A DNA stretch of 44,144 nt from positions 1-44,144 of the forward strand of contig QIKY01000240.1 in the NCBI GenBank assembly GCA_003233175.1, given 5' to 3'. Below are positions 1 through 44,144 of this stretch, one piece after another; position 1 is the stretch's first letter, and each line of letters begins with the position of its first letter. Source of the DNA: Planctomycetaceae bacterium. Its GTDB lineage: Bacteria > Planctomycetota > Planctomycetia > Pirellulales > Pirellulaceae. The notes beneath the pieces are model-generated. The model worked only from the letters and a program-made list of their open reading frames with translations, did no database searches and was not told the DNA's origin. A program made the position numbers and the translations under genes.

Positions 1-187
1 GCCATTTTTTGGCGGCGCGCGTGATCACATTGGGCGTTTGGTCGGTGGAGGCGTTGTCGACCACCAGAATCTGGTAACGGAATGCGTCGTTTGTTTCCAA
101 ACGCGCCAAGCTCGCCAACGCCTGCTCCAGCATTTCAGCTCGATTAAACGTGCAAACAACGATCGTGATATCAGGTGTTTCAATCAT
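1..187 (-). CDS. Glycosyltransferase family 2, N-terminal part (cut by window edge)
   Basis: Reading leftward from an ATG at 185-187, the first 62 codons give a classic GT-A/GT2 start: a beta strand with ITIVVCTFNRAEML followed by QILVVDNASTDQTP. The VCTFNR and VVDNASTD motifs form the nucleotide-sugar binding site of this family. The rest of the protein lies outside the window, so length and sugar specificity cannot be judged. It is the last visible gene of the leftward exopolysaccharide cluster, downstream of the ligase-like gene and separated from it by a strong hairpin. Inferred role: cytoplasmic transfer of a sugar from a nucleotide-sugar donor during repeat-unit assembly. The family call is firm; the acceptor is unknown. 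Confidence 0.85.
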   Translation of the reverse strand, partial: MIETPDITIVVCTFNRAEMLEQALASLARLETNDAFRYQILVVDNASTDQTPNVITRAAKKW

Positions 188-256
188 GTGTTTTGTCTTT
201 CGCACCCGCCCTTCAAAATCCACCGTACGAAACGCGGGAAAACTATATTCCGGTTC

Positions 257-289
257 AGCAGCCCGGATTTTTCAAAAATCCGGGCTGCT
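257..289. repeat. Hairpin repeat, family B copy 1
   Basis: AGCAGCCCGGATTTTT (257-272) is followed, after one base, by its exact reverse complement (274-289), a perfect 16-bp stem. The core resembles copies near 17343, 26630 and 34290. On the minus strand it lies just past the stop codon at 308-310 that would end the frame-corrected ligase gene, so it may work as a transcription terminator. There is no clear T-run beyond the stem, so the terminator role is an inference. Confidence 0.7.
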
Positions 290-307
290 CAAACGCCAAT
301 GTTGGAC

Positions 308-508
308 CTAATTGCTGCACTCTCCGCTTATGCTGGGAGGCAACATATTCCAATTCGCGCTGCTCGCGCTGCCCATGTGCCGCCCGCCCGCCACGGCGTG
401 CGAAGTCCGATACGCCAGGTGCGCTAGTCCGCTGGTGGCGAGGAACGGAAAAAAGAGCGGACTCGCCATGCCCGATTCCATCAAGCCATTGACCAAGCCA
501 AAGGCGAA
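308..508 (-). pseudogene. Out-of-frame C-terminal tail of the O-antigen-ligase-like gene
   Basis: The ligase frame stops at 481, but a neighbouring minus-strand frame carries on with a plausible membrane tail: FAFGLVNGLMESGMASPLFF, then PFLATSGLAHLAYRTSH, ending at a TAG at 308-310. One extra base near 508 would join the frames as ...DPAFG-FAFGLVNG..., giving a protein of about 471 residues. A net one-base deletion therefore best explains the two frames. Either the gene is truly truncated or the base was lost in assembly. The tail has no start codon of its own that makes sense. Confidence refers to its being the broken end of the upstream gene. Confidence 0.65.
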
Positions 509-1722
509 CCAAAGGCGGGATCCTTTGCACGCCGCAACTCCCTCCAGGCGGTCGCCGCCCCCGCCGCCACGCACATCAGTGCGATGAGCAATCCGACCAG
601 CCCCACTCCGAGCACGGTTTCGAGGTAGGAGTTGTGCGCTTCGCGAATGCCCCAGTAAAGCCGGGAGGAAATTGCGTCGATGGTTTCGGGCGTCCAAAAC
701 GATTCATAGCCGTGCCCCATGATCGGCCGCTCCAAAATGTATCCCGAGACTTCGGTCCAGATGGGCACGCGTCCGCTCAACGACGACGACTGTTCCTGGC
801 GTCCTAACAAAGCCATGCGAGAAAGGTCTTTGCCGGCGGTATTGATCGAAAGCAGCAGCGCGAACGCGGCTACAGCGCCCAGCCATGCAGCGGCGAACGC
901 TCCGTACATGCGCTGAGAAACCGTGGCTTTCATGAACCACACAATCGCCAACACGCCGCCCACCGCCGCCACCGAAGTGCGAGATTTTGTCAGCACCAAA
1001 AAACACAGAGCGATGGCCAGCAAGCCGAACAGCAACAGACGCGGCCAACCTCGGTTGGAGCGACTATCTCCGGCGAGGCATAAACAGCCCAGGCAGAGCG
1101 TGGCCAAATTCAAACCCTGCGAATTGGGGTGTACGGTTCCGGAAAATCGGTACTCGCCGCTCAAAGGGTGAAACGTTCCCAAGGCAACTTCCGCCGCCAC
1201 GCCCGCCGCCAAGAAGGCCGACGTGATCATCACCGCCAGTACGCACAGTTCGCGCGCGCTGAACGCTCTCCCCACGCCGAGCGCGCCGATAAAACAACAG
1301 ACCAACACGATCACCCTACGAACCGTTATCTGCGGCGCGACCGACCAAAGCACGCTGGCGGCGCACCAGGCGACGAAAGCCAGCATGCACCAACTCAGAA
1401 CACTATTCAGCGGGAGCGAGCGGCGGCGTTCTCGCAGCAGCAAGCAGGCGCCCAGCGCAGCCAACGCCAAAAAGGCCGCGCGGCGCGGCGCGTTGCCGCC
1501 GGCGGTTGAGGCCTCCATTTCCTCCCGCGTTTGTGTGTACGATTCCTGGAGCGATATTTGCAAATTGTGCTCCGTAACAAAAAACACGCATACCAACCCG
1601 AACGCAGCCAGCACCAGCCAGAGCCGCCGCGTCTTTGCAATATCTGGAGGTTGGGCGAGTGGTTGTAACACGATGAAAACCTTGTGTGAGCGATCAAGCG
1701 ACGAAACGGCTGCGTTGCCCAT
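481..1722 (-). CDS. O-antigen ligase / Wzy-like polymerase family membrane protein (frameshifted near the 3' end)
   Basis: The 413-residue product has about ten hydrophobic segments and a large periplasmic-type loop. It carries the family hallmark REAHNSYLETVLGVGLVGLL near residue 370, typical of the Wzy_C/O-antigen ligase domain. These inner-membrane proteins polymerise repeat units or transfer finished polymer to an acceptor. The start ATG (1720-1722) directly abuts the TAG stop of the flippase gene (1723-1725), which suggests translational coupling. The last residues after RRAKDPAFG look aberrant because the reading frame shifts near 508; the natural tail continues in another frame to 308. 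The truncated form would lack the last membrane segment. Sequence alone does not separate a ligase from a polymerase. Confidence 0.85.
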   Translation of the reverse strand: MGNAAVSSLDRSHKVFIVLQPLAQPPDIAKTRRLWLVLAAFGLVCVFFVTEHNLQISLQESYTQTREEMEASTAGGNAPRRAAFLALAALGACLLLRERRRSLPLNSVLSWCMLAFVAWCAASVLWSVAPQITVRRVIVLVCCFIGALGVGRAFSARELCVLAVMITSAFLAAGVAAEVALGTFHPLSGEYRFSGTVHPNSQGLNLATLCLGCLCLAGDSRSNRGWPRLLLFGLLAIALCFLVLTKSRTSVAAVGGVLAIVWFMKATVSQRMYGAFAAAWLGAVAAFALLLSINTAGKDLSRMALLGRQEQSSSLSGRVPIWTEVSGYILERPIMGHGYESFWTPETIDAISSRLYWGIREAHNSYLETVLGVGLVGLLIALMCVAAGAATAWRELRRAKDPAFGSPLAWSMA

Positions 1723-3078
1723 CTAGGCGGGCGACTTCGCCGTTTCCGGACAAAGCGGACGGGGAATTTTTTCCTTGTCCATCCACGCCAACAACGCATA
1801 ACAGCGAACCGCGCCGCCGGCCAAGGAGCCCGCCAAAATTCCGAGCGCGGCGCCGAACGCGCCCCAAGCGGCTGTCAGAAAAAGTGATACCGCCACCGAC
1901 ACGACCATAGTGCAAACGTCGGCTCGGAAATTTGCCGCGGGCCGATTCATGGCCCACAATCCGTTTCCCGCGGTCATGTTCAAACTGACGGCCCACATAC
2001 TCAGGGCCAACACAAACACGACAGAACCGGCGCCGGCGAACGAGGCGCCGTAAACCAACTGCGTGAGGCTTTCGCCAACGACCGCCATTGCCACGGAGAA
2101 CGCGCCCAGCACCACGCTGAACAGCAACGCATTCTCGCGGAGCACCCGCGCCATGCTTTCGACGCCCCCTTGCGCGTAGACCCGCGCCGTGCGAGGACTC
2201 AAATAATTGCTCAGGCCAATCAAAAAAGTATTTGAAAGCCCGACCAACGAATTGCAGGCCGCCAGCATACCGGTGGCCGCTTCGCCCGAGAGAAACACGA
2301 CAATCCAGGGCATGATATAAGGAGTGGAGCCGCCCAGCATGTGGCTGGCGAACGTCCATTTGGCAAACGACCAGTTTTGTAGCCAGTGGAATCTTGCCAG
2401 CTTCGCTCGAAGCGCCAAATGCGGGCGGCGGAGGAACATCCAACCCACCGAAGCCGCCGCGCAGGCCACGCCCAGCACCGCCAAAGCCGTGTGCGCGTTG
2501 AGCCATCCGTAGCGCGCCAGCAATACTGTTCCGCCAACCTGAACCGCTGTAACGGCGGCGTCCAGATACAACGACGCTTTCATTTCCAAGTGGGCGAACG
2601 ACCAGTTCCGAATCTGTTCTCTCAGCAAGACGAACGGCGCCGCGAATAGCAAAACCGCTAGAATCGATGCGAACGCCGGCGCCGCCCACAACGCCGCCGC
2701 CAACAATGCCGCCAAAGCGAGGGTTGTGGCGGCGGTGAAGATCGCCTGATGGGCGAAAGAACTGCCGGCGTATCGGGCGGCGGTGCGGCCGCGTTTTGCC
2801 TGGCAATACACCATGTACGGCGCCGACAACATTTGTTGTTGCAAACCGCGCGCGAAGTAGGCCAACGAAACGGCCAGGGCAAACACTCCCAGTTCTGCTC
2901 GCGAACCGAACCTGCCCAGACACACGGCGACGAAAAAGTTCCCGCCGTTGACCAACGCCTGGTCGAGCAGCGACGTCAGGCCCTTGCGCACGGTGGGGCT
3001 CACGGAGCGCCGCAGTCGTGTGCAGCCGCGTCCAACGGCGGCCCTGAACGAGCGATGTGGGGAGAGTTTTTTGCTCAC
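1723..3078 (-). CDS. Wzx-like oligosaccharide flippase
   Basis: This 451-residue polytopic protein has roughly twelve membrane helices and the arrangement of the MATE/polysaccharide-exporter superfamily: an early LDQALVNGGNFFVAVCLGRF helix, a GVFALAVSL helix, and a later LLSGEAATG-like helix. Such proteins flip undecaprenyl-linked repeat units across the inner membrane. The start is a GTG at 3076-3078, overlapping the TGA stop of the upstream deacetylase gene (3075-3077) by three bases. The stop abuts the ligase start. This tight packing supports one operon in which the flippase feeds the polymerase/ligase. The first 30 residues are basic and cytoplasmic. Substrate specificity cannot be read from the sequence. 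Confidence 0.85.
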   Translation of the reverse strand: MSKKLSPHRSFRAAVGRGCTRLRRSVSPTVRKGLTSLLDQALVNGGNFFVAVCLGRFGSRAELGVFALAVSLAYFARGLQQQMLSAPYMVYCQAKRGRTAARYAGSSFAHQAIFTAATTLALAALLAAALWAAPAFASILAVLLFAAPFVLLREQIRNWSFAHLEMKASLYLDAAVTAVQVGGTVLLARYGWLNAHTALAVLGVACAAASVGWMFLRRPHLALRAKLARFHWLQNWSFAKWTFASHMLGGSTPYIMPWIVVFLSGEAATGMLAACNSLVGLSNTFLIGLSNYLSPRTARVYAQGGVESMARVLRENALLFSVVLGAFSVAMAVVGESLTQLVYGASFAGAGSVVFVLALSMWAVSLNMTAGNGLWAMNRPAANFRADVCTMVVSVAVSLFLTAAWGAFGAALGILAGSLAGGAVRCYALLAWMDKEKIPRPLCPETAKSPA

Positions 3079-4040
3079 GGTTCTCCCCTTCCGGAATCCG
3101 TGTGACTACAGCTTTTCCAAAGATTGCGAAGCGTAGTGTGCCAGCCGCTCAGTTTTGCCGCCAACGACCGGGCGGTGTCGTGCTGATGCGCCGCGAGGCG
3201 TCCCCACTGGAACGGGTCTTGCCGCAAATCGGCGAGTTCGCATTCGGTGCTCAGCGCACAACTCACGCCGGTGTTGCGTACGGCGTTGGTCAGGGCGCCG
3301 CCGGAAAACCCTTGCCGCCGCATGCCGTAGGGAAAGGCGAACGGCGGCGCCTCGATACCGAAGCGGTTCTGGAGTTCTTGTAAACATGTCGCGACATCGG
3401 ACGCCAATACATCAGGACGCGAGCGGAAATCTTGGTGGGTGTGCGTATGGCAGCCAAATTCGATGACGCCGCTGCGTTGCATTTCCCGGCATTGGTCGTT
3501 GCTCAGCGGACGCCATGCTTCGGCCGCACTCCGAGAACGCCCGGCGGCCGGCCAGTCGTCAAACGGAAAAGCTTGGGAGGAATCAAGATAGGCCGTGGCT
3601 AGAAAAATCGTGGCGGGCGTCTGAAGCTCGCGCAAAATGGGCCAGGCCTGCGTGTAATTATTTTCGTACCCGTCGTCGAACGTGATGACAAATGTTTTAG
3701 GCGGCGTGGCGCGGCCCGCTCGTTGGTATTCCAAGACGCGCCGCAACGGCCAGGCCCGATATCCTCGTTTGAGCAGACCTCGCAACTGGGCGCCGAAGCG
3801 GTTGGGCGTCACGCTCCAGGTCGGCGTGGAGGCGTCCACTCGACGCGGCGTCAGACGATGATACATCAAAATGCCCACCGCCATCTGCCGCGGCCGACTC
3901 CAAGCCTTGGCCAACGGCCAACTCGCGCTAACGGCGGCGCGCTCCATCCATTGGTGCAGATTTCCCGCGCCGGTTCCTCCGTTCGCGTTCCGGAAGAAGA
4001 CCAAGTTGGCCGCATCGGCATTCGTGGTTGCGATGTTCAT
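3075..4040 (-). CDS. Polysaccharide deacetylase (NodB/CE4 family)
   Basis: The 321-residue product carries the NodB homology domain. Motif 1 is ITFDDGYENN, with the catalytic/metal-binding Asp pair near residues 122-123. Motif 2 is GCHTHTHQDF, the metal-binding His-x3-His near 198-202. FAFPYGM follows near residue 235. These enzymes remove acetyl groups from N-acetylated sugars in a metal-dependent reaction. I chose the ATG at 4038-4040; the open frame runs further upstream but would overlap the preceding gene. There is no obvious signal peptide, so cytoplasmic or membrane-associated action is possible. Its place between the chain-length gene and the flippase gene suggests that it modifies the exported polymer or its precursor. 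Confidence 0.88.
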   Translation of the reverse strand: MNIATTNADAANLVFFRNANGGTGAGNLHQWMERAAVSASWPLAKAWSRPRQMAVGILMYHRLTPRRVDASTPTWSVTPNRFGAQLRGLLKRGYRAWPLRRVLEYQRAGRATPPKTFVITFDDGYENNYTQAWPILRELQTPATIFLATAYLDSSQAFPFDDWPAAGRSRSAAEAWRPLSNDQCREMQRSGVIEFGCHTHTHQDFRSRPDVLASDVATCLQELQNRFGIEAPPFAFPYGMRRQGFSGGALTNAVRNTGVSCALSTECELADLRQDPFQWGRLAAHQHDTARSLAAKLSGWHTTLRNLWKSCSHTDSGRGEP

Positions 4041-4099
4041 TTTCGGAGGAGAGCCGTCAGGCGCTGCCTGATCGATGAAAGAGAAATTTGAAACGGCGC

Positions 4100-5701
4100 T
4101 CAGCACGACAGTTCTTCGGTCATGCCATGCCGCGGCGCGCCGGCTGGCAGCCGCGCGAGTCTTTCGGAGGCGGCGCCAACTTCGTGCGGCCCAACCGGCG
4201 TGGGAACGCGCTGTTGCGTGGTAGCGTCGCCAAAAAATTCGGTCGCCAACGCCACGCCTACTCCGCTTAATACGGCCGCCACAAAACCACACAACGCCAG
4301 CAGACGCCGCTTCGGTCCAACCGGCTTTCGATTGATCGTCGGCGACTGCACGATGTTCACATTAGTAATGCGGTCGTTCTCCATCGCCTGTTGAATGCGA
4401 GCTTCCTCCAGTTTCTGCCGATGGATTGTGTAGCTGGCTTCCAAAAGAGCCGCGTGACGCTCCAACTCCTCCACCTCGACTTCGCGTCGGTTGAACAGCC
4501 GCAGCGCTTCTCCCAAATTCGCTCGCTGGGCGAGTAAGGCCGCGGCCTCCGCCTCCAAGTAGGCAACGCGAGGCTCCGCAATGAGAAGTTGTAAACGGAG
4601 CGCGTTCCAGGCTGGATTCGTCGTTTGCGTCGACTGCGTGCGATCGCTGGTCTGCCGGTTGAGAATCTTCTGCGACTCCGCCACCTGCTGCGTAATGGCC
4701 ATCACTTCAGGATGCCCCTCCGCATATTTCGAACGCAACTCGCGTTCGCGAATTTCGAGTTTGTAGAGCGTTTCACGCATCGTATCGGCCGCCGCATTGG
4801 CGAAACCCGCCACTTGCAGCGTCAGCACGCGCTCCGGAAGGCCTTTCAAAGCCTCTTGCATGGACGTCAGCTTCGCCCGCGATGCAGCCAACTCCTGGTT
4901 GTTGGTCAGAATGGCTATCTCGACTTGGAGAAGCTGTTTCTCCTGGAGTTGACGCTGCCCGCTGATCGAAATCATGCCGTATTTGTTTTTCGTTTGACAA
5001 ATAATGTCGCGGGCGGACGTGAGTTCCGTTTCCAGCAGATCCGTTTGTGTTTCAAAGAAACGGTACGACCCGTTAATACTATTGACCTTCTGGTGTTGGT
5101 TGCTGTATTCCTCCAAGAACGCCATCGCGATTTCTTGCGCCAGTTCAGGTGTTTTTGCCTGACAATCGAGCGTGAGCACGCTCGAACGCTTGGCGGCGAA
5201 CACCGTGACGCGTTTCTCCAACGATTCAACCGCCTGCTCGCGCAGCGGAACGTCGAGCGCGCCGGTCACTGATTTCGCGGCGCCGCGCACGACGCCCAGC
5301 AGGTTGGAAGCGGCGTCGCCCAGCCAGAAAGATTTGCCCTTGGCCGCGGCCAAAGCAGCATCTGCTTGGCCCAGAATTTTGGCGGCGCCGACGCGGTCGA
5401 CCACATGTTGGGCAAGTTCGCGGCTTTTGAGAATCTCTAGAATCGAATTGATTTCGTTCTCTCGCGATTCATAAATCGAGATCGTCTGGCTGGTTGTGGC
5501 GGTCGGATCCAGCGAGACGCTTTCTCGCCCAATCCTCACGAACAGTCTTGCTTCGGAGTGAAAACTCGGCGGCAGCAGCATCGCGACCGCCACGACGGCG
5601 GCGGCCAACAACAGAGACGTCGCGATTACTTTTTTTCGCTGGCGAATAAGAATCTGCAGAAGTATTGTCGGCGTGAGGCCGGGTTCGTGTCCGGTTGTCA
5701 T
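4100..5701 (-). CDS. GumC/Wzz-type polysaccharide chain-length determinant
   Basis: The 533-residue product begins with a short cytoplasmic part and a membrane helix at about 25-45 (VIATSLLLAAAVVAVAMLLP). A beta-rich Wzz domain follows (FHSEARLFVRIGRESVSLDP), then a long coiled-coil region from about 180 to 450, and a second helix near 470-495. This is the layout of polysaccharide co-polymerases that set chain length or link to the export channel. No Walker motifs or tyrosine-rich tail are present, so a BY-kinase domain is absent here. The ATG at 5699-5701 has an AGGGTGG sequence six bases upstream, which decided the start over a longer frame. It is the first gene of the leftward cluster. Confidence 0.88.
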   Translation of the reverse strand: MTTGHEPGLTPTILLQILIRQRKKVIATSLLLAAAVVAVAMLLPPSFHSEARLFVRIGRESVSLDPTATTSQTISIYESRENEINSILEILKSRELAQHVVDRVGAAKILGQADAALAAAKGKSFWLGDAASNLLGVVRGAAKSVTGALDVPLREQAVESLEKRVTVFAAKRSSVLTLDCQAKTPELAQEIAMAFLEEYSNQHQKVNSINGSYRFFETQTDLLETELTSARDIICQTKNKYGMISISGQRQLQEKQLLQVEIAILTNNQELAASRAKLTSMQEALKGLPERVLTLQVAGFANAAADTMRETLYKLEIRERELRSKYAEGHPEVMAITQQVAESQKILNRQTSDRTQSTQTTNPAWNALRLQLLIAEPRVAYLEAEAAALLAQRANLGEALRLFNRREVEVEELERHAALLEASYTIHRQKLEEARIQQAMENDRITNVNIVQSPTINRKPVGPKRRLLALCGFVAAVLSGVGVALATEFFGDATTQQRVPTPVGPHEVGAASERLARLPAGAPRHGMTEELSC

Positions 5702-6065
5702 GACGATCCACCCTGTAAATGGCTGCTGTATAAATGGCCTTGCCGTGCTACGCGTTAAACGTCGGTCAGGTTTGCCAGTCCACGTCTTGTGTTTCAGTGT
5801 AATTACGCCCCCGCGCCGCTCAGACACCAAGACTCTGGCATTTCCGCCGATCTTTTCCGCAACGCGCCGATTACGACCGTCGCAACGAATGGGAGGGTTG
5901 GCGGCGTTGCGGGAAGACCCTCGCGAGCGAGGACCCAGGCCAAACGCGGGGGGTGGCGGGCTCTTACGCCCGGCGTTCTAATCGAGTTTCCGCCGCGCCG
6001 CTCCCGCACAATCTTCCTCTCTGCGCCCCCGCATTACTTTTTTGTCAGGCCGGAACCGACCCGCC
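5702..6065. other. Divergent intergenic region between the polysaccharide cluster and the addB-like gene
   Basis: This 364-bp stretch separates the leftward chain-length gene and the rightward nuclease gene, so it should hold both promoters. I could not pick convincing -35/-10 boxes. It contains short GC-rich inverted segments around 5920-5940 (CCTCGCGAGCGAGG) and no protein-like frame. A TTG at 6042 is in frame with the downstream gene but lacks support as its start. Confidence 0.4.
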
Positions 6066-8843
6066 ATGCCGATTACCCGCACGTTTCTCGACTGGAGCCG
6101 CCCGTTGCTGGGCCAGGCCGCTGAATATTTGGTGGCGCGTTTTTCCGAACCGGGGCGTTTGGAGTTGAGCCGCGTCGTGGTCGCGACGCCCGCTTCGCGC
6201 CCCGGCCGCACGCTCTTGAACCTCTTGCTGCAACGCGCCCGCCAAGAAGAGTGGATCTTCACCCCGCCGCAAATGTTGACCGTCGGCGCCTTGCCGGAAT
6301 GCTTATACACTTCCCAGAGGCCGCTGGCCTCCGACTTGGTGCAGCAACTCACCTGGGTCGCGGCGCTGCAAGACGCCCGGCCCGCCGACCTCTCCGCCTT
6401 CGCGCCGAAATGGCCGGAGAACAATGATGTGTTGCAGTGGCTCTCGCTGGGCCGCCTGCTCTGGCGCCAGCACCGCGAACTGGCCTCCGACGGACTCGAC
6501 TTTTCGCACGTGTGCGCGTCGAACGTCAAGGTGGATGATTTTCAGGAAGCGATTCGTTGGCGCGCCTTGGCGAAAGTGCAAGCGGCGTATTTACAAAAGC
6601 TCGACGCACTTGAACTCTGGGACACGCAAACGGCGCGTCTGTTCGCCATCGAACATCGAGAATGCCGCACCGAAAAGGAAATTGTGTTGGTCGGCGCCGC
6701 CGACATGAACCGCGCCACGCGGTTGATGCTCGATCAGGTTGCTGATCGTGTCGCGACCTTGATCACGGCGCCTGCGGAGCGGGCCGATTTCTTTGACCAA
6801 CACGGCTGCCTTGCGCCCGCCGCCTGGAAAAATGTCCTGATCGACATTCCGCTGGAGCGCGTGCGGGTGGTCGATACCGCAGCCGACCAGGCCGAAGAAG
6901 CCGTGCGCATTGTCGCCGGTTTTGACGGCCGATTTCGCGCCGATCAAATCGTGATCGGCGCGCCCGACGAAAGCCTCGCCCCGCGCATACAGCGCTGTCT
7001 GTCGGATTGCGGCGTCGCCTCGCGCTGGGTGATCGGCCAAACACTCCAAGACACCGGCCCTTATCGATTCCTCCAAGCCGCGGCCGACTACGCCAACCGC
7101 CGCCGCTTTAGCGAGTTTGCCGCCCTGGCCCGCCACCCCGACGTTTACGATTGGCTGTTGCAAAACACCGGCGGCGCCCATTGGCTGGGCGAACTCGACG
7201 CCTACCACGGCGAACACCTCCCTCCCCGGCTGGGCCATTGGTTGGGTGACAACAAGCGTTTCTCGCAGCTCAAAAAAGCGTTTGAAAAAGTCGATACGTT
7301 GCTCAAGCCGCTGCGCTCCAATACGCGCAAGCTCAATGAATGGGCCAAGCCGCTGCAAGAGATGTTGGCCGAGGTTTATGGCGCCTTGCAACTCGACCAA
7401 CAATCGGCCGACGGCCATTACCTGGCAAAAACACTGCGTGCAATTCGCGACGCCTTGGCCGAACACGCGGCGGTTTCACCAACGGTTTCGCCCGCCATCA
7501 GCGCCGCCGACGCCATACGTCTTCTTTTAGAAAGCCTCTCCGGAAAAACGCTGGCCCCGCTCCCTAGTGAAGACGCGCTGGAAGTGTTGGGCTGGTTGGA
7601 GTTGCCCTTGGACGACGCGCCGGCCTTGGTCGTGACCTCGTTCAATGAGGGACGCGTGCCGACGTCGCTCAATTCCGATATTTTTCTGCCGAATCGTTTA
7701 CGCCGCAAGCTAGGCATCGAAGATAACGACCGCCGCTACGCGCGCGACGCCTACGCCACAAGTTTGCTCTTGGCTGCGCGCCAAGAGGTGTATTTCATTG
7801 TCGGCCGGCGCGATACGGAGGGAAACCCCTTGATTCCCAGCCGGCTGTTGTTTGCCGCGCCCGAAGATCAAATCGCGCAGCGCGTGCGGCATTGTTTCCA
7901 AGCCCAAGATGCAGTGCAACAACGTCGTTTGAAGTCGAATGCGCCGCAAGCGGGCGCGGAGTCGCGTTTTTATGTCCCCCGGCCGAAGCCGCTCGAACAA
8001 CCGATCGAATCGCTGAGCGTGACGGAGTTTGGCGGCTATCTGGCGTGCCCCTATCGCTATTATTTGCGGCGTTGTTTGAAGCTGCAAACGTCGGACGATT
8101 CCGCCGAGGAACTCGGAGCAGCCGATTTCGGCAACCTGCTGCACGACGTGCTGGCCCGCTTCGGTTTGAGCGAACAGCGAGACTTGCAAAACGCCGAGGC
8201 CATTTTTCAATTCCTGCAAGACGCCCTGCGCCGTGCGGTGGCCGCCCAATATGGCAAGCAGCACCTGCCGGCGGTGAATGTTCAACTGGCGCACCTGCGC
8301 CGCCGATTGGAGGCCTTCGCTCACTGGCAGGCCGAACATGCACGGCAAGGCTGGAGAATCATACACACCGAAACATCCTCCCAAGACGCCCCCACGCGGC
8401 TCAAATTAAAAGACCGCTCCATCCTACTGCGCGGCAGGATCGATCGTATCGATCGTAACGAAGCCAGCGGCCAGTGGCGGATTCTCGACTACAAAACCTC
8501 CGACGCCGCCAAAACGCCGGAGCAAACGCACCGCCGCGCCGGCGCCTGGATCGACCTCCAACTGCCGCTCTACCAACTGTTGGCCCGGTCGTTGGGAGTG
8601 ACCGGCGAAATCGAACTCGGCTACATCCTCCTCCCCAAAGATATCGCCCGCGTGGGCGAGGCGATGGCCGCCTGGGACGATGAACTGATCGCCGCGGCGC
8701 ATGATGTCGCTCGTTGCGCCGCCGAAGACATACTGGATGAAAAATTCTGGCCGCCGACCGATCCGCCGCCGCCGACAATGACGGAATTCTCCGACATCTG
8801 CCAAGACGACGCCTTCGAACGCGGCGTTCTCGAATATGAATAA
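6066..8843 (+). CDS. addB: AddB-like PD-(D/E)XK nuclease family protein
   Basis: The 925-residue product ends in a RecB-type nuclease domain: LSVTEFGGYLACPYRYYLRR near 651, NLLHDVLARFG near 690, GRIDRIDR near 791 and the catalytic ILDYKTSD near 807. The middle has a helicase-like patch (ALVVTSFNEGRVPTSLNSD). The N-terminus has ATPASRPGRTL where AddB proteins would have a Walker A loop, so ATP binding is probably lost. The Cys triplet of a C-terminal iron-sulphur cluster is not apparent. The ATG at 6066 is preferred over a TTG at 6042. It lies just upstream of an AddA-like gene, and the pair would resect double-strand breaks to start recombination. The symbol is by analogy. Confidence 0.82.
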   Translation: MPITRTFLDWSRPLLGQAAEYLVARFSEPGRLELSRVVVATPASRPGRTLLNLLLQRARQEEWIFTPPQMLTVGALPECLYTSQRPLASDLVQQLTWVAALQDARPADLSAFAPKWPENNDVLQWLSLGRLLWRQHRELASDGLDFSHVCASNVKVDDFQEAIRWRALAKVQAAYLQKLDALELWDTQTARLFAIEHRECRTEKEIVLVGAADMNRATRLMLDQVADRVATLITAPAERADFFDQHGCLAPAAWKNVLIDIPLERVRVVDTAADQAEEAVRIVAGFDGRFRADQIVIGAPDESLAPRIQRCLSDCGVASRWVIGQTLQDTGPYRFLQAAADYANRRRFSEFAALARHPDVYDWLLQNTGGAHWLGELDAYHGEHLPPRLGHWLGDNKRFSQLKKAFEKVDTLLKPLRSNTRKLNEWAKPLQEMLAEVYGALQLDQQSADGHYLAKTLRAIRDALAEHAAVSPTVSPAISAADAIRLLLESLSGKTLAPLPSEDALEVLGWLELPLDDAPALVVTSFNEGRVPTSLNSDIFLPNRLRRKLGIEDNDRRYARDAYATSLLLAARQEVYFIVGRRDTEGNPLIPSRLLFAAPEDQIAQRVRHCFQAQDAVQQRRLKSNAPQAGAESRFYVPRPKPLEQPIESLSVTEFGGYLACPYRYYLRRCLKLQTSDDSAEELGAADFGNLLHDVLARFGLSEQRDLQNAEAIFQFLQDALRRAVAAQYGKQHLPAVNVQLAHLRRRLEAFAHWQAEHARQGWRIIHTETSSQDAPTRLKLKDRSILLRGRIDRIDRNEASGQWRILDYKTSDAAKTPEQTHRRAGAWIDLQLPLYQLLARSLGVTGEIELGYILLPKDIARVGEAMAAWDDELIAAAHDVARCAAEDILDEKFWPPTDPPPPTMTEFSDICQDDAFERGVLEYE

Positions 8844-8959
8844 CTTATGCGAACCGTTGGAGTGTGTGTTTGAGCGTGTTTTTATTTTTGCCACACTTAA
8901 AAACATGCTAAAGCATGAACTCCAACGGCGCGGCGCTCTCGAAAATGAATAACTTATGC
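8821..8959. repeat. 71-bp palindromic element (family A copy 1) inside a 30-bp direct repeat
   Basis: Positions 8821-8850 and 8930-8959 are direct repeats matching at 28 of 30 bases. Copy one contains the addB-like stop codon (TAA 8841-8843) and copy two contains the addA-like start codon (ATG 8956-8958). Between them, 8856-8926 is a 71-bp element bounded by inverted ends GTTGGAGT and ACTCCAAC, extended to 10 bp by flanking bases (CCGTTGGAGT/ACTCCAACGG). A second 71-bp element of this family lies at 22925-22995. The simplest reading is that the two genes were once three bases apart (TAA CTT ATG), and that arrival of the element duplicated 30 bp and spread them. Confidence 0.85.
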
Positions 8960-11900
8960 CTAATGAACACGTCCTGATTCGCGCCTCGGCGGGAACGGGA
9001 AAAACCCATCAACTCACCAGCCGGTACTTGCGTCTTGTGGCGGACGACGCCGCAGCGCCGGAAATTTTGGCCGCCACCTTCACGCGCAAGGCGGCGGGCG
9101 AAATTCTCGAACGCATTGTCACGCGGCTGGCCGAAGCCTGCTTGCAGGAAAAAAAACGCGTCGAACTAACGCAACACCTGGGGTTACAAACGCTGACGCC
9201 GCAGCGTTGCCGCCGGCTGCTCAAATCACTCACCTCGCAACTGCATCGCCTCCGCATTGGCACGCTCGACAGTTTCTTCGCTCAAGTGGCGGGAAGTTTT
9301 AGTCTGGAACTGGGGCTGCCCACCGGTTGGAGTATTGCCGACCCGCTGCACGACGCCAGCCTGCGCAGCGAAGCGATTGAAACGATTTTAAGAGACGCCG
9401 AATCGAGCGAAGTCGCGCGTTTGCTCAACCTGCTCGCCAAGGGCGACGCCGATCGGTCGGTGAGCGAATTGGTGCGTTCGACCGTCAATCGTTTGTATGG
9501 TTTGTTTGCCGACACGCATGAAAACGCCTGGCGAACCTTTCCCCAATTGCCGCTGCTGCCCGATGCGGAGCTTGCCGGTTTGATGGAAGCGTTGCGCACG
9601 GCGGAGCTGCCCAAGCACAAATCGATCGCCAAGGCGCATCAAGCCAACTGCGAGCAGGCGCTATCGGCCGATTGGATGGGTTTCGTCCAGAGCGGGCTGC
9701 CGAGCAAGGTTCGCCTCGGCGAGCACATTTATTACCGTAAGGAAATTCCCGCCGCGACGGTCGCGATTTACGAGCAGCTGATTCGGCACGCGCGGGCTTT
9801 TCTGATCCAACAGTTGGCGTTACAGACCGCCGCCACGTACGAATTGCTGGCGAAGTTTCATGACGTCTACCGACGACTCAAACACGATTCGCGAGCGCTG
9901 TTGTTCGACGACATCACGCGTTCACTCGCTGGCGGAGAGTCGATGCGCGATGTCGAACGGCTCGCCTTCCGGCTCGACGCGAGCGTGTCGCACCTCCTGT
10001 TGGACGAATTTCAAGACACCTCCGGCAAACAGTGGAGCGTGTTGCGTCCGCTCGCCGAACGGACGATTCGCCCGGCGGACGGCGGGAGTCGGGCGCCGGC
10101 GCGGTCTTCCTTTTTTTGCGTCGGCGATATCAAGCAAGCCATTTACGCTTGGCGGGGCGGCCGCGCGGAAATATTCGCCGCCTTGGAGAAGCAACTTCCG
10201 GAACTGACGCTCGATTCCCTCACCGCCAGTTACCGTTCCTCGCAGCCCGTGATCGATGTGGTGAACGAAGTCTTTCAGGGGATCGGCCGACACGCCAACC
10301 TCGACACGGCGGAGGCGGCCGTGAAAGATTGGAGTACACACTTTCCGCAACACACCACCGTTCGAACCGATTTAACCGGCCATGTTCAGTTGCTTACCGC
10401 GCGCCGCGCCGACCCTGACGATCAAACTCCGATCGACGCCGTCATCGAAGCCGCCGCCGACAAAGTGGAGGAACTGCTCGCCGAAACGCCAGGATTGGAA
10501 ATTGGCCTGTTGGTGCGGCGCAATGCGGTCGTGGCGCGGACTATTTTTGAATTGCGGCAGCGCGGCGTTCGCGCCAGTGAAGAAGGGGGCAATCCTCTGA
10601 CCGACTCCGCGCCCGTGCAGCTTGTGCTTTCGGCGCTGCGGCTGGCCGACCATCCCGCCGACACGATCGCGCTGATGCATGTGGCGAATTCGCCCTTGGG
10701 GCCCGCGCTCGGTTTGCCGGCTTTTCCGGCGGATGCGAACCAAGAAAACAATTCCAACGACAACACGGAAAATGGCGCCCAAAACGGCAACGCCGAGGAG
10801 ATTGCCGAAAAGGTCGCGACGCGGTTGCGCCGCCGCCTCTTGCAGCAAGGTTATGGACCTGTTCTCGAACGTTGGCTGGAGCAACTCGCCGGGTGTTGCA
10901 ACACTCGCGATTTGAATCGGCTGCGGCAACTCGTCGAACTAGGGTACGCTTACCAAGACACCGCCACGCTCCGCGCCACCGACTTCGTGCGGCATGTGGA
11001 GAACCAGAGGGTGGCCGATCCTTCAGCCGCTTCGGTGCGCGTGATGAATGTGCATCAGGCGAAAGGCTTGCAGTTCGATGTGGTGGTGTTGGCCGATCTT
11101 GAGTCTTCGTTGATCGGCCAGCCTCCGAGTTATGTGATCGACCAACCCGATCCGACCGGGCCAATCGCGCGTGTCTGTTTGTATCGCAACAAGGAGATTC
11201 AATCGCTGCTGCCCGACGACATGCAAACCATGTTCCAGCAAGCCACGCATGCCAAGGTCACGGAGACGGTGTGTTTATTGTATGTGGCGATGACGCGCGC
11301 GGTGCATTCGCTTTACATCGTGATATCCCCGGCCAACGTGAGCGAGAAAAAACTGCCTCGCACCTCCGCCGGACTGCTCCGCGCCGCGCTCGCCGGCAAT
11401 CAACCGGCGGCGCCCGAAGCAGTCGTTTACGAACATGGCGATCCATTCTGGGCGGCGGCTGTCAAACGGGAAACAGCGGAAAAGCAGCCGGAGCGGGTGT
11501 CGGAACAAGCGCCGCTGGAGCTACGTTTAGCCCAGCCCGTTGGCAAGCGGCGCGGCGTTCTGGGATCGGCCAGTCCTTCCAGCTTGGAGGGAGGACGCCT
11601 AGCCTCGGCCGCCGACTTGTTGCGCATCGACAACGCCCAGGCGATGGCCCGCGGCACGCTGATGCACGCCTGGTTCGAGCACCTGCTGTGGCTGAACGAT
11701 CCACCGCCGACGCGGGAAACGTTGGTGCAAATTGCTCGCCAGGTGGGCGCCGCCAACCTGGATGTCGAGCAGATGATAAAAGACTTCCAGCAGCTTCTCG
11801 GCGCGCGGCAGATTTCAGGCGTGTTGTCGCGGGAGTATTACGATTTGGCCGCGCAACCGGCGGCGTCCGCGGCATCTCCCACGCCGTTTTCCGAGGCGTT

Positions 11901-12237
11901 TCTCCAACGGTTGGGCGGCAAGCGTCTGCGTTTGGACGTACGCAATGAATTCCCCGTCGCGACCTGGGAAGACAACCAAATTCTCAGCGGGTTTGTTGAT
12001 CGCCTGGTGCTGCTGTATGAAGATGACGTGGTGGTGGGCGCCGATATTATCGATTTCAAAACCGATCACATCGCGGACCACGACCAAGCCGCGCTCTCAC
12101 AACGCAGGGAACACTATCGGCCGCAAATCGAGGCGTATCGGCGCATCGTTTCAAACATGTTTCGCCTGCCGCCGGAATGCGTGGCGGCGCGGCTGTTATT
12201 TCTGACGCCGGCCGTTGTTTCACCGCTGCATGAATAA
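8956..12237 (+). CDS. addA: AddA-like UvrD/Rep helicase with C-terminal nuclease domain
   Basis: The 1093-residue product starts with Walker A at residues 10-17 (ASAGTGKT). Walker B follows near 350 (LLLDEFQDTSGKQW), then CVGDIKQAIYAWRGG near 390, VHQAKGLQFDVVVLADLE near 700, and LLYVAMTRAVHSLYIV near 775 (motif VI). The C-terminus from about 895 is a PD-(D/E)XK domain: GTLMHAWFEHLL, GFVDRLVLL and the catalytic IIDFKTDHI. This is the full AddA/RecB layout: a 3'-5' translocase with a nuclease that trims DNA ends until a recombination signal. Only the N-terminal ATP site of the pair looks active. Translation starts within the second copy of the 30-bp repeat, with no clear ribosome-binding site. 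Confidence 0.9.
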   Translation: MPNEHVLIRASAGTGKTHQLTSRYLRLVADDAAAPEILAATFTRKAAGEILERIVTRLAEACLQEKKRVELTQHLGLQTLTPQRCRRLLKSLTSQLHRLRIGTLDSFFAQVAGSFSLELGLPTGWSIADPLHDASLRSEAIETILRDAESSEVARLLNLLAKGDADRSVSELVRSTVNRLYGLFADTHENAWRTFPQLPLLPDAELAGLMEALRTAELPKHKSIAKAHQANCEQALSADWMGFVQSGLPSKVRLGEHIYYRKEIPAATVAIYEQLIRHARAFLIQQLALQTAATYELLAKFHDVYRRLKHDSRALLFDDITRSLAGGESMRDVERLAFRLDASVSHLLLDEFQDTSGKQWSVLRPLAERTIRPADGGSRAPARSSFFCVGDIKQAIYAWRGGRAEIFAALEKQLPELTLDSLTASYRSSQPVIDVVNEVFQGIGRHANLDTAEAAVKDWSTHFPQHTTVRTDLTGHVQLLTARRADPDDQTPIDAVIEAAADKVEELLAETPGLEIGLLVRRNAVVARTIFELRQRGVRASEEGGNPLTDSAPVQLVLSALRLADHPADTIALMHVANSPLGPALGLPAFPADANQENNSNDNTENGAQNGNAEEIAEKVATRLRRRLLQQGYGPVLERWLEQLAGCCNTRDLNRLRQLVELGYAYQDTATLRATDFVRHVENQRVADPSAASVRVMNVHQAKGLQFDVVVLADLESSLIGQPPSYVIDQPDPTGPIARVCLYRNKEIQSLLPDDMQTMFQQATHAKVTETVCLLYVAMTRAVHSLYIVISPANVSEKKLPRTSAGLLRAALAGNQPAAPEAVVYEHGDPFWAAAVKRETAEKQPERVSEQAPLELRLAQPVGKRRGVLGSASPSSLEGGRLASAADLLRIDNAQAMARGTLMHAWFEHLLWLNDPPPTRETLVQIARQVGAANLDVEQMIKDFQQLLGARQISGVLSREYYDLAAQPAASAASPTPFSEAFLQRLGGKRLRLDVRNEFPVATWEDNQILSGFVDRLVLLYEDDVVVGADIIDFKTDHIADHDQAALSQRREHYRPQIEAYRRIVSNMFRLPPECVAARLLFLTPAVVSPLHE

Positions 12238-12260
12238 GGGATGTACGCAAGCTGCCTGGT

Positions 12261-12278
12261 TTCCCGCCCGTGCGGGAA
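12261..12278. terminator. Possible bidirectional terminator hairpin between convergent genes
   Basis: TTCCCGC (12261-12267) and GCGGGAA (12272-12278) form a perfect 7-bp stem around a CCGT loop, between the stop of the AddA-like gene and the stop of the convergent permease gene. There is no T-run on either side, so this is only a position-supported guess. Confidence 0.35.
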
Positions 12279-12306
12279 GAACGGCGGCGCCTGCCTAGCC
12301 ACCGAC

Positions 12307-14211
12307 TCACCCGGCCGGGAAAAACGGCCAGATGCGGGGAATTAATAGTATGGCCGCCGTCGCGATAAGTATCGCCAGCGGCGCGCCCACGCGAAAATAG
12401 TCGGACGGTTTGTAGCCGCCGGGGCCCATCACCATCAGGTTGGTTTGGTAGCCGATCGGCGTGACAAACGAGAGCGACGCCGCCAGTGCAATGGCCATCA
12501 CGAACGGGCGAGGATGATAACCGCCCTCCCAAGCCACGGCCACCGCCAACGGCAAGAACATCGCGGCGACGGCGTTGTTGGTGATCATCTCGGTGAACAG
12601 CGACGTCAGCAAATAAACCACCGCCAGCAACAAAAAAGGATGCTCGCCCACAACCGAAATCAGCACAGTGGCGATATTGCCCGCCGCCCCGCTGGTGGTT
12701 AAAGCCCGTCCCAAGCCGAGCGCCGCGGCAATGGTCACGATCAATTGAATATCGATCGCGGCGCGGGCGTCCGACATCCTTAAACATTTCGTCGCGACCA
12801 TCAGCGCCGCTACGGTAATCGCGGCCAGGGGCGGCGATCCGAGTGACGAAAAAAGGCTGACGCCGTGGAGGAAATTGGTGCAGACCAACCACACCGCCAG
12901 CAGCAGCAATAAGCCGGCGGAAAGCCACATCCGATCGTGGCGGCGGGGCGAGGAGCCTTCCACGTCTCCGACCAGATAAAAGTCGCGGCTGTTACGGTAG
13001 CGAGAGACAAATTCGGTGCGGGTTTGCAGCAGCAGGGTGTCGCCCGGCTCCAGGCGAATGCTGCCGATTTTGTTCGTCAGACGAACGCCGTTGCGATGCA
13101 CCGCCACCACCGCCGCTCCGTAGATCGCGCGGAAATTGGCCTCGCGGATGGTCGTGCCGATCAAGGGCGATGTGCGAGAAAGCACCACTTCGGTCAGGTG
13201 GCGGCGTTGCCGAATGTGAGGATGGAACTCATAGGTGCTATCGGCGGCGGGCGCCAAACCCGGAATTTTTTCCAAGTCGACGATCGTACTCACCACGCCG
13301 GTGAAAACGAGGCGGTCGCCGTTTTGAATGGCGTCTTCCGGGGCGACCGGCGTGATAATATCGCCTCGGCGGTCGATTTCGATCAAAAACAGTCCTGGCA
13401 GATGCCGCAGACCGGCCTGCTCAACCGACTTGCCGATCAACGGGCATTCACTGCGGACCAGCATTTCCACCAGGTATTCGCGCCGCTCATCGCCCAATCG
13501 CTCCAGCATATCGGTGCGGTTGGGCAGCAAGAATGGCCCGGCGAAAATGAGAAACACCATGCCAATCAGCGCACAAGGCGCGCCCACGCGGCCAATTTCC
13601 AACATGCGCATGGGCCGCACGCCATCGGCAAAAGCCGCCTTGGAGAGGGCGGCGGTTGGCGGCGGCGGAGCGTGTTCGGCGGCGGCGTACTCTTGTTGCA
13701 GTTGGCGCAATTGCGAGTTGACCACCAGCGAAGTGCTGGTGCCAATCAGCGTGCAAACGCCGCCCAAAATGGCGAAGTAACTGACCAACATCAGCAGCCG
13801 CGACGGCGCCACGTTTCGCTTACGGCACCAATCGACCACCACCGGCGCCATCATCGCGACCAGCGCCGTGTTGAGCAGGAAAGCCGAACTGGCGGTGAGC
13901 ACTAGGCCCAACCGCCAACGCGCCCCATGTTCCGAATGGACGTGGCCCAACAAACGCTCGCCCACCCAATCGAGTAGGCCGGTGGCGCGCAAACCGGCGG
14001 AAACGGCCAACAGCCCGGCCACCGTGAGCACCGCCGGACTGGCGAAACCGCTCATCGCTTCTTCCGGCGTAATCACACCGCACAGCGTGACCGCGACCAG
14101 CCCGGCCAGAAAGAGAAAATCGGGCGGGGCCGAGCGTCGTAGTTGCAGGCCCAGAAACACCAGCAGCGTAACGCCAATCGCGATCCAGGCGTGTAAATCG
14201 GACCAATTCAT
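12307..14211 (-). CDS. SLC13/DASS family permease with two RCK_C domains
   Basis: This 634-residue inner-membrane transporter has hydrophobic bundles at both ends. The central soluble part (about 215-400) contains two RCK_C (TrkA-C) repeats: SECPLIGKSVEQAGLRHLPG and TSPLIGTTIREANFRAIYGA. The family signature is in the last third: EMITNNAVAAMFLPLAVAVA and VTPIGYQTNLMVMGPGGYKP. Relatives carry sulfate, citrate or dicarboxylates by sodium coupling; RCK_C domains usually bind small regulatory ligands. The ATG at 14209-14211 was chosen because the longer frame would overlap the serA 3' end. It follows serA by 61 bp on the same strand, so co-transcription is likely. The substrate is not determined. 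Confidence 0.85.
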   Translation of the reverse strand: MNWSDLHAWIAIGVTLLVFLGLQLRRSAPPDFLFLAGLVAVTLCGVITPEEAMSGFASPAVLTVAGLLAVSAGLRATGLLDWVGERLLGHVHSEHGARWRLGLVLTASSAFLLNTALVAMMAPVVVDWCRKRNVAPSRLLMLVSYFAILGGVCTLIGTSTSLVVNSQLRQLQQEYAAAEHAPPPPTAALSKAAFADGVRPMRMLEIGRVGAPCALIGMVFLIFAGPFLLPNRTDMLERLGDERREYLVEMLVRSECPLIGKSVEQAGLRHLPGLFLIEIDRRGDIITPVAPEDAIQNGDRLVFTGVVSTIVDLEKIPGLAPAADSTYEFHPHIRQRRHLTEVVLSRTSPLIGTTIREANFRAIYGAAVVAVHRNGVRLTNKIGSIRLEPGDTLLLQTRTEFVSRYRNSRDFYLVGDVEGSSPRRHDRMWLSAGLLLLLAVWLVCTNFLHGVSLFSSLGSPPLAAITVAALMVATKCLRMSDARAAIDIQLIVTIAAALGLGRALTTSGAAGNIATVLISVVGEHPFLLLAVVYLLTSLFTEMITNNAVAAMFLPLAVAVAWEGGYHPRPFVMAIALAASLSFVTPIGYQTNLMVMGPGGYKPSDYFRVGAPLAILIATAAILLIPRIWPFFPAG

Positions 14212-14272
14212 TGACGTCTTTCGCTGTGCCGTCGATGGAGAAACACGTATCGCGATAGTTTCGGCTGGAGGG

Positions 14273-15898
14273 TTATTCGAGCCAACTCGGCCGTTTACCG
14301 GCTGCGGGAAGATCAACCACCCCAACGCTCAAAATATCAGGTTGGGCCAACAGTTCGTCAAGCGATTCCGGCGATGGCCGACTGTCAAGGTTGAGAATGC
14401 CGATGGCCTTGCCGCCCGGTTGGTTGGCCTCGCGGCCGACGCTCATCTGCGCGATGTTGATTTTGTGTTTTCCAAACACCGCACCCACGCGGCCGATGAT
14501 TCCCGGTATGTCGTTGTGGGTGAAGGTGAGCAAGACACCGTCGAGGTAAGCTTCGAGGCGGAAATCCTGTAGTCGGATGAGTCGCACCATGTCGTTGCCG
14601 AAGAGCACGCCGCCGGCGGTGAATTCGCCTCCAGCGGCGACCACGCTGGCGGTAATCGAGGAACTGAACGCGCTCATTTCACTGGTGGTTTCCTCTTCTA
14701 ACTCGATGCCGCGCTCCTTTAGCAACATTTCGGCGTTGATGATGTTGACATCTTCGGCGAGCGCATTTTCCAGCAGCCCGGCGCAAAATGCGGCCGTCAG
14801 CATGCGGGTATCCTTGCTGGCCACCTCTCCCCGGTATTGCAAGCGGCAACGCGAGACACAGCCGCAAGGCCACTGCGCCATCAAACGCCCCAGCCGATAA
14901 CTGAGATTCAAAAACCCTTTGAGTCCGGCCAGAGCCTTGGGGTCGATCGAAGCCGTATTCACGGCATGGCGAATCTCGCCCCGTTGCAGGAAGTTGACCA
15001 ACAGTTGCACCGCCTCCACCGCCACCTGGGTTTGCGCTTCCTCGGTGCTGGCGCCCAAATGAGGCGTGCATAACACGTCCGGCATTTGGAATAGCGGGCT
15101 GTCGGTGCAGGGCTCTTTTTCATAAACGTCGAGCGCCACGCCGCCCAGTTTTCCGCTGCGAAGGCCGTCGGCGAGTGCTTGCTCGTCGTAAATACCGCCC
15201 CGCGCACAATTCACTAGCCGCGCGCCGGGCCGCAACATTTCGATTTCCGCCGCGCCGATCAATCCTCGTGTTTCCGGAGTGAGCGGCGTATGCACGGTGA
15301 GGTAATCGATGCGCGGCAGCATGTCGTGAACGCTTTCGATCAACTCCACGCCTAATTCCTCAGCGCGTTGCGCTGAAAGGAAGGGGTCGTACCCCAAGAC
15401 GCGCATCTGGAAGGCCCGCGCCCGGGCGGCAACTTCTTGCCCGATGCGGCCCATGCCGACAACGCCGAGCGTTTTGTCGGCCAGTTGCGATCCCATATAT
15501 GCTTTGCGATCCCAACGCCCCTCGCGCAAACTCTGATGCGCTGGCGCAATATTCCTCGAGAGCGCAAGCATGAGTGCGAAGGCGTGCTCCGCCGTACTGA
15601 GCGTGTTGCCGGTGGGCGTGTTCATCACAACAATGCCGCGGCGCGTGGCCGCGGCTTTGTCGATGTTGTCGGTGCCGACGCCCGCCCGCACAATCGCCCG
15701 CAAACGAGGCTGCCCGGAGAGTGATTCCGGCGTGATCTTCACGCCGCTGCGGCAAATGGCGCCGTCGAATTCGCTCAGTGCATCACGCAGTGCTGGCCCT
15801 TTGAGGCCGGTGCGAACTTCGTACGTTATGCCGTCCGCCTCATCCAGGAGTTGTAGCCCTTCGGGGGCGATGTTGTCTAAAACAATAACGCGTAACAT
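14273..15898 (-). CDS. serA: D-3-phosphoglycerate dehydrogenase
   Basis: The 541-residue product has the long (type I) SerA layout. The Rossmann NAD site is TLGVVGMGRIGQEVAARARA near residue 145. Substrate-site residues lie in VNCARGGIYDEQAL near 230, and the catalytic His is in CTPHLGASTEEAQTQVA near 280. An intervening domain runs from about 320 to 450. A C-terminal ACT domain (LLTFTHNDIPGIIGRVGAVF) usually senses serine. It oxidises 3-phosphoglycerate to 3-phosphohydroxypyruvate, the first step of serine synthesis. The ATG is at 15896-15898. SerC, the next enzyme, is encoded upstream on the same strand with a CACAGAG-type repeat between them, which may have split an older operon. Confidence 0.95.
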   Translation of the reverse strand: MLRVIVLDNIAPEGLQLLDEADGITYEVRTGLKGPALRDALSEFDGAICRSGVKITPESLSGQPRLRAIVRAGVGTDNIDKAAATRRGIVVMNTPTGNTLSTAEHAFALMLALSRNIAPAHQSLREGRWDRKAYMGSQLADKTLGVVGMGRIGQEVAARARAFQMRVLGYDPFLSAQRAEELGVELIESVHDMLPRIDYLTVHTPLTPETRGLIGAAEIEMLRPGARLVNCARGGIYDEQALADGLRSGKLGGVALDVYEKEPCTDSPLFQMPDVLCTPHLGASTEEAQTQVAVEAVQLLVNFLQRGEIRHAVNTASIDPKALAGLKGFLNLSYRLGRLMAQWPCGCVSRCRLQYRGEVASKDTRMLTAAFCAGLLENALAEDVNIINAEMLLKERGIELEEETTSEMSAFSSSITASVVAAGGEFTAGGVLFGNDMVRLIRLQDFRLEAYLDGVLLTFTHNDIPGIIGRVGAVFGKHKINIAQMSVGREANQPGGKAIGILNLDSRPSPESLDELLAQPDILSVGVVDLPAAGKRPSWLE

Positions 15899-15977
15899 CG
15901 CGACTCCAAGTTGTTAAAACGTGTGTGTGGTGTGTTGATGGTCGTCAGCCAGCACGCAATTTGTGGAAAACGGTTTA

Positions 15978-16053
15978 GCCACAGAGGTCACGGAGCACAC
16001 CGAGAGCGGCATCCGCCTCGCATCTTCTCCGTGTGGTCTGTGCCCTCTGTGGC
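15978..16053. repeat. CACAGAG-type inverted repeat (family D copy 1)
   Basis: The left arm GCCACAGAGGTCACGGAG (from 15978) pairs with the right arm ending CCCTCTGTGGC (to 16053). Similar arms occur at 18622-18690 and 42071-42163. The element fills most of the 249-bp serA-serC gap. No function is evident. Confidence 0.7.
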
Positions 16054-16147
16054 AAAAAACTATTTTTGGGTTGCAGTCAACGACCTCACTGTGAACTCTG
16101 GGGCGAAAAATGTAGGGACAGTCATTGTTTGGCCGATGTTTGGCGGC

Positions 16148-17260
16148 TTAACTGGCATGGCGGTCGCGGAAATCTCGCATGAAGGAGCACAGCGCCGCAA
16201 CACCTTCTCGCGGCATGGCGTTGTAAATGGAAGCTCGTATGCCGCCCACGCTGCGATGGCCTTTCAAATCGGTCAAACCTTGGGCCGCGGCCGACTTCAA
16301 AAACTCGGCTTCGCATTCGGCGGTGGGCAGGCGGAAGGTGGCGTTCATTAACGAACGGCAGTTCGGCTGTGCGTGTCCGCGAAAGAAATCGTGGCTTTCA
16401 TCGAGCACGTCATACACCAAGGCGGCCTTCTCGCGGTTTCTGGCTTCCATGTTCGCCAAGCCGCCCACTTCGTCTTGCAGCCAACGCGCCACCAGGCCCA
16501 TCACGTAGATGGCGAAAGTGGGTGGCGTGTTGTAAAGCGAATTGGCTTCGGCATGCTCGCGATAGTTCAAATAACCGGGAAGATTCGCATCGCTGCGCTC
16601 CAGCAGGTCGTCGCGGATGATGACCATGGTCACTCCGGCAGGACCGGCGTTTTTCTGGGAGCAGGCGTAAATCAAACCGTATTGGTCGATCGGAATCGGC
16701 CGCGAAAGAATGTCGGACGAACAATCGCAGACCACCGGCGCCTCCGTGTTGGGCGGCGTGGCGGGAAGTTGCACGCCGTGAATCGTTTCGTTCGACGTAA
16801 TATGCACGTATTCGGCGTCGGCGGAGAACTCCAACGCTTCTTCACTGGGAATGCGATCGTACGACGTTTCGGCGGCATCCCAAACGACGTGCGTCTTGCC
16901 CACTTTGCGAGCTTGTTCGAGCGCCTTGTTGCCCCAGGCGCCCGTCAAAACATAATCCGCCGAAGCATCGGCCGACCGATAAAGATTCATCGGCGCCATC
17001 GAGAATTGCAGCCGGGAGCCGCCCTGCAAAAAGAACAGTTGGTAGTTCTCCGGAATATCGAGCAGCGACCGTAAACACGACTTGGTCGCCTCCAAAATTT
17101 CCAAAAACGCCGGGCTCCGATGGCTGATTTCCAACACCGAAACACCCGCCCCCGGCAACAGCAGCAAGTCATCTCGGACCTGCTCCAACACCGACACCGG
17201 CAAAGCGGCGGGACCCGCCGAAAAATTGAACAATCGCTCCGTCAGAGGTGAAATGGTCAT
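16148..17260 (-). CDS. serC: Phosphoserine aminotransferase
   Basis: The 370-residue class-V aminotransferase matches SerC in length and motifs. These are the N-terminal FNFSAGPAALPVSVLEQ, ISHRSPAFLEILEATKSCLR, and the phosphate/PLP loop FFLQGGSRLQFSMAPMNL. The PLP lysine is in YACSQKNAGPAGVTMVIIRD near 208. The C-terminal HRSVGGIRASIYNAMPREGV is the SerC signature. It converts 3-phosphohydroxypyruvate plus glutamate to phosphoserine and 2-oxoglutarate (it may also serve pyridoxine synthesis). The ATG is at 17258-17260. It is transcribed leftward toward serA, consistent with a serine unit interrupted by a dispersed repeat. No serB is in the window. Confidence 0.95.
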   Translation of the reverse strand: MTISPLTERLFNFSAGPAALPVSVLEQVRDDLLLLPGAGVSVLEISHRSPAFLEILEATKSCLRSLLDIPENYQLFFLQGGSRLQFSMAPMNLYRSADASADYVLTGAWGNKALEQARKVGKTHVVWDAAETSYDRIPSEEALEFSADAEYVHITSNETIHGVQLPATPPNTEAPVVCDCSSDILSRPIPIDQYGLIYACSQKNAGPAGVTMVIIRDDLLERSDANLPGYLNYREHAEANSLYNTPPTFAIYVMGLVARWLQDEVGGLANMEARNREKAALVYDVLDESHDFFRGHAQPNCRSLMNATFRLPTAECEAEFLKSAAAQGLTDLKGHRSVGGIRASIYNAMPREGVAALCSFMRDFRDRHAS

Positions 17261-17327
17261 TGCCTGCCGCCGTCTATTTTCTACTTGCTGTCTGTGACTA
17301 CTTTTGGACCAACCTAATCCCGGTTCA

Positions 17328-17358
17328 GAAGCCCGGCTTTTTCAAAAAGCCGGGCTTC
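17328..17358. repeat. Hairpin repeat, family B copy 2
   Basis: GAAGCCCGGCTTTTT (17328-17342), one base, then the exact complement (17344-17358). The preceding CCGGTTCAG is shared with the copy at 251-258. It lies upstream of serC, so here it cannot be that gene's terminator. Confidence 0.7.
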
Positions 17359-17519
17359 GCAAGCGTCCATTCAGGAACCGATCGCTCCACGCTTTCCATG
17401 TGGCCGCCGGGCTCAAGAAATCTCGCCCGTCGCCCAGTTTTCGAATCGGCGCCGGCCCTGATTGTATGCTCCGCCCAAACTATTGAGAAGGACGCCCGCC
17501 CAGCGCCGAAGAGACGCAA

Positions 17520-17735
17520 ATGAAATTCTCGCCAAGCCGGAGGTTGAGCGCAGCGACGCCGCCGGACTGCCGCCCCAACAAACGCGGCATCCCGGCGGGG
17601 CGCCAGATGCAGCGGTCGGAACGGAGACCATCGGCAGCGCCCGTTGCCGACGCCGCCGGCATCCTTCCAGGATGCGGTGTTTCAGCGGTTCGACCCTCCG
17701 CTGGTATCGCTGCGCGACCACCGGCTAATGGCCTG
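17520..17735. repeat. Composite dispersed repeat related to 39305-39382 (family F)
   Basis: ATGAAATTCTCGCCAAGCCG (17520-17539) matches 39305-39324 with one mismatch. CCACCGGCTAATGGC near 17718-17732 matches the inverted arm of the other copy. The parts are further apart here, as if something had inserted between them or the copy had decayed. Confidence 0.55.
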
Positions 17736-17744
17736 AATCCCCAC

Positions 17745-17976
17745 GGGATAAGTTTTCAGCCGAACGCCGCCGCTTGGCGTGACCTTCAGACGGTACAAAA
17801 ACATTGCCATCGGCGCCGTTCGCCCGACTGCTTGAGGCGTGCGGCGTCTTCGAGCCCCAATGTTGCTTGCATTCGAAGGGCGTCACTTCGATCGACCAAC
17901 GCAAAGAGAACAGCGATAAATTTCCACCATCAACTCCGACCAAGGACCGTTCGAGAAATAATTGTCTGATTTTCAT
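17745..17976 (-). pseudogene. Decayed DDE transposase fragment
   Basis: On the minus strand one frame reads SLRWSIEVTPFECKQHWG. After a shift, neighbouring frames read LEDAA and then PQAVGRTAPMAMFLYRL. Joined, this resembles the C-terminal part of planctomycete DDE transposases (pattern YSLRWSIEVTF..KQHLGLEDPQ.R...AV.RTAPMAM.LY), where the Glu of WSIEV-like motifs is the last catalytic residue. At least two frameshifts and the loss of both ends make it non-functional. I could not find the rest of the gene or clear terminal inverted repeats nearby. The family assignment is from memory of motif patterns, not a search. Confidence 0.6.
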
Positions 17977-17998
17977 GGGCCAGGAAGAGCCGAATTTA

Positions 17999-18090
17999 TC
18001 AATAGTTATTTGTCATTTGTCATTGAAGAAGGAGAAACAAGGATGCGAGGCAAACCGATGGCCAACGACAAACGACAAATAACTATTGAC
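17999..18090. repeat. Inverted repeat with TCAATAGTTATTTGTC arms (family G)
   Basis: The left arm at 17999-18025 and right arm at 18064-18090 are near-perfect complements (TCAATAGTTATTTGTC / GACAAATAACTATTGA, continuing with a few mismatches) around a 38-bp centre. It would fold into a long hairpin. No other copy was seen here. Confidence 0.65.
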
Positions 18091-18218
18091 AAATGACTTT
18101 GCGCAATTCCCGGGGCGACACTAAATTCCCGAACGGTTCGTAGCGTCGGCCGGGAGTTTACGGTCGCATTTCCGGCGCCTGCGCGGAGCAATCCGCTACC
18201 GATTTTGGACAGGCCAAT

Positions 18219-18285
18219 TCTTCGCGTCTTCGCGTCTTCGCGTGAGAAAAAGAGCGCACGCGAAGACGCGAAGAACACGAAGACG
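18219..18285. repeat. Inverted repeat of CTTCGCGT units (family D-like)
   Basis: TTCTTCGCGTCTTCGCGT (18219-18236) is mirrored by ACGCGAAGACGCGAAGAA (18258-18275), around a short AT-rich centre. The arms themselves are tandem CTTCGCGT units. Confidence 0.65.
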
Positions 18286-18621
18286 AACGGGCGCCCTGAA
18301 TGGTTCCTCAATGGTTTTAATGGGTCATTCCAGATCGATGTTTCACTCAGTGGCGAAAAGCGTGCGTGGCGAGTTTTCCGTGATTTCCGTCACTTATTTC
18401 CCCACCGTTTCTTAAATGCCGCGATGGCCACCCTTGTGTTCCTCAAAAAAGGGGAATGATGTCTACAATGCCGCGAGGATAACAACTCAACGTCCAACTG
18501 GGGCAAAACAATGCCGGTAGGTTCGCCAAAAGAAGTCGTGAGCTACGGACTGAAGTCCTGCACACGCGACAAAAGAAAACACGCAACCTTCCTCAAGAGG
18601 CCGCCAATGAAAAAGAAGAAT

Positions 18622-18690
18622 CACCACAAAGAGCACAGAGACAAAGACGCCCTAAAAAAATCTCTGTGTCCTCTGTGGCCTCTGTGGTTA
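18622..18690. repeat. CACAGAG-type inverted repeat (family D copy 2)
   Basis: CACCACAAAGAGCACAGAGA on the left pairs with TCTCTGTGTCCTCTGTGG on the right around a short A-rich loop. Same family as 15978-16053 and 42071-42163. Confidence 0.65.
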
Positions 18691-18891
18691 CATTTCCTTC
18701 CACTGGATTTCTTCGTGGTGACCGAACCCTTGCCACCTCAAGAAAAATGTAAAGGATTCGCCTGAAGGCGAGGGTTTTAGACCCATCGCAAGGACAATAA
18801 GAAACGTGAAGTCGCCACTAATTTCACGAGCGATGCTAACTTATTTCAGGACGATTCCTATCGCCGGAGTACTGGCCGAACTGCGTTTGGA

Positions 18892-21093
18892 CTATTCGCC
18901 GGCTGGCTCCGGCAGGCGACGCAACCGCAGTTGGCGGGCGGGCCATTTCAAAGCCGATTGCACCTCTTGGGCGTACTTCCAGGGGGCGGCGTCGGGGGTG
19001 TAGATCACGACCGCCGTATGCTCCGCCGCCAAGGCGACGGTTTGTGGCAGATCAAAAAACCGGCGCACATTGAGCAGGTGCGGCCCATCGCGGTGCGACG
19101 TCGGAAGATCATACAAGTCGAGCCGCTGCACTTGCGGTTCAAAGAGCGAAACATACAAAGCCTCTCCCGCCATCTCGCCATGGGCTTGCAGCCAGACTTT
19201 CGCATCTTGCAAACCGGCAACTTTCGAGAGGGCTTGCACGCCGCGACGGGCGTCCCAAATCTGCATGCCGGCCAACGACTGCCCCAGCAGATAAAACCGG
19301 CGACGGTGTTGCGTCTGTTTTCTTTCACTCGTATTCCAACGAGTAGGACCGACGCCCCGCGGCGCCAAATACGCCATGGCCCAAGGTTGCGTTTGCAGCA
19401 TGGCTTGTTGGCTTTGGAAGGCCGCTGCATCGGGCGCGGCGGCGGCCTCATCAGCCAAAACATCGGCGAAAGCCACGCGCCACGTTTCGAGAAATTCGCG
19501 CCAGCCCGCTTCGTCGAGTAGATTCAACACCGCGATTTTCGGCTGCTTGTTTTGTGCGCCTTGCAACACGTACAGCCGCAACTTGATATGCGTTTGGCTC
19601 TCGAAATCGTAGGCCCGCAGTCGAACCCCCTGTTTGACCACCGAAACCACTTCCCGCAAAACCACGGGCTCTGCGTCTTGCGGCCAACCGGCAAACGATT
19701 TCTGACGCAACTTCGCCAGCCAATCGTCGCGCATGACTTGCCAGTGATCGGCGTTGGCGGGCAACGCCGGCGCGGCCGCCGCCACGAACGTCTCTTGAAT
19801 TTTTGCGTTCACGCTGTCTTTGGGCAGTTCATGGAAGACACGCAACTGCTCCGGTTCGAACGCCGGCTCCGCCGGTTTCCGGATCAGGTCGTCATCGTTT
19901 TTGAGGAAATGATTGAACCAACGGAAGGCATGCACACGCAACTCTTGGGTGTCTTTGTGAGGACCGGCCGTGATTTGCAGCGCCAGGTTTTCCGGCTTGC
20001 CGTAAAGTTCGTAGATTTTACGCACGCGTTTATGCACGCGCACCACGCCGTCGAGCGGGAAGATGCTGTCTCGATCAGAGTTGCTGATCAACAGCGGACG
20101 CGGCGCCACGAGCGCAGCCACCTGCGCGTAGTCCCAACGATGCGTGTTGACCATGAACATGCAATCGCAATGGCCTTCCACGCAGCCATCGACGACATAG
20201 TTCTGCAAATCGGTGATTCCCGCCACCGGCACGGCGCAACGAATGCGTTCGTCGAGCGCGGCGGTCCACCAACTGTAGGCCCCGCCGCCGCTGCGCCCCG
20301 TAACGCCAAAACGTTGGGCGTCGACTTCCTTGCGCGTCTCCAGGTAATCCAACGCGCGAATACAATTCCAGGCTTCCACGCCCGCCGATGTATACCCCCG
20401 ATCGAGCCACCACCACATATTTTGATTGTACGTGCCATGATGCACGCCTTCGATTTCACCCAACTGAAGCGTATCGATCATCAAACACACATAGCCGTGC
20501 TCCGCAAACCAAACGCCATGATGCTGGTAATGCACCTTGTTTCCGTAACTCACGCCATCCTGTTTGACGCGGGCGTGTCCACATACGTAGAGAATGGTTG
20601 GCGCCGGCTTTTTAAGCCCCTTGGGAATATAAAGATTGCCGGTCACGTAAAGACCGGGCCGCGATTGAAAATGCAAATTTTCGACGCGAAAGGTTGGCTG
20701 GTTGACCGCACCAGTGATCTGCGCATGGAGCGGCGTTTTTTCGGGCGGAGGATCAAGGCTGAGCATCTCCATGAGTTGGCCTCGCAGCACTTCGCGTTTC
20801 TGTTTCCAATCGTCGAGCGATTGGATATCCTCCAAGCAAGCGTCGCGAAGTTTCGCCGTTTCGGCCGCGAAGTAGGCGGCAATCATTTGGTCGCCGCGAC
20901 TGGTGTCGGCTGGCGTTTGACTGGCGTCGGCTGGCGTTTGACTGGCGTCGGCTGGCGTTTCCTGACCAACCGCCTGTTGCCCGATGGCGGAAGCGCACCA
21001 CGCCGCTAGCAGCAATAGCGGCAGAGTGAAGCCAAAGGAAAAACGCCGCGCGCCGCCAACGTTTTCGATCAAACCGTGATACGTCGTCATCAT
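18892..21093 (-). CDS. Secreted alpha/beta hydrolase (acetyl-xylan-esterase-like, prolyl-oligopeptidase superfamily)
   Basis: The 733-residue product has an N-terminal hydrophobic segment (LPLLLLAAWCASAIGQQ), probably a signal peptide. A Pro/Thr/Asp-rich linker follows with three tandem copies of SQTPADA-like sequence. The hydrolase domain shows the nucleophile elbow GVTGRSGGGAYSWW near residue 268, a candidate Asp in SNSDRDSIFP near 339 and His in AGPHKDTQELR near 377. The remaining 340 residues form a second domain I do not recognise. Related planctomycete proteins are annotated as esterases or carbohydrate deacetylases; the substrate is unknown. The ATG at 21091-21093 is preferred over a TTG at 21111; a second ATG follows at once. 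It is divergent from the DUF1501 gene. Confidence 0.8.
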   Translation of the reverse strand: MMTTYHGLIENVGGARRFSFGFTLPLLLLAAWCASAIGQQAVGQETPADASQTPADASQTPADTSRGDQMIAAYFAAETAKLRDACLEDIQSLDDWKQKREVLRGQLMEMLSLDPPPEKTPLHAQITGAVNQPTFRVENLHFQSRPGLYVTGNLYIPKGLKKPAPTILYVCGHARVKQDGVSYGNKVHYQHHGVWFAEHGYVCLMIDTLQLGEIEGVHHGTYNQNMWWWLDRGYTSAGVEAWNCIRALDYLETRKEVDAQRFGVTGRSGGGAYSWWTAALDERIRCAVPVAGITDLQNYVVDGCVEGHCDCMFMVNTHRWDYAQVAALVAPRPLLISNSDRDSIFPLDGVVRVHKRVRKIYELYGKPENLALQITAGPHKDTQELRVHAFRWFNHFLKNDDDLIRKPAEPAFEPEQLRVFHELPKDSVNAKIQETFVAAAAPALPANADHWQVMRDDWLAKLRQKSFAGWPQDAEPVVLREVVSVVKQGVRLRAYDFESQTHIKLRLYVLQGAQNKQPKIAVLNLLDEAGWREFLETWRVAFADVLADEAAAAPDAAAFQSQQAMLQTQPWAMAYLAPRGVGPTRWNTSERKQTQHRRRFYLLGQSLAGMQIWDARRGVQALSKVAGLQDAKVWLQAHGEMAGEALYVSLFEPQVQRLDLYDLPTSHRDGPHLLNVRRFFDLPQTVALAAEHTAVVIYTPDAAPWKYAQEVQSALKWPARQLRLRRLPEPAGE
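20902..20960. repeat. 21-bp tandem triplication inside the hydrolase gene
   Basis: The sequence CTGGCGTCGGCTGGCGTTTG recurs with a 21-bp period about three times, adding whole heptads (ASQTPAD) to the linker after the signal peptide. It stays in frame. Confidence 0.75.
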
Positions 21094-21493
21094 GATTTCT
21101 CTCAATTCCAAACTCGGAAGACACGCTCAAGCGTACACTCCAACCCATCGTGAAGCCTGGCGGCGCCAAATGCAAGCACTTTCGGGCTTGCGGCCTCCCC
21201 AAACTACCTACCGCTCCCAGGCTCCGCCGCGATTGGACGAACGTATTTCGAGACGACGATTCAATGTCGAGAGGCCAATTCAAAGTGAAGGCGGTTTGGC
21301 AACCGGCCGATAGCAGAAAAGAGCGCGCTGCGGCGGGGGCCTGTCATTTTTTGTAGTGTTTGAAGTTTGTAGTGGTCAAAGATTGATGGTAAGAATCAAC
21401 CAGCGTAAGATGGAGCGCTGCGGTGGTTTGGGGCCTGGAAGATGGCAGGCGCCTACCAATCATTCCAAGCGTGTGCTGCGAGGGGGCCAGCCG
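21094..21493. other. Divergent promoter region between the hydrolase and DUF1501 genes
   Basis: This 400-bp region should hold promoters for both genes. It contains a half-copy of the family-A element at 21121-21144 (CACGCTCAAGCG followed by TACACTCCAAC). An open frame extends from the DUF1501 gene upstream to 21356 but reads as low-complexity basic peptide with no homology I recognise. I cannot assign promoter boxes. Confidence 0.4.
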
Positions 21494-22903
21494 GTGCTGA
21501 CTATTTTAGGTGGACGACAACGCTCGTTTTGCGATGGTGTCACGCGCCGAGGGTTTCTGCGCATCGGTTCGCTGGGACTGGGTGCAGCGGGGTTGGGTTC
21601 GGCCGGATTGGGCGGGTTTTGCTTGGCCGACGTATTGCGGGCTGAATCCAATACAGCGCATCCGACCACGAATAAATCGGTCGTGATGATTTATTTGCCC
21701 GGCGGCCCCACGCAACACGAAACGTTCGACCCCAAGCCCAATGCGCCGGCCGAAATTCGCGGCTCCTTTCGTCCCACCAGCACGCGCATTCCCGGAATTC
21801 AATATTGCGAGATGCTGCCCAAACTGGCGCAGATAGCCGACAAGTTCTCCGTGGTCAGAACGCTGGTCGGGTTTAAGAATCGTCACGAGTCTTTTCAATG
21901 TTATACGGGGCGCCCCGGTGGAGGCGGCCAAGACAACGAACCCGCCGGCGGCTGGCCCACGTTGGGGTCGGTCGTTTCGCGCGTGCTGGGTCCAAATGCC
22001 GCCGGTGAAATACCGTACGTCGACGCCGCTCCCAAAATGAGTTACGCCCCTTATAACAACAGGGGCATTCATCTTACCGGGAAGCCTTCCTGGCCGGGGT
22101 TCACGGGCTGGCCGCACATCCCTTTCACGCTGGAAGGAGAAGTGAAATCCGATCTCGTACTCAACGGCATTGATCTTTCTCGATTGGGCGACCGGAAATC
22201 ACTGTTGGATTCGTTCAGCCGCATGCAACGCCAAGTCGTGGCCGGCGGGTACGACGCCTTCCAACAGCAGGCGTTCGGCATGCTCACCCAGAGTCGGCTG
22301 GCCGAAGCGATTGATCTTTCCAAGGAGCCGGCGAAGGTGCGCCAGCGATATGGCGAAAGTCAGTCGACCTTCCCCGGCTTTGGCGGCGCGCCGCAGAGTC
22401 CACAACACTTGTTGCTGACCAGAAGGCTGCTCGAAGCCGGAGTTCGCTGTGTGACGGTTGCTTTCGGCGCCTGGGATTGGCACGCCAACCGGGAGGGCAG
22501 TATTGAGTATCTTTCCCGGAAGTACCTGCCGCTGTTCGACCACACAATAGCGACATTCCTCCAAGACCTCGACGAACGCGGCATGCTCGACGACGTTACG
22601 GTGGTTATTTGGGGAGAATTCGGACGCACCCCGCGCATCAACGCCAAGGGCGGTCGCGACCACTGGCCGGGTACGCAGTCGGTGCTGCTGGCCGGGGGCG
22701 GCGTGCAAGGTGGAAGAGTGGTGGGCGCCACCGACCGCATCGGCGGCGTTCCCGATTCGCGCCCCGTGCATGTGCAAGAAGTTTTTTCGACGCTGTATCA
22801 CAACCTGGGCATCGACACCAGAAACGTCAAAATTCCCGATCTTAACGGACGGCCTTGGTTTTTGGTCGATCAAAACCGAAGGCCGATTCGCGAGCTGCTT
22901 TAG
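21494..22903 (+). CDS. DUF1501 family exported protein (twin-arginine-type leader)
   Basis: The 469-residue product begins VLTILGGRQRSFCDGVTRRGFLRIGSLGLG; the RRGFLRIG motif is a twin-arginine signal and is where most planctomycete DUF1501 proteins start. The body follows the family: VVMIYLPGGPTQHETFDPKP, then KFSVVRTLVGFKNRHESFQC, and near the end VVIWGEFGRTPRINAKGGRDHWPG, a sulfatase-like metal-site pattern. The GTG at 21494 has GAGGGGG seven bases upstream, which decided the start. DUF1501 proteins often pair with DUF1549/DUF1553 cytochrome-like genes; no such partner is adjacent here. The function of the family is not established. Confidence 0.88.
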   Translation: MLTILGGRQRSFCDGVTRRGFLRIGSLGLGAAGLGSAGLGGFCLADVLRAESNTAHPTTNKSVVMIYLPGGPTQHETFDPKPNAPAEIRGSFRPTSTRIPGIQYCEMLPKLAQIADKFSVVRTLVGFKNRHESFQCYTGRPGGGGQDNEPAGGWPTLGSVVSRVLGPNAAGEIPYVDAAPKMSYAPYNNRGIHLTGKPSWPGFTGWPHIPFTLEGEVKSDLVLNGIDLSRLGDRKSLLDSFSRMQRQVVAGGYDAFQQQAFGMLTQSRLAEAIDLSKEPAKVRQRYGESQSTFPGFGGAPQSPQHLLLTRRLLEAGVRCVTVAFGAWDWHANREGSIEYLSRKYLPLFDHTIATFLQDLDERGMLDDVTVVIWGEFGRTPRINAKGGRDHWPGTQSVLLAGGGVQGGRVVGATDRIGGVPDSRPVHVQEVFSTLYHNLGIDTRNVKIPDLNGRPWFLVDQNRRPIRELL

Positions 22904-22924
22904 GTGGCGAGCGGTGTTCGGATG

Positions 22925-22995
22925 GTTGGAGTTCAAGCTTTAGCTTGTTTTGTAGGGTGCGGAAGAAGAAAACACGCTGAAGCGTACACTCCAAC
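22925..22995. repeat. 71-bp palindromic element, family A copy 2
   Basis: Bounded by GTTGGAGT and ACTCCAAC, it is exactly the same length as the copy at 8856-8926. Internal arms CAAGCTTTAGCTTG and CACGCTGAAGCGT form small hairpins. It lies between the DUF1501 gene and the barrel-protein gene. No flanking direct repeat is visible here. Confidence 0.8.
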
Positions 22996-23090
22996 GGCGG
23001 GCAAGGTGTGCCCAAGAGGCCTGTACAAAGATAGACAAAAAGCCTACTTTTCCGCTGCACTATTTCGAGACATGTCCACGGACGGACCCC

Positions 23091-24095
23091 ATGAAGCGAA
23101 CTACAGTTATCATAGCGTTCTTCTTGCTGCTAGCGCCGTCGGCGGCATTTGGGCAGTTGGCGGGCGGGGCGTCGGGCGGTCCTGGAAGTATTTTTCCAGG
23201 CTCGGCGGAGCAGTCGGCTGGTGGTTTCTTTGAAGTCGCACGCCGTTTCGACCCGCCGCTCTTGGAGCCTGCACAACCCTACGCCGTGCAGCAACCCCAA
23301 GCCGTGCAGCAACGGTTCTTCGAAAAGCAACCACGCGCGGGAATACTGCAACAGGTTTACCACGGCGCCACCCGGATTTCGGCCGACAGCAACAGCCTCA
23401 GTCTGACGGAGCTTGATTTTAGCGCCACCTTCGGCTTTCCCCTGCCGACCCGCGAAGCGCCGCTTTTAATAACTCCCGCCTTCGGGCTCGACGTGTTACA
23501 AACCTCCGTGCTCGACGTTCCCAACGAACTCTACGACGCCACGCTGGAAATTCGCACCTTGCGCCCCTTCGGCGATTACTGGACGCTCGACCTCGCCATC
23601 ACGCCGGGCGTGTTCGGCAACACCGACACCAGCGAAAGCCAGTTTCGCCTGCAAGGCCGTGCCGTGGGGATTTATCAATGGAGGCCCGATACAAAAGCCG
23701 TGCTCGGCGTGGCGTATCTTGACCGCGACGACTACGCCGCGCTGCCGGTTTTCGGCCTGATCTGGACGCCCACCGACGACTGGAAATTCGACCTCCTTTT
23801 TCCCAAGCCTCGCATCGCGTTGCGAACATACCAAGACGACCGCTCGGCGTGGTGGGCGTATATCAGCGGCGAATTCGGCGGCGGTTCGTGGGGCATGACC
23901 CGCGCCGGCGGCGCGGCCGACACCGTCACGATACGGGATTTACGCTTGCTCTTCGGCATCGAACGTGAATCAGACGGCGCCACGTTCCGCCTCGAAGGCG
24001 GGTACGTGTTCGCGCGTGAAATCGAATACGGCAGCGGCGTCGGCGACCAAGATCTCAAGAACGGCGGCTTGGTTCGCGGCGTTATCTATTATTAG
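23091..24095 (+). CDS. Outer-membrane beta-barrel-like protein (DUF6268-like)
   Basis: The 334-residue product has a signal peptide (TTVIIAFFLLLAPSAAFGQ, cleavage after about residue 22) and a Gly/Pro/Gln-rich stretch with PYAVQQPQAVQQ. About 230 residues of alternating polar and apolar strands follow, ending in an aromatic residue pair (GVIYY), which fits a C-terminal beta-barrel strand. Strand-like segments include FGFPLPTREAPLLITPAFGL, YWTLDLAITPGVFG and YQWRPDTKAVLGVAYLDRD. I recall similar planctomycete proteins under DUF6268, but this is not searched. The start ATG is at 23091. It may be an outer-membrane porin-like protein; no substrate is suggested by its neighbours. Confidence 0.75.
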   Translation: MKRTTVIIAFFLLLAPSAAFGQLAGGASGGPGSIFPGSAEQSAGGFFEVARRFDPPLLEPAQPYAVQQPQAVQQRFFEKQPRAGILQQVYHGATRISADSNSLSLTELDFSATFGFPLPTREAPLLITPAFGLDVLQTSVLDVPNELYDATLEIRTLRPFGDYWTLDLAITPGVFGNTDTSESQFRLQGRAVGIYQWRPDTKAVLGVAYLDRDDYAALPVFGLIWTPTDDWKFDLLFPKPRIALRTYQDDRSAWWAYISGEFGGGSWGMTRAGGAADTVTIRDLRLLFGIERESDGATFRLEGGYVFAREIEYGSGVGDQDLKNGGLVRGVIYY

Positions 24096-24101
24096 GCCCA
24101 C

Positions 24102-24240
24102 GGCGGGTGAGAATTTACCGTAATACAAGCACGAAGCGCAAGCGAGTGAATCAGCAAACGGTCATTCTTGCGTGGGTGGGAACCCAAAAAAACTCACGGA
24201 CTCCCGTGGCGTGCGGGTGAGTTATTTTCCGCCGCTCGCC
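24102..24240. repeat. Dispersed inverted-end element, family C copy 1
   Basis: A 139-bp element that reappears in the opposite orientation at 43974-44118. Shared core: ACAAGCACGAAGCGCAAGCG, then AACGGTCATTC, then GACTCCCG and AGTTATTTTCCGCCGCTCGCC. It starts 6 bp past the barrel-gene stop. The ends are loosely inverted (GGCGGGTGAGAATTTAC versus GTGAGTTATTTTCCGCC). Confidence 0.8.
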
Positions 24241-24277
24241 TAACACCATAGCACGGCATAGATCATGGACAGGTCCT

Positions 24278-24398
24278 TAGAACGTGTTTTGAAACGAAAG
24301 TACGATGGCCTTCCACGGCCGTCGCGTACCTTGAACCTCTGCAAATCGACGGCCTTGGAAGGCCATCGTACAGTTGGCTCGCGTTTCAACATATGTTC
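24278..24398. repeat. Element with 17-bp terminal inverted repeats (family E)
   Basis: The outer arms GAACGTGTTTTGAAACG (24280-24296) and CGTTTCAACATATGTTC (24382-24398) are complementary apart from a few mismatches. The inner arms GTACGATGGCCTTCCA and TGGAAGGCCATCGTAC form a strong second hairpin. Part of an inner arm reappears near 38790-38810, and the outer arm reappears at 29842-29858. This fits a small mobile element of about 120 bp, located just downstream of the MFS gene stop. Confidence 0.75.
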
Positions 24399-24431
24399 GG
24401 AGATACAACGCCACATTTTCAATTGCGCCAG

Positions 24432-25691
24432 CTAATCTTCTAGTTGCGAGTCGGACGTATCGGGCGCGAACCAAATCACGATCAGTCCCGCCACATAGAC
24501 CAAACACGTGATCTGGCCAACGCGCGCGTAATCGCCGTTGAAACGCTCCATCAACAGCCCCGCCGCCAGGAAATTGAAACTCACGCCGGAGCCGGTGGCC
24601 CGCACGCGCGTGGGAAACAGTTCCGGCAAGAAGAGCGGGAGCCAGCCGAAGAACAGCGTGCCGAAAAAACCGACCGCGAAAACCCACGCCAGAAAAGTCG
24701 GGCCGCCTGGTTGCAGGTTGTAAAAAATATGCAGGCTGATTCCCAGCGAGAACAGACACATGAGAAAATAACTACGGCGGCGGCCCATGGAGTTGGCCAC
24801 CCAACCGCCCAGCAAGGCGCCGATCGCACCGCCGCCCGATTTTGTCCATTGCGCCCAAGCTTTGAGCGTCGGCTCACCCATTTCCTCGCCAATTTTTCCC
24901 GCCCAAGGCACCAACCAGTTGGCGGCGCCCCAATTTCCCAACAAGGGAATCGCTCCCAGGCAGATTCCCAGCAGCGTGTATTTGAGCAGCGGCGGCTGGA
25001 ACACGGCCAGCATCGGCGAGGAATCTTGGTGTTGTTTCGATTTTACTCGGCTGGCCAGCCAATGCGGCGATTCCGGAACCGCCGCCAATACAAACACGCC
25101 CAGAAAAACAGGCGGCAAACCGGCCAGCGTCACCCAGCGCCAGCTTTCCGGAGTGATTGGATAGGCCATCGCCAGCGCCGAGAGCAACATGAAACCCAAG
25201 TTGGCGGAAGCGCCAATCAGTCCGGCCAAAATCGGCCGCGAAACGTTCGACCAAGCCTCCGACGCCAACGCCACGCCGTTGGGCCACATACCGCCCACGC
25301 CCAAGCAGGCCAGAAATCGCATGACGGTCAACTGCCAGGGCGTCTCGACAAAATAAGCCAGCCCCGTGAGCACGGAATAACAAATGATGCTCCAGCCCAT
25401 GGCGCGCGAGCGACCGATCCGATCGCCCAACCAGCCGAAGAGCAAGCCGCCCGCGGCGGCGCCCAGCAAAAAAGCACAGATGTAGCGGGAAAACCACATC
25501 GCGACCATCGCTTCATGGCCCGGCCCGAGAAAGTCGATCGTCGCGGCGCGACCGGCCAAGGGAATAATCACCATGATCAGACCGGCCAACATCCAGCCCA
25601 GAAAGGCGGTCGCCAAAACCAGTCCTCGACCGAAGGGCGAAATATCGGCGGCCGCCTTGCTGCCGGGTGCTCCGTCGGTTGATGACGCCAT
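24432..25691 (-). CDS. Major facilitator superfamily transporter
   Basis: The 419-residue product has twelve hydrophobic segments. The MFS loop 2-3 motif is GLLFGWLGDRIGRSRAMGWS near residue 85, with a matching C-half motif GGWVANSMGRRRSYFLMC near 300. RFLACLGVGGMWPNGVALASEAW is typical of sugar/acid-type MFS carriers, and VPESPHWL follows helix 6. The start ATG (25689-25691) has AGGAG eight bases upstream. The N-terminal 20 residues are polar and cytoplasmic. It is preceded on the same strand by a gene for a small secreted protein 66 bp upstream, so the two may be co-transcribed. Substrate unknown. Confidence 0.88.
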   Translation of the reverse strand: MASSTDGAPGSKAAADISPFGRGLVLATAFLGWMLAGLIMVIIPLAGRAATIDFLGPGHEAMVAMWFSRYICAFLLGAAAGGLLFGWLGDRIGRSRAMGWSIICYSVLTGLAYFVETPWQLTVMRFLACLGVGGMWPNGVALASEAWSNVSRPILAGLIGASANLGFMLLSALAMAYPITPESWRWVTLAGLPPVFLGVFVLAAVPESPHWLASRVKSKQHQDSSPMLAVFQPPLLKYTLLGICLGAIPLLGNWGAANWLVPWAGKIGEEMGEPTLKAWAQWTKSGGGAIGALLGGWVANSMGRRRSYFLMCLFSLGISLHIFYNLQPGGPTFLAWVFAVGFFGTLFFGWLPLFLPELFPTRVRATGSGVSFNFLAAGLLMERFNGDYARVGQITCLVYVAGLIVIWFAPDTSDSQLED

Positions 25692-25757
25692 GCGTTGCTC
25701 TCCTGGTGTTTTACTTCAAGCGGCAGGCCATGCCGCGTGAAGTATAAGGTGGGAGCG

Positions 25758-26108
25758 TCAGATCGTGACACCCACCTGGGCGGCACGAGCACGCATCACG
25801 CGTTCGAAATAAGGGTATGGGTAGGGCCGCTTTCCGCGAGCGTAGGAGAACGCCTCCAAAACCAATTTACGCGTCAGGCGATTGGTTTGCACCAAAAACA
25901 CCACCCTGTTGGCAAAGGCGAATTCCACCGGCCGCCGCAGGCGGAGGCCTTTTTCGAGCGTGTCTTTGAGCCCTGCCACGGTTGCCAGAACCGTTTCATC
26001 GAGAACCACCTCCGCTTCGCCGCCACCGGAATTGCAGGGCTCGGGCTGCATCAACAAAACACCACAAAAAACGACAGCTCCGGCGAGCATTCCGCATGTT
26101 TTTGTCAT
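25758..26108 (-). CDS. Small secreted protein of unknown function
   Basis: The 116-residue product starts at an ATG (26106-26108) with AAAGGAAT about nine bases upstream. A signal-like segment (MLAGAVVFCGVLLMQPEP) is followed by CNSGGGEAE; the Cys could be a lipobox residue (LLMQPEPC is a poor match). The mature part is helical (LATVAGLKDTLEKGLRLRRP, FVVLVQ-like strand, LTRKLVLEAFSYARGKR) and ends PYPYPYFERVMRARAAQVGV. I do not recognise a family. Its position just upstream of the MFS gene on the same strand hints at a shared transcript. Confidence 0.6.
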   Translation of the reverse strand: MTKTCGMLAGAVVFCGVLLMQPEPCNSGGGEAEVVLDETVLATVAGLKDTLEKGLRLRRPVEFAFANRVVFLVQTNRLTRKLVLEAFSYARGKRPYPYPYFERVMRARAAQVGVTI

Positions 26109-26352
26109 CGGTCGGAATTCCTTTCTACACGAAAACAGGGGCAAAAACAGTCCATGCCATCTAATAGCGTTTGTTTTGTTGTTCAGCAAGATCGATTTGC
26201 CCCAAGTTTATTTCAGACGCACCGGGAATTTGTTAGAATGATGGCTGGAACCGCACTGCGTTGCGAAAACACATCAAAAGAACGGCCTTTCGGCGGCGTC
26301 TCATTTCTTCCGCCCTTCGGCAATCGAACCCACTGAGAGAAGGCGGCAAAAC

Positions 26353-26580
26353 ATGAAGTTCATCGAGATAACAGGCGAAACGCTTGACCGGATCGTCAAC
26401 GATGGCGAACTGCACCTAGCGGACTTGGAGTCGTCGGGCGTGGGCGCCAGCTCTATTGTTCGCATCAACCAGCAAGGAGATATTGAAGTTCGGCGGCCGC
26501 GAAAATGGGATGTTATCGGCGGCCTGCTGGGCAGTTTCGAAGAACGCGTGAGGGAGCAATCGGGAATGGATTGGGCCTAG
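26353..26580 (+). CDS. Small protein of unknown function, 75 residues
   Basis: ATG at 26353 with GAAGGCGG about eight bases upstream. The product MKFIEITGETLDRIVNDGEL... has a beta/alpha-like start, then SIVRINQQGDIEVRRPRKWD, then VIGGLLGSFEERVREQSGMD. No signal peptide or clear membrane helix. The GDIEVRRPRKWDVIGGLLGSF segment resembles short conserved planctomycete proteins, but I cannot name a family. Its TAG stop is the first triplet of a family-B element (26578-26680). Coding is likely because of the good ribosome-binding site and ordinary codon use. Confidence 0.7.
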   Translation: MKFIEITGETLDRIVNDGELHLADLESSGVGASSIVRINQQGDIEVRRPRKWDVIGGLLGSFEERVREQSGMDWA

Positions 26581-26680
26581 GGAACCGTCTTGAAACAGGT
26601 GACCGGTGTTAGCTCGGAAAAGCCCGGCATTTCGAAAAGGCTGGGCTTTTAATTCGGTAGGTAAATTCAGGACGGTTGCC
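26578..26680. repeat. About 102-bp inverted-end element, family B long form, copy 3
   Basis: Gap-free alignment with the reverse complement of 34248-34350 over about 102 bp. Identical blocks include TAGCTCGGAAAAGCCCGG and GGGCTTTTAATTCGGT. The outer ends are inverted (GAACCGTCTTGAAA versus TAAATTCAGGACGGTT) and the centre is an AAGCCCGGC/GCTGGGCTT hairpin. It begins with the TAG stop of the 75-residue gene and ends 52 bp before thiL. Confidence 0.8.
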
Positions 26681-26732
26681 AGGGCGTCGCGCTCGTATTG
26701 TGTCATTTCCAACCGTACGCGGAAGAACGCCC

Positions 26733-27656
26733 ATGGAGTTAGATTTTGTCGATTGGCTGAAGCCGCAGTTGCCGCCGCACCCCTTGCTCAAGTTGGGCGT
26801 CGGCGATGATGCGGCTATTCTTGATCTGGGACTGCGGCAAGATTGCGTCGTCACGACCGACCTACTAACCGAAGGCGTCGATTTTTTGCTGGCCGAATGC
26901 GGCGGCCAGCGCGTGGGGCGAAAGGCGTTGGCGGTCAACTTGAGCGATCTTGCCGCGATGGCGGCGCGGCCGGTGGGCGTGGTCGTGGCGCTGGCGCTGC
27001 CAGGTGAGGGCGCCGCCGAACTGGCTCGCCAGATCATCACCGGCATGTTGCCGCTGGCCGAGCATTTCCAGGTCGCGATTGCCGGCGGCGATACAAACTG
27101 TTGGCCGGGCGGTTTGGTGGTCAGTCTGACCGCGATCGGCGCCGTCGAAGCAAACAACGCCTGGACGCGCCACGGAGCACAACCGGGCGACGCCCTGCTC
27201 GTGACAGGCAGCCTGGGAGGAAGTATTCTGGGAAGGCACTTCGATTTCCAGCCTCGCGTGGAAGAGGCGTTGCTGTTGCAACGTGAATTCGAGGTGCATG
27301 CCGCGATCGATATCAGCGATGGCCTGTCGTTGGACGTCGCCCGTTTGGCGGCTGCGAGTGGTTGCGGCGTGGAGTTGGAGGCCGCCGCCATTCCTATTGC
27401 CCCCGGCGCCCAACGTTTGAGCAAGTCGACCAACAAATCGCCGCTTGCGCACGCCCTGGCCGACGGAGAAGATTTTGAACTGTTGCTGGCGATGCCGGAA
27501 GCCGTGGCGCGGCGTTTGCTCGCCGAACAGCCGTTGGATATTCCCCTCACCCGCATCGGCGAAATGACGTTGGAAAAAAAACTTTGGCTGCGGCAACCGG
27601 GCGGTGAAAGAATCGCCCTTGAGCCGCGCGGTTTTGAACACGGGAAAGACTCATGA
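26733..27656 (+). CDS. thiL: Thiamine-monophosphate kinase
   Basis: The 307-residue product matches ThiL. It has an N-terminal KLGVGDDAAILDLG metal/ATP site, VVTTDLLTEGVDFLL near 45, KALAVNLSDLAAMAARPVGV near 67-85, and IAGGDTNCWPGGLVVSLTAIG near 130. DISDGLSLDVARLAAASGCG follows near 195-215, then ADGEDFELLLAMP. It phosphorylates thiamine monophosphate to the diphosphate cofactor with ATP in the cytoplasm. The ATG at 26733 is at the family's usual position, a little before the GDDAA motif; an in-frame TTG at 26676 lies inside the repeat element. The stop overlaps the tsaE start (ATGA, 27653-27656), so the two are translationally coupled. Confidence 0.93.
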   Translation: MELDFVDWLKPQLPPHPLLKLGVGDDAAILDLGLRQDCVVTTDLLTEGVDFLLAECGGQRVGRKALAVNLSDLAAMAARPVGVVVALALPGEGAAELARQIITGMLPLAEHFQVAIAGGDTNCWPGGLVVSLTAIGAVEANNAWTRHGAQPGDALLVTGSLGGSILGRHFDFQPRVEEALLLQREFEVHAAIDISDGLSLDVARLAAASGCGVELEAAAIPIAPGAQRLSKSTNKSPLAHALADGEDFELLLAMPEAVARRLLAEQPLDIPLTRIGEMTLEKKLWLRQPGGERIALEPRGFEHGKDS

Positions 27657-28147
27657 CTGAATTTCTATTTTCCGCCGCTTCGTTGGAAGACACCGACCGC
27701 CTAGCCGCGGCGCTGGCGGAATTCCTGCCGGCGGGAACGGTGGTCTCGCTTTGTGGGACGTTGGGCGCCGGCAAAACACGGCTGACCCAAGGCATGGCGG
27801 CGTTTTGGGGAATCGACCCGGAGCGAGTCGTGAGTCCGACGTTTGTCTTGTGCCAACAATACGAGGGAGCGCGAACGCTGGTGCATTTCGACGCCTACCG
27901 ACTCCACGACGACGACGAATTCCTCGAACTCGGGGCGGAGGAATTCTTCGACTCTCCGGCAATCACGGTGGTCGAATGGGGCGACCGCGTCGTCGACTGC
28001 CTGCCCCGGGAGCGCGTCGAAATCGAAATTGACGTCGTCGACGACACCCGCCGGCAATTCCGCGTAAACAGTCGTGGCCAGAAATACGTAAGCACCATCG
28101 AACAAATCGCCACTAAATTGGCAGCCAGCGCGGAACCCGGAGTTTGA
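27653..28147 (+). CDS. tsaE: tRNA t6A-biosynthesis ATPase TsaE
   Basis: The 164-residue product has the P-loop at 35-42 (GTLGAGKT). It also has VVSPTFVLCQQYEG near 60, LVHFDAYRLHDDDEFLELG near 75-95 (a characteristic TsaE stretch) and ITVVEWGDRVVDCLP near 105. TsaE is the ATPase partner of TsaB and TsaD in making N6-threonylcarbamoyl-adenosine at position 37 of ANN-decoding tRNAs; it is nearly universal in bacteria. TsaB and TsaD are not in this window. The start overlaps the end of thiL by four bases, a gene order that appears in other bacteria. Confidence 0.95.
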   Translation: MTEFLFSAASLEDTDRLAAALAEFLPAGTVVSLCGTLGAGKTRLTQGMAAFWGIDPERVVSPTFVLCQQYEGARTLVHFDAYRLHDDDEFLELGAEEFFDSPAITVVEWGDRVVDCLPRERVEIEIDVVDDTRRQFRVNSRGQKYVSTIEQIATKLAASAEPGV

Positions 28148-28179
28148 GAACGAGTGCTTCGATATTTTTGCCCCGCGAC

Positions 28180-28782
28180 TTATTCATCTCGTGGCGAGCA
28201 GGTGGCCGGCGGCCAGGGATTGGTAACCTTGCACGCTTCGCGCTGCTCTCCATCCGCCATCAACGGATCGTCTGTCACGAAGAGGCTCATGAACAGCGAA
28301 GAATGGTTGAATTCAATTTGCCATTCACACCCGGCGAATTCGTAAAACACGATCGATTCCTCTTCGTCGCGATCGAGCCAATAGTATTCCCCGAATTCTT
28401 CAACACAGTTTTCGGGAGTCAAAGCGGCCAAATCGATCGTCTGGCCTTTGCGGACGACCCGGCCGCTGAACGGTTGGTATTGTGGTTCGATTGGGTCGCT
28501 GACGATAACGTTAAAACTCGTGATTTTATTATCCGAGACGTCACAATTCACGCACAGACCCAAGGAGTAATAGCAGAAATTGCCATCACGAAATGACGTG
28601 CCGCCTTCGTCAGGCCCTAAAAAGGAGAGCCGTTCGAGAGACTCGCCGAGCGCGACGCCGTTCAGGGCGCCGGCATCGAGGTCGAACGTCAACGGGCGTG
28701 CAAGGTTCGGCCGCCACTCGCGGGTGGGATTCGGTTTTCCGAAGAGGAATTCAAACATTGGAGACCAGCCCGGGGAAGACAT
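28180..28782 (-). CDS. Protein of unknown function, 200 residues
   Basis: Convergent with tsaE. Translation could begin at the ATG at 28780-28782 or at an in-frame ATG at 28756-28758 (MFEFLFGKPNPTREWRPN); neither has a good ribosome-binding site. The product is acidic and strand-rich (SFRDGNFCYYSLGLCVNCDV; SFNVIVSDPIEPQYQPFSGR; EFGEYYWLDRDEEESIVFYE). It has no signal peptide or membrane helix. The alternation of strands and the WLDRDEEE stretch recall small SUKH/immunity-like or DUF-type folds, but I cannot make a confident link. No toxin-like neighbour is present. Confidence 0.65.
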   Translation of the reverse strand: MSSPGWSPMFEFLFGKPNPTREWRPNLARPLTFDLDAGALNGVALGESLERLSFLGPDEGGTSFRDGNFCYYSLGLCVNCDVSDNKITSFNVIVSDPIEPQYQPFSGRVVRKGQTIDLAALTPENCVEEFGEYYWLDRDEEESIVFYEFAGCEWQIEFNHSSLFMSLFVTDDPLMADGEQREACKVTNPWPPATCSPRDE

Positions 28783-28955
28783 AAAACAATACGAGTGGCG
28801 CCCAAGCTAGACCTGGGAGCATCCGTGGAAAGTGTAACGGGCGGTGAGTAAGGCGTCAAACATCCGCTTCACCGAGGTGCGGCCGCCGAGGAAGAATTTC
28901 TGAAACCGTTCGCGGCGCCGTGAACGGTTACCAATAAACTTCCCAGCCGCAAGTC

Positions 28956-29825
28956 TTATTTTTCAAGTTCGCGGCCGATTTCGAAGATTTCCTCGGCGTC
29001 GAGAATCTGGTCGTTGCTCAGAAAAAGATGAGCAATCGCCTGCTTATGGATCTTCATCTTGGCGCCGCCCACGCCAATGGCGCCGTAACAAATAACACTG
29101 CCGCGTTGTTTTGCCTTGTCTTGCACTTCGACGCCGGCAATTCCCAGCGGCGGTACGGCGTTTAAGTCGATGACCACTTGCAGCGCCACGGCGGCTTGCA
29201 GGACGTCGTGCGGCAACAGTTCGATTCCGGCAGCGCCGGCGGCTATCACAATTCCGGCGCCGTCGAGCGCCGCAGCGACTTCTTCCGGTTGCGAAGCTGC
29301 TGCAGGGGAAATTTGTGCGACGGGATTTTGTGCTTGAATTCGCTGGCAAGCGGCCGCGGCCCGTTCGACGTTGCGAGAACAGAGGCGAACGCGAGCGCCG
29401 GCTTGGGCAAGCAACCGGGCGGCGCGCTGGCCTACAGGGCCCGTTCCAGCCAACACGGTGGCCACGGCGCCGGGCAACGCAACGTGCCGAGCCGCCGCTA
29501 AAACAGCCGCCGCCGCCGTGGTGTTGGCGCCATTGGCGTCGAGCATGACGGAAACGCGCATGGGTCCAAAGAAGGCGTCTTTGACACTCTGGAGGAGCAC
29601 TTCGGCGGCCTCCACGTTCGCGCCGCCAACGAAAATGGCGGTGCTATTAAGATCATCAACACCTCGCGTGAAAATGGCGCCATGCACCAATTCGCGAACA
29701 GCGTCGGGCGCCACGCCGTTGTATTGGAGGAGATGATCCACATCGGCGTCGACCGCCACGACGGCGTCAAAAACGCTGGCGTGAGCGCCGGAGTCGAGTT
29801 GAAGGAGAATCCGTTTTTTGCTCAT
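28956..29825 (-). CDS. mtdB: NAD(P)-dependent methylene-tetrahydromethanopterin dehydrogenase (MtdB/MtdC type)
   Basis: The 289-residue product has the MtdA/MtdB N-terminal domain (LLQLDSGAHASVFDAVVAVDADVDHLLQY, then FVGGANVEAAEVLLQSVKDAFFGPMRVSVMLDANGANTT in pieces). A Rossmann domain with AVATVLAGTGPVGQRAARLL near 120 and LCSRNVERA follows. The end is VICYGAIGVGGAKMKIHKQA, the substrate-site pattern of this family. It oxidises methylene-H4MPT to methenyl-H4MPT in formaldehyde/C1 metabolism, which planctomycetes are known to carry. Sequence by eye does not separate MtdB from the MtdC class reported from planctomycete-like DNA. It starts 30 bp after lutC and looks like the last gene of that operon. 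Confidence 0.88.
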   Translation of the reverse strand: MSKKRILLQLDSGAHASVFDAVVAVDADVDHLLQYNGVAPDAVRELVHGAIFTRGVDDLNSTAIFVGGANVEAAEVLLQSVKDAFFGPMRVSVMLDANGANTTAAAAVLAAARHVALPGAVATVLAGTGPVGQRAARLLAQAGARVRLCSRNVERAAAACQRIQAQNPVAQISPAAASQPEEVAAALDGAGIVIAAGAAGIELLPHDVLQAAVALQVVIDLNAVPPLGIAGVEVQDKAKQRGSVICYGAIGVGGAKMKIHKQAIAHLFLSNDQILDAEEIFEIGRELEK

Positions 29826-29841
29826 CTGGCTGAACCCTGTA

Positions 29842-29858
29842 TTTCAAAACACGTTCTA
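29842..29858. repeat. Isolated end of a family-E element at the lutC stop
   Basis: On the minus strand the 17 bases TAGAACGTGTTTTGAAA, starting with the lutC stop codon, are identical to 24278-24294, the outer end of the family-E element. The matching second end is absent, so this is probably a relic. Confidence 0.6.
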
Positions 29859-30458
29859 GGCGCCGCCGTTTTCCAGTAGCAGCACGTGCAGCGAACGGGC
29901 GCCGTGGGCGCCGATCACCAACGACTGCTCGATATCGGCGGTCTTGGAAGGACCCGAGAGAAAAACGCCGAACCCGGCTTGCTCGAAGCCAACACGTTCG
30001 TACGCCTGATGCATGTTATGCACGATTTGATCGGCGTCGAGCAACACGATAATGTGCTGCGGAATGAAGTAAATGACCCGATGCTTGACGCCGCGGTCGG
30101 TGAGCCACACGGCGCCGTTTTCCGCCACACCGAATTCGCCGCGAACAATCGCCACGTCGACATCCTCCAAGTCGTGAGGGTCGGCGATGTCGTCAAGAAA
30201 CACGTTCGCTTTTTCGACGCCCTCGACCAGCGAACACACTTTTTTGGCGTCGGCATAACAGGGCAGTTCCGGTAACTTGGCGAGGCCGTCTTGCATGTTC
30301 CGCACGCGAATACAATTGCCGCCGACCGCCGCCACCATTTTTTCAAACGTGGCGATTGCGTTGGGTGTGGCGACCCAATTTTGTTGCAACGAAGGCGCCG
30401 GTTGCTCGTCCAAGCGTTTGAAACGCAAGGCCTGCAAAATTGTTTGTTTACTTTCCAT
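29856..30458 (-). CDS. lutC: LutC-type LUD-domain protein of L-lactate oxidation
   Basis: The 200-residue product is a LUD-domain protein. It has ATPNAIATFEKMVAAVGGNC near 30, DVDVAIVRGEFGVAENGAVW near 100 (the conserved ..AETGT/AENGA-W patch), HIIVLLDADQIVHNMHQAYE near 140, and SLVIGAHGARSLHVLLLENGG at the C-terminus. LutC works with LutA and LutB to oxidise L-lactate to pyruvate. The ATG at 30456-30458 lies inside the end of lutB (11-bp overlap). GPSKTADIEQSLVIGAHGAR is a typical LutC ending. The TAG stop coincides with the end of a family-E repeat relic. Confidence 0.92.
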   Translation of the reverse strand: MESKQTILQALRFKRLDEQPAPSLQQNWVATPNAIATFEKMVAAVGGNCIRVRNMQDGLAKLPELPCYADAKKVCSLVEGVEKANVFLDDIADPHDLEDVDVAIVRGEFGVAENGAVWLTDRGVKHRVIYFIPQHIIVLLDADQIVHNMHQAYERVGFEQAGFGVFLSGPSKTADIEQSLVIGAHGARSLHVLLLENGGA

Positions 30459-31827
30459 GGCGTCGCCGATATTGCTCCCGAAAACTCTTTCGCGGCATGG
30501 GCGGCAACTCGCGTTGCTTGCCCCACGCATTCAGAGGGTTGTATTTGAGAAAACGCGGCAAGAGCGGCAGCACGATGCGCATCGCCTTGCCCGCGAAGCG
30601 ATAAAGCCAAACGCGTCCCAGAACCACGCCCGCCAGCCGCATGCTCCAACGTTTTTTCCAATCCAGATGGCCCGACTCCGCCAGTTCGCGCCGCCATGTT
30701 AAAAGTTGGTGGTGGATATCGATTTTCACCGGGCAGACGTCCGTGCATGATCCACAAAGACTACAGGCGAACGGCAAGCTGGCGTATTTTTCGGGGTCGC
30801 GGCTGGGGGCCAGAATGGAGCCAATCGGCCCCGGCACCGGCGTTTCATAACTATGCCCGCCGCTGCGCCGATAAACCGGGCAGGTGTTCAAGCAGGCGCC
30901 GCAGCGAATACAACTCAGCGCACGCTGGTGCTCTTCGCTCTGTTGCAAGGCGCTGCGTCCGTTATCGACCAGCACGATATGCAAGGCGCCGCCCGCTCGC
31001 GGACCATGGAAATGCGAGGAGTAGGTGGTGATCGGTTGGCCCGTTGCCGAGCGCGCCAAGAGCCGCAGAAAAACGCCTAAATCGGCGGCGCGGGGAATGA
31101 TTTTTTCCAGCCCCATGCAGGCGATATGCAGGTTCGGCAGCGAGACGCCCAAATCGGCATTGCCTTCGTTCGTACACACGACAAAGCCGCCGGTTTCCGC
31201 GATGGCGAAATTGACGCCCGTGATGCCGGCGTCGGCTTGCATGAATCGTTCTCGCAGGTGTTGCCGCGCGGCTTCGGTTAAATAGGCGGGGTCGGTCGCG
31301 CCAGCCTCCGTTCCCAAATGCTCATGAAAACATTCGCCGACTTCCTCCTTCTTGATATGAATCGCGGGCAACACAATATGACTCGGCGGCTCCTGGCGGA
31401 GTTGCACGATGCGTTCGCCAAGATCGGTATCGACGACCTCTATTCCGTGCTGCTCCAGGAAAGGATTTAAGTGGCACTCCTCGGTCAGCATCGACTTACT
31501 CTTGACCACGCGCTGCACACCGCCGGCCTTCAAAATGCCATACACGATTTCGTTGTGTTCTTGTGCGTCGCGGGCCCAATGCACTTGGGCGCCCAACGCC
31601 GTGGCTTTACGTTCAAACTCTTCCAGATAATCGGGCAGGCGGGAAAGCGCATGCGCCTTGATTTGCCGCGCTGTCTCTCGTAATTGCTCCCACTCTGGAA
31701 CGGAGCGGGCGGCGGCGTCGCGTTTGTCGCGCACGAACCACAGGGCGCCGTCGTGCCAATGAGCGCGTTGCGAATCGGAAATGAATTCCGCCGCTTTTTG
31801 AGGATGATCGGAAACGCCGTGCGTCAT
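30448..31827 (-). CDS. lutB: LutB-type iron-sulphur protein of L-lactate oxidation
   Basis: The 459-residue product has an N-terminal LUD domain (VHWARDAQEHNEIVYGILKA; VKSKSMLTEECHLNPFLEQH; AITGVNFAIAETGGFVVCTNEG-like stretch). Two 4Fe-4S motifs follow near 312 and 363: CIRCGACLNTCPVY and CSLCGSCTDVCPVK. The C-terminal part has a basic/hydrophobic segment (KKRWSMRLAGVVLGRVWLYR). This is the LutB layout, the electron-transfer subunit of the lactate dehydrogenase complex LutABC, in the cytoplasm or at the membrane face. Its ATG overlaps the lutA stop by four bases (31824-31827). Symbol and role rest on motifs plus operon order. Confidence 0.94.
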   Translation of the reverse strand: MTHGVSDHPQKAAEFISDSQRAHWHDGALWFVRDKRDAAARSVPEWEQLRETARQIKAHALSRLPDYLEEFERKATALGAQVHWARDAQEHNEIVYGILKAGGVQRVVKSKSMLTEECHLNPFLEQHGIEVVDTDLGERIVQLRQEPPSHIVLPAIHIKKEEVGECFHEHLGTEAGATDPAYLTEAARQHLRERFMQADAGITGVNFAIAETGGFVVCTNEGNADLGVSLPNLHIACMGLEKIIPRAADLGVFLRLLARSATGQPITTYSSHFHGPRAGGALHIVLVDNGRSALQQSEEHQRALSCIRCGACLNTCPVYRRSGGHSYETPVPGPIGSILAPSRDPEKYASLPFACSLCGSCTDVCPVKIDIHHQLLTWRRELAESGHLDWKKRWSMRLAGVVLGRVWLYRFAGKAMRIVLPLLPRFLKYNPLNAWGKQRELPPMPRKSFREQYRRRHGK

Positions 31828-32615
31828 GTCTGCGTCTTCCCGTTCCGGGGCAATTTATTTCCCGCCAACAATTCCGCGATATGCATGACCGGCAGGTTCT
31901 GTTTTTGGCGGCGAATCAGCCCGTCCATGTGCATCAGGCACGACATATCGTTGGCCACGATCACTTCGGCGCCGGCTTGTTGGTGGTCGGCGATGCGGTC
32001 TTGCCCCATCATGCAAGAGACCGCCTCTTCGCCCACGGCGAACGCGCCGCCGAATCCACAGCATTCGTCGCTGCGTTCAAGCGTCACCAACTCCAGCCCC
32101 TCCACCATTCGCAACAGCCGGTGCGTTTTGCTCTCGTTGTTTCCAACGGCGGCGTCATCGGGCGGCGGCATGAGTTCGCTCGCGGCGCCCAGCCGCAGTT
32201 CTCGCAGTCCATGACAACTCTGGTGGTAGCCGACGCGATGAGGGAATTGCACCGCCAACTTTTCGACCTGCACCACATCGGTGAGGAATTCACAGAGTTC
32301 GTACGTTTTACTTTTCAACTCCTCGAAACCGGGCTGACCGGCGAGGTATTCGTCGTAGTGCTTGCGCACCATGGCGGTGCAACTCCCCGAAGGGCAAACA
32401 ATGTATTCGTAGTCGCGAAAGATATCGAGAAAGGCGACCGCCAAGGGACGCGTTTGGGCCGTGCAGCCGGCGTTGGCCATCGGCTGGCCGCAACAGGTTT
32501 GCGCCGTGGGGAACGTAACTTCGGCGCCGAATTGCTCCAGCAAACGCAGCGTGGCGAAGCCGACCTCAGGATACCATTGGTCGATATAACAAGGTAGAAA
32601 CAGTGCGACCTGCAT
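31824..32615 (-). CDS. lutA: LutA-type CCG-domain Fe-S protein of L-lactate oxidation
   Basis: The 263-residue product has two cysteine-rich CCG domains: FPTAQTCCGQPMANAGC near 35-50 with a downstream CPSGSC, and SDECCGFGGAFAVGEEAVSC near 190. These bind a 4Fe-4S or non-cubane cluster in this family (also seen in GlpC and HdrB-like proteins). It begins MQVALFLPCYIDQWYPEVGF, a typical LutA start; I chose the ATG at 32613-32615 over an in-frame TTG nine codons upstream. It is the first gene of the operon lutA-lutB-lutC-mtdB. No lutR-type regulator or lactate permease lies next to it. Confidence 0.93.
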   Translation of the reverse strand: MQVALFLPCYIDQWYPEVGFATLRLLEQFGAEVTFPTAQTCCGQPMANAGCTAQTRPLAVAFLDIFRDYEYIVCPSGSCTAMVRKHYDEYLAGQPGFEELKSKTYELCEFLTDVVQVEKLAVQFPHRVGYHQSCHGLRELRLGAASELMPPPDDAAVGNNESKTHRLLRMVEGLELVTLERSDECCGFGGAFAVGEEAVSCMMGQDRIADHQQAGAEVIVANDMSCLMHMDGLIRRQKQNLPVMHIAELLAGNKLPRNGKTQT

Positions 32616-32908
32616 GGAATCATCGCCTGGGCGGCGGCTCAAAGGGGAGGAGCAAAAAGAACGGCGACGTCTGCGGAAACTTATCGCTGCCGGCTGCGGA
32701 AACTTATTCCCAGCTATTATGCCCCAATAATCCGATACTCTCTAGTTGGGCAGCGCCGCAGAAAAACGATATTTCGCACGTTTGGCAATGGCTCGCCAAG
32801 AAAAAAGCACGCTGAAGCGTGAACTCCAACGGCGCGGCCACCGCTCGCGATACAGGCAACGGCCGCGCGGCGTCGCCGCTGCGAAAAAACCCAGTCCATT
32901 TGCGACGT
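32616..32908. other. Upstream region of the lut operon with a family-A half element
   Basis: About 290 bp between the protease stop and the lutA start, both on the minus strand. It contains a half-copy of the family-A element near 32801-32830 (AGCACGCTGAAGCGTGAACT then CCAAC). The operon promoter should be here, but I see no boxes I would defend. Confidence 0.45.
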
Positions 32909-34087
32909 CTATTCACGACTGGCGATCACGACTTGCAATTGCCCCGGCTTGCCATCGCGATAGATAACGATCTTGACATCCTTGCCAATGCGCGTGAAGC
33001 GGGCCAAGTTGGAAAGATGGACATCGCTCTCGACGCGCACGCCATCGAATTTCAAAATGACGTCGTCTTTGAGCAAACCGCCCGCGTCTGCCGGAGAATC
33101 GGGAACCACGCCCGAAATCAAGACGCCCGCCAGCCGGGGCATTCCCAGACGCCTGGCTTCCTCCAGACCAAATTTCGCACTCATTTGCACGCCGAGAAAT
33201 CCGCTAACCACCTTTCCTTGCGTGACCAACTGCCGGGCAACCGACAACGCCACTCGACTGGGAATCGCGAAACCGATGCCTTCATTGCCGCCGGAGTTGC
33301 TGGCAATGGCGGTGTTAATGCCGATCAACTCCCCGCGCAAATTCATCAAAGGACCGCCGCTATTGCCGGGGTTGATTGCCGCATCGGTTTGCAGGAAGTC
33401 TTGAAAAAGCACGCCGGCGTCGCCCAACTCAAGATCGCGGCGGCCTTTGGCGCTAATAATGCCATACGTTACGGAGTGACTGAGGCCGAACGGACTTCCC
33501 ACCGCAATGACAAAATCTCCGATTTCCACTTTGTCGCTGCTGCCCACGCGCGCGGGGAAAAGCCGCGGAGCGTCGACCTCCAAGACGGCAATATCTGTTT
33601 CGCGGTTGTCCCAGATGCGCGTCGGATGGATTTCACGCCCATCAGCCAGGACGATGGTCGTTTTTCGCAGCGGGGCGTTGATAACCACATGCCGATTGGT
33701 GAGCACGTAGTTCTTGCCGCCGATCGCGATCACGACGCCGGCGCCGGCTTCGTCAACCGTTTTCGTGGCGCCGAAGCGTCCGCCGACTTCCTGTTTTTGG
33801 GCGTCGATGTGAACGACCGACGGTTTGACCAGCCGCACCACTTTTTTTAGGAGGTTTCCGCGAGCCTCCAACTCCGCCACCTGCGCCGCGACTTGTCGAA
33901 ATAATTCGTCGCGAGAATCGCCTTCCCCTGGCAAGGCCGACTGCCCAAATGAGAGGTTGTTCAGACCGGCACAAAGCACCATCGCCAAGGCCAGAAGCCT
34001 GCTGCAATTCCGGACGCCACTACCATTCCGGATGCCACTAAAATTCCGGACGCCACTAAAATTCCGGATGTTCGAACAGCAACTCAT
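32909..34087 (-). CDS. HtrA/Deg-type periplasmic serine protease with one PDZ domain
   Basis: The 392-residue product has a trypsin fold. The catalytic His is in NYVLTNRHVVINAPL near 132, Asp in DNRETDIAVLEVD near 165, and Ser in INPGNSGGPLMNLRGELIG near 244. One PDZ domain follows (FLGVQMSAKFGLEEARRLGM ... GGLLKDDVILKFDGVRVESD). HtrA proteins degrade or refold damaged periplasmic proteins. The N-terminus is odd: before a signal-like segment (LLALAMVLCAGLNNLSFGQ) there are about 25 residues made of RNFSGV-like hexapeptides encoded by an 18-bp tandem repeat. The ATG at 34085-34087 is chosen; a hexapeptide-free start is not available. E. coli-type Deg proteins have two PDZ domains; this one has one, like DegS. 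Confidence 0.88.
   Translation of the reverse strand: MSCCSNIRNFSGVRNFSGIRNGSGVRNCSRLLALAMVLCAGLNNLSFGQSALPGEGDSRDELFRQVAAQVAELEARGNLLKKVVRLVKPSVVHIDAQKQEVGGRFGATKTVDEAGAGVVIAIGGKNYVLTNRHVVINAPLRKTTIVLADGREIHPTRIWDNRETDIAVLEVDAPRLFPARVGSSDKVEIGDFVIAVGSPFGLSHSVTYGIISAKGRRDLELGDAGVLFQDFLQTDAAINPGNSGGPLMNLRGELIGINTAIASNSGGNEGIGFAIPSRVALSVARQLVTQGKVVSGFLGVQMSAKFGLEEARRLGMPRLAGVLISGVVPDSPADAGGLLKDDVILKFDGVRVESDVHLSNLARFTRIGKDVKIVIYRDGKPGQLQVVIASRE
34007..34070. repeat. 18-bp tandem repeat in the protease leader
   Basis: ATTCCGGACGCCACTACC (34007), ATTCCGGATGCCACTAAA (34025), ATTCCGGACGCCACTAAA (34043) and a partial fourth (34061). On the coding strand this adds RNFSGV/RNFSGI/RNGSGV hexapeptides before the signal segment. 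All units stay in frame, so copy number could vary without breaking the gene. Confidence 0.85.
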
Positions 34088-34247
34088 TTGCCGTCTCCTA
34101 AGGGTCGTTCCCAAACACTTCGCGGCAGCCGCTCCCGCGTCAGCAGGTTGATTCTAACGCCTGCGGCTGCGAAACGGAAATCGGCGTCGTCCCGCCAGAC
34201 GACGCCGATAAAATTCTCGAACGAGTTTGCAGCGCGAATGTCGGCAT

Positions 34248-34350
34248 GAGAACGGTCCCGAATTTACAGACCGAATTAAAAGCCCGGCATTTTGAAAATA
34301 CCGGGCTTTTCCGAGCTACCTCTTGGACCTTATTTCGGGACCGCTCCCTA
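34248..34350. repeat. About 102-bp inverted-end element, family B long form, copy 4
   Basis: The ends GAACGGTCCCGAATTTA (from 34249) and TATTTCGGGACCGCTCC are inverted repeats with few mismatches. The core AAAGCCCGGCATTTT/AAAATACCGGGCTTTT is a strong hairpin. It aligns without gaps to the reverse complement of 26578-26680. On the minus strand its first triplet is the TAG stop of the zinc-finger gene, so it sits where a terminator would. Confidence 0.8.
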
Positions 34351-34794
34351 GACATCAAGCTCCACGTCGTTGATCGTCAATTCTGAATCTGCGGAGCGTG
34401 TTTCAAACAGCCGCGCCCAATCGACCGGATTATTTATATCGATTCCCGCCTTCTCGACTTCTTGTTGGCATTCAATGCACAACGTCGCGTAGGGCAGCGC
34501 CTGCAAACGCGCCATGGGAATGTTGTTGTTGCAGCCCTCACAGGCGCCGTAACTGCCAGCCCGAATTTGCTCCAACGCATTTTCAATTTGGGCGAGTTCC
34601 CGACTCTCCACTTCAGCCAGTTGGGAGTTGAGTTCGTCTTGTACGGAATCAAGGGCGGCGTCGACGACGTCGCCGGAGGTCGACTCGCGCAAGGTTTTTA
34701 ACATACTCAAGTCGCCCGCCAACACTTTTCGCAAGGCGTCGCGACGATGAATGAGCACCCCTCGCAATTTCGTGATTGAATCTTTCCTTGCCAT
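34348..34794 (-). CDS. DksA/TraR-family C4 zinc-finger protein
   Basis: The 148-residue product begins with a helical hairpin (MARKDSITKLRGVLIHRRDA ... SVQDELNSQLAEVESRELAQ). It ends with a C4 zinc finger: YGACEGCNNNIPMARLQALP-YATLCIECQQ, Cys-x2-Cys-x17-Cys-x2-Cys. DksA-family proteins enter the secondary channel of RNA polymerase and alter promoter response, often with ppGpp. The coiled-coil tip usually carries two acidic residues; here the segment SVQDELNS is a candidate. Starts at ATG 34794 or 34803 both follow AGAGGG; I chose 34794 because the spacing to 34803 is too short. The long tail after the finger (ELTINDVELDV) is acidic. Confidence 0.85.
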   Translation of the reverse strand: MARKDSITKLRGVLIHRRDALRKVLAGDLSMLKTLRESTSGDVVDAALDSVQDELNSQLAEVESRELAQIENALEQIRAGSYGACEGCNNNIPMARLQALPYATLCIECQQEVEKAGIDINNPVDWARLFETRSADSELTINDVELDV

Positions 34795-35439
34795 CTTTAT
34801 CATTTCCCTCTTGTTTCGCCACGCGAAGCGGTGATTTGGCATTCGCGTTGGTGATTCCTTTGTTGCCATCCGTTTACATCGCCTGCACCCGCAATGAGGT
34901 GAGACGGCACACAAACTATAGTGCGCTTCTCGGCAAACGACCGGCGTGAAATGAAAAAGTCGGCGTGTTCCTTTCGTCGACCGCACAGAGGTCGCGCAAA
35001 ACGCTTACAGCAAATAACTTACGAAAAGCGAATTGCCGAAATTGATTCCGCCAATTTGTTATTCTGTCGCAGTGGGTTTCTGTCGGACACTTACAAAACG
35101 TAACTTGCGACCGAGCGGAAACGGTTCAGCGTTATTCGGATAATCGGCAAATTCGGCGCCAGCGCGCCACGGTTTTTTCTTTCTGTCGGCGATAATTGGC
35201 AATTAAAAATCGGCCGCCGCTCGCCCGGCGGCGGCGGCTCTTTGACCCGTCGCGATTGCCAAGCTATATCTCCATAGCCACTACTCGACTTAGGCCAGAA
35301 CTCCACCCCGCCCATAGCAACGGCCACTCTCTTGAGTGGGCCCGGAGAAGGTGGAGCAACCCTTTATTTTCTCGGTATTTTATTCGCCTCGTCCTTTCAT
35401 ATGCCCGGTGTGTCTGCACATTTGGGTGGAACCGTGATC
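34795..35439. other. Divergent intergenic region upstream of the zinc-finger and FHA genes
   Basis: A 645-bp region with both promoters. An upstream-extended frame of the zinc-finger gene to 34986 reads as Cys/Arg-rich peptide and is not credible. I see AT-richer stretches near 35000-35060 and 35195-35210, and a GC palindrome-like GCCGCCGCTCGCCCGGCGGCG near 35210, which may be a terminator or regulatory hairpin. No coding region is supported. Confidence 0.4.
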
Positions 35440-37599
35440 ATGCCGCTCGCGATCGATCCCAACAGCAAATTACTCGGTTCGCCACCCGCTGATCTGGTGT
35501 TGCGCATCTCTCGATCTTCTCTCGATCACGCCCCGCAGTCGCTTCGCTTGCCGGAATCGAAATGCACCGTCGGCGCCGACCCCGCCTGCACCATCGCAAC
35601 CGACTACGCGCTGCATCCGGTGCATTGTTTGATTCTGCGAGGCCCCAGAGGCGCGGTGGTTCGGCGATGGGCGCCCGACACGTTGCTCAACGGCGCCCCT
35701 TTTGACGACGCGCCGCTACACGAAGGTGATCAGCTCACGATCGGCGACGATGTCGTGGAAGTCATCGATTTGGGAATCGGGCCAGCGTCCAAAAAGGAAA
35801 CGTCTGGTTTGGTCGCGGCGCCGAAAAATGGCCTGCACGAAACGACCGAAACGACCGAAAACGCCGCCCTGGCGAAACTGCGAGCCGCACGAGACATCGC
35901 CCGCCAGCGGAGCCGTTCGCTGTTGGCTGAGTTGCGCAAGGCGACAACCGCTCGTCGCGAGCAGCAGGCGATTGCCGAATCGGCTGTTCGCACCAGCGAT
36001 GCTTCAAAAGATCACAGCCGCCAGCTAGAAAATACGCTTCAGAATAGTGAGCATGCGCTCGCCGAGAGCCGAAGCCTGCTCCATGCGCTCCAAGAGGAGT
36101 TGCAGCAGAAACACAATGCGTGGGATGCCGAGCGTGAAGAATTGCGGAATCCTCAAGCCGAGCAAGAGCTTGCGCTTCAAATCCATGACCTGACACAAAA
36201 ATGGACGCTATCAGGATTCAAATTGCGGCTTCTTCAAGATGTTCTGTTTGAATCCGGTCGGTTTTGGCTTAAACAGCAAACAGAGGAAACGCCGGCGGTT
36301 GCGTCGGATCGCATTAGCGAAGAAAACGAAGCCTTGCGCCAGGAACTCGACCGCTTGGGGCAATCGCACCAAATCGAGGCCGACGAGGCGTTGCAAGCTC
36401 GGCAAACATTGCAGAGCGAACTGGCGACGTTTCAAGCCGAGTTGCAGGCGTCGCGTGAAGAGGCGCAACGTTTGGAGCAAGAACGCGAAAGCCTGCAAGC
36501 GATACAAGCACGTTCCGACCAAGATCTTGAATCGCTGCGGAGCGAGTTGCAGGCGTCGCTCAAAGAGACGCAACGCCGGGAACAAGAACGCCAAAGCCTG
36601 CAATCGCTACAAACACGTTCCGACCAAGATCTTGAATCGCTGCGGAGCGAGTTGAAGGCGTCGCTCAAAGAGGCGCGGCGCCGGGAGCAAGAGCGCCAAA
36701 ACCTGCAAGCACAATCGGATCAAGATCTTGAATCGCTGCGGAGCGAGTTGCAGGCGTCGCGCGAAGAGGCGCTGCGCGTGGAGCAGGAGCGTCAAGACTT
36801 ACAGTCGCGATATGAAGACCTTTGCCGACAACGCAACGATGTCCGATGCGAGGCAATCGCCGAGGCGCCTACGCCGGAACGCCTTGAAGCCGATGCTTCG
36901 TTGGCCGCACGCGAGCAAGCGGCGCCCGCCGTTGACGTTGACGAACAATTCAAGGGAGGCGGTTCGGAACACGCCTTGCCCCGCGGCGAGAGTGTCGCGA
37001 CCAATGGCGAGGAAGATAGTGCATCGGAAGGCGAGGCCGAAGAAGATTCGATCAAGGCGTATATGTCTCAACTCTTGCAACGCCTCAAGTCGGATACCGA
37101 TTCGACGCCACGGGAGCGTCCGCAAGCTTCGCAGGCCGCGCCTGCAAGCACGCCGGAACCGGAAGAAGTTTCACCCGAGCCGTCGCCGTCGAACGAGGTG
37201 CTACAGGAACCGCCTTGCGAAATGCCGCCCCGCAGACCGGCGCCCGATCAATCGCTCAACTTGGAGGCGATGCGAGATCTGGCCAACTCGTCAGCCCGGC
37301 AAGCGATTAACAAACATGCTCGAAAACTCGCAGTCGCGGAGTTGGGCGCCAAACTCGCATTGGTCGCCACCGCAGCAACGAGCACCGCGTACCTTGCCTT
37401 TTATAGCACGGGCGGCTCGGCTGTCATGTATGCCAGCGCTGCGGTAACCAGCGCCGTGGCGTTGGTTTGGGGGCGGCAAGTGCTGCTCATTTTCCGAGGC
37501 GGGCCGCCGACCGCCAAAGAGCAATCACAGAGCGAGCCGGAAAAAAAGGCGCCGGCGCCTGAATTGCCAGAATCCGAGTTGCCAGAAACCGATCTGTGA
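35440..37599 (+). CDS. FHA-domain protein with long coiled coil and C-terminal membrane helices
   Basis: The 719-residue product starts with an FHA-like domain (about 30-115: SLRLPESKCTVGADPACTIA; HPVHCLILRGPRGAVVRR; LHEGDQLTIGDDVVEVID), a phosphothreonine-binding fold. A long Gln/Glu/Arg-rich coiled coil from about 150 to 480 follows, including four tandem 32-35-residue units (DLESLRSELQASLKEAQRRE). An acidic Pro-rich linker comes next, then near 635-690 two hydrophobic helices (GAKLALVATAATSTAYLAFY; YASAAVTSAVALVWGRQVLL). It ends in PELPESELPETDL. I chose ATG 35440, which has GGTGGA nine bases upstream. It may be a phospho-dependent membrane scaffold. No partner kinase is adjacent; function unknown. 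Confidence 0.75.
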   Translation: MPLAIDPNSKLLGSPPADLVLRISRSSLDHAPQSLRLPESKCTVGADPACTIATDYALHPVHCLILRGPRGAVVRRWAPDTLLNGAPFDDAPLHEGDQLTIGDDVVEVIDLGIGPASKKETSGLVAAPKNGLHETTETTENAALAKLRAARDIARQRSRSLLAELRKATTARREQQAIAESAVRTSDASKDHSRQLENTLQNSEHALAESRSLLHALQEELQQKHNAWDAEREELRNPQAEQELALQIHDLTQKWTLSGFKLRLLQDVLFESGRFWLKQQTEETPAVASDRISEENEALRQELDRLGQSHQIEADEALQARQTLQSELATFQAELQASREEAQRLEQERESLQAIQARSDQDLESLRSELQASLKETQRREQERQSLQSLQTRSDQDLESLRSELKASLKEARRREQERQNLQAQSDQDLESLRSELQASREEALRVEQERQDLQSRYEDLCRQRNDVRCEAIAEAPTPERLEADASLAAREQAAPAVDVDEQFKGGGSEHALPRGESVATNGEEDSASEGEAEEDSIKAYMSQLLQRLKSDTDSTPRERPQASQAAPASTPEPEEVSPEPSPSNEVLQEPPCEMPPRRPAPDQSLNLEAMRDLANSSARQAINKHARKLAVAELGAKLALVATAATSTAYLAFYSTGGSAVMYASAAVTSAVALVWGRQVLLIFRGGPPTAKEQSQSEPEKKAPAPELPESELPETDL
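36439..36810 (+). repeat. 105-bp in-frame tandem repeats in the FHA gene
   Basis: Units start at 36439, 36544, 36649 and 36745 (periods 105, 105 and 96 bp), each opening GAGTTG(C/A)AGGCGTCG and containing GATCTTGAATCGCTGCGGAG. A 35-residue unit is five heptads, so each copy lengthens the coiled coil by an exact number of turns; the third unit lost three residues. Confidence 0.9.
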
Positions 37600-37674
37600 G
37601 GCGATTCCCTCGGCGCGAAACACCGCCTTACAATCACGGAAGAAGCCAAAGAAGCACGCTCCGCACGACGCCGG

Positions 37675-38733
37675 CTAGAAGTCGTACCAGACGCCAACCC
37701 CAATCTGTTCTTCAAAGTTATTGAAGAACGAAAACTGGCTGCTCTCGCCGTTGTAATAGTGCAACCCCACTCGCAACAGCCGAGCATTTTCATCGCCCCG
37801 CCAAGCCCAACCGGCTTGGAAGACCATATTGCCCCCGAAGTTGACTTCTTGCCGCAAAAAAGCGTTGAAGGCGAAGAAGGGCGCCCCGGCTGGGCCGGTC
37901 GGTCGAGCGGGCGCGTAGTCGACGCCGAACTGAAACTCCCACGGCTCGCTGATGATTGTGTAGAAACCCCAAGCAACTTCCCCATAAATGCGCAACTTGT
38001 CGGTAAGGTAAATCGACTGGCCAAGCACCAGCAAATCTTGGGCGAAATTGAGGCGATTGAAATTAGGGTTCTTCAGTAAAAACTCGTCACCCACGTGCGA
38101 ACTCAAGTGGTAGTAGCCGAACTTGGTTTGAAAAGGGCCGCGTCCAAAGGTGAGAGGAATTCCGCCGCGGAAATCGACCGATTGCACATCGACCTCTTCC
38201 TGGAGGTCGAGGCGGAGTTGCGCCGAACCTTCAATGTCGAGTTGGAACCCTTCCGGACGCACGCGACGCCCCGTGCCGTAGCGAAACAGACCGACTCGTC
38301 CCCCAACGGTGGCATCCCAGAAAGTGCTCTGGTCTCGAATGTTGATGATTTTGGCGGCCATCCTCGATTCTTTCGCGCCGGCCAAATACGATTTATAAAT
38401 CAAACTGTCGGGCAGCACCTGCCAATAGTAAGCCTCAGTGGACGACTCCGGGAGCGAAGGCCGCGACCGCACGTATTGATCTAGGTCGAAATATCCGGCG
38501 CCCGGCGTTGCGTTAGGATCGGGTGCGTTAGGAACGGGCGTGTTAGGGCGATTTTCGTCCAACAGTGGGAAAGGAACTTCCGATTGCCGGAAATTGCCTG
38601 CTTGCGCGACACCCGGCCATGAAGGAGTTTCGCCAGCCTGCGCCGTCGATAGCGCAGCGGCGTTCATCGCGGCGGCTATCCAAACCACGGCAGCGGCGAC
38701 TCGCCTGAGGAAGTTTGATTCGCTGGTCTCCAC
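37675..38733 (-). CDS. DUF1207-type predicted outer-membrane protein
   Basis: The 352-residue product begins with a signal peptide (VAAAVVWIAAAMNAAALSTAQA). A Pro/Asn-rich linker (NTPVPNAPDPNATPG) follows, then a region typical of DUF1207: YYWQVLPDSLIYKSYLAGAK, SRMAAKIINIRDQSTFWDAT and VGGRVGLFRYGTG. The rest is strand-rich and aromatic (FQTKFGYYHLSSHVGDEFLL; IYGEVAWGFYTIISEPWEFQ), ending in VGVWYDF, as expected for a beta barrel whose last residue is Phe. The start is a GTG (38731-38733) with GGAG ten bases upstream. DUF1207 is common in planctomycetes; its function is not known. Confidence 0.85.
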   Translation of the reverse strand: METSESNFLRRVAAAVVWIAAAMNAAALSTAQAGETPSWPGVAQAGNFRQSEVPFPLLDENRPNTPVPNAPDPNATPGAGYFDLDQYVRSRPSLPESSTEAYYWQVLPDSLIYKSYLAGAKESRMAAKIINIRDQSTFWDATVGGRVGLFRYGTGRRVRPEGFQLDIEGSAQLRLDLQEEVDVQSVDFRGGIPLTFGRGPFQTKFGYYHLSSHVGDEFLLKNPNFNRLNFAQDLLVLGQSIYLTDKLRIYGEVAWGFYTIISEPWEFQFGVDYAPARPTGPAGAPFFAFNAFLRQEVNFGGNMVFQAGWAWRGDENARLLRVGLHYYNGESSQFSFFNNFEEQIGVGVWYDF

Positions 38734-39432
38734 CGGTACTACGCTCCATGACGCCAGCCGACGCCCAGTGTCGCTCTTACATAGTTGTACGATGCCATCG
38801 AAGGCCGTCGTAGGTTGTCTCTGTGCATTTGGAAATAAATAGCAGCCAAAGACGCCCTCGCTGCAATGGGTAAACTCTCATCTGCCGCTCGTCGTAACCG
38901 TTTGTTTGATTGCGTGTTGAAGTTGGCCTGAGGGCAATACGAGTTTGACTTGCAAATCGCGGCCCCCGCGCAACGGCGCTCCCTGGCCGAATGTCGTCAT
39001 TTGCGTAATGGTCGCGCGGAAGTTTAACGGCTAAGGTCGATGAGCGACAGAGCGATCAACGCAGTCTGGGCAACCTGGCGACCTATCCACTCTCTGATCG
39101 GCCGGAACGGAGGGCGCCGCCTGTTTACATTCTCGGCAAATGAGCAGCCTTTCTCCGATTCGTTTTGGAAGATTGGGTTTCAAGCGGGGGAAGTTGGTGA
39201 AGCCTGGGGAAAAATGGCGGCCGAGTTGCTTGAAATCAGTGTTCTTCCATTGGGTAAAGGGGGCGCGTAAGGAGCTGTCCTCGATATCTTCCGTGCGATG
39301 GTGTTATGAAATTCCCGCCAAGCCGGAGGCTTGCCAGCCATTAGCCGGTGGTCGAGCGCAGCGAACACCACCCGCTAATGGCCCTTGCATGGAATGGATC
39401 TTGGACAGGCGCCAATCACCGAAGCATCAGTT
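38734..39432. other. Intergenic region with repeat fragments
   Basis: About 700 bp without a convincing gene. It holds part of a family-E inner arm (near 38790-38810), a fragment of a family-C end at 38868-38893 (GTAAACTCTCATCTGCCGCT), and a family-F inverted repeat (39337-39382). A 40-codon minus-strand frame at 38878-39000 (FGQGAPLRGGRDLQVKLVLP inside it) may be a gene relic, but it has no homology I can name. Confidence 0.5.
39337..39382. repeat. GCCATTAGCCGG inverted repeat (family F)
   Basis: GCCATTAGCCGGTGG at the left and CCACCCGCTAATGGC at the right pair with few mismatches. The preceding ATGAAATTCCCGCCAAGCCG is shared with 17520-17539. Confidence 0.7.
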
Positions 39433-41904
39433 TCAAGGCCGGTTTCGAGGCCCGGCTTTTTGCCCGGCGGCTTGCTGGCGTATCTCGTATAACAACTGTT
39501 GGTAGGTGCGGTCGTCGGGTCGCAACTCCAAAAGACGCTCGGCGTAGTCGAGGGCTTCCGGCCAACGCTGCATTTTCTGATAGAGCAGCGCCACGGCGAG
39601 TGTGAAGTCGGGCGTTTGCGGCGCCAAGCGAGCAGCCGCCAAGAGCGCCGCTTGCGAAGCTTCCAAATCGCCCTGCAAATACAACGCCAGTCCGTAACGA
39701 TATTGCACCGCTGCGATGCCGGGCGCCAGGCGGGCGTCGCGCGCCAGCCAGGGCAGTTCCTCGTAGCGCAGGCGTTCCGATTCTTCGCGGTCGGGAAAGG
39801 CGCGCTGGAGAATACGCATGGCCTCTTCCCGATTGCCCTGCACCGCGACTTGCTTGGCTTGCGATTCCGCCGCCTTCCAGCGTCGCTCCAATATCGCGGC
39901 CAAATTCGTGCGAGGACCAGTGACGGTCGGCTCCACGCGAATGGCGGTGCGATAGGCTTGGATCGCCCTTTCGGTTTCGTTGTGGTTCTCGTAGATGATG
40001 CCCAGCGTGGTGTGCGCCGCGGCGCGATCGTTGTTTTGTAGCAGCGCCGCTCGCAATTCGTTGAACGCCGATTCCCAAGCCCGGCGTTGCGAGCCGGTGA
40101 GTTCCCCGGCGGGCGCTCGCGCCACCACACGCGCCGCCTCCGTTCGGACCGAGCGAATGGGGTCTTTCAAAAGCGGGGTGACGTATTTGATCAGTTGCGC
40201 AACCGGCGCGGCTTCAAAACTCGCCGTGGCCGCGGCGCGCACTTGGGGGTCGTCGTCTTGGAGGAGTTTGGCGGCTGCGGCAAGACTTTTGGCGTCGGCG
40301 AAGCGAGCCATTTGCGCTGTCAGGCTGGCCCGCACCATGGCCGATAGTTTGCGAGATCTGGCCAAACGGATGAGGTCGTCTTCCACTTCTTGGTCGCCCC
40401 GCCAGACCGCCGCCAAGACATTCGCGAAGTTCGATTTGCGATCGTTCTTCGGTCCATACCATTTTTCGCAATGCTCGTTGGACCAGAGGTTGAGTCGATC
40501 GAGCGCGGCCTTGGCTTGTTGGTCGCCTTCTCCGGCAACGCGCAGCCAATCGGCGTATTGCGGCAACTTCGAACGTTGTTCGGCGGGTAGTAAGTCTTGC
40601 TCCATTTTCAAATGGCACTGCGTGCAGGCGTTGGGCACGCCCAGATCGATCGAAAGATCGGGCCGCGGCACGCGCAGACTATGATCGCGCCGAGGATCGA
40701 CCTGCATATAGGTGGTGTGCGGCATGTGGCAATCAACACACGAAGCTCCGGCGCCGCCCGGCAAATGATTGTGGTGCGCCGGCGAATCGTACTTGCCGGC
40801 GGAGTGCTGGTGGCAGGACGTGCAGAGTTTATTGCCCTCGTGTTTCACGCGCGTGGTGTGAGGATCGTGGCAATCGGTGCAGCGAATGCCCTTGTTATAC
40901 ATTTTGCTCTGAATGAACGAGCCATAGACATAAACTTCGTCCAGTATTTGCCCGTCGGCGTGGTAGGTTTCGCTGCGCAGCAGTTCGTTGGCGAAGTCGT
41001 CGTAGTAGTTGTCGCCGGCGTAATGTTCAGGATGCACGACGCGGCGCCTTGAATGGCACGGCGCGCAGGCCTGAATTTCATTGTGCGAGTTTTCGGTTTT
41101 CAGTTTGGCCAGACCGTACCCCAGTTTGCGATCCCAAAAAACCGACGTGGCCTCCGCCAGTTTGACGTGCGTTTCCCCAGGACCGTGGCAGGCTTCACAA
41201 CTGACATCGATCTCGGAAAACGTGGTGTGATAGGTTCTGGTGTTTTGGTCGAAATTCTTTTCCAGGTGAGTGGAGTGGCAGTCGGCGCACATGTTGTTCC
41301 AGCGTTGGGCGATGCCGGTCCAATGCAGGTCGTCGTCGGGCTCTAATTTTTCCGCCACATCGGGCGGCGCCAGATAAAACCACTTCTTGTTTTTCGTGTC
41401 CCAGGAAATTCGCAGCACCTGCACACGGCTGATTTCGTTTTCCGGCAGATCGTCGGGCCGATCGAATTCGACCATATACTGCTGGAGCGGCGTGACGCCA
41501 AACACATACTTGATGGCGAAGTCTTGCATTTGGCCGTCGGGGCCTTCGGTGTTGATCAGGAACTGATCGCCACGGCGAAACATGCGGCTGGTGATGTCGT
41601 GATGCGTCAATTCGGCGTCGTCGAAATCGGCCAATACGGTTTCCGCAGTGGCGAGGTCCATGGCCAGATCGTGGTGGGAGCCTTGCCAGGCGTCGTGTTG
41701 GTTTTGGTGGCAGGCCACACACGACTGCCGGCCGACGAACACCGGCCGCGCTTCGTCTTCAGGCAGGCAAACCCACCAATCGGCGAACAGCGCGCCGCTC
41801 AAAACCAGGAGCAGCACGGCCGGCAGCACGATTTTCAACACCTTGCCGATTCGCCCGCCGCCGCCGGGCGCGGAAGGGGTTTCGCTATCTACACGCTTTG
41901 TCAT
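39433..41904 (-). CDS. Octahaem c-type cytochrome fused to HEAT and TPR repeats
   Basis: The 823-residue product has a membrane anchor at about 24-43 (IVLPAVLLLVLSGALFADWW). Eight CxxCH haem sites follow: CVACH 62, CADCH 206, CEACH 236, CAPCH 280, CTDCH 342, CTSCH 361, CVDCH 389 and CTQCH 427. Residues 530-620 are HEAT-like (LLQDDDPQVRAAATASFEAA; LKDPIRSVRTEAARVVARAP). From about 630 to 820 there are TPRs (AHTTLGIIYENHNETERAIQ; YRYGLALYLQGDLEASQAAL). Periplasmic electron transfer is expected; some relatives are listed as nitrite-reductase-like cytochromes, but no such activity can be claimed here. It is divergent from the PQQ-type propeller gene. Confidence 0.9.
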   Translation of the reverse strand: MTKRVDSETPSAPGGGGRIGKVLKIVLPAVLLLVLSGALFADWWVCLPEDEARPVFVGRQSCVACHQNQHDAWQGSHHDLAMDLATAETVLADFDDAELTHHDITSRMFRRGDQFLINTEGPDGQMQDFAIKYVFGVTPLQQYMVEFDRPDDLPENEISRVQVLRISWDTKNKKWFYLAPPDVAEKLEPDDDLHWTGIAQRWNNMCADCHSTHLEKNFDQNTRTYHTTFSEIDVSCEACHGPGETHVKLAEATSVFWDRKLGYGLAKLKTENSHNEIQACAPCHSRRRVVHPEHYAGDNYYDDFANELLRSETYHADGQILDEVYVYGSFIQSKMYNKGIRCTDCHDPHTTRVKHEGNKLCTSCHQHSAGKYDSPAHHNHLPGGAGASCVDCHMPHTTYMQVDPRRDHSLRVPRPDLSIDLGVPNACTQCHLKMEQDLLPAEQRSKLPQYADWLRVAGEGDQQAKAALDRLNLWSNEHCEKWYGPKNDRKSNFANVLAAVWRGDQEVEDDLIRLARSRKLSAMVRASLTAQMARFADAKSLAAAAKLLQDDDPQVRAAATASFEAAPVAQLIKYVTPLLKDPIRSVRTEAARVVARAPAGELTGSQRRAWESAFNELRAALLQNNDRAAAHTTLGIIYENHNETERAIQAYRTAIRVEPTVTGPRTNLAAILERRWKAAESQAKQVAVQGNREEAMRILQRAFPDREESERLRYEELPWLARDARLAPGIAAVQYRYGLALYLQGDLEASQAALLAAARLAPQTPDFTLAVALLYQKMQRWPEALDYAERLLELRPDDRTYQQLLYEIRQQAAGQKAGPRNRP

Positions 41905-42309
41905 GAACGATCGTACTCAACACGCTAATACAAGGGAGCCGGTAACAAAAAGGGTGAATCCTTCAGCCTATCATGCCGACGCCGGTGGCGACAGTTGGCG
42001 ATCTTGCTGAAGGTGGGAAAGACGGGCGCTGGGCAATACCTCTCACTCGAACAAATCATGCAATGAATTTGCCACAGAGCACACAGAGCACTCAGAGTGT
42101 GATGCATCTGGCGTTGCCTATCGTTTTGACTCCTTTCTCAGTGGCCTCTGTGTGCTCTGTGGCAAAAAATATTTGGGGCGCGCGTTGTGCGTTTGTGTAT
42201 AAACAGACAGACGCTGGGTTCAACCTACGTAACCGGACCAGTTTCTTGCCATCGCCGCTTGGCGGGGCTATGGTATCTTCCAGCGATTCAACTCTTTCAG
42301 GATCATGCC
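41905..42309. other. Divergent intergenic region with a CACAGAG-type repeat
   Basis: This 405-bp gap between the cytochrome and propeller genes holds a family-D element (42071-42163). The propeller frame extends upstream to 42187 but the extension crosses no ribosome-binding site and reads as Cys/Arg-rich peptide. Both promoters should be here; I did not identify boxes. Confidence 0.45.
42071..42163. repeat. CACAGAG-type inverted repeat (family D copy 3)
   Basis: GCCACAGAGCACACAGAG at the left mirrors CTCTGTGTGCTCTGTGGC at the right (both 18 bp, nearly perfect), around a 57-bp centre. Confidence 0.75.
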
Positions 42310-43761
42310 ATGACGCACAACGCTTTTAGAAATATCAAAATTCTCACGCTGATTTGCGGCGGCTTGTTTTTTACAGGCCAAGCCGGGGCGGAAGATTGGC
42401 CGCAGTTTCGCGGGCACAACGCCAGCGGTGTTTCCACGGCGTCGAAACATCTTCCGGTCGAATTTTCTTTCGACAACAAAGTGCTCTGGTCGGCCACGCT
42501 GGGCAAGGGCATCGCCTGCCCGGTTATTTCGCAAGGGCGAGTCTGCGCCACCGCCGTGAGCGACGACGGCAAGTTCGTGGTTTCCTGTTTCGACGCCGCC
42601 AGCGGCAAGCAGTTGTGGCGGCGCGAACTTGTCACCGGCAAGCTGCCCCCGATCATGCCGCCCAACGAACAGGCTTCGTCGACTCCCGCCTTGGACGACC
42701 ACCGGGCGTATGTTTATTTCAGCACGCTGGGACTCATGGCGTTCGATTTGAACGATGGCCGCTTGCTCTGGAAACACCCGCTGCCGCAGCCTTCGTATCT
42801 GATGGGTTGGGGCGCCGCGACTTCGCCCATCGTGTTTGAAGACCTGCTGATCTTTAACCAAGACGACGACCTTGCCCCTTTCCTGCTGGCGCTCGACAAG
42901 GCCACCGGCAACGTGCGCTGGAAAACGCCGCGTCCTGAAATGTTGGCCGGTTACGCCGTGCCCGTTATTTGCACAGCCGGAGGACGCACCGATATCGTGG
43001 TCGCCGGAACCGGCAAACTCAAAGGGTACGATCCTCATACCGGCAAGGAGCTTTGGAGCTGCAATACGCTGTTGCGCACGATTATGACGACGCCCGTCGT
43101 GGTCGACGATTTGATTTATGTCACGGCGCAAAGTTACGGCGACACCGCCCGCGTGCTCAAATACGCCTTGCTGCAATGGAAAGACACCAATCAAGACGGC
43201 AAGCTTGATAAGTCGGAAGTCGACCCTGCGTTTTATAAAAAGTTCGCCGAAGGCGATCGGAACAACGATGGCTTTCTCGTTGAAGACGAAATCGACGCCG
43301 CCTTCCAAGCTCCCACCAATATGGTCGGCGGCGGAAATATTTTGCAAGCCATTCGCGGCGGAGGACGCGGCGATGTCAGCAAAACCCATCTGCTCTGGAA
43401 CCTAGACGACAAGTCGCCTTCGAATATCGCTTCACCCTTGGTTGTTGAGAACTGCCTATTCGTGGTCAAGAAGGGCGGCATTTCGGCCAATTACAACGCC
43501 ACCACCGGCGCCACGTTTTGGGGCAAAAAACGGATCCGAAATTTCGGCAATTATTATGGTTCGCCGGTGGCCGGCGACGGCAAAATTTATGTCATCGGCG
43601 AGAACGGTTTTTTGGTCGTGATGGAGCAAGGCCCCCAATTGAAAATACTGGCCAAGAACGACATGGGCGAAAGTTGTATCGCCACGCCAGCCATTGCCAA
43701 CGGCCGAATTTATGTCAGAACGCTGAACAAACTCTACTGCTTTTCAGCAGAGGCGAAGTGA
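42310..43761 (+). CDS. Secreted PQQ-type beta-propeller protein with an EF-hand pair
   Basis: The 483-residue product has a signal peptide (ILTLICGGLFFTGQAGAEDW). EDWPQFRGHNASGVS follows at the mature start, a hallmark of planctomycete propeller proteins. Blade repeats show the PQQ-binding-like pattern (FDAASGKQLWRRELV; FDLNDGRLLWKHPLP; LDKATGNVRWKTPRP; YDPHTGKELWSCNTL). Two EF-hand loops sit in the middle, DTNQDGKLDKSE (about 292-303) and DRNNDGFLVEDE (about 316-327), between blades. Whether PQQ is bound is not known; the fold is often a structural scaffold. The ATG at 42310 was chosen by the signal peptide. It is divergent from the octahaem cytochrome, a possible redox partner. Confidence 0.88.
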   Translation: MTHNAFRNIKILTLICGGLFFTGQAGAEDWPQFRGHNASGVSTASKHLPVEFSFDNKVLWSATLGKGIACPVISQGRVCATAVSDDGKFVVSCFDAASGKQLWRRELVTGKLPPIMPPNEQASSTPALDDHRAYVYFSTLGLMAFDLNDGRLLWKHPLPQPSYLMGWGAATSPIVFEDLLIFNQDDDLAPFLLALDKATGNVRWKTPRPEMLAGYAVPVICTAGGRTDIVVAGTGKLKGYDPHTGKELWSCNTLLRTIMTTPVVVDDLIYVTAQSYGDTARVLKYALLQWKDTNQDGKLDKSEVDPAFYKKFAEGDRNNDGFLVEDEIDAAFQAPTNMVGGGNILQAIRGGGRGDVSKTHLLWNLDDKSPSNIASPLVVENCLFVVKKGGISANYNATTGATFWGKKRIRNFGNYYGSPVAGDGKIYVIGENGFLVVMEQGPQLKILAKNDMGESCIATPAIANGRIYVRTLNKLYCFSAEAK

Positions 43762-44144
43762 TTTTCGTCTGCGTTGAATGTCCGCCTGGAAACCGCCGAG
43801 CAATGCCTGAACTTCCGCCGGCGTTGCAGAAAATTGCGATAACATCCAGCCGACCGATCAAAACTCGTGAACGGTTGCTGTTTTTCTTTCGTGCCGTTCG
43901 TGTATTTCGTGGTTGTAAAATGACCCCGGCGAAAGGATGGAACAAAAGAATGTCGCCGCGCAAGTTGTTGTAAGGCGAGCGGCGGAAAATAACTTACCCG
44001 CACGCAGCGGGAGTCCGTGACTATTTTTGGGTTCCCACCTACGCAGGAATGACCGTTTGCTGATTCACTCGCTTGCGCTTCGTGCTTGTATTAAGTAAAT
44101 TTTCATCTGCCGCTCGCCTAAAGGGAACCACGAAAGTCACGAAC
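43762..44144. other. Intergenic tail with repeat elements
   Basis: No gene is supported. A short TTCGTGCCGTTCGTGTATTT-type stretch (about 43886) resembles one arm of a TTCGTG repeat, and the window ends in CCACGAAAGTCACGAAC, probably the first arm of another one. Between them lies the family-C element. Confidence 0.5.
43974..44118. repeat. Dispersed inverted-end element, family C copy 2
   Basis: This 145-bp element is the reverse-orientation copy of 24102-24240. Its ends GGCGAGCGGCGGAAAATAAC and the complement of GGCGAGCGGCAGATGAAAAT form imperfect terminal inverted repeats, clearer here than in copy 1. Confidence 0.8.

Follow-up and report, generated by a model that had tools for sequence, protein, structure and literature searches.

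The closest described counterparts of the repeat analyzed here are the REPINs of Pseudomonas fluorescens SBW25. According to passages of their description, they consist of two inverted palindromic units that form one long hairpin and occur in hundreds of copies, with doublets, single units and clusters mixed; a 71-bp doublet spacing and the excision of doublets are described as well (PMC3116915). Short stem-loops tagged with GTAG or CGTC, which also occur as dimers, have been reported in Planctomycetes, and REPs have been noted in DNA-repair genes (passages of PMC3733652). The best-known machinery for REP-like hairpins is that of IS200/IS605 and TnpA-REP (RAYT) (passages of PMC2817692; PMC8266576), and IS200/IS605 members are stated there to generate no larger target duplications (PMC2817692). 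In the passages concerned, the movement of REPs and REPINs is an open question (PMC3116915; PMC8266576), and the spread of REPs was still to be elucidated as of 2021 (PMC8266576).

Here we describe a REPIN-like doublet between the addB and addA genes of a Planctomycetaceae bacterium, located in a window (the whole stretch of DNA that was analyzed) of 44,144 nucleotides. It shares with the SBW25 REPINs the two inverted palindromic units, the long hairpin, the copy number, the mixture of doublets, single units and clusters, and the 71-bp size. In addition, it is enclosed by long direct repeats, and several sister copies at tight gene junctions duplicated their target likewise; repeats of this kind do not usually do so. 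The organization of the junction is as follows:

6042..8843, + strand: addB, open reading frame as called from TTG (putative start); Pfam PDDEXK_1, E = 8.9e-36, residues 657-906
8820..8850, + strand: left copy of the 31-bp direct repeat, with the addB end and stop; 94% identity, conserved in the sister species G001
8851..8855, no strand: outer left end of the element, GAACC; family consensus approximately CGCRCC (flank consensus, 74 doublets)
8856..8926, no strand: REPIN-like doublet of 71 bp, two inverted REP-like units with GTTGGAG outward (doublet size classes; hairpin z = -7.7)
8856..8878, + strand: left REP-like unit, GTTGGAGTGTGTGTTTGAGCGTG; a degenerate copy that departs from the 20-nt pattern at 2 positions
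8904..8926, - strand: right REP-like unit, GTTGGAGTTCATGCTTTAGCATG, an exact match to the family pattern
8927..8933, no strand: outer right end of the element, GGCGCGG (flank consensus GGCGCG), the last 5 bp of which are also the start of the right copy
8929..8959, + strand: right copy of the 31-bp direct repeat, with the copied addB end and stop and the addA start (repeat search)
8956..12237, + strand: addA; Pfam UvrD-helicase 5.3e-37, UvrD_C 1.1e-14

The hallmark of AddAB, a C-terminal PDDEXK nuclease in AddB adjoining the UvrD-type helicase AddA, is present according to Pfam. A repeat search of the window identified the two copies as 29/31 identical, at a spacing of 109 bp start to start. 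The stop codon of addB (TAA, 8841-8843) falls inside the left copy and the start codon of addA (ATG, 8956-8958) inside the right copy, the duplicated segment includes GCGGCGTTCTCGAAAATGAATAAC, and the two genes are now 112 nt apart. The right copy encodes R-G-A-L-E-N-E-stop, whereas addB ends in R-G-V-L-E-Y-E-stop. An initial annotation of this DNA, which had recognized 28/30 identical repeats from position 8821 with the stop and start codons, and a copy of the last addB codons in the second of them, was thus correct on both points, the repeat starting one base earlier. It had also described a 71-bp palindrome with 10-bp inverted ends; this palindrome is real, but its pairing reaches beyond the 10 bp of perfect ends, with arms of 31 nt that are 81% complementary. 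The predicted RNA fold (-38.5 kcal/mol, z = -7.7) and DNA fold (-20.9, z = -6.6) each beat 200/200 shuffles. Comparison with known structured RNAs gave only sub-threshold microRNA-like matches, due to the hairpin shape.

The flanks of the addB-addA doublet align with a score of 25, compared to a maximum of 14 among 2256 mispaired flanks of doublets in unique sequence, and these controls rule out a chance origin of the repeats. Both the flanking repeats and the palindrome between them are confirmed as real.

Sequence and copy number identify the palindrome as a REPIN-like doublet, built from a REP-like repeat. The 23-nt unit pattern (GTTGGAGTNNANGCTNNAGCNTG, one mismatch allowed) has 437 matches in the genome and its reversed control none, and a search of the genome with the element itself returned dozens of relatives. 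What the initial annotation took for a lone small transposed element is therefore one of hundreds of REPIN-like copies. The units read GTTGGAGTNNAYGCTNNAGCRTG and have the foot GTTG, not GTAG or CGTC; because of this foot, and because no examined Y1 transposase gene is flanked by the unit, we use the name "REPIN-like". We examined approximately 137 loci of the genome, the assembly of which is fragmented and 93% complete. At 76/137 loci, two units lie in opposite orientation with GTTGGAG outward ("+-" doublets), and the 23-nt units also occur singly and in tandem. Among the 76 doublets, 38 measure 66-84 bp (mode 71) and 36 measure 59-63 bp. Conservation extends approximately 5-10 bp past GTTGG, after which the information content falls (flank consensus, 74 doublets). 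The sites studied in detail are mostly at gene ends and junctions.

Elsewhere in the window, the same repeat is found as a full doublet (22925-22995), which is nearly identical in the sister species, and as single units (21122-21144 and 32808-32830). Four further stretches of the window (approximately 18517-18810, 24101-24277, 39269-39378 and 43956-44119) match several places in the sister genome and are apparently dispersed repeats. A mosaic repeat of 150-250 bp (GCATCCCGGCGGGATGC ... GCGCCGCCCACC) contains many of the 60-61 bp doublets found in the genome.

To assess flanking duplications across the genome, the left flank of each doublet was compared with its right flank, and with mispaired flanks of different loci. 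Doublets inside the mosaic repeat were removed, since they inflated the controls, leaving a cleaned set of 48 doublets in unique flanks. A flanking-repeat score of at least 13 was found in 7/48 doublets, versus 0.02 expected from the mispairings, and the next-best doublet scores 9. By the criterion of the initial annotation, its reading would have failed if copies elsewhere were never flanked by duplications; this is not the case. The repeats measure 31 bp at addB-addA, 56 bp at L011, 36 bp at L161, 33 bp at L176, 28 bp and perhaps more at L179, 20 bp at L196 and 13 bp at L187. Most doublets are without a long flanking repeat, and so are all 61 single or tandem units, with a top flank score of 11.

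The copies abut the ends of the element at addB-addA and L176, whereas other loci have fillers, as seen at L179, L196 and L161. The complex locus L161, at which the sister species shares the left filler, was left out of the clean cases. A search for filler sources in 1.76 Mb of sequence showed a resemblance between the left filler of L011 and the flank of a different doublet, L149/L223 (19/20), and matches of the L013 filler to other places, several of them over only 13-15 bases; for the remaining fillers this sequence held no convincing source.

The sister species, G001 (planctomycete MAG Dive96_bin2.57), carries the segment in a single copy and without a doublet at the partners of five loci (L187/L221, L179/L222, L176/L225, L196/L228 and L011/L224), and 0/5 of these sites keep a tandem duplication. 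At L187 the flanks are 96-100% identical to the sister and the 13-bp copy is exact. Five of the seven duplicated loci thus have single-copy empty sister sites, which supports the initial proposal that arrival of the element duplicated its target. These sister sites could in principle be later precise deletions between direct repeats, as no close outgroup is available to polarize the change. The sister partners of L002, L005, L008, L009, L013 and L016 are empty as well and show insertion without a long repeat, with few bases lost, altered or extra; L002 and L008 may instead be sister deletions that left remnants. At the sister locus L104, approximately 450 bp of other sequence occupies the place of the doublet of L012; it starts with a REP-like end (GCGCCGTTGGAGTGT) and may represent a larger element that shares this end.

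Four of the five empty-site loci, and the addB-addA locus, are same-strand gene junctions, at which the duplication keeps both genes intact. In the sister, the genes for a solute-binding protein and a transport permease at L176 overlap by ATGA (spacing -4 nt), and here the doublet parts them, each 33-bp copy serving one gene. The sister genes are 11 nt apart at L179 (DAHP synthase and MIOX), 18 nt at L187 (phosphodiesterase-type and epimerase-type) and 42 nt at L196 (alanine dehydrogenase and the next gene); L011 sits at a gene end.

Among 40 related genomes compared, unit matches number 437 in the own genome, 199 in the sister, 196 in G024 (same family) and 36 in G039 (same order), and zero to four in each of the others. 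Exact doublets number 68 in the own genome versus 13 in the sister. Around the addB-addA locus, the DNA of the sister is 94% identical, and both repeat copies and a doublet are found at the same place with cleanly aligning flanks. This arrangement rules out a recent insertion in this strain as well as an assembly error, and places the duplication and insertion before the species split. The sister doublet (L067, approximately 1410-1476) measures 61 bp instead of 71 bp, and its left unit belongs to a different subtype (TTCAC versus GTGTG). Comparison of the two sequences suggests that the interior has been exchanged or remodeled since the split, possibly by in-place exchange between repeats. The junction alignment proposed in the initial annotation shows the element and both copies in the sister; in more distant family members that lack the element, the two genes overlap (ATGA or GTGA) or are joined as TAA-GC-ATG. 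The ancestral spacing was presumably 3 nt (TAA-CTT-ATG).

In the more distant G024, which has the same repeat, no clear target duplication was found among 49 loci, and high flank scores were traced to a second, nested palindromic repeat. At L272:4678-4748, L279:1380-1454 and L303:12358-12411 of this genome, the GTTGGAG doublet lies between inverted copies of the second palindrome, which has the classic GTAG foot (GTAGGTCCCGTC...), so that two REP-like families are nested in each other. The duplication behavior may be restricted to this genus, or be visible only for young insertions.

Several routes could lead to a doublet between direct repeats. A RAYT/TnpA-REP single-strand transposase might insert doublets cleanly, with the repeats arising from later, unrelated conversion or recombination. 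The GT-type foot and the doublets are like those of known REPINs, the genome contains Y1_Tnp genes, and several empty sister sites show insertion without a long repeat. However, none of the Y1_Tnp loci examined in seven genomes (approximately 14 weaker matches in other genomes being left out) is flanked by the unit, and later processes would leave unexplained both the single-copy empty sites and the absence of repeats at the 61 non-doublets; we consider this route unlikely. A RAYT gene may possibly have been missed, given the fragmented, 93%-complete assembly and the weaker matches left out, and no mobilizing enzyme for the doublet was identified in the present survey. The best Y1 transposase match of the sister (L240) is interrupted by an in-frame stop and shares only 42% identity with the intact L061 of the genome studied here; the same sister has far fewer exact doublets (13 versus 68). 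Two further routes, reverse transcription of REPIN RNA primed at the target and capture of REPIN DNA by end joining in a staggered break, would both give variable duplications, deletions and filler, as in the mixed outcomes seen, but neither a reverse transcriptase nor Ku was found in this 93%-complete genome, and G001 has no Ku and one partial reverse transcriptase match, which makes these routes very improbable.

Alternatively, a short tandem duplication by slippage may have come first and the doublet may have been inserted between its copies later. This order predicts the same end state and would accommodate the fillers at L179, L196 and L161, where the copies do not touch the element, yet at five loci or more it requires two independent events at one place, a tandem duplication is missing from all five sister sites, and single and tandem REP units show no such repeats. 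We regard it as distinctly unlikely. Mobilization of an ordinary MITE by a DDE transposase would explain the inverted ends, the small size and the flanking direct repeats, but seven repeat lengths from 13 to 56 bp (13, 20, 28, 31, 33, 36 and 56) are too varied for a fixed stagger, and the element is a doublet of 23-nt units that are also found singly and in tandem; a MITE is accordingly a highly implausible explanation.

We therefore favor the reading that a REPIN-like doublet was probably inserted at addB-addA in an ancestor common to both species, duplicating a target of approximately 26-31 bp, so that the addB end and stop would have come to lie in the left copy and the addA start region in the right copy. 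The insertion intermediate may have been joined at a site where the two strands were opened at unequal positions. Alternatively, a polymerase may have switched from the target to the hairpin, copied it and resumed on the target 13-56 nt upstream of its departure point, re-synthesis then duplicating the target; a downstream return would delete target sequence and give insertions without long repeats. Judging from the seven loci, selection would retain the duplicated outcome at tight junctions as the only one that leaves both genes whole. The variable lengths, the filler and the insertions without long repeats fit such replication or repair re-synthesis, presumably in place of a fixed-stagger transposase, and the repair-linked or template-switch mechanism of the initial annotation agrees with the variable lengths while remaining a deduction. 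Duplication is not an obligatory step, since most doublets, several of them with empty sister sites, have no long repeat. The insertion may be reversible, as direct repeats 109 bp apart should allow precise loss.

More tentatively, and with the balance somewhat against it, doublets in this genus might spread by a route that normally yields a long, variable target duplication (template-switch or unequal-nick re-synthesis). If so, duplication would let the repeat settle where operon genes overlap or abut and leave them unbroken. At the loci described here, the repeat can enter an operon junction of approximately 3 nt or an ATGA overlap without harming either gene, at the cost that formerly adjacent genes are now separated.

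Compared to the known systems, the doublets differ from the SBW25 REPINs in their foot, GTTG(GAG) instead of GTAG, and in that no adjacent RAYT gene was found in the genome studied; seven of them have duplications of 13-56 bp, of which the passages on SBW25 make no mention (PMC3116915). They resemble the GTAG/CGTC-tagged REPs in being tagged short stem-loops that form dimers, but their tag differs by one base from those given in the passages concerned (PMC3733652), and the text of that study contains no word starting with "duplicat". The Y1_Tnp genes are shared with the IS200/IS605 and RAYT systems, whereas the long target duplications are unlike IS200/IS605 as portrayed in the passages cited (PMC2817692). 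With MITEs they have in common the small size, the non-autonomous nature, the inverted ends and the flanking direct repeats, but here the duplication varies from 13 to 56 bp and is absent from most copies. Long target duplication is not described for REPs in the literature passages found by keyword, which covered few subscription journals. Insertions that have empty sites in the sister species and duplications of 13-56 bp constitute a footprint that any proposed mechanism has to reproduce, and for this lineage they speak against single-strand insertion of a simple, clean type.
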